64,000 nucleotides of DNA, taken from NCBI RefSeq assembly GCF_020510585.1, contig NZ_CP075190.1, positions 2,664,001 to 2,728,000 of the forward strand. The letters run 5' to 3'. The stretch is from Ferribacterium limneticum. Lineage in GTDB: Bacteria; Pseudomonadota; Gammaproteobacteria; Burkholderiales; Rhodocyclaceae. A program made the position numbers and the translations under genes. The notes under the pieces are model-generated. The model did not search any database, was not told the DNA's origin, and saw only the letters and a list, made by a program, of their open reading frames with translations. Below are positions 1-64,000 of this stretch, one piece after another. Each line of letters opens with the position of its first letter. Positions within the stretch are counted from its first letter, which is position 1.

Positions 1-22
1 CGGCGAGGTCTGGAAAATATGA
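1..22 (+). CDS. 3' end of an upstream gene of the nos cluster (partial)
   Basis: A frame open from the window edge reads ...GEVWKI and stops with TGA at 20-22, overlapping the ATG of the next gene in an ATGA arrangement. Such coupling is typical inside an operon. In clade II nos clusters the gene before nosH is often a c-type cytochrome, but six residues cannot identify it. Confidence 0.35.
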
Positions 23-1005
23 GCGCCCTCCTCAAACGCCGATTTATCGATCAGATCAAGGTCCTCTTCGGCCATGAGCCGGCCAAGCCGACCAAGCCCG
101 ACGACATCAGCCCCGCCGCCCAGAAGATCCACTTCTACAAGAAGGGCAACCCTAATCGGATTGCCGAGAAGGCGCATGCCCGCGCCCACGCCGAGCCGAG
201 CCACAAATGGCGCAATCGCCGCTGGGCAACACTAATTTTCGCCAACCTGCTGTTCACGCTGTCCTTCTTCCTCGACATCCAGATTCTCGAAGGCGCGCTG
301 ACCGCCTCGCGCTTCGTCGGTTTTCACCTGATCGACCTCAACTCCGCGCTGCAGGTCATGCTCGCCCACAAGCACATCATCAACAACCTGCTGATCGGTA
401 CCGGCACCGTACTTGTGCTCTGGGTCCTGCTTGGCGGCCGCACCTTCTGCTCCTGGGTCTGTCCCTACCACCTGCTGGCCGAATGGGCCGAGAAAATCCA
501 CCTGTTCCTGGCGAAGAAAAAACTCGTCACCGACCAGACCATGGATCGCCGCCTGCGCACCGTGTTCTGGGCCATTTTCGCCCTGCTCGCGCTGGCCACG
601 GGCTACACCGTCTTCGAAGCCATCTCGCCAACCGGCATCCTGTCCCGCGCCCTGATCTACGGCCCGGGCCTGGCCCTGCTCTGGGTCCTGGCCCTGCTCT
701 TCTTCGAAGTTTTCTTCTCGCGCCGCGCCTGGTGCCGCTATGCCTGCCCGATCGGCCTGACCTACGGTGTGGTCGGCATCGTCTCGCCGGTGCGCATCAT
801 CTACAAGCTCGACGGCTGCTTCCACGAAGGCGACTGCCGCAAGGTCTGCCTCGTACCGCACGTGCTGGACACCGTGATCAAGGGCCGCGCAGTCGAAACC
901 GAAGTCCCCATCGGCCCCGACTGCACGCGCTGCGGATTGTGTGTCGACGTCTGCCCGACTGGCTCGCTGAGTTTTGAGGTCAAAGGCCTGGCCAAACTGG
1001 CTTGA
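19..1005 (+). CDS. nosH: NapH/NosH-type membrane ferredoxin, quinol dehydrogenase component
   Basis: A 328-residue polytopic membrane protein of the NapH/NosH family, thought to pass electrons from quinol toward periplasmic reductases. Hydrophobic helices lie at about 72-88, 125-139, 183-203 and 215-233. The family motifs FCSWVCPYH (about 143-151) and WCRYACPIG (about 238-246) follow membrane segments. A ferredoxin-like part near the C-terminus contains CTRCGLCVDVCP. The nosF, nosL and nosY genes downstream argue for a role in nitrous oxide reduction rather than periplasmic nitrate reduction. The gene is separated from nosF by two signalling genes. A copy of the dispersed repeat begins at its stop codon. 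The assignment as NosH rather than NapH rests on context. Confidence 0.85.
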   Translation: MSALLKRRFIDQIKVLFGHEPAKPTKPDDISPAAQKIHFYKKGNPNRIAEKAHARAHAEPSHKWRNRRWATLIFANLLFTLSFFLDIQILEGALTASRFVGFHLIDLNSALQVMLAHKHIINNLLIGTGTVLVLWVLLGGRTFCSWVCPYHLLAEWAEKIHLFLAKKKLVTDQTMDRRLRTVFWAIFALLALATGYTVFEAISPTGILSRALIYGPGLALLWVLALLFFEVFFSRRAWCRYACPIGLTYGVVGIVSPVRIIYKLDGCFHEGDCRKVCLVPHVLDTVIKGRAVETEVPIGPDCTRCGLCVDVCPTGSLSFEVKGLAKLA

Positions 1006-1035
1006 ATTTTGGCCGTTTTTTCCGGTTGACCGTAG
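1004..1035 (+). repeat. Dispersed short repeat, copy 1
   Basis: A T-rich arm beginning GAATTTTGGCC leads into the core TTCCGGTTGACCGTAG. The first bases overlap the TGA stop of nosH. The nearly identical copy 2 lies at 4879-4910 in the same orientation, so the two flank the intervening kinase gene. Confidence 0.85.
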
Positions 1036-1241
1036 CATCGGAATACTTTCCCATCCCCATCGATGGCAGTACGGCGCCGCCTCACGACGGCATGTGAAGG
1101 CATAACAAAAGTGATAAAGTCCAGAAAAATACTTGGACGAACCCATTGTTCGCCTTCGCACTGCGCTGTCCTGGCGCCGTGGAGATAGTTCAAGCGTCGT
1201 TGCACACAGAAAAAATACATTCGGCCACAGAAAGCCCATCA

Positions 1242-4200
1242 ATGAGCTTGAACAGCCCTCAGAAAACGTCGCTCAAGACCCGACTGACCCTCTTCACGCT
1301 GACGGTTTTTCTGATCGGAATCTGGTCGCTGGCGCTTTATGCCAGCCGGATGCTGCGCGAAGACATGCAGCACCAATTCGGCGAACAGCAGTTTGCGACG
1401 GTCTCCCTGGTCGCCTCTCAAGTGAACTCGGAGCTGGATGAGCGTTTGAAGGCACTTGAGAAAATCGCTTCTGAAATGACGCCGGCCATGCTCAACAACG
1501 CAGCCGGCCTGCAGACATTTCTCGAACAGCGGCCGATCCTGCAACTCATGTTCAACGGTGGCGTGCGTGCCGCCGGGCCTGACGCCACAGGAATCGCCTC
1601 CGTTCCCTATTCAGAGGAACGTGTCAGCACCAATTACATGGATCGCGACTACATGATCGGCACCCTCAAGGAGGGCAAACCGACCATCGGGCGCCCCGTG
1701 CTTGGCCGGGTGCTGAAGGCGCCGGTCATCGGCATGGCCGTACCGATTCGCGATAGCAACGCTCAGGTCATCGGTGCGCTGGTTGGCACGATCAACCTCG
1801 GCAAGCCTAATTTTCTCGACCGGGTGACGGAAAGCCGTTTCAGCAAGACCGGCGGCTACCTCGTGATTGCGCCGCAACACGAACTGATCGTTACGGCCAC
1901 CGACAAGAGCCGGATCATGCAACCCGCCCCGGCTCCCGGGGTCAACAAGATGCACGACAAATACGTACGGGGCTTTGAAGGCTATGGCATCGCCGTCAAC
2001 TCCCGCGGCATCGAGGAACTGTCTGCCGCCAAGGGCGTTCCCGTTGCAGGCTGGTTGATCGTCAGCACGCTGCCCACCGAAGAAGCCTTTGCCTCGATCA
2101 GCGCCATGCGCCGGCGCATTCTGCTCGCCACCGGTCTGCTCACCCTGCTGGCCGGCGCATTGGTCTGGTGGATGACGGCGCGAATGTTGCGGCGGCAGTT
2201 TTCACCGATGATTGCGGCAACGAAAACGCTGGTCACGCTATCGAACACGAGCCAGCCGCCCCAACTGCTACCGGTTGGCCGGCAGGATGAAATCGGTGAA
2301 TTGATCGGCGGTTTCAATCACCTGCTGGAAAGCCTGATGCAGCGGGAAGCCGCCCTGCGCGAAAGCAAGGAAAACTACCGCCTGCTCGTGGCTGATCTTC
2401 AGGTCGGCGTCGTCATCCAGTCACCGAGTGCGGAAGTCCTCCTGTGCAACCGGATTGCGCTTGAACTGCTCGGTCTCAGTGAAAGCCAGTTACTCGGCAA
2501 GACCTCCTTTGATCCGGAGTGGAACGTCATTCACGAAGACGGCTCACCCTTCCCTGGCCCCGAACATCCGGTACCGCAGGTCATCGCCACAGGGCGGCCC
2601 GTCGACAATGTCGTGATGGGCTTTTTTCGCCCGACAAAGCGCGATCGCGTCTGGCTGCTGCTCAGCGCCAAGCCGGAACTGGCAGCCGATGGCAGCTTGC
2701 GCCAGGTGATCTCCACTTTCATCGACATCAGCGAGACGAAACGGGCCGAACGGCATGACCAGTTCCGCACCCATGTGCTTGAGCTGCTGGCCGGCGGCGA
2801 GTCGCTCTCCCTTGTACTTGAAGCCCTGGTGCGCGGGGCGGAACAACTGTATCCGGCGATGCTGTGCAGCATCGTGCTGCTCGACAGCGAAGGGAAACAG
2901 ATAGCGAAAAGCATCGCCCCCAGCCTGCCCGATTTCTACAACAAGGCCCTCGAAGGCGTCGCCATCGGCATGGGCGTTGGTTCCTGCGGCACGGCCGCCT
3001 GCACGGGCCAGCGCGTCATCGTCGAGGATATCGCGACGCATCCCTACTGGGCGCACTACAAGGAACTGGCCGCCAGGGCCGGAGTGGGCGCCTGCTGGGC
3101 GCAGCCCATTCTCGCCTCGGACGGCCGGGCGCTCGGCACCTTTGCCATCTATTACCGCGAGCCACACACGCCTGCCGAATACGACATCTACCTCATCGAG
3201 CAATGCGCCCGTCTGGCCAGCATCGCCCTCGAGAAAAACCTGGCGGCGGAAAGACTGCAACGCAGCGAAGCTCACTACCGGCTGCTGACCGAAGATGTGC
3301 AGGATGTCATCTGGAAAACCGACAGCAATTTCATCATCACCTATATCAGCCCTTCGGATGAGCGAATTCGCGGTTTCCGGGCTGACGAAGTGATTGGTCA
3401 GCATGTCTTTCATCTATTCAATGAAGAAGGACAGGCCCGCGTCAGCAAGATCATGCAAGAACGCGGGGAGTTCATTCAGCAGGGAATTCAGCTCGGTTCC
3501 ATTTCGTTCGAGGCGGAGCATCGCTGCAAGGATGGTCGCATGGTCTGGGGCGAGGTGCTGTCCAAACCGGAGTACGACAGCACGGGGAAGATCATCGGCT
3601 ACCACGGCATCACCCGGGAAATAACCGAACGCAAGAATGCCGAGGCCGAACTCAAGCGTTACCGCGACCATCTGGAAGAACAGGTCACGCAGCGCACCGC
3701 CGCGCTCTCGATTGCCAAGGAAGCCGCCGAATCGGCCAGCCGCGCCAAGAGCACTTTCCTGGCCAACATGAGCCACGAATTGCGGACCCCGATGAATGCC
3801 ATCATGGGCATGACCGGTCTGGCCCTCAAACAGGCCACCGATCCCAAGCTGCGCGACCAGCTCGGCAAAGCGACCAAGGCCTCGCAGCATCTGCTGCACG
3901 TGATCAACGACATCCTCGACATCTCCAAGATCGAAGCCGAACGCCTGACGCTGGACGAGGTAGACTTCATGCTGGCCATCCCGCTCGACAACCTGAGCAA
4001 TCTGGCGCTCCCGGCAGCCACAGCAAAAGGGCTGACGCTGAGCATCAACCTCGCGCCCGGCCTCGCCAGCCAGCCGTTCAGGGGCGATTTTCAGCGCCTC
4101 GGCCAGATCCTGCTCAACCTGATCAGCAATGCCATCAAGTTCACCAGCGAGGGCTCGGTGAGCCTAGACATCTCGGCCGCCGAAGAGACGTCTGCCGACC

Positions 4201-4880
4201 TGCTCCTGCGCTGCACAATACGCGACACCGGAATCGGCATCTCGGCCGAGGACCAGACCCGGCTGTTCCAGGCCTTTGAGCAATCCGACAATTCGATGAC
4301 CAGAAAATACGGCGGCACCGGACTCGGGTTGGCCATCAGCAAGCGTCTGGCCACCTTGATGGGCGGCAGCATCGGTGTGGAAAGCCAGCTCGGCGCCGGC
4401 AGTACCTTCTGGTTCACGGCAAGACTGAAAAAGGCGGCCACCAGCATAGCAGCGGCCGGACAGGCCGCAGACGAGCTACCGGAAGAAAGCCTGAAAGCCC
4501 GCTATGCCGGAGCGCGCATCCTGCTTGCCGAAGACGAGCCGATCAACCAGGAAGTCTCGCGCGAACTGCTTGAGTCAGCCGGTCTGGTCGTCGACCTGGC
4601 CGAGGACGGCGTCGAGGCCGTCGAACTGGCGAAGGGCAATGACTACGATCTGATTCTGCTTGACCTGCAAATGCCCAGAATGAACGGTATCGATGCCTCG
4701 CGGATCATCCGCTCGCTGCCGGGCCGGCAAGCGGTGCCGATTCTGGCCCTGACGGCCAACGCCTTTACCGGCGACCGGCAAAAATGCATAGACGCCGGGA
4801 TGAACGACCATATCGGCAAACCGGTTGATCCTGACCAGCTGTTTGCGACCTTGTTCAAGTGGCTGTCAAAGCCGGTTTGA
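1242..4880 (+). CDS. Membrane hybrid sensor histidine kinase (dCache-HAMP-PAS-GAF-PAS-HisKA-HATPase-REC)
   Basis: A 1212-residue hybrid kinase. TM1 (about 14-34) and TM2 (about 292-312) enclose a periplasmic Cache-like sensor. HAMP follows to about 365, then PAS (372-500), GAF (508-668), PAS (672-800), HisKA, HATPase and a C-terminal receiver. The phospho-acceptor is His845 in NMSHELRTPMN. ATP-binding boxes NLISNAIKFT, DTGIGI and GGTGLGLAIS are intact, and the receiver aspartate is Asp1141 in LLDLQMP. The frame is open upstream to an ATG at 1146. The ATG at 1242 is preferred because it puts a normal membrane anchor at the N-terminus; neither start has a strong ribosome-binding site. The gene splits the nos cluster and is bracketed by direct copies of the dispersed repeat. 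The ligand is unknown. Confidence 0.9.
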   Translation: MSLNSPQKTSLKTRLTLFTLTVFLIGIWSLALYASRMLREDMQHQFGEQQFATVSLVASQVNSELDERLKALEKIASEMTPAMLNNAAGLQTFLEQRPILQLMFNGGVRAAGPDATGIASVPYSEERVSTNYMDRDYMIGTLKEGKPTIGRPVLGRVLKAPVIGMAVPIRDSNAQVIGALVGTINLGKPNFLDRVTESRFSKTGGYLVIAPQHELIVTATDKSRIMQPAPAPGVNKMHDKYVRGFEGYGIAVNSRGIEELSAAKGVPVAGWLIVSTLPTEEAFASISAMRRRILLATGLLTLLAGALVWWMTARMLRRQFSPMIAATKTLVTLSNTSQPPQLLPVGRQDEIGELIGGFNHLLESLMQREAALRESKENYRLLVADLQVGVVIQSPSAEVLLCNRIALELLGLSESQLLGKTSFDPEWNVIHEDGSPFPGPEHPVPQVIATGRPVDNVVMGFFRPTKRDRVWLLLSAKPELAADGSLRQVISTFIDISETKRAERHDQFRTHVLELLAGGESLSLVLEALVRGAEQLYPAMLCSIVLLDSEGKQIAKSIAPSLPDFYNKALEGVAIGMGVGSCGTAACTGQRVIVEDIATHPYWAHYKELAARAGVGACWAQPILASDGRALGTFAIYYREPHTPAEYDIYLIEQCARLASIALEKNLAAERLQRSEAHYRLLTEDVQDVIWKTDSNFIITYISPSDERIRGFRADEVIGQHVFHLFNEEGQARVSKIMQERGEFIQQGIQLGSISFEAEHRCKDGRMVWGEVLSKPEYDSTGKIIGYHGITREITERKNAEAELKRYRDHLEEQVTQRTAALSIAKEAAESASRAKSTFLANMSHELRTPMNAIMGMTGLALKQATDPKLRDQLGKATKASQHLLHVINDILDISKIEAERLTLDEVDFMLAIPLDNLSNLALPAATAKGLTLSINLAPGLASQPFRGDFQRLGQILLNLISNAIKFTSEGSVSLDISAAEETSADLLLRCTIRDTGIGISAEDQTRLFQAFEQSDNSMTRKYGGTGLGLAISKRLATLMGGSIGVESQLGAGSTFWFTARLKKAATSIAAAGQAADELPEESLKARYAGARILLAEDEPINQEVSRELLESAGLVVDLAEDGVEAVELAKGNDYDLILLDLQMPRMNGIDASRIIRSLPGRQAVPILALTANAFTGDRQKCIDAGMNDHIGKPVDPDQLFATLFKWLSKPV

Positions 4881-4910
4881 ATTTTCGCCGTTTTTTCCGG
4901 TTGACCGTAG
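4879..4910 (+). repeat. Dispersed short repeat, copy 2
   Basis: Same arm and core as copy 1, differing mainly at one base of the arm (TTTTCGCCG instead of TTTTGGCCG). It too begins within the TGA stop codon, here that of the hybrid kinase. It lies between the convergent kinase and chemoreceptor genes. Confidence 0.85.
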
Positions 4911-4922
4911 AAGGTAGGCTGA

Positions 4923-6596
4923 TCAGATCCTGAACGTCTCGGCCAGACGGCGCAACTCACCGGACAGCGCATTGACGTCGGCGGCGAGTGAGGCCGCAGC
5001 CTGGCTGGCATGTGACCCCTGTTCGGTCATTCGGGCGACGCGCTCGACGTTCTGGGCAATCTCCCGGGCAGCGGCGCTTTGCTCCTTGATCGCCAGGGAA
5101 ATTTCGTTGACCGCTTCGGCAACTTGCGTCGAGCTAACCTGGATGGTGCCGATCGACTGCTCCGCCTGACGGGCCAGCTCGACGCCGGACTCGACCTGCT
5201 GGACGCTATTTTCCATTTCAGCAACGGCATGGCGCGAGCTGGCCTGCACTTTCTCGATCATCCCGGCGATCTGTTTGGTCGACGAGGCAGTACGTTCCGC
5301 CAGCTTGCGCACTTCGTCGGCGACCACGGCAAAACCGCGTCCCTGCTCGCCGGCCCGGGCCGCCTCGATGGCGGCATTGAGGGCCAGCAGGTTGGTCTGG
5401 TCGGCAATTTCCTTGATGACATTGACGATGGTCGAAATCTCGACCGAATAGGATTCCAGTTCGCGAATCGTCGTGGCCGAGCCATTCACCGTCTCGGCGA
5501 TGTGCGCCATTTCATCGGCGGCGCGCTGGATGACGCCGCCGCCCTCGCGCGAAGCGCTGCCCGAGGCGCGGGACAGCATGTCGGCCTCGCCGGAAAACTC
5601 GGTGACATGGTCGATCGACACCGACAGTTCCTCGACCGAAGCGGCCATATTGGTAGCCACTTCCGCCTGGTCCGATGCAGCGCTCGCCGAGGCCAGGCTG
5701 GACTCGGCCAGGCGCCGAGCCATCGTGTCGAGCTTGGCCGTGCTCTGACGCAGCATGGCGGCCATTTCCTGAAAGTGATTGCGCATGATGGCCAGCTGAG
5801 CCAGCAACTGGCCGACTTCATCATCGCCATGCGCCGGCACGGCCTGACTGAGGTCCATGGCCGCCATGCGGCGGGCCGCGTCGATTGCCGCCTGTATCGG
5901 CCGGTTGAATTCGCGAATGATCAGCCAGGCGACGGGCGGCCAGGCGAGCACGGTCAGCCCGCCGATGATCAGCATGGCCTGGTGCAGGCCGGCAATGCGC
6001 GCCGCGACATCAGGCGACAGGGCGGCAGCCGGCACCGCCGCAACAACCTGCAATCCCAACCCGAGACTCAGACTGACGATAACGATAGACGCCAGCGTCG
6101 ACAGCCACAGCCGCTTGCTCAGATCGATGTCGTTGATGCGCCGGAACAGGCGTTTCAAGACTCCGCCACGCACACTGCCCTGCTCGAGCAGCAAGCCCGG
6201 ATCACGGCGCATTTGCTCGTAGAGGGCGCTCGCGGCACGCGTTTCAGCGGTGCTCGCCGTGGTGCGTACCGACATGTAGCCACCGGAAGCCAGCGGTGTC
6301 GCCATCGCCTTGACCCAGTAGAAGCTGCCATCCTTGCGGCGGTTCTTGACGATCCCGCCCCATGGCTTGCCCCGCTCCAGCGTGGCCCACATATCGCGAA
6401 ATGCCTCGGGCGGAAGGTCCGGGTGGCGGACGATGTTGTGGGGCTGACCTATCAGTTCCTCGCGGCAATAGCCGGAGGCCTCGACGAAATCGTCATTGAC
6501 GTAGGTGATGATGCCTTTTTCATCGGTCCGGCTGATGATGCTGCACTCAGGACGAATAACGTATTCACGATCAAACACCGGCTGATTATTTTTCAT
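4923..6596 (-). CDS. Aer-like PAS methyl-accepting chemotaxis (energy taxis) receptor
   Basis: A 557-residue receptor. The N-terminal PAS domain (about 15-120) contains [14 protein letters not shown] and the Aer-like segment [20 protein letters not shown]. Two membrane helices lie at about 165-190 and 200-228 with almost no periplasmic loop, as in Aer. A HAMP domain and a long coiled-coil signalling domain follow, with the conserved hairpin around [20 protein letters not shown]. Aer proteins sense redox state through FAD bound to PAS and signal to CheA/CheW. Its place inside a nos cluster, convergent with the kinase and divergent from nosF, suggests taxis linked to respiratory state. That link is inferred. 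Confidence 0.9.
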
Positions 6597-6745
6597 ATTT
6601 TTGAACTTTTCGGAACTTGTTCAACCTTAGCAGAGGCGGCCACATCAGACAATTACGACCAAAGTAATAACATCTTCTACGCCTGAACTTCTCTCTGCGC
6701 GCCGGGCCAGGCCCTCCCATCCACGCCCCGCCAGCTCGTATTTTT

Positions 6746-6787
6746 TTGATGCAGATTCAACGTCGAAACCCTTGCCCTCCCTATAAT
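6746..6787 (+). promoter_or_regulatory. Possible FNR/CRP-family site and -10 box upstream of nosF
   Basis: TTGATGCAGATTCAA at 6746-6760 resembles the FNR box TTGAT-N4-ATCAA but is one base longer in the spacer. TATAAT at 6782-6787 is a perfect -10 hexamer. A start near 6794 would put the box centre at about -41, the class II activator position, and would leave almost no leader before the ATG at 6795. The geometry is good but the spacer is off-consensus. Confidence 0.35.
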
Positions 6788-6794
6788 CGGCGAC

Positions 6795-7646
6795 ATGATC
6801 CAGTTCAAGAACATCGCCAAAACTTTCCGCAAAGCCCGCGTGCTCGATGGCATCAGTCTCGACATCGGCATCGGTGAACGCGTCGCGCTGATTGGCTCGA
6901 ATGGCGCCGGCAAGACCACGCTGATTCGCTGCCTGCTCGGCGAATACACACACGACGGCGAGGTCGCCATCAACGGCCTCGATCCGCGCAGCAACCGCAC
7001 CGAAGTGCTCGGCACCATCGGCTTCGTGCCGCAACTGCCGCCGCCGCTCAAGATGCCGGTCGGTCAGTTGATCAATTTCTCGGCCTCCCTGTGCGGCACC
7101 GATCCGCAGCGCATTCACGCCATCGCCAAGCGCCTCGGCCTCGATGCCGACGCCATCCTCTCCCGCCAGTTCGTGCGCCTCTCCGGTGGCATGAAGCAGA
7201 AGCTGCTGATCGCCATCGCCCTCGGTCGCGAGGCCAAGGTGCTGGTGATGGACGAACCGGCCGCCAACCTCGACCCGGAAGCGCGCAAGATTTTCTTCGA
7301 CCTGCTGGCCGAACGCCTCGACGACGCGACGATGATCATCTCCAGCCACCGCCTCGACGAAGTCTCGGCGCTGGTCAATCGCGTCATCGAAATGGACATG
7401 GGCAAGGTTGTCCTCGACGACAAGGTGGCCGACGCCGTCACACTGACCGCACGGCTGGCCTGCCGCATCGTCCTCAGCCGCTTCGAGCCGGCCTTCGCCA
7501 AAGCGCTTGATGGCTGGAACCTGAGCAGTCGCGACGACAACCGCATCTGGGAAGGCGAAATCGCCGGGCCGGACCGCCTGCGTTTTCTCGGCATCATTTC
7601 CCGCTACACGGCGCTGGTCAGCGAGCTGTCGCTGTCCGAAAGCTGA
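6795..7646 (+). CDS. nosF: NosF, ATP-binding subunit of the Nos ABC transporter
   Basis: A 283-residue ABC ATPase with Walker A GSNGAGKTTL, signature LSGGMKQK, Walker B VLVMDEPAANLD and a switch histidine in IISSHRLDE. NosF, with the permease NosY and periplasmic NosD, is needed for copper-centre assembly of nitrous oxide reductase, probably by moving a sulphur species. The next gene, nosL, starts two bases after its stop and nosY follows directly, forming a tight operon. The family also includes antibiotic-type exporters, but the adjoining nosL and nosY make NosF the clear choice. Confidence 0.92.
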   Translation: MIQFKNIAKTFRKARVLDGISLDIGIGERVALIGSNGAGKTTLIRCLLGEYTHDGEVAINGLDPRSNRTEVLGTIGFVPQLPPPLKMPVGQLINFSASLCGTDPQRIHAIAKRLGLDADAILSRQFVRLSGGMKQKLLIAIALGREAKVLVMDEPAANLDPEARKIFFDLLAERLDDATMIISSHRLDEVSALVNRVIEMDMGKVVLDDKVADAVTLTARLACRIVLSRFEPAFAKALDGWNLSSRDDNRIWEGEIAGPDRLRFLGIISRYTALVSELSLSES

Positions 7647-7648
7647 GC

Positions 7649-8140
7649 ATGTGCGATAACTACCGCCGCCAGTTCATCGGCCGCCTCGGCCTTGGCGGCC
7701 TGTTCCTGACGCCGCTCGCCGCAGCCCTGTCAGGCTGCAGCAACAAGGGGGGCTGGCCAGACGGCATGGCCGAGATCAAGTGGGACCGCGATACCTGCGT
7801 GCGTTGCAGCATGGTCATCTCCGACCGTCGTTTTGCCGGCGAGATACGCGGCGGACCGGACAACACCGTGTTCAAGTTCGACGACCCCGGCTGCCTCGCC
7901 TTCTGGCTCAAGGAAAAGGCCGAAAAATATCCATGGCTGGCCGAGCCCGCCACGCGTATCTGGATCGCCGATTTCAATAGCAAGAGCCGCGAGGAAATGA
8001 TCTGGCTCGACCCCAAGCGTGCCCAGTTCATCACCAAGACCTCGCCGATGGGCTACAACTTCGCTGCCGTATCGATGCCGATGCCGGGCAGCCTCGATTT
8101 CACCGACATGCGCCAGCACACGCTGGCCAAGGGTAAGTAA
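7649..8140 (+). CDS. nosL: NosL, copper-binding lipoprotein for nitrous oxide reductase maturation
   Basis: A 163-residue lipoprotein. A twin-arginine-like start (YRRQFIG) precedes a hydrophobic stretch and a lipobox ending LSGC with Cys30 as the lipidation site. The Cu(I)-binding region contains Cys50-x2-Cys53-x-Met55 (CVRCSM), characteristic of NosL. The C-terminal part with FKFDDPGCLAFW and SPMGYNFAA matches the family. NosL is a copper chaperone for NosZ in the periplasm. It lies between nosF and nosY; the nosY start follows its stop codon without a gap. Confidence 0.93.
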   Translation: MCDNYRRQFIGRLGLGGLFLTPLAAALSGCSNKGGWPDGMAEIKWDRDTCVRCSMVISDRRFAGEIRGGPDNTVFKFDDPGCLAFWLKEKAEKYPWLAEPATRIWIADFNSKSREEMIWLDPKRAQFITKTSPMGYNFAAVSMPMPGSLDFTDMRQHTLAKGK

Positions 8141-8968
8141 ATGAAACAACTGTGGCTCACCGCCAAACTCGATATCGTCGAATCCTTGCGCGCCCGCTGG
8201 TTCCAGATCTACACCCTGGTCTTCGGCGGCATCGTCGCCCTGCTTTTCCTCTTCGGCCTGACCGAATCGCGCGTCCTCGGCTTCATCGGCCTGTCCCGCC
8301 TGCTCGTCACCTACATTCAGCTGACCATGGCCATCCTGCCGATCTTCGTATTAATTACGACGGTGCGTTCGGTAGCCGGCGACCGCGAGGCCGGCGTTTT
8401 CGAATACCTGCTGTCGCTGCCCGTGTCGCTGTCAGCCTGGTTCTGGGGCAAGATCGTCGGCCGCTACATCGTCGTCTTTGCACCGGTCTTCCTGGCCATG
8501 CTTGGCGCCGTCATCTGGGCCACCATCCAGGGCATCGAGGTGCCGTGGGACATGTTCGGCTACTACACCGCCCTGCTCGCCGTCATGGCCATGTGCTTCC
8601 TCGGCATCGGCATGCTCATCTCGGCCGTCGCGCGCACCACCGACATGGCACAGGGCGCCGCCTTCATGGTCTGGCTCTTCCTGCTCCTCTTCCTCGACCT
8701 GATCCTGCTCGGTGTCATGATTCAGGGCAAGGTCGCGCCGGAACTCGCCGTCACGCTGGCCCTGGCCAATCCGCTGCAGGTTTTCCGCACTGCGGCGCTG
8801 GCGCTGTTCGACCCGCAACTGATCGTCCTCGGCCCCTCGGCCTACGTCATCCTCGACCTGTTCGGCACGGCCGGCTACAAGGTCTTCGCCCTGGCCTACC
8901 CGGCGGCGCTCGGTTTGGTCAGTGCTACCATCGGCTACTTCATTTTCCGCCGTGGTGATCTGCCTTGA
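8141..8968 (+). CDS. nosY: NosY, permease subunit of the Nos ABC transporter
   Basis: A 275-residue integral membrane protein of the ABC-2 type with about six hydrophobic segments (near 20-40, 60-80, 105-130, 143-165, 175-197 and 245-270). It contains the motif SVAGDREAGVFEYLLSLPVS, typical of NosY-type permeases. It partners with NosF. Its stop overlaps the TTG start of the next gene. Assignment rests on family resemblance and the strict nosF-nosL-nosY order. Confidence 0.92.
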   Translation: MKQLWLTAKLDIVESLRARWFQIYTLVFGGIVALLFLFGLTESRVLGFIGLSRLLVTYIQLTMAILPIFVLITTVRSVAGDREAGVFEYLLSLPVSLSAWFWGKIVGRYIVVFAPVFLAMLGAVIWATIQGIEVPWDMFGYYTALLAVMAMCFLGIGMLISAVARTTDMAQGAAFMVWLFLLLFLDLILLGVMIQGKVAPELAVTLALANPLQVFRTAALALFDPQLIVLGPSAYVILDLFGTAGYKVFALAYPAALGLVSATIGYFIFRRGDLP

Positions 8969-9459
8969 GAACACTGTTTGCGCTTTTCATTTTTGGCCTT
9001 TTTTCCGGGTTGACCGTAGCAGATGACCTGCCCTCGTCGGCCCCGCTCTTTGCTGCCACGCTGAACGATCTCGACGATAAACCAGTCGCCCTCGAGCGCT
9101 ACAAGGGCAAGCCGCTCGTCGTCAATTTCTGGGCTCGCTGGTGCGGCCCGTGCCGGGCTGAAATCCCCGAGCTGATCAAGTTCCGCGCTAACAACAAGGG
9201 CAAGGTCGAGGTGCTCGGCATCGGCATCGAGGACAAAGCCGAACCGGCCAAGGATTTCGCCAAGGCCTACGAGATGGATTACCCGGTCTTCATCGCCAAG
9301 GAAAAGGGCATCCCGCTCATGCAAGCGCTTGGCAACACCAGGGCCGGCCTGCCCTACACGCTGTTCATCGACCGCAACGGCAACGTGATCCAGAAAAAAA
9401 TGGGCGTGCTCAAGAAAACCGATTTCGATGCCGTGCAGGAAGCGCTGCTGAAAAAATAG
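8965..9459 (+). CDS. TlpA/ResA-like periplasmic thioredoxin
   Basis: A 164-residue exported thioredoxin-fold protein with active site WCGPC (Cys60, Cys63) in WARWCGPCRAEIPEL and the cis-proline region AGLPYTLFID. The start is TTG, overlapping the nosY stop by four bases. The N-terminal hydrophobic stretch is a signal peptide or anchor. Such proteins reduce disulphides in the periplasm, for example in apocytochromes or copper chaperones; here the target is probably a Nos maturation factor. Unusually, the signal-peptide codons coincide with a copy of the dispersed repeat, which encodes the segment FGLFSGLTV. Confidence 0.88.
   Translation: MRTLFALFIFGLFSGLTVADDLPSSAPLFAATLNDLDDKPVALERYKGKPLVVNFWARWCGPCRAEIPELIKFRANNKGKVEVLGIGIEDKAEPAKDFAKAYEMDYPVFIAKEKGIPLMQALGNTRAGLPYTLFIDRNGNVIQKKMGVLKKTDFDAVQEALLKK
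8988..9019 (+). repeat. Dispersed short repeat, copy 3, inside the signal peptide of the thioredoxin gene
   Basis: The core here has one extra G (TTCCGGGTTGACCGTAG) and the arm reads CATTTTTGGCC. It is translated in frame as part of the signal peptide, so the repeat has been tolerated in coding sequence. Confidence 0.75.
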
Positions 9460-9490
9460 GCGCTGTCCGAATTTCCAGGACCGGCTCTTG

Positions 9491-12400
9491 TCAGTTGTAC
9501 TTCAGCAGCGACGCGAGGTCGCTCGGCAAGCTCTCGTCGCTCAGCGTACGGAGCATTTCCTCAAGGGCGTCGGCAGTTTGCATAGCCAGAGTCAATGCCT
9601 CCGGACGACCATGACGGGCACTATCGTCCGCTTGCTTGGCCAATTGGTAGAGTGCATCGGCATGGATGTTGCCGCAGGTCCCTTTCAGGGTATGCGTCAT
9701 GAAAGCCAGCGTCTCGAAATCTTCCCGATTGACGGCATCGCGTAACTTGGCGGGGGTCTCGGCCAGCGATTGCTTGACGGTAACCAGCAATTTCTGGATA
9801 AAAGCCTGGCGGTGATTGAAGCGCTCGGCCAACGCCGGCCAGTTGATTGAAGTAGTGCTGCTTTCTTCGAGGTTCGCTCGTGCCTGATTGCTCCGATCGA
9901 CGCTGATGGGCGCCTCTTTTTTTCCGAGTTGATGGAGAATCGTAGTGACCAGATTGTCGATATCGATCGGCTTGGTGATGTGCCCCTCCATACCGGCAGC
10001 CAGACACTTGTCACGCTCTTCACCAAGGGCATGGGCGGTCAGGCCGATGACCGGCAGCGTCGGCGTTATTTGATGGATGCGCCGCGTGGCTTCATGACCA
10101 TCCATGAGCGGCATTTGAACGTCCATCAACACCAGGTCGAATCCACGCGGATGGTCTTTTACCTGATCGACCGCTTCGCGGCCGTTCACCACAAACGTAG
10201 TCTGAGCCCCCTCGTTACTCAAAACTTCCTCAAGGACGATGCGATTCAGTTCATTGTCATCCGCGGCCAGGATGTTGATCCCGATCAGGCGCGCCACAGA
10301 TGAGAAATCGCCATGCCCGGATTGGCCTTGCTGAAATTCACCTAGCAGGTGACGCAGGCGCAACGGCCGCTGGATAGTAAACGCATGGTCACTCAGCGCG
10401 CATGGCTGGTCGCTCTGCTTCCCTGGCGTGGTCAGCACGAAAGGCCGCAGAGAACCCGGCGGCGGGGTGATGCAGTGTTTTTCCAGAGCCTCCTCGCTGA
10501 ACAGCAGGAGATCCGGCGACGGCAAGAAAAACGCCTCGGAAACTTCGGCACTTTCAACAGTGATTCCATACTGCTCCAGATCATCCTTCAGCCAGCCGCA
10601 CTCCACGTTGCTGAGCCCCACCTGACGAACCCTTGTGTAACCTCGGGGTATGATGGCCTCGGGACTTTCCAGTGTGGCAATCGGTAGCTGCAATTCGAAC
10701 GACGAGCCGACCCCGGGCCGGCTTTCAACAACCACCTTGCCGCCCATTGCTTCCACCAGCCGGGCGCTGATTGCCAGGCCCAGCCCGGTACCACCAAAGC
10801 GCCGCGTGGTTGAAGGGTCGGCCTGCTCAAAGGGGGTGAATAGGCGCTCGATCTGATCCTCGGTCATACCGATGCCGCTATCACTCACCCGAAAAATGAT
10901 GTCTGTACCAGCGCGCACGACGGAGAGACTAACAATGCCCCGCTCAGTGAACTTGATCGCATTCGAAAGAAGGTTGAGCAGCACCTGATTCAAACGCGTG
11001 GTATCGCCTGAAACCTCCAGCGGCAGATCGGGCGCCTCGCTCACCCTGAACAGCAAACCCTTGCTGAAAGCGCGCTCGGCAGTGAGATCGACAACTCGGT
11101 CAATGGTCTCGCCAAGCTTGAAAGTGACCTGCTCAACGGTCAGTTTTCCCGACTCGATCTTTGAATAATCGAGAATGTCGTTGACCACGCTGAGCAGATG
11201 TTTGCCCGAATCGAGAATGCGCTGAAAATTGACTTGCGCCTTGCGTCCCACGTTATCGCGGACACCCGTTTGCGCCAGGCCAAGCACAGCATTCATCGGT
11301 GTCCGAATCTCATGGCTCATGTTGGCGAGAAATTCGCTCTTGGCCAGCGCCAAACGCTTGGCTTCGGCCAACGCCTGCAGAGTGGCGTGTTCTGCGTTTT
11401 TGAGCTCGTTGATATCCTGAACGACACCATGAGCCGCGATCACCTCTCCATTTTCATCCAGGAGCAGTTCGGCCCGTTCACGGACCCATTTGACCTCACC
11501 GTTGGTCACGATGCGATGTTCGATATCGTAAGGCCGACCATCCTGAGCGGCTTGCCAGGCCCTCATTACGGGCTCTCTGTCTTCAGGGTGGACGCATTCG
11601 ACAAAACCGGAGAGCGTCATGGGGGTGCCAGGCGGAATGCCGAAAATACGATAGGTCTCATTTGACCAGGAAAGTTTGTCCAGCCTGACATCCAGATGCC
11701 AACTGCCGAGATGGGAAATAGCCTGAGCCCGCTCCAGGTCAGCGCTGCGGATACCAAGGGTGATCTGGGTTTCTTTCAGCGCCGTGATGTCGCTGGCAAA
11801 CAGGTAGATACCTTGGACCTGACCGGCAACAATGTCCGGAATATAGGTCACCAGGTTGTAAGCAGTCGTACCATCGAGTTTGGTTGATGAGCGTTCAAAC
11901 TCCTGACGTTGCCCTCGCAATGCCGCCTGCAGGAAGGGTTCACTTTTTCGCGACAGCTCATCACCGAGCAATTCCTGCGCACTGATACCGAGCATTTCCT
12001 CCGGTTTTTTGTTGAACCAGACCAGGTACGCGGCATTGGCAAAACGACAACGCAAATCGGCGTCCCAGTAACTCACCATAGCCGGCACATTGTCGGTAAT
12101 CGTGTGGATGAAATTCTCTTTGGCGACCAGTGCCTGATTGAGTTTTTCCAGCTCTTTGGTGCGTTGGCAAACGAGCTCTTCGAGATGGTGGCGATGCAGA
12201 TCCAGTTCGTTCGAACTGCGTTTGCGTTCGGTGATGTCTTCAAAATGCGATACGTAATGGCTGATATTGCCGTCCCCCTGCCGCAGCGGAGAAATAGTCT
12301 GGTAAGCCGTAAAAATACTGCCATCCTTACACCGGTTGATCACCTCGCCGCGCCATGACTTTCCTGCCTTTAGCGTTTGCCAAAGAATGGCGAAAGTTTC

Positions 12401-13717
12401 CGGAGGAGTTTGTCCCGAGTTGAGCAGGCTGGGGTTACGCCCTTTAACCTCTTCCGGGCGATAACCGGTAGTTTTGCAGAAGGCCTCGTTAACAAACTCA
12501 ATCTCTGCTGCCGTGTTGGTAATAAGAATGGCATTCGAGCTCTGTTCGACCGCCAGTGACAGTTTGGCGAGGGTTTCTTCGGTCCGTTTGCGCTTGATGA
12601 AGGCAGCAATGATCTCGGCTGCCGCGCTGAGGAATTTTTCTGCGACGCTGTTACGCAGGCTCCCAGCCGGAAGGTAGAGAACGAGGACACCCAGCATTTC
12701 GTCTGCGGCCAGCAACGGCTGGCAATAGTGGCCGTGATCGGCAATATCCTTGTAGGTAATCTCGTGGCTGGCATCGACGTGGTTGGAGAAAACCACTTTT
12801 CGGCTGGCGGCGGCTCGACCACAGAGACAGCGATCAAGCGGCAGATGATGGCATCGGGAGAGCACTCCTGGCGGCAGGTTGCGAGAAACACTTAACTCCA
12901 GCCCCACCTTGTCGTCGGCGGCCAGATGAATGCCGCCCTGCGGTCGTGTGGCGAGCCAGGGTATGGCCAGCAATTGGTCAAGGCAACGTTGCAGCGTCTC
13001 TTCCATGGAGGCTCCCGAGACGGTGGTTTCAATCAGGCGGCGCAGCACAGATTGTTGTTCCCGGTCTCGTTCAACCGCTGCCTCCGTAGCTTTGCGCTCG
13101 GAAATATCGATATGACTGATCACCGCCCCGTTGCCATCGGCCAGCGGAGTTACCAGCATGTTGAACCAGCGCTCCCGCTCTGGCGAATGGCAAGCATATT
13201 CAAGTGAGAAGCAAGGGCTGCTGCCGTCCAGAACGCCTTCTATGCCACTGCGCACCGCAGCCGCCTGACTGTCCGAATCCACTGCTCGGCTGCATGCCAC
13301 CAAATAATTGACCCCACAAGCATTCCGGGTTGCCTCGTCGCCACCGTTGGCTGCGGCAAAGTCCTGCCAGGCGCGGTTGGTATGACAGATAGTGCCGTCA
13401 GCATCAATCACCACAACGGCATGGCCCAGCGACTCGATGATGGCGTGGGTCAACTCTTCGCCCTGGCGCAGCGAGGCATCCGCACTAACAAGGGCTTTCT
13501 GGTAGGCCGCATTGCGCCGTAGCCAGAACTGGGCGCCAATGCTGACCAGAACAATTATGCCAACAGTCACCGCACTCTCAGCCGGCTGATCGTGCATGCC
13601 AAAGGTCAGCAAGGCAATGGCGGCAACGGCCAGTGGCAGATAGCGAAGGTATCGTGAAAAGGCAATGGCAACCCGTGACCTGGCAACCATAAGTTTGAAT
13701 CGCCAGTGGGTAGGCAT
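9491..13717 (-). CDS. BarA/ArcB-like hybrid sensor kinase with several PAS domains, GAF, REC and HPt
   Basis: A 1408-residue phosphorelay kinase. Two N-terminal membrane helices lie near 25-42 and 48-66. They are followed by PAS (about 90-210), GAF (about 225-375), three more PAS domains, HisKA with phospho-acceptor His802 (NMSHEIRTPMN), HATPase with GGTGLGLAIS, a receiver with Asp1199 (LMDVQMP) and a C-terminal HPt with His1342 (MTHTLKGT). All phosphotransfer residues are present. It lies downstream of a NarL-type regulator on the same strand, but an HPt usually passes phosphate to a separate receiver, so the partner is uncertain. The signal is unknown; PAS and GAF domains often bind haem, flavin or small ligands. 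Confidence 0.9.
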   Translation of the reverse strand: MPTHWRFKLMVARSRVAIAFSRYLRYLPLAVAAIALLTFGMHDQPAESAVTVGIIVLVSIGAQFWLRRNAAYQKALVSADASLRQGEELTHAIIESLGHAVVVIDADGTICHTNRAWQDFAAANGGDEATRNACGVNYLVACSRAVDSDSQAAAVRSGIEGVLDGSSPCFSLEYACHSPERERWFNMLVTPLADGNGAVISHIDISERKATEAAVERDREQQSVLRRLIETTVSGASMEETLQRCLDQLLAIPWLATRPQGGIHLAADDKVGLELSVSRNLPPGVLSRCHHLPLDRCLCGRAAASRKVVFSNHVDASHEITYKDIADHGHYCQPLLAADEMLGVLVLYLPAGSLRNSVAEKFLSAAAEIIAAFIKRKRTEETLAKLSLAVEQSSNAILITNTAAEIEFVNEAFCKTTGYRPEEVKGRNPSLLNSGQTPPETFAILWQTLKAGKSWRGEVINRCKDGSIFTAYQTISPLRQGDGNISHYVSHFEDITERKRSSNELDLHRHHLEELVCQRTKELEKLNQALVAKENFIHTITDNVPAMVSYWDADLRCRFANAAYLVWFNKKPEEMLGISAQELLGDELSRKSEPFLQAALRGQRQEFERSSTKLDGTTAYNLVTYIPDIVAGQVQGIYLFASDITALKETQITLGIRSADLERAQAISHLGSWHLDVRLDKLSWSNETYRIFGIPPGTPMTLSGFVECVHPEDREPVMRAWQAAQDGRPYDIEHRIVTNGEVKWVRERAELLLDENGEVIAAHGVVQDINELKNAEHATLQALAEAKRLALAKSEFLANMSHEIRTPMNAVLGLAQTGVRDNVGRKAQVNFQRILDSGKHLLSVVNDILDYSKIESGKLTVEQVTFKLGETIDRVVDLTAERAFSKGLLFRVSEAPDLPLEVSGDTTRLNQVLLNLLSNAIKFTERGIVSLSVVRAGTDIIFRVSDSGIGMTEDQIERLFTPFEQADPSTTRRFGGTGLGLAISARLVEAMGGKVVVESRPGVGSSFELQLPIATLESPEAIIPRGYTRVRQVGLSNVECGWLKDDLEQYGITVESAEVSEAFFLPSPDLLLFSEEALEKHCITPPPGSLRPFVLTTPGKQSDQPCALSDHAFTIQRPLRLRHLLGEFQQGQSGHGDFSSVARLIGINILAADDNELNRIVLEEVLSNEGAQTTFVVNGREAVDQVKDHPRGFDLVLMDVQMPLMDGHEATRRIHQITPTLPVIGLTAHALGEERDKCLAAGMEGHITKPIDIDNLVTTILHQLGKKEAPISVDRSNQARANLEESSTTSINWPALAERFNHRQAFIQKLLVTVKQSLAETPAKLRDAVNREDFETLAFMTHTLKGTCGNIHADALYQLAKQADDSARHGRPEALTLAMQTADALEEMLRTLSDESLPSDLASLLKYN

Positions 13718-13761
13718 GGTTTTGAAAACCTGCGGCTCGTTATGATTACCCTACTCTAATG

Positions 13762-13775
13762 TAAGGATTACCTTA
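13762..13775. promoter_or_regulatory. Inverted repeat upstream of the hybrid kinase
   Basis: TAAGG-ATTA-CCTTA is a perfect 5-bp inverted repeat about 45 bases before the ATG of the kinase gene, in an AT-rich gap. The minus strand also carries GGTAATC twice about 22 bases apart. It could be an operator, but no regulator family is recognised. Confidence 0.3.
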
Positions 13776-13829
13776 TTTCAAGCAATCTACTTCTTTTGTA
13801 ACAAGCACTTCGATTTCCGTGGTCGGGTC

Positions 13830-14465
13830 TTACAAATGACCAAAACCGTGGCGTTTGGCGTAATCAAACAACTCAACATTGTTCTCCAGCCTGAGCTTGC
13901 GCATCAGGCGGCTTTTCTGAACGCTGACCGTCTTCGCACTGCGCCCGAACTGCGCGGCGATTTCCTTGATGCTGGCGCCCCGCGCCAGATGCTCCAGAAT
14001 TGATCGCTCTCGCGGCGAAAGCGTTTCCGGTAGAGACTCGCTGTTATCAAGGCGCTCAAAGAGCAAGGCATTGGTGAGTCGCGGATCCATGAAGCGCCCC
14101 CCCGCGGCGACGTTGCGAATCGCCACCAGCAACGTCTCGGCACCCGCATCCTTGGTGACAAAACCGGTGGCGCCGGCCTGGATCGCCCGGGCAGCAAGAT
14201 GCGGCTCACTGTGCATGGTAAGGACCAGAATCGGAAGCATTGGCTGGCTGCTGCGTAGCTGGCTGATCAAGTCAATACCGCCATCAGGCATGGAAAGATC
14301 GAGCAGGAGCAGGTCAAAATTCTTTTTCTTGACGGCAAGGACAGTGCCGGCACCATCTTCGCTTTCTCCGGCGACGACAAACTCCGGACAGGTCCCAACG
14401 ATATGCCCCAGCCCCTTGCGAACAATCAGGTGGTCATCGGCAATCCAGAGGCGAATTTTCTTCAC
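13830..14465 (-). CDS. NarL/FixJ-type response regulator
   Basis: A 211-residue two-domain regulator. The receiver (1-120) has phospho-acceptor Asp56 (LLLLDLSMP), the acidic pair Asp10-Asp11 and Lys in TKDAG. A LuxR-type helix-turn-helix (about 145-205) contains LSPRERSILEHLARGASIKEIA. Its first four bases overlap the end of the preceding sensor kinase gene, so the two are a cognate pair. The DNA target is unknown. Confidence 0.93.
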   Translation of the reverse strand: MKKIRLWIADDHLIVRKGLGHIVGTCPEFVVAGESEDGAGTVLAVKKKNFDLLLLDLSMPDGGIDLISQLRSSQPMLPILVLTMHSEPHLAARAIQAGATGFVTKDAGAETLLVAIRNVAAGGRFMDPRLTNALLFERLDNSESLPETLSPRERSILEHLARGASIKEIAAQFGRSAKTVSVQKSRLMRKLRLENNVELFDYAKRHGFGHL

Positions 14466-16807
14466 GTTGATGTTTCCCGCTTTATCGGTATATCGACTGC
14501 GATGACGGTTCCCTTGCCGGGTGCCGAGATGATATTCAGTGTGGCCCCCAGCAGGGCGGTACGTTCCTGCATGCCGATCAGGCCAAAGGATTGGCCGTTG
14601 GAGCCCGGTGATGCCCAGTCAAAGCCCTGACCATCGTCTGTTATTTTGAGGTTCAGATACCCGGCTGTCGACTCGATTTGCACTGAGGCTGATCGCGCAT
14701 GGGCATGGCGGGCGACATTGGTAAGTGACTCCTGGACGATGCGAAAAATTGAAGTTGCATAGGTTCCATTCAGTTGCGGATCCGGGCCGATCAAGGTCAG
14801 GCGGCAGGCAACACCGCTACGACCATTGAAATCCGTAGCCAGCACTTCAAGGGCCGGGAGCAGGCCATGTTCCAGTTGAGCCGGATGCAGATCACGCGTA
14901 ATCCGCCGCAACACAGCCTGGGTCTCATCGAGATAGCCCTCCAGTTCGAGAGCGATCTGGTTGGTCTGGCCAGTCGTCACGTTTGAGGTGAGTTGCAGGG
15001 CAGAAACCATGAAATGCATGCCAGTCAGCAATTGGCCCAATTCATCATGCAGCTCGCGGGCGATATGGTTTCGTTCATTCTCCCGAATCTGGTCCTGCCG
15101 AATCAGCAGTTGCCGCAGTGCTTGCTGCGAATCCGCCAGCTTGGCCTCTGCGCGCTTGACCATGGTGACATCGGTAATCACGGCGTAGAAGCCAGTAATC
15201 TCCTGGCCGGCACGCTCCGGAATGTACTCGACAAGAAGATGGCCAATTTCACCGGAGTGCTTTTTCAGAGTGCGCTCAAAGCGCCGATGTTCTCCCCCGA
15301 TCGCCGCTTCAATATCCGGTTGTTGGAACAGGAACAGCTTTTCACCGAGCACCTCCCTGATCGACTTGCCCTGCATTTGCTCAGGCGTCTTGCCGAACCA
15401 TTCGAGATAGGCCCGGTTGGCAAAACAGCAATGCAGGTTTTTGTCCCAATGACTCACCATGCTGGGTAACGCATCTGTGAAGGTGCGTAAAAACCGCTCG
15501 TTAGCTTCCAGTGCTTGCTCGACAAGTTTACGTTCGGTGATATCAAAAGCGGTAAAGCTGCTGCCCAGCGCTGGATTCCCGGGATCAATCAGGGCCGAGG
15601 CCAATAAAATATGCCGCAAGGCCCCTGTTTTCTGGCGCCAAACCGTTTCGATGACACCCCGTCCAGACGATCTGATTTGTGCGTACTTTTCGTTTCCGAC
15701 ACGAATGAACTCAGCATCCGAGGGATAGAGGAGGCGAGCCGATTTGCCGTTCAATTCCTCGGCTGAGTAACCGGTGATACTGGTCATCGCCTCATTGACT
15801 TCACGTAACTGGCGCTCGACGACAACACCGATAGCCAGAGGGGAGGCCTGGAGTATCGAGCGCATGCGGGCTTCGCTGTGCTGTAGCAGCCGGGTTCGCT
15901 CCTCAACCAGATTCTGCAGGTGATTGCGGTGCTGCTCAAGTTCGACAGCACTCTGCTTTTGTTCAGCAATATCGACACCAAAGCCGATGACGCATAGCTT
16001 GCCATCAAGCTCGATGCTTCGCCCGGTGAAGTAGTGCGGAATACGCCTGCCGTCCCGCGTCAGAAGGGGGACATCAAGGAAGTTTTCTCCCTTGATGAAT
16101 GCTTCTTCGATTGCCTTGCTGACCTGTGGCTGGATACCCGGCTCAAAAAACGCCAGTGGCCCCATCCTGGAAATGGCGTCGCCGTCGTAGCCGGTAACTG
16201 TCTCCAGATTCTTGTTCCAGCGCAGAATATGGCCGGCATCGTCGAGCAGGTAGAAGATACCGGGAGCCGAGTCGATAATCTCGCTGGTCAACTGCAGCTG
16301 ACTTCTCAAGGCCTGCTCGACCAGCATCTGTTCGGTGTTCGAGGTGTGCGCGATAACTGCGCCGCCAGCCTCGTCGGCGTGCGCCCCGAAAGAAGAGGCG
16401 GGGCGGGTGTCGACTCTGGCGATGGTGCCGATGGCAACCAAGGCGTTTCCGCTGCTCTCAGTCTCCACCTTGCAAAGACGCAAACAGACTCTAGACCATG
16501 ATCCGCTATTGTGACGAATCTGGAACTCAAGCTCGGCGCAGCCGGCATCTGCTGCTGTAGCGGCAGCGATCATGGTTTCTAGGGCCTGCTGGTCGGCAGG
16601 GTGGACGAGCGCTATCCACGCAGCAAGGGTGATCGGGGCTTCGGCGATTGAGTAGCCGAGCAGACGACAGAGATATTCGCTCCAGAGAATGCGGCCGGAG
16701 GCCGGCTCATGAACCCAGACACCAAGACCGGCACCTTCGAGCGCAGCCAAAAGATGCCGGTCGGTGATACCGAAATCACGAAATTGGATCCGGGTTTCAG
16801 CAGTCAA
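14462..16807 (-). CDS. Cytoplasmic PAS sensor histidine kinase, NarX/HisKA_3 type
   Basis: A 781-residue kinase with no membrane helix. Several PAS/PAC units (about 15-135, 165-290, 310-430, 435-560) precede a HisKA_3 domain with phospho-acceptor His587 in NHIARELHDELGQLL. An HATPase domain follows, with DDGQGFD and an end in GKGTVIAVDIP. This type pairs with NarL-like regulators. The response-regulator gene overlaps its stop codon, forming a translationally coupled pair. The lack of a membrane anchor suggests an intracellular signal such as redox state or oxygen, but the ligand is not evident. Confidence 0.92.
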   Translation of the reverse strand: MTAETRIQFRDFGITDRHLLAALEGAGLGVWVHEPASGRILWSEYLCRLLGYSIAEAPITLAAWIALVHPADQQALETMIAAATAADAGCAELEFQIRHNSGSWSRVCLRLCKVETESSGNALVAIGTIARVDTRPASSFGAHADEAGGAVIAHTSNTEQMLVEQALRSQLQLTSEIIDSAPGIFYLLDDAGHILRWNKNLETVTGYDGDAISRMGPLAFFEPGIQPQVSKAIEEAFIKGENFLDVPLLTRDGRRIPHYFTGRSIELDGKLCVIGFGVDIAEQKQSAVELEQHRNHLQNLVEERTRLLQHSEARMRSILQASPLAIGVVVERQLREVNEAMTSITGYSAEELNGKSARLLYPSDAEFIRVGNEKYAQIRSSGRGVIETVWRQKTGALRHILLASALIDPGNPALGSSFTAFDITERKLVEQALEANERFLRTFTDALPSMVSHWDKNLHCCFANRAYLEWFGKTPEQMQGKSIREVLGEKLFLFQQPDIEAAIGGEHRRFERTLKKHSGEIGHLLVEYIPERAGQEITGFYAVITDVTMVKRAEAKLADSQQALRQLLIRQDQIRENERNHIARELHDELGQLLTGMHFMVSALQLTSNVTTGQTNQIALELEGYLDETQAVLRRITRDLHPAQLEHGLLPALEVLATDFNGRSGVACRLTLIGPDPQLNGTYATSIFRIVQESLTNVARHAHARSASVQIESTAGYLNLKITDDGQGFDWASPGSNGQSFGLIGMQERTALLGATLNIISAPGKGTVIAVDIPIKRETST

Positions 16808-17110
16808 ATTAACCTTCTTGCTTGGCTGGAATTATTGAATTGAGAGCACTATCGTTTGGTTGTGCATCTCTGGAACGCAAGGCTAGCATAGCTCCATGTT
16901 GCGGTTGATCGGCTTGAAAGAGAAAAACCGGTGCCAAATCTTCAAGGTCAAAACCAAGGCAATCCACTGGCACAAGCAGATCAATCGCAAAAAAAGCGGC
17001 TAAGCGACCTAGGTCACAGACCATCCGAATATCGCCAGATATAGTCGCTCGGCCCGCAGCCCGGCCAATGCGCCACTGCCTTCGACAATATTCACCGAAC
17101 CGGAGAGACC
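16808..17110. promoter_or_regulatory. Divergent intergenic region with a perfect 10-bp palindrome
   Basis: About 300 bases separate the minus-strand kinase from the plus-strand outer-membrane gene and should hold promoters for both. GACCTAGGTC at 17006-17015 is a perfect palindrome. TATAGT at 17040-17045 could be a -10 box, which would put the palindrome centre near -41. No convincing -35 is seen. The short open frames here have no ribosome-binding site or family resemblance. Confidence 0.35.
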
Positions 17111-17665
17111 ATGAAAATCAATCGCCTCGCATCCACCCTCCTCGTCGCCGGCCTCGCGCTCGGTACCACGGCCAGCCACGCTGACGGCCTCAAGTTCTTC
17201 CCCGGCCTCGACAAGGGTTTCAAAGCCGAACCGTCGCTGGCCATCAGCGCCGGCGTCATGAGCGCTTCGGCCACCAACGACGACTCCATGTTCGTCTACG
17301 GTCTCGATTTCAACATGAACTGCGGCCTGATCCAGACGTCGGACAACCGTATCCGTACCCACCTCCAGATCAACCACACCGACGAATCCGGCATGAAGGC
17401 GACCTCCTTCGAACTCTCGCCGCGCTACACCGTGCCGCTCGGTAGCGGCTTCTCGGTTGGCGCCGGCCCGGTGCTCGGCGTAGTCCTGGCCGACAATGGC
17501 CGCAACGACAAGAGTCTGTTCGGCTACGGCGCCGTCGTCGGTGCCAACTACCGCAAGGGCCTGTACTACTCGGGCCTTGACCTGCGCTACCTGAACACCA
17601 GCGAAAGCGACAACGTCAGCTTCGAAAACTGGGCGCTACTGGCCAAGGTCGGTATCAACTTCTAA
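17111..17665 (+). CDS. Small outer-membrane beta-barrel-like protein
   Basis: A 184-residue exported protein. The signal peptide runs to about residue 24 (TTASHA-DG). The rest alternates polar and hydrophobic residues with many Gly and aromatic positions and ends in Phe (KVGINF), as outer-membrane barrels do. The length suggests an eight-stranded barrel. A good ribosome-binding site (GGAGAG) precedes the ATG. It is monocistronic, with a strong terminator 22 bases after the stop. I do not recognise a specific family and cannot tell whether it is a pore or a structural protein. Confidence 0.7.
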   Translation: MKINRLASTLLVAGLALGTTASHADGLKFFPGLDKGFKAEPSLAISAGVMSASATNDDSMFVYGLDFNMNCGLIQTSDNRIRTHLQINHTDESGMKATSFELSPRYTVPLGSGFSVGAGPVLGVVLADNGRNDKSLFGYGAVVGANYRKGLYYSGLDLRYLNTSESDNVSFENWALLAKVGINF

Positions 17666-17687
17666 TTTATTCGGCAACGGGAAACAT

Positions 17688-17718
17688 AAATGGAAGGCAG
17701 ATGCCTTCCATTTTTTTG
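17688..17718 (+). terminator. Rho-independent terminator
   Basis: A 12-bp perfect stem (AAATGGAAGGCA paired with TGCCTTCCATTT) with a two-base loop is followed by a T run. It sits just after the outer-membrane gene. The T run is shared with copy 4 of the dispersed repeat. Confidence 0.88.
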
Positions 17719-17739
17719 CTTTTTTCCGGTTGACCGTGG
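17710..17739 (+). repeat. Dispersed short repeat, copy 4, abutting a terminator
   Basis: The core TTCCGGTTGACCGTGG is preceded by a T-rich arm that also forms the U-tract of the terminator. The arm differs from the consensus (TTTGC instead of GGCCG). Confidence 0.75.
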
Positions 17740-17758
17740 AAATAGCCGAATCGATGGC

Positions 17759-18052
17759 CTAATCGATCGCTTTCAGGAAACGCTGGCGCGCCTGCTCGAG
17801 TTCGGCGTGCCCGGCTTCGCCGACCAGCCGGTTGCATGTCTCGAAAAAGGCGTTGAATGCCTTGCATACCAGCGGCGCCTCCAGCCGGCCCTTGCCTTCC
17901 GTAGCCGGGGGATCCAGCGGCCGGAGCATGACATGGCGCGGAATGATGCGCTGCCCACCGGCTTCCGAAGAAGCAGTCAACGGCCCGGTTTTGACATAGA
18001 CAACGCCCTCGTATTCGAAGCGGGCGCCAAGCGGCAGATGCTGGAGTTTCAT
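17759..18052 (-). CDS. Hypothetical protein, 97 residues
   Basis: A small soluble protein starting MKLQHLPLGARFEYEGVVYVKTGP. The frame is open 17 codons further upstream, but the ATG at 18052 begins the compact hydrophobic/aromatic segment. The N-terminal half (FEYEGVVYVKTG...RHVMLRPLD) looks like a small beta domain. The C-terminal half (FNAFFETCNRLVGEAGHAELEQARQRFL) is helical. No family is recognised. It lies about 100 bases downstream of the TIR-SPOR gene on the same strand and may share its transcript. Confidence 0.55.
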   Translation of the reverse strand: MKLQHLPLGARFEYEGVVYVKTGPLTASSEAGGQRIIPRHVMLRPLDPPATEGKGRLEAPLVCKAFNAFFETCNRLVGEAGHAELEQARQRFLKAID

Positions 18053-18153
18053 TGCTTGTTTCCGAAGAGATTCCTGGTCGGCTGGACCGTGGTCAAGCCC
18101 CAATGGCGGCGCGAGTGTATGTCACGGCAAGTCCCGGCGCCAAGCCCCGAGCC

Positions 18154-19026
18154 CTAGCGCCCCTTCTTGACATAGGCATCGGGCACGCTGGCCTGAAGTC
18201 TGGCAAGCACTGCGTTGGCGCGCTCCTTCGATGCGAACGGCCCCATGCCAACCACCCAAAGGTTCTGCGTCAGCAAGGGATAATCGCTGGAATCGATAAT
18301 TGCCGCGTTGAACCCGGCACGGTCCAGTTGAATACGTTGCCGCTCCGCAGCTCGCTGCTCGGCACGACTGAATGATCCGGCCACGACAAACCACGCCCCG
18401 GCCGGATTGACCGTATTCCGCGGAGTATCTGGCCGCACCTGCACCGGCGGCGGGTCGACCACCTTGTCATCCGTCCCGCCGGCCAGGAAGTAAGCGGCGG
18501 CTCCGAGACCAAGCAGAACCGGCAGGGCCAGCCAGGCAGTGCGCCGGCCAGGATGCCCGACCAAGGGCGTTTCGCCTGGATGCTCGCGAACTACTGCAGG
18601 CTGAGGTGGCGGCGCCTCCGGGACGGCTGCCGGCTTTGTGCCAAGCATCCTGTGGAGATCGGCAAGCAATGCGGCAAAGCTCCTGGAATGAGCGTCTCCC
18701 GGCCAGTCCGAGATATCTGCCGCCTGGATTTCGCGGAACCCGCGGGGTGGCTGAACCGGATCAAGCATCACCGGCAGCAGAATCTTGCGCACCCTGCCGT
18801 CGTCAGCCTCCTCGGCCACCCATTGCGACTCGACGGAGTCCTTCGACCAGACGACGACGATGCAGCGTGCATCCCGCAAGGCCGAACCGATGTAGGTGCG
18901 CCATGTCTCGCCGGTCGGGATACGCCGGTCCCAGAATACCGACCAACCTTGCGCCTCGAATGCCGAGACCAGCGGCATGATCCTGGCCTCGTCCTCGCGC
19001 GAATAACTGATGAAGATGTCTGCCAT
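18154..19026 (-). CDS. TIR domain - transmembrane helix - SPOR domain fusion protein
   Basis: A 290-residue protein. A TIR-like domain (1-130) starts with DIFISYSREDE. It contains WSKDSVESQWVAEEAD, where Trp69 and Glu72/Glu73 occupy the position of the catalytic glutamate of NADase-type TIR domains. A Pro-rich linker leads to one membrane helix (163-183), and a SPOR domain (211-288, from AWFVVAGSFSR to PDAYVKKG) follows. SPOR domains bind denuded septal peptidoglycan. The expected topology is TIR in the cytoplasm and SPOR in the periplasm. The start at 19026 has GGAGGTG eight bases upstream; an earlier in-frame start is not needed. Enzymatic activity and role are inferred and untested. Confidence 0.85.
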   Translation of the reverse strand: MADIFISYSREDEARIMPLVSAFEAQGWSVFWDRRIPTGETWRTYIGSALRDARCIVVVWSKDSVESQWVAEEADDGRVRKILLPVMLDPVQPPRGFREIQAADISDWPGDAHSRSFAALLADLHRMLGTKPAAVPEAPPPQPAVVREHPGETPLVGHPGRRTAWLALPVLLGLGAAAYFLAGGTDDKVVDPPPVQVRPDTPRNTVNPAGAWFVVAGSFSRAEQRAAERQRIQLDRAGFNAAIIDSSDYPLLTQNLWVVGMGPFASKERANAVLARLQASVPDAYVKKGR

Positions 19027-19249
19027 GAATCCACCTCCTCTGCCTCTTGAGCACGCACTCCACAGAAAACCACCTGCGCCGGCGTTGGAAAACATTCACC
19101 GCCCTTTAACTCTGGACGAATTCTATGCAACAAGCAATATTTGGCCGGACACGGTGAAGGTAGAACCATCGGAAAAAATCACTCGCCAGACCAAGGCTGC
19201 CAAGTCGTCGAATCTGCTCGCTACTACTGCTGCCCCGGTAAAACTTCCA

Positions 19250-19304
19250 ATTAATCTCCGCTTAAGTTTCGCCTAAGCCGCCTTTAAGACTCGCCTCCTA
19301 CACT
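19250..19304 (+). promoter_or_regulatory. Tandem PmrA/QseB-like half-sites and -10 box before the cytochrome operon
   Basis: CTTAAG (19261), CCTAAG (19272) and TTTAAG (19283) are spaced exactly 11 bases apart, with a weaker fourth unit ATTAAT at 19250. The pattern matches the yTTAAG-N5-yTTAAG site of PmrA/QseB-type OmpR regulators. TACACT at 19299-19304 is a plausible -10. The operon encodes a QseB-like regulator, so autoregulation is likely. The rest of the 300-base gap (19027-19334), shared with the TIR gene promoter, shows nothing else I recognise. Confidence 0.6.
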
Positions 19305-19334
19305 CCTTTCCCATCAACACGAAAAAGGAGAACG

Positions 19335-19742
19335 ATGATGAGAGCCATCCCCGCCGTAGCGCTGCTGCTCGCCAGCCTGGCCTGCCACGCCGAGACGCCG
19401 CAGCAGATTCGTCAGATTTATGTCGCTGAAGCGACCAGCCAGCAAGCCGGTTTTGCACCATCGGCCAAACGCGGCGACGCCTTTTTCCGCCAGCGCTTTG
19501 CCATCAACGACAAGATGCCGGCCTGCACCAGCTGCCACACCGACAGCCCGCTCAATGCCGGCCAGCATGCTGTGACCGGCAAGGCCATCAAGCCACTGGC
19601 CGTCGCCGCCAACCCGGACCGCCTGAGTGACCCGGCCAAGGTCGAAAAGTGGTTTGGCCGCAATTGCAAGGAAGTCGTCGGCCGCGCCTGCACGCCGGCT
19701 GAAAAGTCCGATTTCGTCACTTACCTGAGCGAGGTGCGCTGA
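19335..19742 (+). CDS. SHP-like monohaem cytochrome c (DUF1924)
   Basis: A 135-residue periplasmic cytochrome with a signal peptide (cleavage near CHA-ET, residue 19) and one haem motif CTSCH. It resembles the DUF1924/sphaeroides haem protein family, small high-spin cytochromes that can bind oxygen or nitric oxide. The C-terminal FGRNCKEVVGRACTPAEKSDFVTYL is characteristic. It heads a tight operon with a dihaem cytochrome, cytochrome b561 and a two-component system, an order known for shp clusters. The physiological substrate is unknown. Confidence 0.8.
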   Translation: MMRAIPAVALLLASLACHAETPQQIRQIYVAEATSQQAGFAPSAKRGDAFFRQRFAINDKMPACTSCHTDSPLNAGQHAVTGKAIKPLAVAANPDRLSDPAKVEKWFGRNCKEVVGRACTPAEKSDFVTYLSEVR

Positions 19743-19743
19743 A

Positions 19744-20205
19744 ATGAAACGAATTTTCCTGATAGCTCTGCTCGGCAGCGCCTTCCCGGCCCTGGCCGAT
19801 CGCCTGCCGATGCCGGCCAACGCCCCGGCCAGTTTTACTTCCGAATGCAGCAGTTGCCACATCGCCTACCAGCCCGCCCTGCTCCAGGCCAATGACTGGC
19901 GCAAGCTGATGGCCGGCCTGAGCGAGCATTTCGGCAGCGATGCCACGGTCGACCGGAAAACCGAGCAGGAAATCACCGCCTTTCTCGAACGCAATGCCGG
20001 CAGCGCCAGTCGCCTGGGCAACGCCGGCAATCCGCCGCGCATCACCCAGACCGCCCGCTTCATCCGCAAGCATGACGAAATCCCGACCAAATACTGGCGC
20101 GATCCACGCGTCAAGTCGAAGGCCAACTGCGAAGCCTGTCACCCCGGCGGCGCCAAGGGCAGCTACAGCGAACACGACATTTCCATCCGCGAACTGCGCG
20201 AGTAA
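19744..20205 (+). CDS. Dihaem cytochrome c (DHC)
   Basis: A 153-residue exported protein with a signal peptide (cleavage near ALA-DR) and two haem motifs, CSSCH near residue 35 and CEACH near residue 130. It matches the dihaem cytochrome c that accompanies SHP and is thought to reduce it. It starts one base after the preceding stop, and cytochrome b561 follows after three bases. Electron flow b561 to DHC to SHP is the expected order from the family. Confidence 0.85.
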   Translation: MKRIFLIALLGSAFPALADRLPMPANAPASFTSECSSCHIAYQPALLQANDWRKLMAGLSEHFGSDATVDRKTEQEITAFLERNAGSASRLGNAGNPPRITQTARFIRKHDEIPTKYWRDPRVKSKANCEACHPGGAKGSYSEHDISIRELRE

Positions 20206-20208
20206 ATC

Positions 20209-20814
20209 ATGAAAAACATTCTTGTCTGGGACTGGCCGGTTCGCCTCGGCCACTGGCTCATGGTTGGCGGCTTCATCCTCGCCTGGCTGACTTCGGAAAG
20301 CGAAACCTGGCGGCTGGTGCATGCCTTTTCCGGCTCGGTCGTCATTGCCGTCGCCCTGTTTCGCCTGCCCTGGGGCTTCATCGGCTCGCGCTATGCCCGC
20401 TTCGTCGATTTCGTCCGCAGCCCGGGTTCCGTCGTCGATTACCTGCGCAGCCTGATCAGGCTTGAACCGGACCACCATACCGGCCACAACCCGGCCGGTG
20501 GCTGGGCCATCATGCTGCTGCTCGCCCTCGGCATCGCCACCGGCCTCGTCGGCTGGGCGATGTACAACGAACTCGGCGGCGAATGGCTGGAAGACCTGCA
20601 CGAAGGCCTGGCGGCGACCATGCTCACTGTCGTCTTCATCCACGTCGCCGGCGTTATCTCGGGTAGCCTGCTGCACGGGGAAAACCTGGTCCGCGCCATG
20701 ATTACCGGCCACAAACAAGGTTCGCCGGAAGAAGCCATCCCGTCGGCCCGTCCGCTGGCTGCTATCTTCCTGCTGGTCTGGGTAGCTGCCGCCAGCTGGT
20801 GGCTGGCAAGCTGA
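20209..20814 (+). CDS. Cytochrome b561-family membrane protein
   Basis: A 201-residue protein with four main hydrophobic helices (about 12-30, 38-57, 100-118, 135-155) and a further one at the C-terminus. Histidines suited to ligate haem b occur in RLGHWLMV, LVHAFSG and FIHVAGV. It belongs to the Ni-Fe hydrogenase/formate dehydrogenase b-type cytochrome group and likely passes electrons from quinol to the dihaem cytochrome encoded just upstream. The regulator gene begins 12 bases downstream. Confidence 0.85.
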   Translation: MKNILVWDWPVRLGHWLMVGGFILAWLTSESETWRLVHAFSGSVVIAVALFRLPWGFIGSRYARFVDFVRSPGSVVDYLRSLIRLEPDHHTGHNPAGGWAIMLLLALGIATGLVGWAMYNELGGEWLEDLHEGLAATMLTVVFIHVAGVISGSLLHGENLVRAMITGHKQGSPEEAIPSARPLAAIFLLVWVAAASWWLAS

Positions 20815-20826
20815 TAGAATTAATCC

Positions 20827-21483
20827 ATGCGAATTTTGCTTGTCGAAGACGACCCCGAACTGGGCGACGGCCTGACCGTCGGCCTGCGCCAGGCCGGCTT
20901 CGCAGTCGACTGGCTGCGTGATGGCCACTCCGCCGACCAGGCCCTGCAGAGCGAAAGCTTTGACCTGGTCGTGCTCGACCTCGGCCTGCCCCGCCTTTCC
21001 GGCATGGATGTCCTGAATCGAGCGCGCGGCCGGGGGCTGACCGTCCCCATCCTCATCCTGACCGCCCGCGACGCCACCGGCGACAAGGTCTCCGGCCTTG
21101 ATGCCGGGGCCGACGACTACCTCGTCAAGCCCATCGACCTCGACGAATTGAGCGCCCGCATCCGCGCCCTGACCCGGCGCAGCGCCGGCCGCGCCGCACC
21201 GCTGCTGACGCATGGCGAACTGGCCGTCGACCTGGCCGCCCACCGCGTGACGCTGGCCGGTCTGGAAATCGAACTGTCCAGCCGCGAGTATTCGCTACTC
21301 CAGATGCTGCTCGAAAACGCCGGCCGCGTCCTGACCCGCACCCAGCTCGAGCAGTCGGTCTATGGCTGGCGCGACGAACCCGACAGCAACGCCCTCGAAG
21401 TGCACATCCATCACCTGCGCAAGAAGCTGGGCGGCGACCTGATCCGCACCCTGCGCGGCGTCGGCTACACCATTCCGAAATGA
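20827..21483 (+). CDS. OmpR-family response regulator, QseB/PmrA-like
   Basis: A 218-residue regulator. The receiver domain has Asp51 (LVVLDLGLP) and the conserved KPIDLDEL. A winged-helix DNA-binding domain (about 125-218) contains SSREYSLLQMLLENAGRVLTR and ALEVHIHHLRKKLG. Its gene overlaps that of the cognate kinase by four bases. The CTTAAG-type tandem sites before the operon fit its family, so it probably controls the upstream cytochromes and itself. The closest named relatives are QseB, PmrA and TctD; I do not assign one name. Confidence 0.92.
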   Translation: MRILLVEDDPELGDGLTVGLRQAGFAVDWLRDGHSADQALQSESFDLVVLDLGLPRLSGMDVLNRARGRGLTVPILILTARDATGDKVSGLDAGADDYLVKPIDLDELSARIRALTRRSAGRAAPLLTHGELAVDLAAHRVTLAGLEIELSSREYSLLQMLLENAGRVLTRTQLEQSVYGWRDEPDSNALEVHIHHLRKKLGGDLIRTLRGVGYTIPK

Positions 21484-22832
21484 GCGGAACGGGAACGACC
21501 GTCTGGTTCTCGCTGCGCCGCCGCCTGCTTGGCCTGCTGCTCGGCGGCGTCTCGGCCGCCTGGCTCGTCACCATGGTTTTCAGCTACATCGATGCCCATC
21601 ACGAGGTCGATGAACTGTTCGACGCCCAGCTTGTTCAGGGCGCCCAGACCCTGCTCGCCCTGGCCAGCCACGACCAGGATGACGATCTGGAAGAAGACCT
21701 CGGCAAGGCGGCGCATAAATACCAGCGCAGCCTGCGCTTCCAGATCTGGCGCGCCGATGGCAAACTGCTGATGCGCTCGAATAATGCCCCGGAAACGCCG
21801 CTGACCGCCGCCGTCGGGTTTTCCGAAACCCATGACCAGGCTGGCCACTGGCGGCACTTCAGCCAGTGGAACGAGGATCGCAGCGTGCAGGTTCAGGTCA
21901 GTGAGAACCACGATATCCGCGATGACCTGATCGGTCACATCGCCTGGCGCCTGCTCGTCCCGGCGCTTTTCGGTCTGCCGCTGATCGGTTTCTGGGTCTG
22001 GCTCGCCACCCGGCGTGGCTTCGCCTCGCTGGACGGCATTGCCCGCCAGATTGCCAGCCGTGACCCGCAGCAATTGCAGCCGTTGCATCCGGCTGCCGCT
22101 CCCGAAGAAATCCGCACCCTGCTTGAAGCGCTCAACGGCCTGTTTCAGCGCGTCGAACACACCCTCGAATCTGAACGCCGCTTCACGGCGGATGCCGCAC
22201 ACGAACTACGCACCCCGCTCGCCGCACTGCAGGCGCAATTGCAGGTTGCCCAGCGCGCCCGCGATGACGACGAACGCGACCGCTCGCTGAACCAGCTGCA
22301 AAGGGGCCTGACCCGCGCCGCCCACCTCGTCGACCAGATGCTGCATCTCGCCCGCCTTGACCCGGAATCCGGCCTGCCCGACCCGCAGACCGTCGATCTG
22401 GCCAGGCTGGCCGAAGAAGTTTGCGCCGATATCGGCCCGCAGATTCTGGCAAAGAATATCGAATTCGATCTAACCGCCACTCCCGACAGCCAGGTTACCG
22501 GGCAGGCCGAATGGCTACAGGTGCTGATTCGCAATCTGGTCGACAATGCCGTTCGCTACACGCCCGAGGGTGGTCAGGTACGCGTTGATGTAACGCGAAA
22601 AAAAGCTTTCGTCACCCTCTCGGTCGCCGACAGCGGCCCCGGCATCCCGCTCGAAGAACGTGAATCCGTGCTCCGCCGCTTCCACCGCCTCAACCAGGGA
22701 AACCAGCCAGGCAGCGGCCTCGGGCTGGCCATCGTCGCCCGCATCACCGAACTACATGGCGCGACACTGAAGCTCGACACATCAATTACGCCAAAAGGCC
22801 TATTGGTCACTGTACAATTCCCGGTTCGCTAA
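21480..22832 (+). CDS. Sensor histidine kinase, QseC-like
   Basis: A 450-residue membrane kinase. Helices at about 12-35 and 160-182 enclose a periplasmic domain of about 125 residues rich in acidic residues (DQDDDLEEDLG). A HAMP-like linker is followed by HisKA with His241 (TADAAHELRTPLAAL) and an HATPase with NLVDNAVRYTPEGG, DSGPGIP and GSGLGLAIV. It is coupled to the regulator gene. The acidic periplasmic stretch could bind cations, as in metal-sensing relatives, but the ligand is not established. Confidence 0.92.
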   Translation: MSGTGTTVWFSLRRRLLGLLLGGVSAAWLVTMVFSYIDAHHEVDELFDAQLVQGAQTLLALASHDQDDDLEEDLGKAAHKYQRSLRFQIWRADGKLLMRSNNAPETPLTAAVGFSETHDQAGHWRHFSQWNEDRSVQVQVSENHDIRDDLIGHIAWRLLVPALFGLPLIGFWVWLATRRGFASLDGIARQIASRDPQQLQPLHPAAAPEEIRTLLEALNGLFQRVEHTLESERRFTADAAHELRTPLAALQAQLQVAQRARDDDERDRSLNQLQRGLTRAAHLVDQMLHLARLDPESGLPDPQTVDLARLAEEVCADIGPQILAKNIEFDLTATPDSQVTGQAEWLQVLIRNLVDNAVRYTPEGGQVRVDVTRKKAFVTLSVADSGPGIPLEERESVLRRFHRLNQGNQPGSGLGLAIVARITELHGATLKLDTSITPKGLLVTVQFPVR

Positions 22833-22927
22833 TCAATACTCTCAACCCGGCAAGCAGCGAACGATTCTTTGGCAATTATTTTGCAAATAGATGTCCAAGT
22901 CGTACCCGAGCATTTCTGCAGAGAACC

Positions 22928-23896
22928 ATGAACACAGCGCACCAACTGGCCCAAGTACCGAGTACCTCCGACACGCCCCCGGAAGGCACGCGTCGCATTA
23001 TCGATGGACTGGAGCGCGTGTTCTACGACGGCTACTGGATCAAGACCTACCCGGTGCCGGCCGATACGCTGGAAGCCAAAAAACGCCTGATCGACGCGCT
23101 GACGCGGCGACTGTTCAACCATACCGAGCATGGCCTGAACATTCCCGGCACCCGCCTGAACGAAGCGCGCACCAACTACGAAGCCGAAACCGACCCGGCG
23201 CGCAAGCGCGTCAAGGGCGCCATGCTGGCCGGCGCGCTGTTCAACCGGGCGGCCGACATTTTCCGCAAGCTGGTCGAACTGCAGGCCTGCGGCATCGAGA
23301 TTCTCAGCGATAACCCGCTCATGCGCGAATGCGGCAAATGTCTGCTCGACGCCATGGAACTGGGGCGCTGCGTCATGCATCGGAGCGGCGAAGAGGGTAT
23401 CGACGAACTGTGGGGCGAACCTTTCCGCGCCTTCTCGATCCCGCTCGAAGACTTTTACGAAAGTCGCTACATCAAGATCGGCCAAGTCCTGCGCGACATT
23501 GACCTGATATCCAACACGATGATCGACAATTTCAGCGGCATTCCCGCCTTTTCCGACATCGAGGGACCCATCCGCGACCTCGCCATTGCCGCCAAGATCA
23601 AGACCGAAACGCTACGTACTGACAGCGACATATTCGATGTCTGGGCGCGCATGGTGACGGCCGGCGAACGCCTCGCCGATCTCACCATCCTGACTGGCCC
23701 GGGCGTCTTCAGCGCCCCGTTCACCTACAACCTGTCGGACGGCCTGCAACTGATCCGCCAGGGCCGCGACCTGATTTTCTATATTTCCCGAGCCAGAACG
23801 GCCATGCCGAAAAGTACCCGGGAATACATCGAGCGCTGCAAAAACTACCTGGCCACTGGCCGGGCGCCACTGTTTCCGGCGCATTTCCCGGCTTAG
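22928..23896 (+). CDS. Conserved-looking hypothetical protein, 322 residues
   Basis: A soluble, mainly helical protein starting MNTAHQLAQVPSTSDTPPEGTRR, with no signal peptide or membrane helix. It has GC-rich, host-like codon use and a single Cys pair region (RECGKCLLD). Blocks such as FYDGYWIKTYPVP, EARTNYEAETDPARKRVKGAMLAGALFNRAADIF and ISRARTAMPKSTREYIERC look like a real conserved protein. I recognise no family. It lies between the QseC-like kinase (95 bases upstream) and the convergent ccmI gene. Confidence 0.7.
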   Translation: MNTAHQLAQVPSTSDTPPEGTRRIIDGLERVFYDGYWIKTYPVPADTLEAKKRLIDALTRRLFNHTEHGLNIPGTRLNEARTNYEAETDPARKRVKGAMLAGALFNRAADIFRKLVELQACGIEILSDNPLMRECGKCLLDAMELGRCVMHRSGEEGIDELWGEPFRAFSIPLEDFYESRYIKIGQVLRDIDLISNTMIDNFSGIPAFSDIEGPIRDLAIAAKIKTETLRTDSDIFDVWARMVTAGERLADLTILTGPGVFSAPFTYNLSDGLQLIRQGRDLIFYISRARTAMPKSTREYIERCKNYLATGRAPLFPAHFPA

Positions 23897-23909
23897 TACA
23901 GGCGCTTTA

Positions 23910-25133
23910 TCAACGCTCGGAGTTCAACTCGACGACCAGCGTCGTATTGCCCAGCCTGGCCCTGACCGGGGTGGCCAGAATGTCTCCCTTGCTCGGTTCA
24001 GCACTACCGCTCCTGGATATCTTGGCTGTCACGAGCACTTCAGAGAACTGAGAAATCGTCCGCCCCGGCATGATGGCTGAACTGTCATCGAGGCGAAACT
24101 CGATCGGGAAGTCCGAACCCTTGTAGCGCCAGACCGCCAGCGGTGCACCAGCCCCATCTGGCGTCTTGGCAGTCACGAACAGCGTGTCGTCGGCAGATAC
24201 CTTGCCCTTCAATTTCGGACTCAGCGTAACCACCCCAGCCACGGCTCCGATTGCCACGGCAGGTTCTGCCGCTGCGGCAGCCGGCCTTTTGCCGGAGAGC
24301 GCAGCATTGGCTTCGGCGATATTGGCGTCAGCCAGCTTGCTGTCCATCGAATCGGCTGGCGCCACAGCCTTCATGCGCTTCCAGAAATCGATGGCCGCCT
24401 TGTAATCGGCCCGATCAAACGCTTCGCTCCCGGCCAGCGCCAGTGCCTTGACGTGCTTGGGATCGGCTGCGATGGCACGTTTGACTATTTTCCGTGCCTC
24501 ATCATCCCATTTGCGATCCTTGGTCATCACATGTGCATCCGCCCAGTCGGCAAGCGCATGTGCATCCAGGGTGACGAGTGCAGAAGCCTTGGCATAAGCG
24601 GCATCGGCCTCGGCATGGCGGCGCAGTTCGCTGTAGGTCTTGGCGAGCAGCAACCAGCCTTCGCCGTTATTGGGGTCATTGGCCATTTTGTCGGCCAGTT
24701 TCTTGACAACGGTGTTGAGGTCGCCACCGCTGCTGGCCTTGGGTGTCTGCGTTACCGGTGGCATGGCACCCGGCTCAATGAGAGATGCGGTCTTCGTATT
24801 GTCGATGCTGGGTGAAGAAACCCAAATGGCAACTACTGCGAGCGCCAGGACGAGCGCAGCAGCAATGAAGCCCAACTTTTTCCCGAGAACGAGTGAAAAC
24901 CCAGTCTGCGCCTGCGCCGGAGCTAGAACCGCGGCATGCAGCACGGCCTGCTGCCGATCAAACTCGGCCTGGTCGATACGGTCTTCTGCCCGGGCCAGCA
25001 ATAATTCACGCAGCGCCGCCGCAACGTCGACTTTTTTGACAGCGGTTGATTTATTGGCCGTGTATTTGCCAAGCCCCCATAACACCAAGAGGGATAGCGC
25101 AATGCTGGCCAAAACGATGTAAACGAAAGTCAT
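23910..25133 (-). CDS. ccmI: CcmI/CycH-like cytochrome c maturation protein
   Basis: A 407-residue protein. Two membrane helices (about 4-22 and 88-108) flank a cytoplasmic segment with the CcmI-type ELLLARAEDRIDQAEFDRQQ. A periplasmic TPR region (about 135-270) and a C-terminal domain (290-407, VVTLSPKLKGKVSADDTLFVTAK) follow. CcmI binds apocytochromes c and presents them to the haem ligation machinery. It is the last gene of a run encoding about 85 haem sites, which suggests a dedicated maturation factor. The other ccm genes are not in the window. Confidence 0.85.
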   Translation of the reverse strand: MTFVYIVLASIALSLLVLWGLGKYTANKSTAVKKVDVAAALRELLLARAEDRIDQAEFDRQQAVLHAAVLAPAQAQTGFSLVLGKKLGFIAAALVLALAVVAIWVSSPSIDNTKTASLIEPGAMPPVTQTPKASSGGDLNTVVKKLADKMANDPNNGEGWLLLAKTYSELRRHAEADAAYAKASALVTLDAHALADWADAHVMTKDRKWDDEARKIVKRAIAADPKHVKALALAGSEAFDRADYKAAIDFWKRMKAVAPADSMDSKLADANIAEANAALSGKRPAAAAAEPAVAIGAVAGVVTLSPKLKGKVSADDTLFVTAKTPDGAGAPLAVWRYKGSDFPIEFRLDDSSAIMPGRTISQFSEVLVTAKISRSGSAEPSKGDILATPVRARLGNTTLVVELNSER

Positions 25134-25238
25134 ATTGGTGTCACCGAATTATTTGGATGAAGATGGAATACAAAAATGAATCTGGCAACCCAGGAGTTGC
25201 CAGAAATTTAAGCCAAGTGGACGGGTGGCGAGTGATGC

Positions 25239-27578
25239 CTACCGATAGTCCCAACGGATGCCGAGATAGAGGTATTCACGCACGTTCTTGCTCTCGGTTG
25301 TCCCTGTATTTTTGGACTCACTGTAGCCGATTTCACCTTCGAGAGACAAACTGCTTCGCCACTGATAGACCAGTTTCATGCTCGGTGAAAATTGGGTCAT
25401 ATTCTGGCCACTATCGCTGTGCTGGGTGTAATAGCGGACATTGTTTTCCAGGCGCCAGTTCTCGACAAAGGGATAGATATAGCTCAAGCCGAGATTCTGG
25501 CCGGTATAGTTCGGGCCGGCAATATAGCCCAGGTAAGCCACGCCGACTCCGTTCGGCACAAACAGATTGGTTCCGATCGCCTGCGCCGAATACATGTTCG
25601 TTCGTCCGGAAGCATCCGAAGTCGCACGGCAGGTTCGGGTGATCAAGTCATAACTATCAACCTGACAGATACCCATCTCTGAAATCCGCAGCGTACCGCG
25701 CGGACCATCGACGCAAAGAGGATCGTTCGGATTAGCGTCGTCCTGGATTTCCTTGCACATTTGAGCAAGCGGAATCGTCGCATTGGTTCCGGAAATCTCG
25801 GACATGCGGTAATCAACACCGAACTGCCAGCGCTCGCCAAAAGGGATGGTTACGCCCGTTGCGAACATGGTGGATAGTGCCGTGGTTTCCGAAACCAGTT
25901 GCCTCGCCTGCGTAATACCAACGTTGTTAACGAAGTCAGTGACCGTCGAATAACCCGCAGTGGACAGCGCGTTGGTCAGGCTGTAGGTCGGACTCTGCCG
26001 GTAATCATAGGAAACAAAATAGTTGTTGCCCCACTTGTCCAGATAGTTGCCCTGCACCATGCCGATATTGAGGCCCTTGTATAGAACGTCATAATCCAGC
26101 AGGCCAAAAGCAGTCACCTGACCATCAAAGTAGCGGAACTCGGACCCTACCGCACGGCGATTCAAAATTCCGTCGATATTCTGCTCAATGCCATAGAGGC
26201 TAGCCCCCGGCCGCGACACCTGCGGCGCCAATTCGACACTGCCACCATAGAAGTTCTTCTTGAACGGCGAACCAAATTCGACAGCTTCGCCATAAACCGC
26301 CCCCACCTTCCAGTCTGGTGTCAGGTTGTAGCTGCCGGTGATCCCGTCAAAACGTTCAAGCACACCGGCCCCATTCGGATTCTGCCGCCCGACCCGGACA
26401 AAATAACCAATCTCGCGATCGGTACGTTCGGCATAAGCGGAATAGATGCGGTTGTAGTTCCGGCTTGGCCGCATGAAATTCCGGCTGTCGGTATCACGAA
26501 ACACAAAACGCGTATCGGTCACGGAATCGCGCAAGCGTGCGCTCAGATTTACCGAAGAAACCAGTGATTCCTGATCCCGCTTCATCGGCCCATTATCTTG
26601 CTTCGACTGTCCGGCAAAAAAATATGACGAAAGACTGCCATTGACCGTCCACTCGGCCGGCTTGTCGTCACGAACAACGCGCGCCGTCGGACGACGGATG
26701 GTGCTGACAGCAGGCAATGTGGCCAGCCGCTGCTTTATTTTCGGGGCCTCGGGCGAGTTCGGATAAAGCTTCAGATAGAGATCGTATTCGGCACGCGCCT
26801 TGGCGATTTCACCATTCTTTTCGCGCGCCTCGCCAATCAGCGCCTGTGCCGACATGGTCCGGTCATTTTGCGGGAGGCTGAGAATACGGTTCAGTCGATT
26901 GATGGCCTTCGGATAATCCCCCTTGTCGAAAGCCTCCTGCCCGTCAAGCAGGAAGGCATGAGCCATTTCTTCGACTTTCTCAGTCGACAAGACCGGGGCT
27001 GCCTCGGGCTTGCTGGCATCCGGCGTCTGGGAGGCAGGCGCCTCGGCAACGGGTGGCGTTTCGGCCAAAACAGGCGCTACCGCCTGCGTCACGATGGCGG
27101 CAGGTGCCGGCATGTCGGCACCCTTGCCTTTCTGCACCGCAGCTTCTTTTACCTTGGCTGGCGGCGCAGGCACCATAACGACGATGCTTCGGCTGTCGTC
27201 ACCAGCACGGACGATGTACTTTGTCGGTTTGGCAAAGGTAATCAGCATGCCGTTTACCAGCTCGGGATATGCGACGGTAAACGGGGGAAGCAGATCATTC
27301 TTGGGCGAACGCCGAACTTCCTGCATCAACTCGCTTTCGGAAAAACCAGGCTTGGTTAGCCGAAAGAAAACGCGCAGGAACTTCCCTTGGTCACCGGGCG
27401 TATGCCGGGTGTACTGAATTTCCGTCGTAAAGCGGATCGTTACCTCGGCTTGATCACCGACGCGGGCAACATCAATCGTTTCGATGATCGCAGCAAAGGC
27501 ATTGGCGCTCGCCAGCAAAGAAAAGACCAGGACAAACCGGGCGGTTTTCGCCAGCTTCGCCAAATTCACGGAATTCAT
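25239..27578 (-). CDS. TPR protein with C-terminal outer-membrane beta-barrel
   Basis: A 779-residue exported protein. The signal peptide runs to about residue 29 (ASANAFA-AI). An AMIN-like beta domain (about 30-140) is followed by a Pro/Ala-rich linker, TPR units (about 205-285) and a long region of about 450 residues with alternating aromatic and polar residues that ends in GIRWDYR, typical of an outer-membrane barrel. Placement next to two multihaem cytochromes suggests a porin-like sheath for electron transfer across the outer membrane. It is not a clear MtrB homologue. In-frame starts at 27620 and 27596 are possible; 27578 gives the best signal peptide. Confidence 0.72.
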   Translation of the reverse strand: MNSVNLAKLAKTARFVLVFSLLASANAFAAIIETIDVARVGDQAEVTIRFTTEIQYTRHTPGDQGKFLRVFFRLTKPGFSESELMQEVRRSPKNDLLPPFTVAYPELVNGMLITFAKPTKYIVRAGDDSRSIVVMVPAPPAKVKEAAVQKGKGADMPAPAAIVTQAVAPVLAETPPVAEAPASQTPDASKPEAAPVLSTEKVEEMAHAFLLDGQEAFDKGDYPKAINRLNRILSLPQNDRTMSAQALIGEAREKNGEIAKARAEYDLYLKLYPNSPEAPKIKQRLATLPAVSTIRRPTARVVRDDKPAEWTVNGSLSSYFFAGQSKQDNGPMKRDQESLVSSVNLSARLRDSVTDTRFVFRDTDSRNFMRPSRNYNRIYSAYAERTDREIGYFVRVGRQNPNGAGVLERFDGITGSYNLTPDWKVGAVYGEAVEFGSPFKKNFYGGSVELAPQVSRPGASLYGIEQNIDGILNRRAVGSEFRYFDGQVTAFGLLDYDVLYKGLNIGMVQGNYLDKWGNNYFVSYDYRQSPTYSLTNALSTAGYSTVTDFVNNVGITQARQLVSETTALSTMFATGVTIPFGERWQFGVDYRMSEISGTNATIPLAQMCKEIQDDANPNDPLCVDGPRGTLRISEMGICQVDSYDLITRTCRATSDASGRTNMYSAQAIGTNLFVPNGVGVAYLGYIAGPNYTGQNLGLSYIYPFVENWRLENNVRYYTQHSDSGQNMTQFSPSMKLVYQWRSSLSLEGEIGYSESKNTGTTESKNVREYLYLGIRWDYR

Positions 27579-27684
27579 AAAGAGTAGGCCAGCCATTTCC
27601 ACCTTCAATATCAGTAACAACCGCTAAAGAGCTTACCTAGAGATTTAAGGGATCAATGGAAGCCAGAAAAGGGACTAGAGAACA

Positions 27685-30600
27685 TCAGTCCCACTTTGTG
27701 TAGGGAGTTCCCTTTCTGCCCAGCGGCTTGTGACAACTGCTCTGCGAACAGTCATCCGTCGCCTTTGAACCTTCGTGGCCACCCAACCTGATCTTCTCGG
27801 CACCACCCACATCGTAAGCAGTCGTGCTGGAGTGGCAGGTCTTGCAGTTCGTCTGGATGCTGCCGTGATTCATTCTGGATACCGTCGTAAATGAAGTCGT
27901 GCCCACATGGCATAGCGAACATTCATTGCCTGGCAAGCCCGCAAGGGTGGTCGGGATATGAGTAGTATGTTTACCCTTGACGCCGACATACATTCCGCTA
28001 TGGCAGGTCTGGCAAGTCGTCGCACCGACGTGGTTGAAGGCAGCGAGGGTAGTCCAGCTAGTCCTGGTGTGGCAGGCATCACAACTGGCCGTCGTCGGCA
28101 CGTGATTCGCCAGCGGCTTGTAAGACATGCCCGGATAACTGGTCGTATGACAGTTTGCACACGAACCTGCCACGACTACGGTATGGGCATACGGTGTGAT
28201 CAGAGGCATCCATGTCCCTCCGGTACGGTGGCAAACGCTGCATGCTTCAGACGTCGGAATATGCAGTGCAGGCTTGCCCGTAGCTGTCGTACCGTTATGA
28301 CAGCTCACACAAGTCTTGCCTGCCAACTGGGCCGGTGTATGCGCAAAACTGGCCGGCAGCCAGGCTGTCGTACGGTGGCATGAATCACACGAGTCGTTCG
28401 TAACGAGGTGGCCGGTATTCTTGGCCTGGGCATTGACCGCCGTGTATCCGCCGTTATGGCATGTCAGGCACAGCCCTGTCGTTCCGGTATGACTCATGGA
28501 AGCCGGCCTGAACGTCGTGTAATTCTTATGACAATTGTCACACTGGCTGCTCGTCGGAATATGCCCGGTCGTTTTGCCCGGAGCAGCCGACCCATTGTGG
28601 CAATTGGAACAGGTTCCAACGGCTGAGGCCGCATGGGTATAGCTTGCCCCCGTCCAGACAGTCATCGATTTATGGCAGCTATCGCACTGCGCCGTTGTCG
28701 CGATGTGGCCAACGTTCTTGCCTTGCGCTCCCAGCACAGAGCCGTTATGGCAGTTTGAGCAAGTCCCCGTAGCCGTGGCCGGGTGGGTATAGACCGCCCC
28801 TGTCCAGGTTGTAGTGGTTTTGTGGCAAGTATCACACTGGGCCGTCGTGCTGACGTGCGTCAGCGGCTTGGCCAGTGCATTGACGCCGACATAGTTGCCG
28901 CCGTGGCAGCTTGAACATTGGCTAGTCATAGTGGCGGTATGGGTCATGTGCGCTGGAGCAAAGTGCGCATCCGAAGTTCTGTGGCAGGTATCGCAAGCCA
29001 ACGTTGTCGGAATATGAGTGAGATTCTTGCCAGTTGCATTAGTCCCGTTATGGCATGTCACACAAGTTCCGGCTACGACACCTGCGTGGAAATTGACTGC
29101 CGGCTTCCAGGCTGTAGTTCCATGACAGGTATCGCAAGACTGAGAAGTCGAAATGTGTGTCCCGTGCTTGGCCTGGGCATTAAAAGAGACATATCCACCG
29201 CCATGGCAACTGATACAAGCACCGGCGGTCCCGGCGTGACTCATGCTGGCTGGTCTGAAAGCGGTGTAATTCTTATGACAGGTATCGCACTGGGCGGTTG
29301 TCGGAATATGCGCCGTCCCAAGCGGTTTCCCCGGTGCAGTGGTGCCGTTATGACAGTTCGAGCAGGTGCCGACCGCGCTTGCCGCGTGGGCATAGGTTGC
29401 CCCCGTCCAGGCGGTTGTCGATCTGTGACAGGTATCGCACTGCGCAGTCGTCGCCACGTGTCCTGTTTGTGGTTTGGCCAACGCCCCCAGCACCGTAACG
29501 GTGCCGCTATGACCATGGCAATTCGAACAAGTCCCCGTTGCGCCTGTATGAGGGTATCGCGCACCTGACCAAACGGTTGTCGAACTATGGCAGCTATCAC
29601 ATTGCGCACTCGTACTGACGTGTTTTGTCGGCTTGGGAAGCGCATTGAGGGCAACAAACCCACCCGCATGACAGGTCGAGCACAGCCCTCCCGTACCCGT
29701 ATGATTCATGCTGGCTGGCTTGAAGGCCGTGAAGCTCGTAGCGCCATGGCAGCTTTCGCAGGAAGCGCTGGTCGGAATGTGACTGGTCTGCTTGGCCAGA
29801 GCATTCAGGGAAACATGGGCGCCACCATGGCAACTCGTACAGCCGCTGGTAATCCCGGCATGGCTCATACTGGCCGGGGCGAAAGTATTGAAATTGGTGT
29901 GGCAGGTATCGCAAAAACCGGTCGTCGGAATGTGCGTACTCGGCTTGGAGAGTCCCTTGCCCGCAGTCCCGTTGTGACAGCCGTTGCAGGAATGATCGCC
30001 GATCGCTACAGGTGGCGTCAGCAAGGCGTGATTCTGCACGGCCCCCACCCGCCACGATGTCGTTGAGGTGTGGCAGTCAGAACATTGCGCACTCGTCGGC
30101 TGGTGCGTTGTCGGTTTCGCCTGGGCATTCTGCGCAACATAAGCACCACCGTGGCAGGTTGAGCACTGCGTCTGGCCCGTGTGGTCCATAGCGGAAGGCG
30201 CCCAGGACGTGAAGTTGTTGCCTGTTCCATGGCAAGTATCGCAGGCCCCGGTCGCCGGAATGTGGTTGGTCGGCTTGGCGAGGGCCCCCTGGCCGGTATA
30301 AGCACCACCATGGCAGGTTGCGCAGGCTTCGCTGGTCACCGCATGGTTCATCCTGCCCGGCTTGAAGGCGCTGTAGCTCGTCCCGTGGCAATTTTCGCAG
30401 GAACTGCTGGTTGGAACGTGGACCGCGGACTTGCTCTGGGCATTGACACCGTTGTGACAATCGGTGCAGCGACCGAGAACCGATGGAGATGCCGCAGCAT
30501 GGTTGAACGAACCGGAGGCCCAGGATGTGAAGCCGTTGCCATTTCCGTGGCAGCTATCGCAAGTTGCCGACGTCTGGATATGGGTAGCCGGCTTGGTCAG

Positions 30601-32568
30601 TGCATTCTGGGAAACATAGGTGCCGCCGTGGCACGTTGAGCACGCCGCCCCGCCCGTAGCAGCGTGGTCCATCGCCGCTGGCTTGAACGAAGCATAGTTG
30701 TTGTGACAACTGCCGCAATTCGCCGCAGTCGTCACCGTCGGAATATGCCGTGCCGATTTGCCCAGCGCCGTCACACCGTGACAGGTATCGCACCGGCCGA
30801 TCGCCGACGCATCATGACTGTAGGTCGCCGTCGCCCACGAAGTGGTGCTCCCGTGACAGGTATCGCACTGAGCAGTCGTCGTGACGTGGGACAGCGGCTT
30901 CTCCAGCGCATTCTGCGAAACATAGCCGCCACCATGACAGGTCGAACACTGGCCGTTCAGGCCACTATGGTTCATCACCGCCGGCGACCAGGCATTGAAG
31001 CCCCCCGTGTGGCAGGTATCGCACTGGGCGCCTGTCGGGACGTGCACGCCTGTCTTGGCCAGTGCGTTGGCAAAAACAAAACTGCCGTTGTGGCAACTGC
31101 TACATGCTCCGGCCGTACCGGCATGGCTCATGGCTACCGACGAGAACGAGGTAAACGTGTTGTGACAGCTATCGCACTGCCCCGCCGTCGGAATATGGTT
31201 GATGGACTTGCCCAGTGCGTTTGAGCCGTTGTGACAGGTGGAACAGCGTCCGGCAGCCGCAGGGCTGGCGTTGGCGTGATTAAAAACACCGGTCGCCCAG
31301 GTTGAAGTAGAAGCATGACAACTGTCGCACTGGGCGGTCGTTGAAATGTGTGTCGCCGTCTTGGCCTGGGCATTCTGGGGCAGGTAACCACCGCTATGAC
31401 AACTTGAACACTGTCCATCCAGGCCCGTGTGATTCATTCTTACCGGCGACCACGAAACGAATCCACTGGTGTGGCAGGAGTCACACTGAACCACAGTTGG
31501 AATATGGCGCCCGGACTTACTGAGAGCATTCACCGAAACAAAAGCACCGTTGTGACACGAAGAACAGTTACCGGCCGTCGCGCTGTGATTCATCTGTGCG
31601 GGGCTGAACGATACGAAGTTGGTGTGGCAGGTGTCGCAGGCCGCCGTTGTCGGTACGTGGTTGTTCGGCTTGCTCAAGCCCGAGCCACCAGGCGTATGGC
31701 AATCCGTGCAAACACTGCCGGAAGGCCGATTGGCGTGATCAAACGTTGCCACCGCCCAGGATGTCGTTGACAGGTGGCAGGTATCGCATTGTTGTGCGGT
31801 CGCCAGATGAGTCGCCGGCTTGCTCTGGGCGCTCTGCGAGGAGAAACGTCCCGAGTGGCAGGTTGAACACTGACCGTTCTGGCCCGTGTGATCCATTCTT
31901 GCCGGAACGAAGTTCGTGAAATTCTGGTGACAGGTATCGCAAGCAGCCGATGTCGGAATGTGATCAACCAACTTGCCAGGCGCATTGACACCGTTGTGGC
32001 AGGTGGCGCAAGTTCCCGGTTGCACGCCGGCATGCGGATTGGTGGCGGGCATCCACGATGTCGTGGTGTGGCAGGTGCTGCAGGCTGCCGACGTTTGCAT
32101 GTGGGTTGCCGGCTTGGTCAGCGCATTGGCGCCGATGAACGCCCCGTTATGGCAAGTCTGGCAATTGGTGGCGGTTACACCCAGTAGCGGATTGATCGCA
32201 TGCCCGGAAGCCCCCTGTATGAATCCGGTCGGCTTCTCGCTCCAGCTACTTGCCCCCGCTCGATGGCAGGCGTCGCAGGCTGCCGTTGCGGGAATATGGG
32301 TTGCCGGCTTGCCGGGCGCCCTCGCCCCGGCACCGGCGTGACAGGTAGCGCAGGTGCGCGGCGTGCCACGGAACACGCCAGAAGTGTGACATGTCTCGCA
32401 ATTGACCTGTTTGTGCGTGTTGTCGAGGATATAGCCAGTGGTGTTGTGATCAAAGCTCAGATTTTGCGCCCCGCCTTCTTGCGTCTGCGCGAATGCGCTC
32501 CCCCACTGCCCGAACAGGAGAGCAGTAGCAGCGAGAACAACGAGGAGTAGACGAGCAAGATATTTCAC
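27685..32568 (-). CDS. Giant multihaem c-type cytochrome with about 60 CXXCH motifs
   Basis: A 1627-residue protein with a Sec signal peptide (cleavage near AFA-QT, residue 27) and no lipobox or later membrane helix. By hand I count 60 CXXCH motifs plus one terminal CX4CH. The body is an array of modules built on HIPTTAQCDTCH...MSHAGTAGxCSSCHNGGY, spaced roughly 50-60 residues with two haems each. It is low in charge and rich in Ser, Thr, Gly and Ala, unlike the Lys-rich cytochrome upstream, which suggests an exposed or wire-like electron carrier. Gene order places it between the 24-haem cytochrome and the barrel protein. Function in extracellular or trans-envelope electron transfer is inferred. 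Confidence 0.92.
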   Translation of the reverse strand: MKYLARLLLVVLAATALLFGQWGSAFAQTQEGGAQNLSFDHNTTGYILDNTHKQVNCETCHTSGVFRGTPRTCATCHAGAGARAPGKPATHIPATAACDACHRAGASSWSEKPTGFIQGASGHAINPLLGVTATNCQTCHNGAFIGANALTKPATHMQTSAACSTCHTTTSWMPATNPHAGVQPGTCATCHNGVNAPGKLVDHIPTSAACDTCHQNFTNFVPARMDHTGQNGQCSTCHSGRFSSQSAQSKPATHLATAQQCDTCHLSTTSWAVATFDHANRPSGSVCTDCHTPGGSGLSKPNNHVPTTAACDTCHTNFVSFSPAQMNHSATAGNCSSCHNGAFVSVNALSKSGRHIPTVVQCDSCHTSGFVSWSPVRMNHTGLDGQCSSCHSGGYLPQNAQAKTATHISTTAQCDSCHASTSTWATGVFNHANASPAAAGRCSTCHNGSNALGKSINHIPTAGQCDSCHNTFTSFSSVAMSHAGTAGACSSCHNGSFVFANALAKTGVHVPTGAQCDTCHTGGFNAWSPAVMNHSGLNGQCSTCHGGGYVSQNALEKPLSHVTTTAQCDTCHGSTTSWATATYSHDASAIGRCDTCHGVTALGKSARHIPTVTTAANCGSCHNNYASFKPAAMDHAATGGAACSTCHGGTYVSQNALTKPATHIQTSATCDSCHGNGNGFTSWASGSFNHAAASPSVLGRCTDCHNGVNAQSKSAVHVPTSSSCENCHGTSYSAFKPGRMNHAVTSEACATCHGGAYTGQGALAKPTNHIPATGACDTCHGTGNNFTSWAPSAMDHTGQTQCSTCHGGAYVAQNAQAKPTTHQPTSAQCSDCHTSTTSWRVGAVQNHALLTPPVAIGDHSCNGCHNGTAGKGLSKPSTHIPTTGFCDTCHTNFNTFAPASMSHAGITSGCTSCHGGAHVSLNALAKQTSHIPTSASCESCHGATSFTAFKPASMNHTGTGGLCSTCHAGGFVALNALPKPTKHVSTSAQCDSCHSSTTVWSGARYPHTGATGTCSNCHGHSGTVTVLGALAKPQTGHVATTAQCDTCHRSTTAWTGATYAHAASAVGTCSNCHNGTTAPGKPLGTAHIPTTAQCDTCHKNYTAFRPASMSHAGTAGACISCHGGGYVSFNAQAKHGTHISTSQSCDTCHGTTAWKPAVNFHAGVVAGTCVTCHNGTNATGKNLTHIPTTLACDTCHRTSDAHFAPAHMTHTATMTSQCSSCHGGNYVGVNALAKPLTHVSTTAQCDTCHKTTTTWTGAVYTHPATATGTCSNCHNGSVLGAQGKNVGHIATTAQCDSCHKSMTVWTGASYTHAASAVGTCSNCHNGSAAPGKTTGHIPTSSQCDNCHKNYTTFRPASMSHTGTTGLCLTCHNGGYTAVNAQAKNTGHLVTNDSCDSCHRTTAWLPASFAHTPAQLAGKTCVSCHNGTTATGKPALHIPTSEACSVCHRTGGTWMPLITPYAHTVVVAGSCANCHTTSYPGMSYKPLANHVPTTASCDACHTRTSWTTLAAFNHVGATTCQTCHSGMYVGVKGKHTTHIPTTLAGLPGNECSLCHVGTTSFTTVSRMNHGSIQTNCKTCHSSTTAYDVGGAEKIRLGGHEGSKATDDCSQSSCHKPLGRKGTPYTKWD

Positions 32569-32696
32569 GGGCGGGGTACCTCGTTAAACCGGTTAATCAA
32601 TTTCGTTGCCCAGCTTGAGGAAACGTAGATCTGGCGACGCATTGATACAAATCACAAACAACACGAGGGAATTTATCACACAAATTATGCATCTTG

Positions 32697-34529
32697 CTAG
32701 CGCCTGACTTTCTTCCAGTTCGCCGCCACGTGGCAACTCTCACACTGGCTGCCGAATGCGCCGTTGTGAACGTCATCCTTCACATGGCAGGCAATGCACG
32801 CTCTGCCCGGCTTGCGCGGCCCTGATTTCGACTCCTTGTGACATTCCTTGCACTCGACCTTGCTGTGCCCGCCGTCAAGCAGGAAGCGCGTCGTCGCATG
32901 ATCGAAATCCCAGGTTTTCCAGGTACCGGTGGTGTGGCAGGTTTCGCATTTCTTGCCGTAGCCACCCTTGTGCTTGTCGTCTTTCTCATGACAGCCATTA
33001 CAGGTCAGCGGTGCATCCTTGAAGGCCGGCGTCAGGTGGCATTTTTTGCATTCGACCTTGGCGTGGCTACCGGTCAGTGCGAAGCGCGACTTGTTGTGAT
33101 CGAAGGGGGCATCCTTCCATTTCTTTTCGTCGTGGCAGCTCTCACATTTGTTGCCAAGCTGGCCCTTATGCTTGTCGTCCTTCTTGTGGCAGGCAATGCA
33201 GGTCTCTTCGAGCCGGGTCTTGTAGATATTGCCTTTCTCGGGCAAATGACAGGCATCGCACTTGGTCTCCCGGTGCTTGCCCTTGAGCAGGTACTTGGTT
33301 TCCTTGTCGTGATTGAAGATGCTGGTCTTCCAGTCCTTGGCCGTATGGCAAGTGCCGCATTTCTCGCCGTAGCGGCCCTTGTGGCCTTTTTCGTCGTCAT
33401 TCTTGCGGTGGCACGCGATGCAGGCGGTCTCCACCTTCAATTTCGTGGCTTTGGGGCCGCTGACTCCACCCTTGTGGCAGGTGTCGCACTTGGCATCCTT
33501 GTGCTTGTCGCGCAAGGGAAAATCAGTTTCGTCATGATCGAAATCGGATTTCTTCCAGTCACGTTCGCTATGGCAGCTCTCGCACTTTTCACCCAGTTCG
33601 CCGCGATGGCCGTTCTCCTGGTCATCCTTCTTGTGGCAGGCAAAGCACTTGGTGGGAAGTTTTACCTGATAGATATTTCCCTTTTCCGGCAAGTGGCAGG
33701 TGTTGCACTTGGCCTGACGGTGCTTGCCCTTCAGCGCATATTTGGTGTCGTGATCGTGATCAAAGTCGATCTCCTTCCACCCCTTGTCGTTGTGGCAGGA
33801 CTCGCACTTGATGCCGTATCGACCCTTGTGACCTTTTTCCTGATCGATCTTCTTGTGGCAGCCGTTACAGGTCAGCGGCGTCTTTTGGTAAGTCTTGTCT
33901 TCGTGGCAATCCTTGCACTTGACGTCAGCGTGCTTGCCGCCGAGCAGCGAGAACTTGGTTTTTTCGTGATCGAACTTGGTTTCTGTCCACTTTTTCTCGT
34001 TGTGGCAGTTCTCGCACTTGGTACCAAGATGGCCCTTGTGACCCTTTTCGTCGTCGATTTTCTTGTGGCAGTCATTGCACAGCTTGGGCGCCTGACGGTA
34101 TTTGCGCTTGGGCAGGTGGCAGCTGTCGCACTTGCTTTCCTGGTGGGCGCCGAGCAGCTTGAAGTCAGTCTTCGAATGGTCGAATTTCTTCTTGTCGATG
34201 GGTGCGATATCGGCGCCGCGCCCCTTGTGCTCGGTGTGGCAATTGCGGCAGTTGGTATCGTCGGATTTGCCATGCAGCCGTGTCTTGCTGCGGATGTCCG
34301 CGGCAATATCCTTGTGGCAGTCGACACACAGTTTGGTTTGGGCCTTTTTGTCGAAGCGCTGATGGCACTGTTCGCATTCGTGTTCGTACTTGGCGTGCCC
34401 GGTAATGACTTCGCCAGGCATCAATACTTTTTCGATCGATTGCGCCGCTGCCCCGCCGGCAAAGACGATAGCGGCGATCAGCGCCAGACCGGAAAACAGC
34501 CGGTTAATACATGTGGACCGCAATAACAT
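32697..34529 (-). CDS. Multihaem c-type cytochrome with 24 CXXCH motifs
   Basis: A 610-residue periplasmic cytochrome. The start at 34529 has GGAG seven bases upstream and gives a signal peptide ending near AAA-QS. I count 24 CXXCH motifs. The modules are Lys/Asp-rich, repeating a pattern like FDHDKTKFxLKGKH...CDxCH...CIACHKKDDxHKGxxGxKCESCH. This resembles class III/c7-like cytochrome arrays. The gene overlaps the end of the membrane cytochrome b-like gene by 26 bases, so the two are translationally linked. It is likely the periplasmic electron reservoir between the inner-membrane protein and the giant cytochrome. Confidence 0.92.
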   Translation of the reverse strand: MLLRSTCINRLFSGLALIAAIVFAGGAAAQSIEKVLMPGEVITGHAKYEHECEQCHQRFDKKAQTKLCVDCHKDIAADIRSKTRLHGKSDDTNCRNCHTEHKGRGADIAPIDKKKFDHSKTDFKLLGAHQESKCDSCHLPKRKYRQAPKLCNDCHKKIDDEKGHKGHLGTKCENCHNEKKWTETKFDHEKTKFSLLGGKHADVKCKDCHEDKTYQKTPLTCNGCHKKIDQEKGHKGRYGIKCESCHNDKGWKEIDFDHDHDTKYALKGKHRQAKCNTCHLPEKGNIYQVKLPTKCFACHKKDDQENGHRGELGEKCESCHSERDWKKSDFDHDETDFPLRDKHKDAKCDTCHKGGVSGPKATKLKVETACIACHRKNDDEKGHKGRYGEKCGTCHTAKDWKTSIFNHDKETKYLLKGKHRETKCDACHLPEKGNIYKTRLEETCIACHKKDDKHKGQLGNKCESCHDEKKWKDAPFDHNKSRFALTGSHAKVECKKCHLTPAFKDAPLTCNGCHEKDDKHKGGYGKKCETCHTTGTWKTWDFDHATTRFLLDGGHSKVECKECHKESKSGPRKPGRACIACHVKDDVHNGAFGSQCESCHVAANWKKVRR

Positions 34530-35415
34530 GGACGACTCCACTAAAAACCAGCAAATAAAGGAATGGGATGTGCAAGATGTGCCAATAGGAAAACAGCCTT
34601 TCCCAGACGGAGAGTTGTGAAGCCTTGACGACGGAATCGAGATAGCGGTCGACCTGCTCGCGGGCCAGACGATAGTTGACGATCACTTCCCGGCGTCCGC
34701 CGCCCTGCTTGCGAAACTGCTTGCGCAGGGCATTTTTGGCATCGCGGCGAATTTGCTTGGCCAGCCGCCGGCTCCGCCAGCGCAAACTCACGAAGCGCCA
34801 GGCGCGGGATTGCCAGGATCCCGACTGGTCAAAAGCCGCATCATGGAATGCTTTCAACCTCGGTTCTATATCCGGCCGCAAGGCAAAGACCGAGCGCACA
34901 TTTTCAGCGCACTCTTTCACTTCAGCCGACGCATCAGCCAGGGTCAGTTGGTTTCCGTAGAGGCCGCGATGGATATGGCGATAGATGAAACGCCCGATCA
35001 CACCGCTGGAGGCAACGAGCAGCATGGCGTAAAGGGCCATGGCGCCGTTGAGCGAGCCGGTTCTGAAGGTTGAATGAAAAAGTACCAGTAGCGGCCCGGT
35101 TATCCCGGCGATCATGTGAAACTTGAACCAGGTCTCCATCTTGCCCAGGCGATCAAGGGCATGAATCCGCTTGCGCAATGGATAGAGGAGCAGGCTGAGC
35201 ATCAGCAGGCCGCCAATCAGGCCGATGTTGTAGGCAAAATCGGAGTTCGACTCGTATAACTCTCCGGTCCGGACCAGCCAGGCGAGAAAAACCAGCAGAA
35301 CGACGAGCAGCGTGATCGACACTCGCCAGGCACCGCGAAACACCTTCTCGCTGGAGGATTTTGCTTCTCCCTCCAGAGAAATCACCGTCATTGGGCCGAG
35401 CGCACTTGTATCCAT
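34504..35415 (-). CDS. Membrane cytochrome b-like protein
   Basis: A 303-residue membrane protein with hydrophobic segments near 30-48, 65-83, 100-120, 130-152 and 280-300. Histidines that could ligate haem occur in FKFHMIAG, LVLFHSTF, WHILHIPF and VVHVIAVHM. A basic, helical cytoplasmic region lies between the fourth and last helices. It heads the minus-strand cytochrome operon and probably oxidises quinol to feed the 24-haem protein. The frame is open to 35517, but the ATG at 35415 has AGGA upstream and avoids translating a C/G homopolymer. Not CymA- or CbcL-like by eye; the family is uncertain. Confidence 0.75.
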   Translation of the reverse strand: MDTSALGPMTVISLEGEAKSSSEKVFRGAWRVSITLLVVLLVFLAWLVRTGELYESNSDFAYNIGLIGGLLMLSLLLYPLRKRIHALDRLGKMETWFKFHMIAGITGPLLVLFHSTFRTGSLNGAMALYAMLLVASSGVIGRFIYRHIHRGLYGNQLTLADASAEVKECAENVRSVFALRPDIEPRLKAFHDAAFDQSGSWQSRAWRFVSLRWRSRRLAKQIRRDAKNALRKQFRKQGGGRREVIVNYRLAREQVDRYLDSVVKASQLSVWERLFSYWHILHIPFLYLLVFSGVVHVIAVHMY

Positions 35416-35448
35416 GGATTCCTGAATCTGATTAACGGCACCGAGCCG

Positions 35449-35457
35449 CCCCCCCCC
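35449..35457. repeat. Homopolymeric C9 tract between divergent operons
   Basis: Nine consecutive C residues lie in the leader between the divergent cytochrome and GGDEF-like operons, 34 bases before the chosen start of the cytochrome b-like gene. Such tracts can slip and change promoter spacing or frame. Confidence 0.6.
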
Positions 35458-35580
35458 TCCCGGCACCCGAACAATCGACAGACTATCGGGCTGAAGCGTG
35501 GCGGGGTAAAATTTCACACTTATTCAAGAATACCAAAAAAATTACTCGGCGAGGTGCACGCCGTCCGGGAGAAATCAACA

Positions 35581-36543
35581 ATGACCGAAAACCCCACACC
35601 GTCGGCAAAAGTCAGCCGCATCAACTCTGCGGGCTCAATGGGCGGCCTGCTCGGCCTCTTCGTCATTGCCTGCGTCGAATTCCAGCGCCTCTGGCCGACC
35701 GGCACCAGCTTGATTTATTTGCTCGTCAGCCTGCCGCTCCTGCTCATCTGGATTGCCCATCAGGCCGGATGGACGGTTGCCGAGCGCAACGCCGGTCTGG
35801 CCGTCGACATCGCCATTTACGTACTGGTCGTGGCCAGCCTGGGAATACGCTTTGGCGCCAGCCAGCCAACCTCGGAACTGGCCTCGACGCTACTGTTCTG
35901 GGCGCCCCTCGTCGCCGCCTGGTGGGCCTGGCGCTACCAACAACTCCCGCTCCGCCTGTGGTTGCTGCTCGGCGGCTTTTTTGTCGTGCTGACCTGGCCA
36001 CTGGCCAGCGACCACGAACGCCTCGATGAACACCTGATTCTTTCGCTCCTGATCGCCATGATCGTGCGCTATGCGCACCGATCAGCGCCGCCGAATCCGG
36101 ATACCACCATGAACCTGCGCGATGCGCTGACCGGGCTGCCATCGCCCGAATGCTTTGAGGCCGAGCTGGCCCACGTATCGGCAATTTCCGACCGCTACCG
36201 CCTGCCGCTCTCGCTGATCGCTTGCCGGATCGCGCCGCTCGAAACTGATCACCTGACGGATGATCAGTTGTGCCAATGCGCCGAAGCGGTCACCAATCGC
36301 TTGCGCACCTCGGATACGGTGAGTCAGTGGGATCGCAGCACGTTCTTGATTCTCCTGCCCAACACCCCCGAGATCAGTGCCGGCAAGGTTGCCAACGAAA
36401 TCCGGAAAGCCTTCGAGGATTTCAATTTTGGGCAAAATTTCCGGTTGACCGTGAGCATCGCCACCGTCGAACACGAATCGGGCGAAGATCCGATGAGTAC
36501 CCTAAGTACCCTCGAAAACAAACTTGCGAACACCGCCGAATGA
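35581..36543 (+). CDS. Membrane protein with a degenerate GGDEF domain
   Basis: A 320-residue protein with about six short membrane helices (20-160) and a C-terminal diguanylate cyclase-like domain (about 180-310) with DALTGLPSPECFEAEL. The signature position reads QWDRSTFLILL instead of GGDEF, so cyclase activity is unlikely; a binding or structural role is more probable. The start at 35581 has GGGAG nine bases upstream. The stop overlaps the start of the next gene (ATGA). A copy of the dispersed repeat is translated within the domain as QNFRLTVS. Confidence 0.8.
   Translation: MTENPTPSAKVSRINSAGSMGGLLGLFVIACVEFQRLWPTGTSLIYLLVSLPLLLIWIAHQAGWTVAERNAGLAVDIAIYVLVVASLGIRFGASQPTSELASTLLFWAPLVAAWWAWRYQQLPLRLWLLLGGFFVVLTWPLASDHERLDEHLILSLLIAMIVRYAHRSAPPNPDTTMNLRDALTGLPSPECFEAELAHVSAISDRYRLPLSLIACRIAPLETDHLTDDQLCQCAEAVTNRLRTSDTVSQWDRSTFLILLPNTPEISAGKVANEIRKAFEDFNFGQNFRLTVSIATVEHESGEDPMSTLSTLENKLANTAE
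36423..36454 (+). repeat. Dispersed short repeat, copy 5, inside the GGDEF-like gene
   Basis: TTCCGGTTGACCGTGAG is preceded by CAATTTTGGGCAAAA, so the arm is diverged in the T stretch. It is in coding sequence and reads FRLTVS, which also fits the usual beta strand of GGDEF domains. It may be a chance or selected match rather than an insertion. Confidence 0.5.
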
Positions 36544-37838
36544 TCTCCGACCTGATCTACTACCTGCTTCCCGCGCTGCTCATCCTGATTCCCGCTGCCT
36601 TTCACCTGCGCGCCAAAAAGAAGGTATCGGCAATCCACCATGCCGTGCTCAAGGAGGCCCAGGACGCCGGCTTGACCGAACCACCATCGCTGCACCCCGT
36701 CGTAGACCTGTCGATCTGCATGGGCTCGGGCGCCTGCGTCAGGGCCTGCCCGGAAAAAGCGCTGGGCGTCATCAAGGGCAAGGGCGTGCTGATCAACCCG
36801 ACGCACTGCATTGGCCATGGCGCCTGCGCACCAGCCTGCCCGGTCGGCGCCATCAAACTGGTCTTTGGCACGGAAAAGCGCGGCATGGACATTCCGCAGG
36901 TCGATCCGGACTTCCAGACCAACATCCCGGGCATTTTCATCGCCGGCGAGCTGGGCGGCATGGGCCTGATCCGCAATGCCATCCGCCAGGGCACGCATGC
37001 CGTCAAGGCAATTACCAGCCGGCCGCACGGCAAGGCTGATTACGACCTGCTGATCATCGGCGCCGGCCCGGCCGGCATTGCCGCCTCGCTAGCCGCCAAA
37101 GAAGCGGGACTCAACTACGTCACCGTCGAACAGGAAGACTCGCTCGGCGGCACCACCTATCACTATCCGCGCAACAAGCTGGTCATGACGGCACCCATGC
37201 GCCTGCCGCTGATCGGCGAAATCAAGGTTCGCGAAATCAGCAAGGAAGAGCTCATGGAAATCTGGCAAGGTATCCTCGACAAAGCCACGCCCAACATCCG
37301 GTTCAGCGAGCGCATGGAAGAAATCACCCCGGTCAATGGCATCTTTTCGGTCCGCACCAACAAGGCGACTTACTCGACGGCCAGCGTGCTGCTCGCCATC
37401 GGACGCCGCGGCACACCGAGAAAACTGGGCGCCAAGGGCGAAGAACAAGCCAAGGTCGTCTATCGCCTGATCGAGGCAGACCAGTACCGCGGCAAGCACG
37501 TCCTGGTCGTCGGTGGTGGCGACAGCGCCCTCGAGGCCGCCCTCGACATCGCCAACGAGCCCGGCACGCACGTCACGCTGAGCTATCGCGGCAAGGCCTT
37601 CGACCGGGTCAAGCCGAAAAACCGGGCACGGCTGGCCGAGGCCATCGCCGAAAACAGGATTGAACAATTGCTCGAGAGCACGGTCCGAGAAATCGGCGTG
37701 GACAACATCGCCCTCAAGCATGGCGATGACATCCTCGAACGTCCAAATGATGCAGTTATCGTTTGTGCCGGCGGCGAATTGCCAACACCGATGCTGAAAA
37801 AGATGGGCGTCCAGGTCGACACCCGTTACGGTGAATAG
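36540..37838 (+). CDS. Membrane-anchored Fe-S/FAD-dependent NAD(P) oxidoreductase
   Basis: A 432-residue protein with an N-terminal membrane helix (3-21), a two-motif ferredoxin-like segment (about 60-105) and a thioredoxin reductase-like flavoprotein. FAD binding is at IIGAGPAGIAASLAAK and NAD(P) binding at VLVVGGGDSALEAALD. Both Fe-S motifs read Cx5Cx3CP (CMGSGACVRACP and CIGHGACAPACP), lacking the usual second cysteine. The start overlaps the previous stop as ATGA. It likely moves electrons between NAD(P)H and a membrane or redox partner; the adjacent cytochrome operon suggests a link, but the partner is unknown. Confidence 0.82.
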   Translation: MISDLIYYLLPALLILIPAAFHLRAKKKVSAIHHAVLKEAQDAGLTEPPSLHPVVDLSICMGSGACVRACPEKALGVIKGKGVLINPTHCIGHGACAPACPVGAIKLVFGTEKRGMDIPQVDPDFQTNIPGIFIAGELGGMGLIRNAIRQGTHAVKAITSRPHGKADYDLLIIGAGPAGIAASLAAKEAGLNYVTVEQEDSLGGTTYHYPRNKLVMTAPMRLPLIGEIKVREISKEELMEIWQGILDKATPNIRFSERMEEITPVNGIFSVRTNKATYSTASVLLAIGRRGTPRKLGAKGEEQAKVVYRLIEADQYRGKHVLVVGGGDSALEAALDIANEPGTHVTLSYRGKAFDRVKPKNRARLAEAIAENRIEQLLESTVREIGVDNIALKHGDDILERPNDAVIVCAGGELPTPMLKKMGVQVDTRYGE

Positions 37839-38136
37839 CCAGCCTGCTTTGTTTGAATCCGGCAGTTCGGCAGGCTTCCGCGCTTTACCTACACAGACAA
37901 ACGTGGGAAACTATTCCGCAAATGACATCAGGAAAGCCGTGAAAGTGCGCCAGGAATCCGCCGACGAATGGCTGCAAACCCTGTTTATGAAACGCCACCG
38001 GGGACGTAGAATGTCGCCTGATCTCCTCCCGCCCTACAGCACCAGCGAAGGATTGGTGCTGACTGATCGCCGATCCCGGCAAGATCGGCGCAAGGCGCTT
38101 GGCCAGAAACTCCCCACGACCCCGGCGACGAGCTGA
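37831..38136 (+). CDS. Hypothetical small basic protein
   Basis: A 101-residue frame starting with GTG inside the last codons of the oxidoreductase gene. It is rich in Arg and Ser (KRHRGRRMS, TDRRSRQDRRKALG), with no signal peptide or membrane helix. The overlap suggests translational coupling. The segment LTDRRSRQDRRK resembles short basic tails but not a named domain. It may be a real small protein or a chance frame. Confidence 0.45.
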   Translation: MNSQPALFESGSSAGFRALPTQTNVGNYSANDIRKAVKVRQESADEWLQTLFMKRHRGRRMSPDLLPPYSTSEGLVLTDRRSRQDRRKALGQKLPTTPATS

Positions 38137-38183
38137 ATCCAGATACCCACTTTGACTCGTCACCTGAAAAACGGCACCCCTTG

Positions 38184-39032
38184 ATGTCAGACTCACCGCT
38201 ACGATCCGTTCTTCTCTCCGCGATTCATCGCGTGCTGTCCCCCATTGTCCGCGTCATGCTGGCGCACGAGATTACGTTGCCGATGGCGATCGAGCTCCTC
38301 AAACGCGTCTTCGTCGAAGTGGCGGAACGCGATTTCCGGCTCGACAACAAGGCGTCCACCGACAGCCGGATCAGCCTGATCACCGGCGTGCACCGCAAGG
38401 ACGTCAAACGTTTGCGCGATCTGCCCGATGTCGAAGCGAACTTGCCGCCAAAAATATCGCTCAGCGCGCAAGTCGTCGCCACCTGGATCACCGGAGCCCA
38501 GTGGCTAGATGAAAACGGCCAGCCCCGTCCGCTATCCCGGCTCGCTCGCGGCGCCGGAGAGGCGTCGTTTGAGGCATTGGTGGCCAGCATCAGCCAGGAT
38601 ATTCGTCCGCGCTCGGTACTCGACGAATGGTTGCGACTGGGTGTTGTCAAAATCAATGAAGCCGACGAAGTCGTGCTGCTCAGCAACGCTTTTGTCCCCC
38701 GAGAGGGCGTCGAAGAAAAACTGGCGTATTACGGCCACAACCTCGGCGATCACGCAGCGGCGGCGGCAGACAACGTGCTGACGACGAGCAGCCCGTGGTT
38801 CGAGCGCAGCGTGCATCACAGCTCGCTGACCGAAGCTCAGGTCGAAAAATTGCGCGCTCGCGCCGCCAAGCTTGGCATGCAAACCTTGACCCAATTGCAC
38901 ACCCTGGCAGCCCAGCCAGCGGACGACAACGAGCAGTCACCGGCCTCGCCAAATAGCGGGCCGAAGAAACGATTCACCTGCGGCGTCTATTTTTACAGCA
39001 CAGACGCCAGCGAAACACCCACGGAAAAATGA
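38184..39032 (+). CDS. DUF6502-like protein
   Basis: A 282-residue soluble protein. The N-terminal half is helical with LLSAIHRVLSPIVRVMLAHEITLPMAIELLKRVFVEVA and ITGVHRKDVKRL, which looks like a winged-helix DNA-binding fold. The C-terminal part is low in order. This matches the DUF6502 family as I recall it. Its stop overlaps the start of the DUF5666-like gene, and this pair often travels together in betaproteobacteria. A regulatory role is plausible but not shown. ATG at 38184 is preferred to the TTG at 38181. Confidence 0.65.
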   Translation: MSDSPLRSVLLSAIHRVLSPIVRVMLAHEITLPMAIELLKRVFVEVAERDFRLDNKASTDSRISLITGVHRKDVKRLRDLPDVEANLPPKISLSAQVVATWITGAQWLDENGQPRPLSRLARGAGEASFEALVASISQDIRPRSVLDEWLRLGVVKINEADEVVLLSNAFVPREGVEEKLAYYGHNLGDHAAAAADNVLTTSSPWFERSVHHSSLTEAQVEKLRARAAKLGMQTLTQLHTLAAQPADDNEQSPASPNSGPKKRFTCGVYFYSTDASETPTEK

Positions 39033-40534
39033 AACGCTATCTTCTGTCGCTCGTCGTTGCCGCTTTCCCGCTGGTCGCATGGTCCGGTCCGGTTTGCGTT
39101 GATCCCGAGCATCCCGGGAAAAGCCATCAGGCGCGGGACGGGATCGGCGGCATTGGCGGTACCGGCAGCCCTGCCACAAGCAAGTCAATTGGTCACAATA
39201 GCGAACCGGGTGGCGGCGGCATCGGCGGCACGGGCTCCCCTGCCCTCGGCGGCGAAGAGGGAGGGGGCATCGGTGGAACCGGCGCCCCTGTTGCCGACGG
39301 AGCATCGGTTGGCATTGTCGGTGTCGTCAGCGGATTTGCCTCGGTTTGCGTCAACGGGGTCGAAGTTCATTTCGACCATGGCGTCCCGGTCAACGAAAAC
39401 GGCGACCCGTCATCGGCTGACAAGCTGGCGGTCGGTCAGGTTGTCTCGATCGACGCCACCAATTCGCCCAAGGGACTGCAAGCTCGAAACATCGCCATTC
39501 TGAACGCCCTTGAAGGCCCCATCACCAAGCTGTCGCACGGCGGCAAAGTGATTCAGGTCCTCGGGCAAAACGTCGCCATCGTGTCAAATACCCGCGGACC
39601 GGGCAAGGGACTGGCCGTCGGCCAACTCGTCAAGATCAGCGCCCTCGCCGGTGCCGATGGCACTTTGGTCGCGACGCGTGTCCAGCCCAGTCCGAACCTC
39701 AAGCAAGCAGGCGCGCTGGGACCAGTCGTCACCTCAGGCAAACAGTCCCGGGTCGGCGGGGTTGCCGTTAGCGCTGCGGTGGACGCCTCCGCAGCCCTGG
39801 TCAGAGGTCAATGGACGGGCAGCGAACTGGTTCCGACCAGCGTCACTGCCGATCCGACCTACCGGTTCAAGAATAGCGCCAGCAGAATCCTGCTTGAGGC
39901 TCTGGTTCAGACCTCCGACGGTCGCGGAAAAATCACGGCTGGCGGGGTAGAGTTGTCGCTGCCCAATGCGACAGCCAGCCAGATGAAGTCCCTGCAACCG
40001 AATCGGCGAATTTTTGTGGACGCCCAGGTCGGGCGCTCGGGCCAACTCGTGGTCAGTCATTTTGAACTGGCGAGCAGCGAAAACCGCAGTGCTCCCCTGC
40101 CAAAGAACGCCGAACGAACCAATAGCGCTTCGTCCGCCAAGGCGGATAGCAGCGACACGACAAGATCGACTGAAAAAACTGAAACGTCTGAGCGGGTGGA
40201 GAAGGGCGAGAGCGCTGAGAAGGTCGAGAAGGTCGAGAAGGCCGAGAAGGCTGAGAAGGCTGAGAAGGCTGAGAAGGTCGAGAAGGTCGAGAAGGCCGAG
40301 AAGGCTGAGAAGGCTGAGAAGGCTGAGAAGGCTGAGAAGGCTGAGAAGGCTGAGAAGGTCGAGAAGGTCGAGAAGGTCGAGAAGGCTGAGAAGGTCGAGA
40401 AGGCTGAGAAGGCTGAGAAGGTCGAGAAGGTCGAGAAGGCTGAGAAGGTCGAGCGTGCCGAGAAAGTCGAGCGTGCCGAGAAAGTCGAGCGGACTGAGAA
40501 GGTCGAGCGGGTCGAAAGGCGGGAACGGCATTGA
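39029..40534 (+). CDS. Exported DUF5666-like protein with Gly-rich N-terminus and long EKV/EKA repeat tail
   Basis: A 501-residue protein. A signal peptide (1-19) is followed by three GIGGTGSP-type Gly-rich units. Several small beta-barrel repeats of DUF5666 type (about 90-350) contain GVVSGFASVCVNGVEVHFD and VGQVVSIDA. A highly charged C-terminal tail of about 110 residues is made of EKV/EKA triplets and ends ERVERRERH. The tail is probably helical. It is translationally coupled to the DUF6502-like gene. Function is unknown; its export and position point to an envelope role alongside the following outer-membrane protein. Confidence 0.75.
   Translation: MKRYLLSLVVAAFPLVAWSGPVCVDPEHPGKSHQARDGIGGIGGTGSPATSKSIGHNSEPGGGGIGGTGSPALGGEEGGGIGGTGAPVADGASVGIVGVVSGFASVCVNGVEVHFDHGVPVNENGDPSSADKLAVGQVVSIDATNSPKGLQARNIAILNALEGPITKLSHGGKVIQVLGQNVAIVSNTRGPGKGLAVGQLVKISALAGADGTLVATRVQPSPNLKQAGALGPVVTSGKQSRVGGVAVSAAVDASAALVRGQWTGSELVPTSVTADPTYRFKNSASRILLEALVQTSDGRGKITAGGVELSLPNATASQMKSLQPNRRIFVDAQVGRSGQLVVSHFELASSENRSAPLPKNAERTNSASSAKADSSDTTRSTEKTETSERVEKGESAEKVEKVEKAEKAEKAEKAEKVEKVEKAEKAEKAEKAEKAEKAEKAEKVEKVEKVEKAEKVEKAEKAEKVEKVEKAEKVERAEKVERAEKVERTEKVERVERRERH
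40199..40531 (+). repeat. Tandem 9-bp repeat encoding EKV/EKA units
   Basis: About 25 near-perfect units of GAGAAGGTC or GAGAAGGCT, then about eight degenerate units with CGN codons. The unit is a multiple of three, so copy-number change alters protein length but keeps the frame. Confidence 0.9.
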
Positions 40535-40607
40535 CATGGCATTTTCACCGCGCACCATAAGACCACGTTAGAATCATGGTTTTATTTACATTGCATCAGG
40601 TACCCGC

Positions 40608-41366
40608 TTGAAAACACGCATTCTCGCCGTTCTCTGCCTTCTGTCAGTTTTGCCATGCCACGCTGAAAGCAGCCTGACCATGAGTACCGGCATCGACTAT
40701 TCGACCGGAAAATACGGTGCCGCCGAAAGCACGGATACTCTCTACATGCCTTTCGGCGTGAAATATGAAACTGGCGACTGGACTTTGCGCGCGACGATTC
40801 CCTACGTCGAAACGAGCGGCCCCTCTACAGTTTCCGGCGCCGGTGCCGACCGGGTCACACTGACCAACGGCCAAGGCACGCGCAGGAAGGAAACCGGCCT
40901 TGGCGACATCGTGCTGTCCGGCAGCTGGAGCGCGCTGCAGCAAGGCCCCTGGCTCGTCGAGCTGGGCGCCAAAGTCAAGCTGGCCACGGCCGACGAGAAC
41001 AAGGGACTGGGCACCGGCGAAAACGACTATTCAGTGCAGACCGAGGTCTATCGGACACTGGACAAACACACGCTGTTCGGCACCCTGGGTTACAAGAAAA
41101 TGGGCGACCCCGACGGCGTCGATCTGAAAGACCCGTTCTACGCCTCACTGGGCTGGTCTTTCCGGGCCACCCAGGCGAGTGCGCTGGGCTTGAGCTACGA
41201 TTTTCGGCAAAAAGTTCAGGATGGCGGCGCACCTATCCGTGAAGTAACCGGCTTCGTCACTCACAAGCTGGACCCGAACTGGAAATTGCAGGGCTATCTT
41301 GTGTCCGGCTATTCCAACGCCAGCCCGGATCTGGGCGGCGGTGTCTTCGTGATGTATACCTACTGA
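40608..41366 (+). CDS. Outer-membrane beta-barrel protein
   Basis: A 252-residue exported protein starting at TTG, with a signal peptide ending near CHA-ES (residue 19). The mature part shows alternating hydrophobic strands, many Gly and aromatic residues, and a C-terminal aromatic (VFVMYTY), the hallmark of an outer-membrane barrel. Segments such as LYMPFGVKYETGDWTLRATIPYVETSGP resemble transporter-like barrels of the phenol-degradation meta-pathway/DUF3187 kind. It is 73 bases downstream of the DUF5666-like gene and may be in the same operon. The substrate is unknown. Confidence 0.72.
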   Translation: MKTRILAVLCLLSVLPCHAESSLTMSTGIDYSTGKYGAAESTDTLYMPFGVKYETGDWTLRATIPYVETSGPSTVSGAGADRVTLTNGQGTRRKETGLGDIVLSGSWSALQQGPWLVELGAKVKLATADENKGLGTGENDYSVQTEVYRTLDKHTLFGTLGYKKMGDPDGVDLKDPFYASLGWSFRATQASALGLSYDFRQKVQDGGAPIREVTGFVTHKLDPNWKLQGYLVSGYSNASPDLGGGVFVMYTY

Positions 41367-41389
41367 TCGCTGCAGCGCCTTATTTCGCC

Positions 41390-41929
41390 CTACTGCACCT
41401 TCAGGCGAAAAGCCTGCGTAACCAGATTGATCGCCTCCGGGCCGTCCCAGGCCCGCGAGCCGGCAATTTTCTTGATGACCCGACCTTCGCCGTCGACCAG
41501 TACGGTGAGCGGCAAGCGGTTGGCACCGAGCATGTTTTCGAGGACCAGATTGCGGTCGATATAATTCGGGAAGCTGACGCCCGAAGCCTTGACGAATTTG
41601 GCCGCCGCTGCGTGGTCGTCGTCGGTCGAAATACCGACAACGTTGAACCCCTTGCTGGCGTAACGCTGGTACAAGCGTTCGATCGATCCCATCTCGGCCC
41701 GGCAGGGCCCGCACCAGCTGGCCCATACGTTGATCAGCAGCGGCTTGCCGCGAAATGACGATAACTTCGCAGCGCTGCCGACCAGGGCGTTGAGCTGAGC
41801 CTCGGGCAGCAAGGCGCCGACCGGAATCTCGCCCGGCGTTCCGGCCACCGCACTGCCGGCAAACTGCATCACACAAAGGCCGATCACCAGGCCCTTCATC
41901 GACAAAAATCCCCAATCATTCCGACGCAT
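41390..41929 (-). CDS. TlpA-like periplasmic thioredoxin
   Basis: A 179-residue protein with an N-terminal signal or anchor segment (11-29), active site WCGPC (Cys73, Cys76) in NVWASWCGPCRAEMGSIERLY and cis-proline in ANRLPLTVLVDG. The ATG at 41929 has GGAG six bases upstream; frames open further upstream lack one. It is convergent with the outer-membrane gene and divergent from menE. It probably keeps periplasmic cysteines reduced, for example for haem attachment. It is distinct from the Nos-linked thioredoxin, with which it shares only the fold. Confidence 0.85.
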   Translation of the reverse strand: MRRNDWGFLSMKGLVIGLCVMQFAGSAVAGTPGEIPVGALLPEAQLNALVGSAAKLSSFRGKPLLINVWASWCGPCRAEMGSIERLYQRYASKGFNVVGISTDDDHAAAAKFVKASGVSFPNYIDRNLVLENMLGANRLPLTVLVDGEGRVIKKIAGSRAWDGPEAINLVTQAFRLKVQ

Positions 41930-42052
41930 GCCAAACTCCATCAAATCGTCTCCACGCGGGGCATGCCGCCCCATCGAAGGCTGTTATCGTAAGGCATTTT
42001 CTTGATCTGTCTTGCCATGATGCAGGCTGGGCCTCTTTATAATCGAACGCGT

Positions 42053-43318
42053 ATGGCAGCCCCCACCTCTCTGGCTCAGCATCTGCAACAGGCCGCGGCC
42101 GAAAATCCGCACGCCAGCGCCTTGTTGCACGTGGCACAGTGCTACAGCTTCGCCGAACTGGTCGATGACAGCCGTCATCTGGCCAGCCAGCTCGCCAACC
42201 GCCGGGGGCTGATCATCGTGGCTGGCGACAGCCTGCATCTGGCGCGCCATGCCTACGCCTGCAGTTTTCAAAATTGGCCGTTTTTTCCGGTTGACCGTAG
42301 CAATGCGCACCTGGAAATCAATCAGCCGCTTTCCGACGTTGCGCTGATCATTGCGACCAGTGGCAGTGAGGGAAATCCGCGCGCCGTGCTGCTCGGCAAC
42401 GCCCAGCTCGACGCCGCTGCCGCCAATTCGAATGCCTGCCTGCCGCTGCACCCTGGCGATCTGTGGTTGAACTGCCTGCCGCTTTATCACATCGGAGGTC
42501 AGTCCATTTTGTGGCGCTGTGCCCGGGCCGGCGCCAGCGTGCTGCTCCACGATGGATTCGATGCCAAGCAGGTGGCCGCCGACCTCGCCACCCTTCCGGT
42601 CACGCACATTTCGCTGGTCCCGGCCATGCTCGCCCGGCTCCTCGACCTCGGCACCACCCCACCGGCCAGCCTGCGCGTTGCCCTGATCGGCGGCGCCGCG
42701 CTGGCGCAATCGCTTTACGACCGGGCCGTAGCCACCGGCTGGCCGCTCTACCCAAGCTACGGCATGAGCGAAACGGCGGCCCAGTTCGCCACTTTCGAGC
42801 CGGCCGACGGCGCCTGGCACGAAGGACTGGTCGGCCGACCGATGCCCGGCCATGAAATATGCATCGGCGCCGACGGCCGCCTGCAAGTGCGCGGGCCGCA
42901 GGTGATGCGCGGCTATCTCGACGGCAGCGGCATCGATGCGAACGGCTGGCTGACCACCGGCGACCTCGGCCGCATAGACGCCACCGGCCGCCTGAGCATC
43001 CTCGGTCGGGCCGACGACATGCTGATCAGCGGCGGCCGCAACGTGCATCCGCAGGAGGTTGAGTCCTGCCTCGCCGCCTGCCCCGGCGTCCTCGATGTCG
43101 CCGTCACCGGCCAGCCCGACCCGGTCTGGGGCGACCTCATCGTTGCCCTCGTCGTCGGCTCTGTCGCGCCGGACGACCTGCTCGCCCACGCCCGCCGCCA
43201 TCTGCCATCGGCCGCCTTGCCGCGAAAAATCCACGCCATCGAGCGCCTGCCACGCAACGCCACCGGCAAGCTCGAACGCGCCACGCTACGCCGCCTCGCC
43301 GCCGAGACCGAACGATGA
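42053..43318 (+). CDS. menE: MenE-like o-succinylbenzoate-CoA ligase
   Basis: A 421-residue ANL-superfamily adenylating enzyme. The phosphate-binding loop is ATSGSEGNPRAVLL (about 105-118), with YGMSETAAQF, TGDLGRID and the C-terminal catalytic lysine region LPRNATGKLERATL. The close fit to MenE length and the isochorismate synthase gene overlapping its end support a menaquinone role. A shorter N-terminus than typical acyl-CoA ligases is usual for MenE. Codons around residues 75-85 coincide with the dispersed repeat (QNWPFFPVDRSN). The start at 42053 is chosen because the upstream codons lack conserved residues. Confidence 0.8.
   Translation: MAAPTSLAQHLQQAAAENPHASALLHVAQCYSFAELVDDSRHLASQLANRRGLIIVAGDSLHLARHAYACSFQNWPFFPVDRSNAHLEINQPLSDVALIIATSGSEGNPRAVLLGNAQLDAAAANSNACLPLHPGDLWLNCLPLYHIGGQSILWRCARAGASVLLHDGFDAKQVAADLATLPVTHISLVPAMLARLLDLGTTPPASLRVALIGGAALAQSLYDRAVATGWPLYPSYGMSETAAQFATFEPADGAWHEGLVGRPMPGHEICIGADGRLQVRGPQVMRGYLDGSGIDANGWLTTGDLGRIDATGRLSILGRADDMLISGGRNVHPQEVESCLAACPGVLDVAVTGQPDPVWGDLIVALVVGSVAPDDLLAHARRHLPSAALPRKIHAIERLPRNATGKLERATLRRLAAETER
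42269..42300 (+). repeat. Dispersed short repeat, copy 6, inside menE
   Basis: An almost exact copy: the arm AAAATTGGCCG runs into the core TTCCGGTTGACCGTAG. It is translated in frame as NWPFFPVDRS, at a position where ANL enzymes usually have a hydrophobic-Pro-Leu/Val-Asp stretch. Confidence 0.8.
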
Positions 43319-44655
43319 TCCACGCCCTGCGCCGCTGCCTGAGCGCCCCGGAAACGCTGGCCCGGCTGGAAGCGCTGGCCGCCGGCGCGCCGGCCTCGGC
43401 CCCGGTCAGTCTGCGTCTTTTGCTCGACCGCGGCACGACTGACTGGCTGACGCTACTGCCGGCCGACGCACCCTACTGGTATCGCGCCCGCCCCGATCAT
43501 CGCGAATATCGCCTGGCCATCGGCCATGCCCTGCACGTCACGAGCGCCGGCCCCAACCGGCTGGCCGCCCTCGACAACGCCTTCGCCGGCTTTTGCCGTG
43601 ACTGGCGACGCAACGGTCCGGCCTTCGCTTTCGCCGGTTTCGCCTTCGATGCCGGCAACAACACGCCACTGCCCAACGCCCTGCTCGCCATCCCGGCCAT
43701 CATGCTCGAATCGGTCGGCGGCGAATGCTCAGTCACGCTCAGCGCACCAGCCGGCCGCCTTGCCCAGGCCGCGGCCGAATGGCCGCACTGGCTCGCCACG
43801 CCGACCATCGCCAGCGCCCCGCCACAACGCCCAAGCCGCCTGGAAACACTGGCCGAACGGGCCTGGATAGCCCGCGTCAATGCCGCGCTGCGCGACATCG
43901 AGGCCGGCCGCGTCGACAAGATCGTCCTCGCCCGCAGCCGGACAATCGAGGCCGACGCACCATTTTCGGCCGCCACGGTGCTCGGCCAACTGCTTGCCCA
44001 GCAGCCATCGAGCGTTGTCTATGCCTACGGCAATGGTCAGCCCAGCTTCGTCGGCGCGACGCCCGAGCGGCTGGTCCGCCTCGTCGGCCAGCGCGTCGAT
44101 GCCGATGCGCTGGCCGGCACTTCGTGGCCCGGTTCGCTGGCCCTGTCCGAAACCAAGAACCGCCACGAACAGGCGCTGGTCGTTCAGGCAGTCTGTGCGG
44201 CGCTCGTCCCGTTCTGTGAAAACCCGCCGATTGCCGAACCGGCGCGCGAACACGCGGCCGGCCAACTGCTCCATCTGCGCAGCCGGGTAGCTGCCACCGT
44301 CCACCCGGGGACAACGCTGTTCGAACTGGTCCGTGCCCTGCATCCAACCCCGGCCATCGGCGGCTTTCCCGTCGCCGCCGCACAAGCCTGGCTGGCCGAG
44401 CACCACGAGCAACGCAGCGGCTGGTACAGCGGCGGCATCGGCTTGCTGTCACCGGACGGCGACGGCGAATTCTCGGTCGCCCTGCGCTCGGCCCTGCTCG
44501 CCGGCAATACGGCCGAACTGCAGGCCGGTGCCGGCATTGTCGCCGGCTCCGACGCCCGGCACGAACTGGCCGAAACCACCGCCAAGCTGGGCACCTTGCT
44601 CGCCGCACTGGTCCCGCCGATCACGCCGGAATCCGGCGACAGTCTGCGCGCCTGA
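43315..44655 (+). CDS. menF: Isochorismate synthase, MenF-like
   Basis: A 446-residue chorismate-utilising enzyme. The C-terminal two thirds carry the family core, with DKIVLARS, FVGATPERLV, the catalytic ETKNRHEQ, HLRSRV, LHPTPAIGG and the terminal GAGIVAGSDARHE. The start overlaps the menE stop by four bases. MenF opens the menaquinone pathway from chorismate. A salicylate or siderophore role is possible for the family, but menE next door favours menaquinone. The other men genes are outside the window. Confidence 0.85.
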   Translation: MIHALRRCLSAPETLARLEALAAGAPASAPVSLRLLLDRGTTDWLTLLPADAPYWYRARPDHREYRLAIGHALHVTSAGPNRLAALDNAFAGFCRDWRRNGPAFAFAGFAFDAGNNTPLPNALLAIPAIMLESVGGECSVTLSAPAGRLAQAAAEWPHWLATPTIASAPPQRPSRLETLAERAWIARVNAALRDIEAGRVDKIVLARSRTIEADAPFSAATVLGQLLAQQPSSVVYAYGNGQPSFVGATPERLVRLVGQRVDADALAGTSWPGSLALSETKNRHEQALVVQAVCAALVPFCENPPIAEPAREHAAGQLLHLRSRVAATVHPGTTLFELVRALHPTPAIGGFPVAAAQAWLAEHHEQRSGWYSGGIGLLSPDGDGEFSVALRSALLAGNTAELQAGAGIVAGSDARHELAETTAKLGTLLAALVPPITPESGDSLRA

Positions 44656-44685
44656 GAATTTGGCCAAATATTCCGGTTGACCGTG
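44654..44685 (+). repeat. Dispersed short repeat, copy 7
   Basis: Begins within the TGA stop of menF, as copies 1 and 2 do at their genes. The arm reads GAATTTGGCCAAATA and the core TTCCGGTTGACCGTGG is intact. Confidence 0.78.
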
Positions 44686-44780
44686 GCAATCAGCCTCAGA
44701 ACGTCATCTCCCTGTAATCTTTATGCAACAAAATGATGGGCTTAAAGCCTATACTTCAGAAAAAACATGGAGATGATGTG

Positions 44781-46862
44781 ATGCCCCATCCGCTGCCAAA
44801 GCCGCGCTTCCCGACCGAAAATTACCTCAACCGCGAACTCGGCTTGCTCGCCTTCAATCGGCGCGTTCTGGCCCAGGCTGAGGACGAGCGCATGCCGCTG
44901 CTCGAACGCCTGCGCTTCCTGTGCATCGTCTCCAGCAACCTCGACGAATTCTTCGAAATCCGCATGGCCGGGCTCAAGGAGCAGGTCAAGGCACACGCCA
45001 CCGTGGTCACCACCGACGGCAAGACGGCCCAGGAGGCCTACCGGCTGGTCTCGGCCGAGGCGCACGCCATCGTCACCGAACAATACCAGCACCTCAACGA
45101 CATCATCCTGCCGGCGCTGGCCAACGAGGGCATCCGCTTCCTGCGCCGGTCGACGTGGAACGAGGCGCAGCGCGAGTGGATCCGCAATTATTTCATCCGC
45201 GAAATGGTGCCGGTGCTGACACCGATCGGGCTCGACCCATCGCACCCCTTCCCGAAAGTGCTGAACAAGAGTTTGAACTTTGCCATCGAACTCGAAGGCA
45301 AGGACGCCTTCGGGCGCAGTTCCAACGCCGCCATCGTCCAGGCGCCGCGCGTCCTGCCGCGCGTCATCCGCTTGCCCGAGGAACTGGCCGGCTGCGAGTA
45401 CGGATTCGTTTTCCTGTCGTCCATCCTCCATGAATTCGTCGGCGAACTATTCACCGGCATGACCGTGCTCGGCTGCTACCAGTTCCGCGCCACGCGCAAT
45501 TCCGACCTCTTCGTCGATGAAGAAGAAGTCACCAACCTGCGCACCAAGCTGCAGGGCGAATTGCCACAACGCCATTTCGGCAACGCCGTGCGGCTTGAAG
45601 TCGCCAACAACTGCTCGGAGGCGATGGCCGAATTCCTGCTCGCCCAGTTTGCCCTCAAGCCGGCCGATCTTTTCCGCGTCAATGGGCCGGTCAATCTCGT
45701 CCGCCTCATGCAGGTGCCGGACTGGGTCGATCGCCCGGACATGAAATTCCGCCCCTTCGTGCCCGGCCTGCCCAAGGTCGTCGGCAAAGGCGTCAATATT
45801 TTCGACACCATCCGCAAGACCGACGTCCTGCTCCATCACCCCTACCAGTCCTTCGCGCCGGTCATCGAGTTTCTCAACCAGGCGGCAACCGACCCGCAGG
45901 TGGTCGCCATCAAGATGACGGTCTACCGCACCGGCACCGACTCGGTACTCATGGAATCGCTGATCCGCGCCGCCCAGAACGGCAAGGAAGTCACCGTCGT
46001 CGTCGAACTGATGGCCCGTTTTGACGAGGAAGCCAACATCAGCTGGGCGACCAAGCTCGAAGACGTCGGCGCCCACGTCGTTTATGGCGTCGTCGGCTAC
46101 AAGACCCACGCCAAGGCGCTGCTCATCGTGCGCCGCGAAGACGGCGGCCTCAAGCGCTACGCCCACCTCGGCACCGGCAACTACCACCCGCGCACCGCCC
46201 GCCTCTATTCCGACTTCGGCCTGATGACGGCCAACGAAGAAATCACCAACGACGTCAGCGAAGTGTTCAAGCAACTGACCGGACTGGGCAAGGCGCGCAC
46301 GCTCAAACACCTGTGGCAGGCACCGTTCACGCTGCAACAGAATGTCGTCGCCGGCATCCGCGCCGAAACCGAAACGGCCAAGGCCGGTGGCAAGGCGCGC
46401 ATCGTCGCCAAGATGAATTCGCTGCTCGAACCGGAAGTCATCGACGCGCTCTACCAGGCGTCACAGGCCGGTGTCGAGATCGACCTCATCATCCGTGGCG
46501 TCTGCGCACTGCGTCCTGGCGTTCCTGGGCTTTCCGAGAAGATTCGGGTGCGTTCGATCATCGGCCGTTTCCTCGAGCACCACCGGATTTTCTACTTCCT
46601 CGCCGGTGGCAAGGAAACCGTCTATCTCTCCAGCGCCGACTGGATGGACCGCAATTTCTTCAAGCGCATCGAACTCGCCTTCCCCATCCTCGACCCCAAA
46701 CTCAAAAAGCGCGTCATCACCGAAGGCCTCAAGTTCTACTTGGCCGACAACCAGCAAGGCTGGGACATGAACAGCCAGGGCATCTACCACCGCCGCCGCT
46801 CGACACGCAGCAAGCCGCACAACGCCCAGGGCGAATTGATGGTGACGCTGGGTACCAGTTGA
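44781..46862 (+). CDS. ppk: Polyphosphate kinase 1
   Basis: A 693-residue enzyme that reversibly polymerises the gamma-phosphate of ATP into polyphosphate. The N-terminal domain starts YLNRELGLLAFNRRVLAQAED. The autophosphorylated histidine is His443 in YKTHAKALLIVRR, and a second conserved pair, His600/His601, lies in FLEHHRIFYF. The motif HLGTGNYHPRTA is present. Length is normal for PPK1. The ATG at 44781 follows GGAG at good spacing; an earlier in-frame ATG at 44733 is less likely. The gene is flanked by inverted copies 7 and 8 of the dispersed repeat. I saw no convincing Pho box upstream. Confidence 0.96.
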   Translation: MPHPLPKPRFPTENYLNRELGLLAFNRRVLAQAEDERMPLLERLRFLCIVSSNLDEFFEIRMAGLKEQVKAHATVVTTDGKTAQEAYRLVSAEAHAIVTEQYQHLNDIILPALANEGIRFLRRSTWNEAQREWIRNYFIREMVPVLTPIGLDPSHPFPKVLNKSLNFAIELEGKDAFGRSSNAAIVQAPRVLPRVIRLPEELAGCEYGFVFLSSILHEFVGELFTGMTVLGCYQFRATRNSDLFVDEEEVTNLRTKLQGELPQRHFGNAVRLEVANNCSEAMAEFLLAQFALKPADLFRVNGPVNLVRLMQVPDWVDRPDMKFRPFVPGLPKVVGKGVNIFDTIRKTDVLLHHPYQSFAPVIEFLNQAATDPQVVAIKMTVYRTGTDSVLMESLIRAAQNGKEVTVVVELMARFDEEANISWATKLEDVGAHVVYGVVGYKTHAKALLIVRREDGGLKRYAHLGTGNYHPRTARLYSDFGLMTANEEITNDVSEVFKQLTGLGKARTLKHLWQAPFTLQQNVVAGIRAETETAKAGGKARIVAKMNSLLEPEVIDALYQASQAGVEIDLIIRGVCALRPGVPGLSEKIRVRSIIGRFLEHHRIFYFLAGGKETVYLSSADWMDRNFFKRIELAFPILDPKLKKRVITEGLKFYLADNQQGWDMNSQGIYHRRRSTRSKPHNAQGELMVTLGTS

Positions 46863-46871
46863 TCGAGACTT

Positions 46872-46904
46872 CCACGGTCAACCGGAAATAACGGCAAAAA
46901 TTGA
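46872..46904 (-). repeat. Dispersed short repeat, copy 8 (inverted)
   Basis: On the minus strand the arm TTCAATTTTTGCCG leads into the core TTCCGGTTGACCGTGG. It lies ten bases after the ppk stop and is the only copy in this orientation. Confidence 0.8.
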
Positions 46905-46925
46905 AATGCGGCTCACGGGCTGCAA

Positions 46926-47768
46926 TCAATCAGGCGCTGCCGCATTCGTAAAAGGCGTCCAGGTTTTGCCGTCGAGTTGTTTGCGTTTGGCGTCTTCCAC
47001 CAACAGCATGGCGAGTGCATTGACCTGTCTCTCACTCATGCCCGAGAGAAGCGTGACGAGCTCGTATCCCAGCTCCTGCTTCGGTCCTCCGCGCCGTTTC
47101 AACAATGGCAGGATGGTTGAACTGGCCACCCGGTAGCCCAACCGGTAGGGCGCAAAAAACGGTTTGTTGTCGCCAATGAGACGCGCCCGATTATCGATGG
47201 ACTGCCACGCATACCAAAGGTCCCCCGTCTTGGCCATCATCAGGTAACCCTGCACATTGGCCTTGCTCTCTTCCAGCTCCCTGTCCTTGTAGCCCCGGTC
47301 GCAATGGGACCGCTCATGCCATTGCACGAAGGTTGTATCGTCCAGGGCGACAGCGGTCTCTTTCGACACGAACACCCGGCACACGCCGTCCGCTGTGGCG
47401 CGGCGAGCGAATGACAAGCCGGCCTTTACGCCATTTTCCGCGGATACCAAACCGGTAGCGATGACCTGGACGCGCGGCGTCGTGGGTGGCGTCGGCTCGA
47501 TGCGCAACGGAGTGAAGCCCAACAGCTCAAGTACAGCCGGGGGCAGCTCCTCGACCAGATTTGCCGGACTGTCGTAATTCTCCGGCTGATCCCACTGCAT
47601 GGGCGTGACTTTCGGCGGCGGATCCTTCTTGTCCAGAAACAGTCGTGACCGGGCCGACGTTGATAGCTCCGCGGCAGGCGCCGTCTGCGCGACGGTGAGT
47701 AAACAAAGCGCAGTCAGCGTCAGCACAAGTGGCCGGCAGAACAGGAAATGCGTTTCAGGCAAAGGCAT
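46926..47768 (-). CDS. Exported hypothetical protein with HExxH motif
   Basis: A 280-residue protein. The start at 47768 yields a signal peptide (about 1-32, ending QTAPAA-EL). The mature protein contains HERSH (His151, Glu152, His155) in FVQWHERSHCDRGY, followed by ELEESKANVQGYLMMAK. That layout resembles zinc metallopeptidases in which a downstream Glu or Asp completes the site. No peptidase family is recognised, and the motif could be coincidental. The frame is open 36 codons further upstream, but those residues look non-coding. Confidence 0.6.
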   Translation of the reverse strand: MPLPETHFLFCRPLVLTLTALCLLTVAQTAPAAELSTSARSRLFLDKKDPPPKVTPMQWDQPENYDSPANLVEELPPAVLELLGFTPLRIEPTPPTTPRVQVIATGLVSAENGVKAGLSFARRATADGVCRVFVSKETAVALDDTTFVQWHERSHCDRGYKDRELEESKANVQGYLMMAKTGDLWYAWQSIDNRARLIGDNKPFFAPYRLGYRVASSTILPLLKRRGGPKQELGYELVTLLSGMSERQVNALAMLLVEDAKRKQLDGKTWTPFTNAAAPD

Positions 47769-47885
47769 ACGCACGCAGACGACAAGGGATGAAGAACTGG
47801 ATTCTACTGCCGCGCCCATGCAAAATGATTTTACGGGATGCGATAGCACCCTTGGCCGGTCCTGCAACACAGCCAAGCAGCTGAA

Positions 47886-48065
47886 TCAGCTGTGCTTCCC
47901 GCCCTCATCCGGCGTAAAGAACAAGCCGATGCCCAGCGCAATCAGCACCAGCGGCCACCATTTCTTGATCAGCCCGACCAGATCCAGCTCAAACAAGTCG
48001 AGATTGACGGCTAGGGCGATGGCGCCGATGGCGATCAAGGCGATGGCTGCAAAGTTGCCTTTCAT
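47886..48065 (-). CDS. Small LiaI/LiaF-like transmembrane protein
   Basis: A 59-residue protein reading MKGNFAAIALIAIGAIALAV, then a short acidic loop and a second hydrophobic segment around KKWWPLVLIALGIGLFF, ending in PDEGGKHS. Two membrane helices separated by a short turn with a WWP motif match the LiaI-LiaF-like (DUF5668) region. A strong ribosome-binding site (GGGAGAAAGC) precedes the ATG. It follows relA on the same strand after a 24-base gap. Function is unknown. Confidence 0.75.
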   Translation of the reverse strand: MKGNFAAIALIAIGAIALAVNLDLFELDLVGLIKKWWPLVLIALGIGLFFTPDEGGKHS

Positions 48066-48089
48066 GCTTTCTCCCGGTTAGCCGACCGC

Positions 48090-50312
48090 TCAGGCGCGGC
48101 GCACGCCGACGACGCCTTCGACTTCGTGGATCAGCGTCAGCGTCTTCTGCATTTGTTGCAGATTGGTGATCTCGACGGTGAAGCTCATGTGCGCCTTACC
48201 CTGCTTGGATTGGGTGTTGACGCCGATGACATTGAGCCGCTCACGCGTGAATATTTCTGAAATGTCGCGCAGCAGGCCCTGGCGGTCGTGGGCGTCGACA
48301 ATGATGTCGGCGGCAAAGACGCCGGTCGTCGTCAGACCCCAGTCGGTTTCAATGACCCGTTCCGGATGCAGGGCGGCGAGATTGGAAAAATTGGGGCAGT
48401 CCATGCGGTGGATCGAAATGCCCTTGCCGCGCGTGATGAAGCCCTGGATTTCGTCGGGCGGGGCCGGCTTGCAGCAACGGGCGAGTTGCGTCAGCAGCTT
48501 GTCAACGCCAACGATCAGGATGCCCTGGTTGCCCTGGACCGGCTTGCTCGGTTTGGTCAGCACCTCGTCCGGCAGCTGGGTTTCGGCCAGCAGATCACCG
48601 CCCTTGGCGACGGCCTGGAATTGCCGCTGGTTGAGGTCACCCCGGGCGGCAGCGATGTACAGGTCGTCAGCCTTGGCAAAGCCCAGCTTGTGGGACAGTT
48701 CTTCGAGATTCGCCCCGGTCTGGCCGGCCCGCTGCAACTCCTTGGCGATCAGGCCACGGCCTTCGCCCAGTGTTTCTTCGAGTGCCAGATTGGAGAACCA
48801 CGCGCGCACCTTGACCCGGGCGCTCTTGGTGTGGATGTAGCCGAGCAGCGGGTTGAGCCAGTCGCGCGACGGGCCGCCGACCTTGGCGGTGACGATCTCG
48901 ACTTCCTGCCCGGTTTCGAGCGCCGTGTTGAGCGGGATCAGATGGCCGGCGACCTTGGCGCCCCGGCAACGGTGGCCGAGATCGGTATGCACGCGGTAGG
49001 CGAAATCGACTGGCGTCGAGCCGGCCGGCAGGTCGACAACCTTGCCCTGCGGCGTGATGACGTAGATCGTCTCGTCGAGCGCCGCCTGCTTGTAGTGCTT
49101 GACCCAGTCCGAGCTATCGGCGACTTCGTCCTTCCAGGTCAGCAGCTGACGTAGCCAGGCGATCTTCTCGTCGTAGTCGTCCTCGGCATTGCGCTTGGTG
49201 CCTTCCTTGTAGCGCCAGTGGGCGGCGACGCCGAGCTCGGCGTGCTTGTGCATGTCCCAGGTGCGGATCTGGATTTCCAGGCTGCGCCCGTCCGGGCAGC
49301 GCACGGCGGTATGCAGCGAGCGGTAGTAATTGCCCTTGGGATTCGAGATGTAGTCGTCGAATTCCTTGGGAATCGGCAGCCACAAATTGTGCACGATGCC
49401 GAGCGCGGTGTAGCACTCCTTGAGGTCGTCGACGATGATGCGCAGGGCGCGCACGTCATAAACCTCGGAGAACTCGACGCCCTTTTTGCGCATCTTGTTC
49501 CAGATGCTGTAGATATGCTTCGGCCGGCCGTAGATCTCGGCATTTTGTACACCAGCCGCTTCGAGTTCCTCGCGCACTTTGGCCACGGCATCGACGATGA
49601 ACTGCTCGCGTTCGCTGCGTTTTTCGTCGAGCAGTTTGGCCAGCTTCTTGTAGGTATCCGGGTGAATGAAGCGGAAGGACAAATCTTCCAGCTCCCATTT
49701 CAATTCCCAGACGCCGAGCCGGTTGGCCAGCGGCGAATAGAGTTCCAGCGTCTCGCGCGCCACCTGAACGCGCAGGTCGTCCGGATGCGAGGCGTAAAAG
49801 CGCAGGGTCTGCGTCCGGCTGGCCAGGCGCAGCAGCACGACGCGAATATCCTCGACCATGGCCAGCAGCATCTTGCGCAGCACTTCGATCTGCGCCTTCA
49901 TCTCGACCGGATTGACCTCGCCAGCCTCGATGTTGGTGGCGACAAAGCCCTTGGCAATCGGCCGCAGCTTGTTGAGGCGCGAAATGCCCTGGACGAGATG
50001 CGCCGCCGGCTTGCCGAAACGCGTTTCGATGCTGGCGATGCCGTGCTCGTCCTGGGCCGGAATGGCGAAGAGCAGCGCGGCAATGCGTGATTCGACGTCA
50101 AGCTTGAGGCCGGTGATGATCACCGCCATACCCAGCGCGTGGGACCAGATACGCTCGCCGCTGCCCAGCTGGCGTTCGCCATAGGTGGTCCAGGCGTACT
50201 CGACGGCAGATTTTAGACGTTCCGCATCGGCAGGGGCCAAACCCTCTGCCAACGTGACCAGGAACTGTTCGAAGTCGCTTTGCGAGGCGACAGAATGGAC
50301 GACGGAAACCAT
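48090..50312 (-). CDS. relA: RelA, GTP/GDP pyrophosphokinase
   Basis: A 740-residue RelA/SpoT protein. The N-terminal hydrolase-like domain lacks an intact HD (YAWTTYGERQLGSGERIWSHALGM...AIPAQDEHG), which marks the synthetase-only RelA form. The synthetase domain contains GRPKHIYSIWNKM, YDVRALRIIV and NPKGNYYRSLHTAV. TGS (ITPQGKVVDLPAGSTPVDFAY), zinc-finger-like and C-terminal ACT regions follow. It makes (p)ppGpp on starved ribosomes. The frame is open upstream to 50681, but those residues are antisense to the MITE-like element; ATG at 50312 gives the family N-terminus. Confidence 0.95.
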   Translation of the reverse strand: MVSVVHSVASQSDFEQFLVTLAEGLAPADAERLKSAVEYAWTTYGERQLGSGERIWSHALGMAVIITGLKLDVESRIAALLFAIPAQDEHGIASIETRFGKPAAHLVQGISRLNKLRPIAKGFVATNIEAGEVNPVEMKAQIEVLRKMLLAMVEDIRVVLLRLASRTQTLRFYASHPDDLRVQVARETLELYSPLANRLGVWELKWELEDLSFRFIHPDTYKKLAKLLDEKRSEREQFIVDAVAKVREELEAAGVQNAEIYGRPKHIYSIWNKMRKKGVEFSEVYDVRALRIIVDDLKECYTALGIVHNLWLPIPKEFDDYISNPKGNYYRSLHTAVRCPDGRSLEIQIRTWDMHKHAELGVAAHWRYKEGTKRNAEDDYDEKIAWLRQLLTWKDEVADSSDWVKHYKQAALDETIYVITPQGKVVDLPAGSTPVDFAYRVHTDLGHRCRGAKVAGHLIPLNTALETGQEVEIVTAKVGGPSRDWLNPLLGYIHTKSARVKVRAWFSNLALEETLGEGRGLIAKELQRAGQTGANLEELSHKLGFAKADDLYIAAARGDLNQRQFQAVAKGGDLLAETQLPDEVLTKPSKPVQGNQGILIVGVDKLLTQLARCCKPAPPDEIQGFITRGKGISIHRMDCPNFSNLAALHPERVIETDWGLTTTGVFAADIIVDAHDRQGLLRDISEIFTRERLNVIGVNTQSKQGKAHMSFTVEITNLQQMQKTLTLIHEVEGVVGVRRA

Positions 50313-50407
50313 GACGCAATTATAAGACCGATCACCCGGAGCCGGCATGACAAGCGCCAAATTGCCCTCAACCCGGCCACGCAGCCCGAGCCACAGCCTG
50401 ATCAGGC

Positions 50408-50655
50408 ATAATCCTTGAAACCTCAGTTGACCACTTATCCATCCTTGACCTGCCACATGAATGCGAGCCTTTGTGCCTTCGATGCCATTCACCCGTTGGA
50501 TGACAGCGCTACGCGGCCGCTGGCATGTCTGGTCGGGCGTCCGGCTTTGTCGCTTCTCCTTGCAGGCATGAGCCTGCTGCGTCGTCGCTTCGCGCCTGCC
50601 ATCCCGCCCAGGCGCACCATCAGCCGCGCCCAACTGAGGTTTCAAGGATAATCCG
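50408..50655. mobile_element. MITE-like element with 22-bp terminal inverted repeats
   Basis: A left end ATAATCCTTGAAACCTCAG and a right end CTGAGGTTTCAAGGATAAT are inverted copies; about 21 of 22 bases match over the full ends. They enclose about 200 bases with no convincing gene (a 64-residue frame inside starts MNASLCAFDAIHPLDD). The element fills the gap between relA and the DMT transporter and supplies the AAGGATA just before that gene. The size fits a miniature inverted-repeat element; a structured RNA is an alternative. Confidence 0.65.
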
Positions 50656-50661
50656 GCGACA

Positions 50662-51546
50662 ATGAAAAAACCGTTCGCCAACCCTTACCTGCTGTTGATC
50701 CTGACCGTTCTGTTCTGGTCAGGGAACATGGTCATCGGCCGCGGCGCCCGCGGCGATATACCTCCACTGGGCTTTGCCTTCTGGCGGTGGACCATCGCCT
50801 TCGCGCTGATCCTGCCGCTGGCCCTGCCGCACCTCAAAGCCCAATGGCCGCTACTGAAAAAAGGCTGGCGCCCCTTGCTCGTGCTCGGCCTGCTCGGCGT
50901 CGGCGGCTACAACACCTTCGCCTACATCGCCCTGCAGGACACCAGTGCAACCAATGCGGCGCTGCTCAACTCCTTCGTGCCGATCGCCACCATCGCCATC
51001 TCCTGGGCCTTTCTCGGCAAACACCTGCGGCGGATCGAAGGCATCGGCGTCGTCATTTCGCTGTGCGGCGCGCTGACTATCGTGTCGCGCGGCGACCTGG
51101 CCGTACTCGCCCATCTCAACCTCAACATCGGCGACGTCTGGATGCTCGTTGCCGTTCTCGACTGGGCTATCTACACCGTCGCCCTGGCCTGGCGCCCGGC
51201 CGGCGTGCACCCGATGCTCATGCTCGGCGCAACCACCGCCATCGGCCTCTGCGCGCTCGGCCCGGCCTACGCCTGGGAACTGGCGCAAGGCCGGCACATC
51301 AATATTCACCTCGGCTCGCTGACCGCGCTGGCCTACGTCGGCATCTTCCCGAGCTTCCTCGGCTACATTTTTTACAACAAAGGCGTCGCCGAAGTCGGCG
51401 CCAACAAGGCCAGCCTGTTCATTCACCTCATGCCGGTTTTCGGGACGCTGCTCTCCTTCCTGTTCCTCGGCGAGATTCCGTTCTGGTACCACTATTTCGG
51501 CATCGCCCTGATCTTCTCGGGCATCTGGCTGACGATGAAAAAATGA
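50662..51546 (+). CDS. EamA/DMT-family transporter
   Basis: A 294-residue integral membrane protein with about ten helices in two EamA repeats. It starts NPYLLLILTVLFWSGNMVIGR and contains ALQDTSATNAALLNSFVPI in the first repeat and VGANKASLFIHLMPVFGTLL in the second. Members export amino acids, nucleosides or other small metabolites; the substrate here cannot be told. Its stop overlaps the start of mtfA. The upstream inverted-repeat element ends six bases before its ATG, so it may affect expression. Confidence 0.9.
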   Translation: MKKPFANPYLLLILTVLFWSGNMVIGRGARGDIPPLGFAFWRWTIAFALILPLALPHLKAQWPLLKKGWRPLLVLGLLGVGGYNTFAYIALQDTSATNAALLNSFVPIATIAISWAFLGKHLRRIEGIGVVISLCGALTIVSRGDLAVLAHLNLNIGDVWMLVAVLDWAIYTVALAWRPAGVHPMLMLGATTAIGLCALGPAYAWELAQGRHINIHLGSLTALAYVGIFPSFLGYIFYNKGVAEVGANKASLFIHLMPVFGTLLSFLFLGEIPFWYHYFGIALIFSGIWLTMKK

Positions 51547-52313
51547 GGCGTTGGCTCGACAAACTGCGCGGCAAGAGGGTGGCGGAGATTCCCGACGCCT
51601 TGTGGGCGAGCACCGTCGCTGCCCTGCCCTTTCTCGACGATCTCACGGTCAACGAGAAAAAAGAGCTAAAAATGAAAGCCGAAGCGTTTCTCGCCGAGAA
51701 GGAATTCAGCACCGCCGGCGGCCTCGATCTGACCGACGAAATCTGCGTTTCGATCGCCGCCCAGGGCTGCCTGCCCATCCTCAATCTCGGGCTGGCAGCC
51801 TACCGCGAGTGGGTCGGCATCGTCGTCTATCCCGACGAATTCGTCGTGCCGCGCCGCATCGAGGACGAATCCGGCGTCGTCCACGAATACGATGACGTGC
51901 TCTCCGGCGAAGCCTGGGACGGCGGCCCGCTGATCATTTCGTGGCATGACGTGCAAATGGCCGGCGACGGCTACAACGTCGTGATCCACGAATTCGCCCA
52001 CAAGCTGGACATGCTCAACGGCGAGCCGGACGGCATGCCGGCCCTGCACTCCGGCATCACGGAAACGGAATGGCAAGCCAAGTTTGCCGACGCCTATGAC
52101 AACTTCTGCCAGCGCGTGGACAGCGGCGAAGATACGCCTATCGATCCCTATGCCAGCACCGACCTGGCGGAATTTTTCGCCGTGCTGAGCGAAAGCTTCT
52201 TCGACGTCCCCGATGTCGTCGCCGAAGAATACCCGGCCATCTACGGCCTGCTCTGCCGCTACTACCGTCAGGACCCGCTGACCCGCCAGCTGAACAGCCG
52301 ACCAGATCATTAA
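51543..52313 (+). CDS. mtfA: MtfA-like zinc metallopeptidase (M90)
   Basis: A 256-residue soluble protein with the zinc site His149-Glu150-x2-His153 in VVIHEFAHKLDMLNG and a downstream DLAEFFAVLSESFF segment with the expected third ligand. It matches the M90/DUF980 family. In Escherichia coli, MtfA binds the glucose-system repressor Mlc and is a peptidase. The start overlaps the transporter stop as ATGA. The local role is not evident. Confidence 0.9.
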   Translation: MRRWLDKLRGKRVAEIPDALWASTVAALPFLDDLTVNEKKELKMKAEAFLAEKEFSTAGGLDLTDEICVSIAAQGCLPILNLGLAAYREWVGIVVYPDEFVVPRRIEDESGVVHEYDDVLSGEAWDGGPLIISWHDVQMAGDGYNVVIHEFAHKLDMLNGEPDGMPALHSGITETEWQAKFADAYDNFCQRVDSGEDTPIDPYASTDLAEFFAVLSESFFDVPDVVAEEYPAIYGLLCRYYRQDPLTRQLNSRPDH

Positions 52314-52437
52314 CCGCGCCTTGCCTCGGCTGACGGCTACCAGAACGATAGACGAGCTAGCGGCACGGTGAATCCCCACACCGTCGACAGGGGTATGATG
52401 TTTGGCCATAACCGACCAGCCCCAAAAAACCCGTTCG

Positions 52438-54498
52438 ATGTCATTCGAAACGCAAAGCGAATCGTTCCGCGCCACCTTGCACAGCGCCATCCTCAATGAG
52501 GCGCCGGATGGCATTCTGGTCGTTACCCAGGAAAACACGGTTGCCTCGGTCAACGAGCGCTTTTTCTCGGTGTGGAACATTCCCTGCCCGGCCTCGCCGC
52601 TGGACGCACTGATCGGCACCTCGGACACCCCCATTCTCGAACAGGTGCTGGCCTGTGTCCGCGACAGCGAACCCTTCCTGGCGCGTATCCGTACCCTTTA
52701 CGCCGACCCAAGCCTGAAAGACGACTGCAACATCCCGCTCAAGGACGGACGCACCCTCCAGCGTCATTCGGCCGCGCTGCGTGGCGATGACGGACGCTAC
52801 ATGGGCCGGGTGTGGTTCTTCCGCGACATCAGCGACATTGTCCGCTCGCAGCAGGCCAGGGAGGACAGCGAAAGGCGCTACGCCACCGCCTTTGAAACGA
52901 CGCCCGACGCCATTGCCATTACCAGCCTGCAGGACGGCATTTACATCGACGTCAACCAGGCTTTCCTCGACATGAGCGGCTATACGCGCCAGGAGTTGAT
53001 TGGCCATAGTTCGCTGGCACTATCGATCTGGGCCAACCCGCAGGACCGCGAGAATTTCAGCCAGAAACTGCGTGAGAAAAAGTCACGCTTGAACTTCGAA
53101 GCCCGCTTTCGCAAAAAGTGCGGCGAATTATTCTGGGGCATGTTCTCGGTCTCGCCGATGAGCTTCAACGGCCAGCCTTGCCTGCTTTCCATCACGCGCG
53201 ACGTGACCCAGGCCAAGGCGGCCCAGGATGAACTGGCCAGCCATCGCGACCGCCTCGAACAGCTCGTTGCCGAGCGCACGGTCGAACTCTCGCGGGCCAA
53301 GGAAGCAGCCGAAACGGCCAGCATTGCGAAAAGCGCCTTTCTGGCCAATATGAGCCATGAGATACGGACACCGCTCAATGCCGTCACTGGCATGGCCCAC
53401 CTGATCCGACGTGGCGGGCTGACCCCGACGCAGGTCGGACAGCTCGACAAACTGGAAAATGCCGGCCAACACCTGCTCAGCATAATCAACGCCATTCTCG
53501 AGTTGTCGAAGATCGAGGCCGGAAAACTGATTCTCGCCGAAACGCCCGTCCACATCGGGCAGATTCTCGATAACGTCCTGGCCATGCTGCAAACTGCCGC
53601 CCAGGCCAAGCACCTTAATCTGGCCAGCGAAACCGAAAATCTGCCGCCCAATCTGCTGGGCGACCCGACTGCGCTGCACCAGGCCCTTCTCAACTACGCC
53701 GCCAATGCCGTCAAATTTACCGATGTCGGCAAGGTCAAGCTGCGTGTCGGCCTGCTGGCCGACGAAGAGGATAGTGTGGTGCTGCGCTTTGAAGTGGAGG
53801 ACAGCGGCATCGGCATCCCGGCCGAAGCGATGCCCAGATTGTTTTCGGCCTTCGAACAAGCCGACAACACATTGACCCGAAAATACGGCGGAACCGGCCT
53901 CGGGCTGGCCATTACCCGCAAGCTGGCCGAGCACATGGGGGGGACGGCCGGGGCCAGCAGCACACCGGGTCAAGGCAGTACTTTCTGGTTTACCGCCCGC
54001 CTGAAAAAAGGGAGCCAGGCTCTCCCGAATATCCCGGACGTTACCCCCAGCGATCCCGAAACCCGTTTGGCCCGGGACTATTCGGGACGTCGCATCCTGC
54101 TCGTCGAGGATGAACCGATCAACCGCGAGATTGCCGAGCAGATTCTGGCCGAGGCCGGACTATCCATCGAAACAGCCGAGGACGGCGAACAAGCAGTCGA
54201 CCTGGTCCGCCGCAACAATTACGACCTGATCCTCATGGACGTCCAGATGCCAACCCTCGACGGGCTGGCGGCAACCCGGCTGATTCGGTCCCTGCCCAAG
54301 GGCCGGCAGGTGCCGGTCATCGCCATGACAGCCAACGCCTATGCCGAGGATCGCGCCCTTTGCCTGGCCGCCGGCATGAACGACTTCATTTCCAAACCGG
54401 CCAGCCCCGAACTGCTCTTTGCCACAGTACTCAACTGGCTGGAAAAGGCCGACCCAGAACTTCGGGCCGGTTCAGAACTTGGCTGCGAAGGCAACTAG
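52438..54498 (+). CDS. Cytoplasmic PAS hybrid sensor kinase
   Basis: A 686-residue kinase without a clear membrane helix. Two PAS domains (about 12-130 and 140-260) contain APDGILVVTQENTVASVNERF and TPDAIAITSLQDGIYIDVNQAF. They are followed by HisKA with His307 (NMSHEIRTPLNAV), HATPase with NYAANAVKFTDVG and GGTGLGLAIT, and a receiver with Asp601 (LILMDVQMP). It resembles the kinase at 1242-4880 in its C-terminal half. A TTG 12 codons upstream is an alternative start. Its end overlaps the convergent hydrolase gene by 27 bases. Confidence 0.9.
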   Translation: MSFETQSESFRATLHSAILNEAPDGILVVTQENTVASVNERFFSVWNIPCPASPLDALIGTSDTPILEQVLACVRDSEPFLARIRTLYADPSLKDDCNIPLKDGRTLQRHSAALRGDDGRYMGRVWFFRDISDIVRSQQAREDSERRYATAFETTPDAIAITSLQDGIYIDVNQAFLDMSGYTRQELIGHSSLALSIWANPQDRENFSQKLREKKSRLNFEARFRKKCGELFWGMFSVSPMSFNGQPCLLSITRDVTQAKAAQDELASHRDRLEQLVAERTVELSRAKEAAETASIAKSAFLANMSHEIRTPLNAVTGMAHLIRRGGLTPTQVGQLDKLENAGQHLLSIINAILELSKIEAGKLILAETPVHIGQILDNVLAMLQTAAQAKHLNLASETENLPPNLLGDPTALHQALLNYAANAVKFTDVGKVKLRVGLLADEEDSVVLRFEVEDSGIGIPAEAMPRLFSAFEQADNTLTRKYGGTGLGLAITRKLAEHMGGTAGASSTPGQGSTFWFTARLKKGSQALPNIPDVTPSDPETRLARDYSGRRILLVEDEPINREIAEQILAEAGLSIETAEDGEQAVDLVRRNNYDLILMDVQMPTLDGLAATRLIRSLPKGRQVPVIAMTANAYAEDRALCLAAGMNDFISKPASPELLFATVLNWLEKADPELRAGSELGCEGN

Positions 54499-55233
54499 GG
54501 CGGCCAATACCGGACCCTCCTGATCACGATGCGGCGAGTGGCCGCACTCGGGCAGTTTGAGCAATTGCGTGGCGGGTAGCTGTTCGGCAATCACGTCGAT
54601 CTGGCGCATCGTGGCGTATTCGTCATCCTCGCCCTGGATGGCGAGCACCGGGCAGCGGATTTTCGGCAGGTAGGCCTCGATATTCCAGTCGCGGAATGCC
54701 GGCGACAACCAGGTGTCGTTCCAGTCGCTGAACACCCGCTCGGTCTGCGCATGATGGTAACGCGCCAGTTTTTTCGGCAAATCGGTCGTTTGCCAGGCCG
54801 TCCTGGCCTCGCGAATGCCAGCCAGCGTGACCTCCTCGACAAACTCGTGCGGGGCCATGACAGCAACACCGAGCGGCACATCCGGGAAGGCACCGGCGAA
54901 GATCAGCGCGATGCTGCCGCCGTCGCTGTGGCCGATGAGCAGCGGTCGTTCGATCTCCAGCGCGGCGAGCAGGGCCGGCAATATTTCCTCGCCCTCGCGG
55001 TGCATGTAGCGCGGCGTACGCGGCTCCGGGTAGGCCTCTGAACCGCCGTAGCCGGCGCGCGACCAGACGATCAATCGGCAACCAGTCGCCGCCGCCAGCT
55101 TTTCCGGAAAATGCCGCCACATGCTGACGCAACCCAGGCCTTCGTGCAGAAGCAACAAAGTCGGCCGCCCTTCAGCGGTGGCCGGGTAATCGCGATATTC
55201 GAGCTTCAGCCCGTGAACAACGACGTGCTTCAT
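54472..55233 (-). CDS. Alpha/beta hydrolase
   Basis: A 253-residue alpha/beta-hydrolase-fold enzyme. The nucleophile elbow is GHSDGG, the oxyanion region follows LLLLHEGLGC, an acid is likely in IQGEDDEYAT, and the catalytic His lies in LPECGHSPH. The substrate is unknown; the fold covers esterases, lactonases and C-C hydrolases. Its start overlaps the stop of the other hydrolase gene by four bases, so they are cotranscribed. Confidence 0.88.
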   Translation of the reverse strand: MKHVVVHGLKLEYRDYPATAEGRPTLLLLHEGLGCVSMWRHFPEKLAAATGCRLIVWSRAGYGGSEAYPEPRTPRYMHREGEEILPALLAALEIERPLLIGHSDGGSIALIFAGAFPDVPLGVAVMAPHEFVEEVTLAGIREARTAWQTTDLPKKLARYHHAQTERVFSDWNDTWLSPAFRDWNIEAYLPKIRCPVLAIQGEDDEYATMRQIDVIAEQLPATQLLKLPECGHSPHRDQEGPVLAALVAFAAKF

Positions 55234-56084
55234 GCGCTCAACAGGAAATCGCGAACAACGGCAATCTGGTCCTCCGACTGGAACATCGGCGCATGGCCGA
55301 CGCCTTCAATTTCGGCCAGTTTTGCCTGTGGACCGCAGGAGGCCATCTTTTGCCAGGTGTCGCGGGTCAGCAGGTCGGACTGAGCGCCGCGAATGACCAG
55401 CGTCGGGCATTTGATCTGCTCGTAGAGCGGCCAGAGGTCGACATCCTTGTCGGCAAAGGCGGCCCGGAACGGCTCGGCGATCAGCGGATCGTAACGAAAG
55501 CGCCAGCGGCCATCGGCGCCCTGGACAATGCCGGTCTCGGTCAGGTGGTACCACTGCGCCTCGGTCAGCGCACCGAAGGGCTCGCTGACGAATTTGACGA
55601 AAGCCAGTGCCTCGTCGAAAGTTGCCCAGTCCGGGTTGGCGCCGACATAAGTGCCAATGCGTTGCAGCGATTCGGCGGTGATCACCGGCCCGACATCGTT
55701 GAGCACCATCTTGCGGACCGGCGAGCCTTCCTGTGCCGCCAGCCCCATGCCGATCAGCCCGCCCATCGAGGTGCCGACCCAATGCACGCTCTCGACGTTC
55801 AGGCGGGCGATCAGCGTCACCATGTCGGCGACGTATTGCGGGATGACGTAAGCCGCCGGGTCACGCAAATGGCCGCTCTGGCCGCGGCCGACGACATCCG
55901 GGCAAATGACGCGATAGTGCCCGGACATGGCTTCGGCCAGCGCGTCGAAATCGCGCCCGTTGCGGGTCAGGCCATGCACGCAGATCAGCACGCGCGGATT
56001 GTCGCGGGCGCCCCACTCGGTGTAAGCCATCCGGTGCAGGCCTGACGGGCCAAGGCATTGCACGATCTGTTGCTTGAATTGCAT
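55230..56084 (-). CDS. Alpha/beta hydrolase
   Basis: A 284-residue alpha/beta hydrolase with HGLTRNGRDF (oxyanion region), nucleophile elbow GTSMGG, acid region VIRGAQSDLL and catalytic His in EGVGHAPMF. The ATG at 56084 has GAGGAG seven bases upstream; the open frame extends further but only through the antisense side of the comEC remnant. It lies 25 bases after the comEC stop and precedes the second hydrolase with a 4-base overlap. The substrate is unknown. Confidence 0.88.
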   Translation of the reverse strand: MQFKQQIVQCLGPSGLHRMAYTEWGARDNPRVLICVHGLTRNGRDFDALAEAMSGHYRVICPDVVGRGQSGHLRDPAAYVIPQYVADMVTLIARLNVESVHWVGTSMGGLIGMGLAAQEGSPVRKMVLNDVGPVITAESLQRIGTYVGANPDWATFDEALAFVKFVSEPFGALTEAQWYHLTETGIVQGADGRWRFRYDPLIAEPFRAAFADKDVDLWPLYEQIKCPTLVIRGAQSDLLTRDTWQKMASCGPQAKLAEIEGVGHAPMFQSEDQIAVVRDFLLSA

Positions 56085-56109
56085 GATTTTCTCCTCCGCT
56101 GCCAATGTA

Positions 56110-56418
56110 TCACCGGCCATGCCAATACCGGCGATGTTCAGTTCGCCATCCTGACAAGGCAACAGCGCCCTCACCCAGCCGGATGCGCACGGCGCCATCG
56201 CGGTCGGTTCGCCAGATGTTTGCACCCATTGCCTCATAGCGCGCCAGCACTTCGCTCTTTGGATGACCGAAACGGTTGCGATAGCCGACCGGAATAACCG
56301 TTTCGGCTGCGCCGACCGCCTGCAGGAAAACCGGCGTCGATGAGGTCTTTGAACCATGGTGCGGCATGAGCAGGATATCGGCCGCCAACCCATCCGGATA
56401 GCGCTGGAGCAACTGTGA
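56110..56418 (-). pseudogene. comEC: Truncated comEC (C-terminal metallo-beta-lactamase-like end only)
   Basis: About 100 residues with DILLMPHHGSKTSSTPVFL...VIPVGYRNRFGHPKSEVLARYEAMGANIWRTDRDGAVRI match the C-terminal end of ComEC/Rec2, the DNA uptake channel. The frame is closed by TAG at 56419-56421 exactly where the AT-richer sequence begins, and there is no start codon in context. The missing 5' part may lie beyond the island, outside this window. Natural transformation through ComEC should be lost unless another copy exists. Confidence 0.85.
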
Positions 56419-56470
56419 CTAGATCCTTTTCTGTTCCCTCTTACTAACCCAATTCCATTCCAAACTTCCG

Positions 56471-57475
56471 ATGAAAAAACCAATTATTCTTGCCTCTCGC
56501 GCTTACGAGCAAAGCATTACAGAGCCGCGAGCCAAACCATTAGGCAAATCCATGCCGGCAGTCGAATCTCTAAATTCGGTGTCGCCCGATGGAAGAACGG
56601 CTCGTAATATGATGTCTGCTTTCTCCATTTGTAGTCTCCAAGATATGCTGAATCTTCCAATAGGAAAGTTGCTGACTGCGCATAGCAACTTGAGTATGTT
56701 CATTCAAGCCATTTCGGAAGCGAATGACGTACAGGTCACGACGGATAGTTACTGTGACCTAAAACGCCATACCCAAAGTTTACTTGATGCATGTAGTGAC
56801 ATCGGCCTACCGGTCACCAAAGCAGCCGTCTCCGAGTTCGCTGAAGAATTAAATCGTGCCGAACAGATCGGGCAGTTATTTGGGTTCCGCGGAGATAGTT
56901 TTCTTCGAATGAGGGCACGTCTACAAGCTTCGATGACGTGCCTTAGCTATGAATCCACCTTAAAAACGGCGCTGATTATGCCACCTCGTATGGCGGACTT
57001 CTACGAGCCACCAACCCCGCTATTCGGTGCAGAAGTGCAGTCGCAATTTCCATCATTGGCGTACGAAATTGAAGAGGCGGGGAAGTGCTTTGCCGTAGGG
57101 CGGAGTACGGCCGCAGTGTTTCATTTGATGAGGGTAATGGAGGCCGGAATTTATGCAGTCTCAAGGTGCCTCGACATTCCCGACCCTATCAAGGGTTCAG
57201 ACAAAAACTGGGGAAGGATGCTTAAAAATATTCGAGAGACCTGCGCTTCCCGAATCTCCGAAGGGCCCATAAAATGGGCAAACAATGGGGATAAGGCCTA
57301 TTTTGATGCCACTTACGCTATTCTTGACGCAGTAAGGAATGCGTGGAGAAATACAACTATGCATATAGAAAACAAATATATGCCTCACGAAGCGGAGCAA
57401 ATATTCATCGCTGTTCGTAGCTTTATGATGAAGCTCGCATCCCGGATGGACGAACAAGGCCAGCCACTTGCTTAA
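56471..57475 (+). CDS. Hypothetical protein with HEPN-like C-terminal region
   Basis: A 334-residue protein with no signal peptide or membrane helix. The C-terminal half is helical, with AVFHLMRVMEAGIYAVSRCL and later AVRNAWRNTTMHIENKY. Arg293-x4-His298 (RNTTMH) fits the Rx4-6H motif of HEPN ribonuclease domains. The N-terminal half is unrecognised. It is the first gene inside the island, 50 bases from the comEC break. The start is uncertain, as no ribosome-binding site precedes the ATG at 56471; an ATG at 56552 is an alternative. Whether it belongs to the GHKL-methylase system downstream is unknown. Confidence 0.65.
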   Translation: MKKPIILASRAYEQSITEPRAKPLGKSMPAVESLNSVSPDGRTARNMMSAFSICSLQDMLNLPIGKLLTAHSNLSMFIQAISEANDVQVTTDSYCDLKRHTQSLLDACSDIGLPVTKAAVSEFAEELNRAEQIGQLFGFRGDSFLRMRARLQASMTCLSYESTLKTALIMPPRMADFYEPPTPLFGAEVQSQFPSLAYEIEEAGKCFAVGRSTAAVFHLMRVMEAGIYAVSRCLDIPDPIKGSDKNWGRMLKNIRETCASRISEGPIKWANNGDKAYFDATYAILDAVRNAWRNTTMHIENKYMPHEAEQIFIAVRSFMMKLASRMDEQGQPLA

Positions 57476-57573
57476 TAAGGCTTAACTGGAATTCCCCGTA
57501 GCATTGTTTATGGGGGGCGCCTCAGTTAACACCAATGATCGTAGTCCGCTTCTTTCGATGACTATGCAATAAT

Positions 57574-57600
57574 ATTGAGTGTGCGGCACGCGCACTCAAT
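57574..57600 (+). promoter_or_regulatory. 27-base hairpin/palindrome upstream of the GHKL-methylase operon
   Basis: ATTGAGTG and CACTCAAT are perfect inverted arms. With the inner bases they form a 12-pair RNA stem with one G-U and a GCA loop. It lies 45 bases before the GHKL gene. It could be an operator for self-regulation by the modification system or a leader attenuator; A-rich rather than T-rich sequence follows, which argues against a plus-strand terminator. Confidence 0.55.
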
Positions 57601-57645
57601 AAAAAGGCGGCTACGGAGTATGGCCGCAACAACATGGAGTTGCCA

Positions 57646-59739
57646 ATGGCTACAACCTCTCGCCGCGCCGTACCGGTCGATGGCGGCCACTTGGACAGAG
57701 CCGTCAAAACTGCTCCAGCCGGCAAGACATCCCCCTACCATCTACGCATTTCAAGACTCACCGTCGACAAGCTCGGGGTTAAGCTTTACGACAAAGCCAG
57801 CGCTGTAGTTGCCGAACTCATAGCCAATGGTTACGACGCAGACGCCGAAACCGTCACTGTTAGCTTGCCTCTAAACATCCAACTGGCCTCCATGGCGGGA
57901 GGAAAGCTCCACGACTTAGGCTATGTGATTGACGTTGAAGATGATGGTCATGGAATGACGCCTGAGGAAGCGATTGGCTTCTACTTGCGGGTTGGTGCAG
58001 ATCGTCGTACCCGTAAGGGCCAGGATGGCAGCCGGTCGCGCAAGAAGAAGCGCCCTGTGATGGGACGCAAAGGCATTGGCAAGCTTGCTCCTTTCGGCAT
58101 TTGCAGACGTATCGAGGTTTGGTCCGCTGGTGGGGAGAAGACGGAAAAAGGCTACTCAGTCACGCATTTCTTCATGGATTTCGACAAGATCGTCACTGAT
58201 GAGGACGACTCCGTACCCTTGGAAGTGGGCAGCGAAGACCAAACTTGGAGCAAAAAGTCCGGTACGCGCATTCGGCTTACGTCGTTCCTGTCCAAGCGTG
58301 TACCGGAACTTGAAACCTTTCTGCGACAACTCGCCGTCCGCTTTACGTTTGCCAGGCCGGACTTCAAGATTCTCATCGTTAACGCGACCGATGGCGCCGC
58401 CGGGCCTGTACAAGTAAACCAGTTGGACATCCCTCTTATGCCGGGGACAAGAATTGATCTGACCAGTCGCCCCGTGGTCGGCGACGACGGTACGATGTTT
58501 CCCGTTTCTGGCTGGCTCGGCATGGGCAAAGAAGCGTACAAATACGAAGAAATGATGGGGGTTCGCATCTACGCCCGCGGCAAAATAGTAGGAGTCACGC
58601 GCGACTTCAATCAGCCAGCAGGCTTTACTGGGGAGTTTACGATGCGTTCGTACCTGGTGGGCCAAGTCGAAGCGGAATGGCTTGACCTCGACCAAGGCGA
58701 TGACCTAGTTCGAACCGACCGGCAAGATATTCTTTGGGACTCTGACTATGGGCAGTTGCTTCGACGTTGGGGCGCGGAATTAATCAAAGAGATTGCTCGT
58801 AACTCGCGCGAGCCTCGTCGTATACGCGTGCGTGACGAATTCTTGCGTAAGTCGAAAATCGAAGAACGGGCACGGGCACGCTTCGGTGACAGAGAAGTTG
58901 CACGCGTGGCAATTGATTTGGCAAAAAAGTTTGGTGGATTCGCTGCAGAAGATGAACTAAACGACGACGTCTACGTCGATGATCTGTCACAGATCATTCT
59001 GTCTGTCGCCCCTCATCAGGCGTTAATGGAAGCCTTTCACGAATTCACGAATCAGGTGACGAAGGGCCAAGCTTCGATGGATCAAATGCTCGACATCTTC
59101 AATAAAGCGCAAATCGCCGAGCTTGCTTCGTATGCACAGATTGCTGCTCAACGCGTAAGAGTTATCAACGACTTGCAGCAAATCATCGACGTGTCGATGG
59201 ACGAAAGCCAATTCCAAGCGCTCATCGCCAATGCACCTTGGTTGATTGAACCTTCATGGACGGTAATTACCAAAAATCAGAGTTTAAAGAACTTCAAGCA
59301 CGCATTTGAGAAGTTCTGGAAGGCGAAGCATGGCACCGATTTGTCCTTGGCAATTGACCACGAAGACAAGCGTCCAGACTTCACTTTGGTCAGCATCGAT
59401 GGGCTACTGCACATCGTGGAAATCAAAAAGGCGGGGCATACGTTTGACGATGCAGATTTTGATCGGCTCATCAATTACGTTGACGCCTTTGAACAATTTT
59501 TTGAAGAAAACAAAGAAACAGTGGTGGAGTTCTATCGGGAATGGAAAATAGACCTCGTTGCTGACGGTCTGAAGCTCAAGAAAAGTGCCAATGCACGTTC
59601 GTTTGAAGGCCTTGAAAAAGATAATCGCGTCAAGCGAATGTCTTGGCGTGACTTCCTCTCACGTGCAAAAAAAGTCCACGAACAGTTTCTGGACGTACAC
59701 GATCTAGGCACTCAAAAGCGGCAAGGCAAACGAGCATGA
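57646..59739 (+). CDS. GHKL (MORC/MutL-like) ATPase fused to a PD-(D/E)XK nuclease domain, protein A
   Basis: A 697-residue protein. The N-terminal GHKL ATPase has Glu57, Asn61 and Asp64 in VVAELIANGYDAD, VEDDGHGMTPEEA and RKGIGKLAPFGI. A middle transducer-like region follows. The C-terminal part has a PD-(D/E)XK nuclease signature: Asp578 in KRPDFTLVS, then Glu592 and Lys594 in HIVEIKKAG, resembling Shedu/DUF4263-type nucleases. The ATG at 57646 has GGAG six bases upstream and is preferred over 57634. The methyltransferase gene overlaps its stop by four bases. GHKL ATPases are known neighbours of bacterial C5-methylases (Iyer, Abhiman and Aravind, 2008). It probably acts in restriction or mismatch-like DNA processing; untested. 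Confidence 0.85.
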   Translation: MATTSRRAVPVDGGHLDRAVKTAPAGKTSPYHLRISRLTVDKLGVKLYDKASAVVAELIANGYDADAETVTVSLPLNIQLASMAGGKLHDLGYVIDVEDDGHGMTPEEAIGFYLRVGADRRTRKGQDGSRSRKKKRPVMGRKGIGKLAPFGICRRIEVWSAGGEKTEKGYSVTHFFMDFDKIVTDEDDSVPLEVGSEDQTWSKKSGTRIRLTSFLSKRVPELETFLRQLAVRFTFARPDFKILIVNATDGAAGPVQVNQLDIPLMPGTRIDLTSRPVVGDDGTMFPVSGWLGMGKEAYKYEEMMGVRIYARGKIVGVTRDFNQPAGFTGEFTMRSYLVGQVEAEWLDLDQGDDLVRTDRQDILWDSDYGQLLRRWGAELIKEIARNSREPRRIRVRDEFLRKSKIEERARARFGDREVARVAIDLAKKFGGFAAEDELNDDVYVDDLSQIILSVAPHQALMEAFHEFTNQVTKGQASMDQMLDIFNKAQIAELASYAQIAAQRVRVINDLQQIIDVSMDESQFQALIANAPWLIEPSWTVITKNQSLKNFKHAFEKFWKAKHGTDLSLAIDHEDKRPDFTLVSIDGLLHIVEIKKAGHTFDDADFDRLINYVDAFEQFFEENKETVVEFYREWKIDLVADGLKLKKSANARSFEGLEKDNRVKRMSWRDFLSRAKKVHEQFLDVHDLGTQKRQGKRA

Positions 59740-61175
59740 GCAAACTACGAGCCGTCAGCCTCTTTTCCAATTGCGGCGCTGGAGATGTCGGTTATCGCAA
59801 CGCTGGCTTTTATTTCGAAGTGATGGCCGAATTAGACCCGCGTCGACTGGACGTTTGTCTTCTCAATCACCCTGGTGCAGAAGGGGTCGCAGGCGACCTT
59901 CGCAAGACCTGGACGACCGTGATCAAGAGGTATCGTGTTCGGGCGGGAAGAGCTCGCCCAGCGTTGCTTTGTGCCTGTCCACCTTGCCAAGGAATGAGTT
60001 CCGCGCGTTCCGGCTTAGGCAGTCATGACGATGCTGCTGCCGGCTCAAAAGACGAGCGCAATTTACTGGCGACAGTCGTCGCCAATGTGGCGCTGGAGTT
60101 AAAACCTTCGTTGATTGTCGTTGAAAACGTTCCGGCGTTCTTTACGCGAAAGGTGCATCATCCAGAAGACAAGAAACCAGTTTCGGCAGCGAACTATTTG
60201 ATTACTGCGTTGGCAGATGAGTATGTTGCATTCCCGTTGATCGCTGATTTGTGTGATTTTGGTGTTCCACAATCCCGCAATCGTGCCTTCCTGACCTTCG
60301 TTCGCAAAGATCTGCCTGGTCTAAAAGAATCGCTCCGTATTGGTCGCGCACCGTTCCCTCGGGCAACCCATGCCCCGGACGTTGGCAACTCCCGACCAAT
60401 CACACTTTCCGAGGCACTCGAAAGCTTTGCGCTACCTGCTTTGGATGCGGCGACTCCGGAGACAGCATCTGCCAGCGAATATGCTGGATTTCATTCCGTT
60501 CCAGTATGGGACGAGCGCATTTACGCGATGGTCGCGGCGATCCCCAAGGCAACCGGGCGCAGTGCTTGGGACAATGACGTTTGCCATCATTGTGGGCCCG
60601 TCAAGGTTTTGCCTGAGACTGTAACCTGTCCACTTTGCAGATCCCCGCTCCTTCGCCCCATCGTCAAAGAAGAGGATGGAAGCTATCGTTTAGTTAAAGG
60701 ATTCAAAAGTAGCTACCGGCGGATGCACAGCAACAAACCGGCAGCTACTGTGACCACGGCCAGTGGTCACATCGGCAGTGACTACACCATTCACCCAACC
60801 CAAAACCGCCTGCTCAGCCCTCTCGAATGCTCGCTACTTCAGACGTTTCCCAAGGATTTCAAATGGGGGGACGCGTTGAAGAAGTTGGGGCACACGAACG
60901 TGCGAGAAATGATCGGTGAAGCCGTCCCACCAGCTTTCACCAAATTGCATGGTGAAGTGCTCCATGGCATCTTGAAGCGCAAGTGGGAACGTGCGCCCAT
61001 TGCCTTGAGTGATGAACGATGCCTAAAGGGCTGGGCAAAGCTTGTGGCGGCAGCCAAGAAAGATGATCGCGATGATCCTCGTAGCTACTTTGACCATGGA
61101 AAATTGCCCCCATCTGGACGCCCTGCAGTGAACAAGCAGGCGGAACACTCGGCGCCCGTGAAGCCAGGGATGTGA
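59736..61175 (+). CDS. C5-cytosine DNA methyltransferase
   Basis: A 479-residue enzyme of the Dcm/HhaI class. Motif I is SLFSNCGAGDVGYRNAGF and motif IV holds the catalytic Cys84 in CPPCQGMSSARSG. Motif VI is ENVPAFF, motif VIII QSRNR and motif X GEAVPPAF. The target-recognition region includes a four-cysteine zinc-ribbon-like insertion (residues 283-301, CHHC...CPLC). It is translationally coupled to GHKL protein A and convergent with vsr after seven bases. It presumably protects self DNA at a site recognised by the system; the sequence methylated cannot be read from the protein. Confidence 0.93.
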   Translation: MSKLRAVSLFSNCGAGDVGYRNAGFYFEVMAELDPRRLDVCLLNHPGAEGVAGDLRKTWTTVIKRYRVRAGRARPALLCACPPCQGMSSARSGLGSHDDAAAGSKDERNLLATVVANVALELKPSLIVVENVPAFFTRKVHHPEDKKPVSAANYLITALADEYVAFPLIADLCDFGVPQSRNRAFLTFVRKDLPGLKESLRIGRAPFPRATHAPDVGNSRPITLSEALESFALPALDAATPETASASEYAGFHSVPVWDERIYAMVAAIPKATGRSAWDNDVCHHCGPVKVLPETVTCPLCRSPLLRPIVKEEDGSYRLVKGFKSSYRRMHSNKPAATVTTASGHIGSDYTIHPTQNRLLSPLECSLLQTFPKDFKWGDALKKLGHTNVREMIGEAVPPAFTKLHGEVLHGILKRKWERAPIALSDERCLKGWAKLVAAAKKDDRDDPRSYFDHGKLPPSGRPAVNKQAEHSAPVKPGM

Positions 61176-61182
61176 TCGAATT

Positions 61183-61620
61183 TCAACGAACTAGCAGGAA
61201 ATCACGTAAACGGTTGGCGAGTTGCTCCTGATCTCGCACTTCACACTCCCAGACGATCAGTACGCCCCATCCCAGTTCACGAAGCGCAACAACGTTTTTT
61301 GCGTCGCGCATCTGATTTGCTTCGATCTTGATGCGCCATGTTTCCATATTTTTGGTTGGACTCTTTGCGCGCTTGCATCGCTCGTGCCCATGCCAGAAGC
61401 AGCCGTGAACCAGAATAATTTTCCGGTGCCCCGGAAGTACGATATCAGGCGAGCCGGGCAAATCCTTGCGATGCAGACGAAATCTATAGCCCATCGCATG
61501 CAACAAACGTCGAACCGCCATCTCCGGTGCAGTGTCATGGCGACGAACCGCCTGCATGCGGAGACGGGTGGCTGATGTTACGTCGACGAATACGGGCTTA
61601 ACTTCATACTTACTTGGCAT
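61183..61620 (-). CDS. vsr: Very short patch repair endonuclease, Vsr
   Basis: A 145-residue Vsr enzyme with TSATRLRMQAVRRHDTAPEMAVRRLLHAMG, the catalytic region GSPDIVLPGHRKIILVHGCFWHGHERC (Asp and two His) and the closing GWGVLIVWECEV. Vsr nicks T:G mismatches that arise when 5-methylcytosine deaminates, and it usually accompanies C5-methylases. Here it lies tail to tail with the methylase and downstream of GHKL protein B on the same strand (49-base gap). Confidence 0.95.
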   Translation of the reverse strand: MPSKYEVKPVFVDVTSATRLRMQAVRRHDTAPEMAVRRLLHAMGYRFRLHRKDLPGSPDIVLPGHRKIILVHGCFWHGHERCKRAKSPTKNMETWRIKIEANQMRDAKNVVALRELGWGVLIVWECEVRDQEQLANRLRDFLLVR

Positions 61621-61669
61621 GTATGCCTCATTGGTTGCAATTACCTATAAGCACACCTTTTGGACATAT

Positions 61670-63781
61670 TCATTCCTTGGGTTTCGGTGTCCCTGATACA
61701 GGTTTTAGCCTATTAACGAGTTCACGGAGCAATGGTTCCCGTTCGCTCATTTGTGTGAGGAACTCTTGAACTGCCTGGCCGCCGAGTTCGCAAACCTGCT
61801 GAATCCGTGCATCATCACCAACAGGATCCGTTCCGACCAACAACGCCGTAAGAAGATCCATGTGGCCACGTCTTGATCGGAGCAGAACGTCATCCCATTT
61901 TTCAAAATCTATGGCTTCTGAACGATGGCTGGAGAGATAAGCTGCGTGACCACCCGATACGAGCAAACCTGACACTTTTGCGCTTTGGAAGCGTGATGCA
62001 AGATACAACACGTAAGAATGCAGTTGCTGGTATTCCTCTAGCTCCGCAACATCGCCCGGTCCTTTGAGTTCAACCACGAGTATTTCCCGATCCTCGGCCG
62101 TGCCGAAGAAAACGAAGTCAGGCAACGTACGATCAGCTGGAATGGGAGGAAACGGATTACGCTTTGCAATCAACTCGGCCTCGTCTTTGACGATGTTGGC
62201 AAGCGATTTCCGATAGACGAAGCGTTCATACTTCGAATGAAGTATCCAGGGAAAATTTTCGATGAGTTGCTGGAGTTGCGTTTCCTGGCCTTTGAGTATG
62301 TGCCCATGGAGCTGCGTTAGGGCAAAAACACGCAAAGAGAACGCCACTGCAAGTGACAAGCTCTCTGGTACCAATTCGTCGCTGAGCCTGTTTACTGACG
62401 ACACGAAGGCTGATGGTTCAAATGTTGTGACTTGAGTCCACAGTTCTTTGATTAATTTTCGAGCAGGCTCGTGCACCCATGCCTTCGCAGCGGCCTCGAT
62501 GAGGCGAACTTTGGCGTCTTGATCCTTCCCGAGGCGCGGCGTCACATCGCTAATTAAGTCCACCAAATGGCTCTTCTCGGAGGTCCGCAACTTGATGTCT
62601 GGGGAGTTGTTCAGAAAACCTTCGATCAGCGCGGTGTCTTCAATTTTTGATATCTCCTTTCTTCGCAGCTCATAGGAACTAATCCATGCAACTACGGACT
62701 GAGCCCCCCATGTGTAAAGGGATTCAAGATCTGAGTCTTCCCAATTCACGCTTGTCCGATCAGTGGAGATCGTATCTTGTTGCAACTCGTCAATCCAATC
62801 TGCTTCAACAACGGCATACATGTAGCGTGAGAAAATTTCACGTCCTTTGACGCCGAAAAAGAAGGGACGGTCCTGCCCAATCTTACCGTGAGCATAAACA
62901 CCAACACCGGCCTCCTCTTGTGACCAACTCGCAGCCTTAACGAAGCCAACCCAGAACTTTACCGATCTATTACCTACCGGCGTGGCAATAACGTGTTCCG
63001 ACATGCCTTGGCTCGGTATCCGAAGCTCCCACTCAGGAAATGCGTCGGTTTCAGTTAGCAAGCCACCATTGACGTGGACATTAAAATCAGATCGAGCCAA
63101 AGTGACAGTAAATCGACGCCCGAGCGATTCACGAAGCTGCACAGTCGAAATTGGCTTCCTTATTGTTAGTGAATTTGCATAAATCAACGTTCCAGCACCT
63201 GATTTTGCAATGGCTCCTTTGAATTTCTCGAGAATCCCCTGCATGGCAGGCTCTTGAGCAGACGTGACATCGCCAATGGGAATATCATCTGCCAAAACTT
63301 TTGGCGTATAAATAGCCGTGGCTGAGGCATCTTGACTTTCAGTCGCCAGCATCGCCGAATAGTCGAATCGGAGCCACATAGCGGCTCCATTGCGAACAGT
63401 CACTACATGGACGATTCGCGCAATTCCGAACGGCGCTAACTTGCCGATTCCCTTTCGCCCCATTGGATATCGAGCCCCTGAAGCGCCTGTGGTGGGCGCA
63501 GGCCTCGCTTTCGGCTGACCGACCACCAAATAATTGGTGACGAGATCTTGCTTACTCATGCCTCGACCATCGTCGTACACGCTGATGCCTTCTGGCGTAC
63601 CTTGGGCGGATACGTCTAGATCAATAAAGACATTGGACGCCATTGCATCCCATGAGTTTGATACTAGCTCTGCCAAAACATTCGTGGGTTTGTTCTGATA
63701 TAGCTTCAGGCCTAGATGTTCGATGACGTTGTGTGCAAACCGGAGAGTCAATGGTTGTGCATCTGAAGCAGGCTGATTCAT
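61670..63781 (-). CDS. GHKL (MORC/MutL-like) ATPase fused to a PD-(D/E)XK nuclease domain, protein B
   Basis: A 703-residue paralogue in architecture of protein A. GHKL motifs: Glu38, Asn42 and Asp45 in NVLAELVSNSWDA, VYDDGRGMSKQD and RKGIGKLAPFGI. Nuclease signature: Asp555 in TLPDFVFFG, Glu571 and Lys573 in LVVELKGPGD. The middle regions of A and B differ, so they are probably distinct subunits rather than a recent duplication. It starts the minus-strand operon that also holds vsr. A heteromeric A-B ATPase-nuclease is inferred. Confidence 0.85.
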   Translation of the reverse strand: MNQPASDAQPLTLRFAHNVIEHLGLKLYQNKPTNVLAELVSNSWDAMASNVFIDLDVSAQGTPEGISVYDDGRGMSKQDLVTNYLVVGQPKARPAPTTGASGARYPMGRKGIGKLAPFGIARIVHVVTVRNGAAMWLRFDYSAMLATESQDASATAIYTPKVLADDIPIGDVTSAQEPAMQGILEKFKGAIAKSGAGTLIYANSLTIRKPISTVQLRESLGRRFTVTLARSDFNVHVNGGLLTETDAFPEWELRIPSQGMSEHVIATPVGNRSVKFWVGFVKAASWSQEEAGVGVYAHGKIGQDRPFFFGVKGREIFSRYMYAVVEADWIDELQQDTISTDRTSVNWEDSDLESLYTWGAQSVVAWISSYELRRKEISKIEDTALIEGFLNNSPDIKLRTSEKSHLVDLISDVTPRLGKDQDAKVRLIEAAAKAWVHEPARKLIKELWTQVTTFEPSAFVSSVNRLSDELVPESLSLAVAFSLRVFALTQLHGHILKGQETQLQQLIENFPWILHSKYERFVYRKSLANIVKDEAELIAKRNPFPPIPADRTLPDFVFFGTAEDREILVVELKGPGDVAELEEYQQLHSYVLYLASRFQSAKVSGLLVSGGHAAYLSSHRSEAIDFEKWDDVLLRSRRGHMDLLTALLVGTDPVGDDARIQQVCELGGQAVQEFLTQMSEREPLLRELVNRLKPVSGTPKPKE

Positions 63782-64000
63782 GTAGTCTCCCTGAACTCTT
63801 GGCTAATGCAGGCCCTAAGCGCACCTTAGCAAAATATTTTTGGCATATTGCCTTGAACCATATGGAATAACAATGTTTGAGCTTGATATAAGGGCAAAAA
63901 ACAAGCCAAGCCACAGCAAATCAAGGGTAATAAAGTTTGTGGTAACCGAGTCAGCTAAACCCTGGCTGACGCCCCGAAGCAATGTGCCGATAGCCTTTGC
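63782..64000. other. Intergenic end of window, no gene recognised
   Basis: About 220 AT-rich bases upstream of GHKL protein B, presumably holding its promoter. I see no gene, tRNA, integrase or attachment-site repeat. The last 40 bases are somewhat more GC-rich and could begin another gene beyond the window. Confidence 0.4.

What the first reader, a model, noticed from the sequence alone, without database searches (positions are those of the whole stretch)
56419..63781. Twin GHKL-nuclease proteins with a C5-methylase and Vsr: candidate defence system
Two MORC/MutL-like ATPases, each with a PD-(D/E)XK nuclease domain, bracket a methyltransferase and Vsr in two convergent operons. MutL/MORC-like genes near modification systems are described by comparative genomics (Iyer, Abhiman and Aravind, 2008), but I know of no characterised system with two fused ATPase-nucleases. 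They may act as a heteromeric, methylation-controlled restriction machine.
Basis: partly seen in the sequence, partly recalled or inferred. Interest (0 to 1): 0.85.

Follow-up and report, generated by a model that had tools for sequence, protein, structure and literature searches.

The report
Restriction system with two ATPase-nucleases
This is a bacterial DNA-restriction gene cluster, carried on what looks like a jumping element, in which one DNA-marking enzyme and one repair enzyme sit between two different ATP-driven DNA-cutting proteins; the two-cutter layout recurs in other bacteria, but whether the two cutters work together has not been tested.

Summary
A (57634-59739 +) and B (61670-63781 -) each join a MORC/Hsp90/MutL-type GHKL ATPase to a PD-(D/E)XK nuclease motif, motifs intact. 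They flank a C5-methylase M (59736-61175 +) and a Vsr (61183-61620 -) in two convergent operons. The layout recurs: of 10 complete loci of the proteobacterial A clade (window included), 8 carry B, one a second A-like protein, one neither. GHKL-nucleases are known (paraMORC3, BbrUII/HgiDII restriction enzymes, the phage-defence protein VcSduA); A and B fall below the BbrUII/HgiDII and Shedu cut-offs. Two of them sharing one methylase is the new part. A and M co-diverge, A and B do not: B subfamilies 36-53% identical to each other are exchanged beside conserved A-M, and a B-type protein occurs with a related M and no A on a Pseudomonas plasmid. I favour two restriction nucleases sharing one methylase, B being exchangeable, over an obligate A-B heteromer, which is not excluded. 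The locus appears to be cargo of a 43-kb Tn7-like element in comEC. No activity, specificity or defence was tested.

The parts
57634..59739 (+). A: GHKL ATPase + PD-(D/E)XK nuclease protein, 701 aa (start codon uncertain; a database entry from this genome is 4 residues shorter)
57814..58083 (+). A: GHKL N, G1 and G2 boxes (residues 61-150)
   Evidence: Alignment; invariant columns
59371..59427 (+). A: nuclease motif RPDF...VEIK (residues 580-598)
   Evidence: Alignment; R580, D582, F583, E596, K598 invariant in 38 rows
59736..61175 (+). M: C5-cytosine DNA methyltransferase with PCQ, ENV and QxRxR motifs and a CxxC...CxxC insert in the target-recognition region; overlaps A by 4 bases
61183..61620 (-). 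Vsr: very-short-patch-type mismatch nicking endonuclease, 145 aa
   Evidence: (TIGR00632 128.7 bits, cut-off 97.85)
61670..63781 (-). B: second GHKL ATPase + PD-(D/E)XK nuclease protein, 703 aa, first gene of the B-Vsr operon
63440..63670 (-). B: GHKL N, G1 and G2 boxes (residues 38-114)
   Evidence: Alignment
62063..62122 (-). B: nuclease motif PDF...VELK (residues 554-573)
   Evidence: Alignment; P554, D555, E571, K573 invariant in 38 rows

Best explanation
A Type II-like restriction-modification locus with one methylase, one Vsr and two restriction nucleases. M puts 5-methylcytosine on its recognition site in host DNA; Vsr nicks at T:G mismatches left when that 5-methylcytosine deaminates. 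A and B each act, probably as ATP-closed homodimers of the GHKL clamp type, on DNA in which M's site is unmethylated, and cut with the C-terminal PD-(D/E)XK domain. A-M is the core unit; B is a second effector at the same site that is exchanged between lineages, which could limit phage escape from any one nuclease. Shown here: gene layout, domains and motifs, recurrence, conservation of M's recognition region, exchange of B. Inferred from known families: methylation, mismatch repair, ATP-gated cleavage, defence. Inferred from genomics only: that B cuts at M's site, and that A and B act independently.
For: Intact GHKL boxes and D...ExK in the 12 A-type and 10 B-type rows. A-M without B: L008, whose assembly gives no B match beyond A itself, and more distantly L014 and L018. 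M-B without A: the P. aeruginosa plasmid pY89 has a B-type protein (54%) convergent with an M of the same subfamily (38%, same CxxC insert), and the search with A finds in that plasmid only this same gene, at 25%. A related M (52%) pairs with a third GHKL-nuclease type plus Vsr in L109, in the same genome as the A-M locus L014. M's recognition region is conserved, by eye on the alignment, whichever partner is present: B1, B2, B3, A2 or none. A and M co-diverge (Spearman 0.87, Mantel p 0.0002, 10 loci) and Vsr follows both (A-V 0.83, p 0.004; M-V 0.88, p 0.0002; 8 loci); A-B (0.16, p 0.19) and M-B (0.20, p 0.14) do not (8 loci). The fewest changes of partner state on the A tree are 7 over 12 rows, 4 being the least possible with five states. 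The window's genome has one other C5 methylase, 24% identical, beside another Vsr. Relatives acting with one GHKL-nuclease: VcSduA; the two BbrUII/HgiDII members in my set have one GHKL frame in their loci.
Against: The second GHKL-nuclease is rarely missing next to the proteobacterial A clade (present in 9 of 10, though these loci are related and not independent), which would be unexpected if it were dispensable. That B recognises M's site is not shown; other methylase classes (N4, N6) in the genome were not searched. Replacement of one partner by a distant homologue does not disprove a complex. The Mantel tests have 8 loci and low power; several forks of the A tree are unresolved. Neither nuclease domain passes a family cut-off, and neither was tested as an isolated fold. 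The strain that carries pY89 could have an A on its chromosome; that was not looked at.
Confidence: 0.45

Rival explanations
1. Heteromeric machine: A and B form a mixed GHKL clamp, each cutting one strand at an unmethylated M site, like two-subunit restriction enzymes; both are required.
For: A second GHKL-nuclease stands beside A in 9 of 10 complete A-clade loci. 10 contig lengths are shared between the 120 listed A and 120 listed B homologues against a shifted-length control mean of 0.68, maximum 3. Both active sites are intact in the rows aligned. Two-gene precedent in another family: GrwAB needs both genes (passages of PMC12137116).
Against: No A-B co-divergence. B is replaced by 36-53% identical subfamilies, or by an A-like protein, without visible change in A: A of the window is 90% identical to A of L006, whose B is 38%, but 84% to A of L107, whose B is 89%. 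A-M-Vsr without B and M-B without A both exist.
Confidence: 0.25
2. B is an autonomous Shedu-like or VcSduA-like phage-defence nuclease with its own trigger, not governed by M's methylation; it travels beside the A-M system.
For: B is the exchanged part and its divergence does not follow M's (Spearman 0.20, Mantel p 0.14, 8 loci). VcSduA, with the same architecture, defends on its own. Weak SduA_C signal in B (18.7 bits, cut-off 27).
Against: B-type proteins also pair with C5 methylases in other contexts: pY89 with an M of the same subfamily, L108 with an M of another subfamily. SduA_C is below cut-off. Vsr, a methylase companion, is in B's operon, and V and B distances correlate (0.61, p 0.006, 6 loci).
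Confidence: 0.2
3. Ordinary stacking: A-M is the working system and B is a passenger gathered in a defence-rich mobile element, without functional link.
For: The locus appears to be cargo of a Tn7-like element. L007 has an MzaB-like gene with C5 methylase and Vsr homologues upstream, and L013 has AbiE genes between Vsr and B.
Against: The same convergent position next to M is filled by B or an A-like protein in 9 of 10 loci, with repeated changes of type on the A tree.
Confidence: 0.07

Closest known systems
BbrUII/HgiDII family restriction enzymes (NCBIfam NF050001)
   Same: GHKL N-terminus, homologous over most of the length, gene next to a C5 methylase and sometimes Vsr. Members over the cut-off in my set are L024 (688 bits) and L029 (711 bits), each beside a C5 methylase.
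   Different: A scores 249.9 and B 155.3 against a cut-off of 550. Those two loci have one GHKL frame each. Site GTCGAC of the HgiDII methylase from passages of PMC5867850; no evidence that M shares it.
paraMORC3 of Iyer, Abhiman and Aravind 2008 (PMC2292703)
   Same: GHKL + S5 + C-terminal RE-fold nuclease with E-D-ExK; the wider group is associated with methylases and Vsr (parts 1-3 of 4 of the text and search passages read).
   Different: The parts read describe MORC + paraMORC1 pairs in some neighbourhoods, not two paraMORC3 proteins around one methylase. Figures are not held, so such a case could be drawn there.
VcSduA, Shedu type I-D (PMC12137116)
   Same: GHKL ATPase plus PD-(D/E)XK nuclease; the authors say such proteins were previously annotated paraMORC3; phage defence abolished by ATPase or nuclease mutation (section read).
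   Different: Works as a single gene; it carries the Shedu domain DUF4263, for which A and B are below the Pfam cut-off.
GrwAB and TgvAB two-gene restriction systems
   Same: Paired proteins with a shared N-terminal domain; both GrwAB genes required (passages of PMC12137116).
   Different: DUF262/GmrSD family, modification-dependent; unrelated domains.
Paralogous CCGG restriction enzymes R1.NgoAXIV and R.NgoAXIII (PMC12871193, preprint)
   Same: Precedent for two paralogous restriction enzymes of one genome cutting the same site (passages).
   Different: They lie in two operons, each with its own methylase; whether they are GHKL proteins was not established here.
MZA methylase-linked system
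   Same: GHKL ATPase in a methylase-linked defence system (composition recalled).
Heterodimeric Type IIT enzymes such as BbvCI (PMC6326814, start of abstract seen)
   Same: Two nuclease subunits per site would be the analogous mechanism.
   Different: No GHKL module mentioned in the text seen; no evidence here that A and B form a complex.

Membership tests
BbrUII/HgiDII restriction enzymes (NF050001) | whole-protein score over the curated cut-off of 550 bits | tested here: not met
   A 249.9, B 155.3 bits
paraMORC3 | GHKL domain with intact ATP-binding boxes | tested here: met
   HATPase_c_3 over cut-off; N, G1, G2 boxes aligned
paraMORC3 | S5-type domain after the GHKL domain | tested here: met
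   Model residues 47-391 (A) and 14-374 (B) align with the MORC3 ATPase cassette, which includes the S5 part (recalled); model confidence moderate (mean pLDDT 76.5 and 75.0)
paraMORC3 | C-terminal RE-fold nuclease with E-D-ExK | tested here: inconclusive
   D and ExK residues invariant, but the nuclease fold was not matched by itself (the fold lists cover the ATPase part only)
Shedu (SduA) | DUF4263/SduA_C domain over Pfam cut-off (27 bits) | tested here: not met
   A 15.1, B 18.7 bits; PADLOC SduA 15.5 bits in A, none listed for B
MZA system | MzaB equivalog over cut-off 850 | tested here: not met
   B 24.1 bits, A not listed
Type II restriction-modification system | DNA methylase with catalytic motifs next to a nuclease gene | tested here: met
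   PF00145 108.6 bits; PCQ, ENV, QxRxR in the sequence; adjacency
Type II restriction-modification system | nuclease cuts the unmethylated site of the methylase | not testable with these tools
   needs biochemistry or phage and plasmid challenge
Two-subunit (heterodimeric) restriction enzyme | both subunits always together and co-evolving | tested here: inconclusive
   9 of 10 loci have a second GHKL-nuclease, but A-B distances are uncorrelated (8 loci) and each type occurs without the other
Tn7-like transposon (carrier) | TnsB-type transposase, TnsC/TniB ATPase and TniQ in order | tested here: met
   rve 43.2 bits + Mu-transpos_C 25.1, TniB 53.0, TniQ 48.0, all over cut-off
Tn7-like transposon (carrier) | TGT...ACA ends with 5-base target duplication | tested here: met
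   Begins TGTGAC at 56414, ends ...GAGACA, GCAAC on both sides; the empty site gives one open frame of 798 codons
Tn7-like transposon (carrier) | ends that share longer inverted, TnsB-binding repeats | tested here: inconclusive
   Best ungapped match between the two ends was 14 of 24 bases; repeats inside each end were not analysed

The most novel reading that the evidence does not exclude
A and B form one methylation-licensed machine in which two unlike GHKL clamps meet on DNA: A-M is the constant recognition and licensing core, and B is an exchangeable second jaw (B1, B2, B3 or an A-like protein) that changes how or where the DNA is cut or which phage inhibitors are evaded. This would be a modular, partner-swapping restriction enzyme, of which I saw no description in my paper searches.
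Probability: 0.2. Interest if true: 0.75.

Novelty: new variant of a known kind. Interest (0 to 1): 0.5.

Why it matters
It links MORC/MutL-type ATPases to restriction in a compact, recurrent locus where one methylase is shared by two unlike GHKL-nuclease proteins. Natural loci with B exchanged, missing, or present without A give a ready set of comparisons to ask how GHKL clamps gate a nuclease by DNA methylation, a question that also concerns MORC proteins of animals and plants.

Tried and rejected
Rejected: that 56471-57475 belongs to the system (no homologue in the 79 loci). Rejected: membership in BbrUII/HgiDII, Shedu or MZA (below cut-offs). Led nowhere: search for the A-M DNA in E. coli genomes (no match); B in the class and phylum samples (only the window's own genome, 1 of 369 and 1 of 398); B in viral contigs (one 39% relative, L088) and A there (three weak relatives); B in phage records (2 weak matches); sequence search for solved relatives (the listed hits are Hsp90- or MutL-type ATPase domains, apart from one chance-level entry for A; the lists for B were capped at 60 of 84 and 60 of 150); PHROGs (A and B both match phrog_6203, unknown function); paper searches for a twin GHKL-nuclease locus (none seen in the listings; two searches sought HgiDII and BbrUII). 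The fold lists name no nuclease match for the C-termini; that part was not folded alone.

Rows dropped before counts: one search found 125 relatives of A and kept the best 80 (79 loci); the rest were not seen. L016 (contig ends inside A), L017 (A frame ends at about residue 334, IS-like sequence after it by eye) and L041 (39-residue fragment) were left out of the 10 complete A-clade loci; L015 (3,773-base contig) was left out of the partner-state count. L107 was found by searching with B, and the window was given, so the A-found set is 8 loci: 6 with B, 1 with A2, 1 with neither; L009 and L010 are close relatives. The GHKL profile was built from rows that include several of the loci it then counted. 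Trees have open forks.
Full report

RECURRENCE. A scan of GTDB contigs with A found 125 relatives and kept 79 loci. Laying the five window proteins on their ORFs, and adding one locus found later with B, gives 10 complete loci of the proteobacterial A clade: window, L006, L007, L008, L009, L010, L011, L012, L013, L107. Eight have A-M and a convergent B (no Vsr match in L009 and L010), L012 has A-M-Vsr with a second A-like protein (40% to A) convergent, and L008 has A-M-Vsr with no B in its assembly beyond the matches to A itself. Leaving out the window and L107, which were not found by A, the figures are 6, 1 and 1 of 8. An independent hint: the 120 listed A and 120 listed B database hits share 10 longest-contig lengths, against a mean of 0.68 and a maximum of 3 when lengths are shifted (one of the ten is the L011 contig). 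The system is rare in the samples searched: B at E <= 1e-60 in 1 of 369 genomes of the class and, at 1e-40, in 1 of 398 of the phylum (both the window's own genome), in 3 of 399 in the family of L007's genome (two of them L006 and L007 again) and in 2 of 398 in the family of L010's (one of them L010 again). More widely, 11 of the 79 loci hold two or more GHKL frames by my own profile; some are other things, such as an MzaB-like gene in L007 or a histidine-kinase-like protein in L063.

EXCHANGE OF B. B falls into subfamilies: B1 (window, L107, L009, L010), B2 (L011) and B3 (L006, L007, L013), 36-53% identical to each other. Beside them A and M change little: A of the window is 90% identical to A of L006, whose B is 38%, but 84% to A of L107, whose B is 89%. 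Distances of A and M correlate (0.87, Mantel p 0.0002, 10 loci), Vsr follows A and M (0.83, p 0.004 and 0.88, p 0.0002, 8 loci) and also B (0.61, p 0.006, 6 loci), while A-B (0.16, p 0.19) and M-B (0.20, p 0.14) do not correlate (8 loci). On the A tree the fewest changes of partner state are 7 over 12 rows, 4 being the least possible with five states, some forks being unresolved. M's recognition region is conserved whichever partner is present, judged by eye on the alignment. B3 comes with a small extra ORF carrying its own PD...ELK motif in 3 of 3 loci.

EACH PART ALONE. A-M without B: L008, and more distantly L014 and L018. M-B without A: plasmid pY89 of P. aeruginosa, where a 54% B-type protein converges with an M 38% identical to the window's, sharing the CxxC insert; the search with A finds in that plasmid only the same gene. 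The chromosome of that strain was not examined. L109, in the same genome as L014, has a third GHKL-nuclease type with an M 52% identical to the window's and a Vsr; its ExK motif is degenerate. L108 has a B-type protein in tandem with an M of another subfamily. The window's genome has two C5 methylases; the other is 24% identical and lies beside another Vsr. Other methylase classes were not searched.

MECHANISM. From known families: C5 methylases protect sites (recalled); Vsr corrects mispairs from deaminated 5-methylcytosine (passage of PMC8011034); GHKL modules close as ATP-bound dimers (recalled). For VcSduA, mutation of the ATPase or the nuclease residue abolishes phage defence (PMC12137116, section on VcSduA read). 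Inference: A and B are two restriction nucleases that read the absence of M's mark. The conservation of M's recognition region across different B types, and B's pairing with a related M where A is absent, favour B acting at M's site. The lack of A-B co-divergence and the solo occurrences favour independent action over an obligate heteromer. The presence of a second GHKL-nuclease in 9 of 10 loci argues the other way, so the heteromer keeps a real probability. A precedent for two paralogous enzymes cutting one site in one genome, though each with its own methylase, is R1.NgoAXIV and R.NgoAXIII (passages of the preprint PMC12871193).

COMPARISON WITH THE KNOWN. The architecture is that of paraMORC3 (PMC2292703, parts 1-3 of 4 read), of BbrUII/HgiDII restriction enzymes (NF050001; L024 and L029 pass the cut-off, A and B do not), and of VcSduA. 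An E. coli phage record (P2-like by its gene names) carries a gene annotated ParaMORC3 convergent with a Dcm-type methylase, and a Pantoea plasmid a GHKL protein after a C5 methylase, so single GHKL-nuclease plus methylase pairs occur on several kinds of mobile DNA. In the listings of my searches I saw no description of two GHKL-nucleases sharing one methylase; most subscription papers, and all figures, were out of reach.

CARRIER. To the right of B follow a gene for a 224-aa protein without family, then a TnsB-type transposase with an N-terminal TnsA-like motif (by eye), a TniB/TnsC and a TniQ. The left edge (TGTGAC at 56414) and a right edge (genome position about 2,763,733) are both flanked by GCAAC, and closing the gap gives a single open frame of 798 codons in comEC. 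The system thus looks like cargo of a Tn7-like element of about 43.3 kb in comEC. Against a single simple element: the two ends share no longer inverted repeat (best 14 of 24 bases), and the right part of the interval was not analysed for nested insertions. Defence cargo of Tn7-like elements is known (PMC8649781, listing and start of abstract only).

VERDICT. Real, recurrent, of a known kind, with a new twist: two GHKL-nucleases, one of them exchangeable, around one methylase. Function and cooperation are untested.

Noticed in passing
window 56414 to beyond the window end (genome about 2720414-2763733): What looks like a Tn7-like element of about 43.3 kb (TnsAB-like, TnsC/TniB, TniQ; TGT...ACA ends, GCAAC duplication) splits comEC; the restriction locus is its left-end cargo.
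   Followed up: partly
window 56471-57475 +: 334-aa protein with no Pfam, NCBIfam or PADLOC match and one weak PHROGs match (19.2 bits); near its C-terminus an R-x4-H motif (RNTTMH) as in HEPN RNases, seen by eye only.
   Followed up: no
L006 9340-9873 -, L007 13019-13570 -, L013 about 12995-13594 -: Small ORF between Vsr and B3 with FPDV...FELKKS, a further PD-(D/E)XK-like motif, in the three B3 loci; the clustering did not find it in L004, L009, L010 or L011.
   Followed up: partly
L109 8008-11856 + (same genome as L014): GHKL-nuclease of a third type with degenerate ExK (LEFV) next to an M 52% identical to the window's and a Vsr; that genome therefore has two loci with related methylases and different GHKL proteins.
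   Followed up: partly
own genome 964-969 kb (L115 2287-7100): Separate locus with a C5 methylase and Vsr beside a 1066-aa protein; possibly DISARM-like (recalled, not tested by a family search).
   Followed up: no
L005 8574-12520 (between the two halves of comEC): Cluster with a short E2-like ORF (by eye), a ThiF/JAB fusion and a TCAD9/APH-like protein, perhaps a ubiquitin-like defence cluster.
   Followed up: no
L116 5971-9019 (Escherichia phage PhiR44_1): Phage record with a gene annotated ParaMORC3 convergent with a gene annotated Dcm protein.
   Followed up: no
L007 2902-6590: MzaB-like GHKL gene (330 bits, cut-off 850) with C5 methylase and Vsr homologues upstream of the A-M-Vsr-B locus.
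   Followed up: no
L017 4900-6027: A homologue whose frame stops at about residue 334 and is followed by IS-like sequence, by eye.
   Followed up: no
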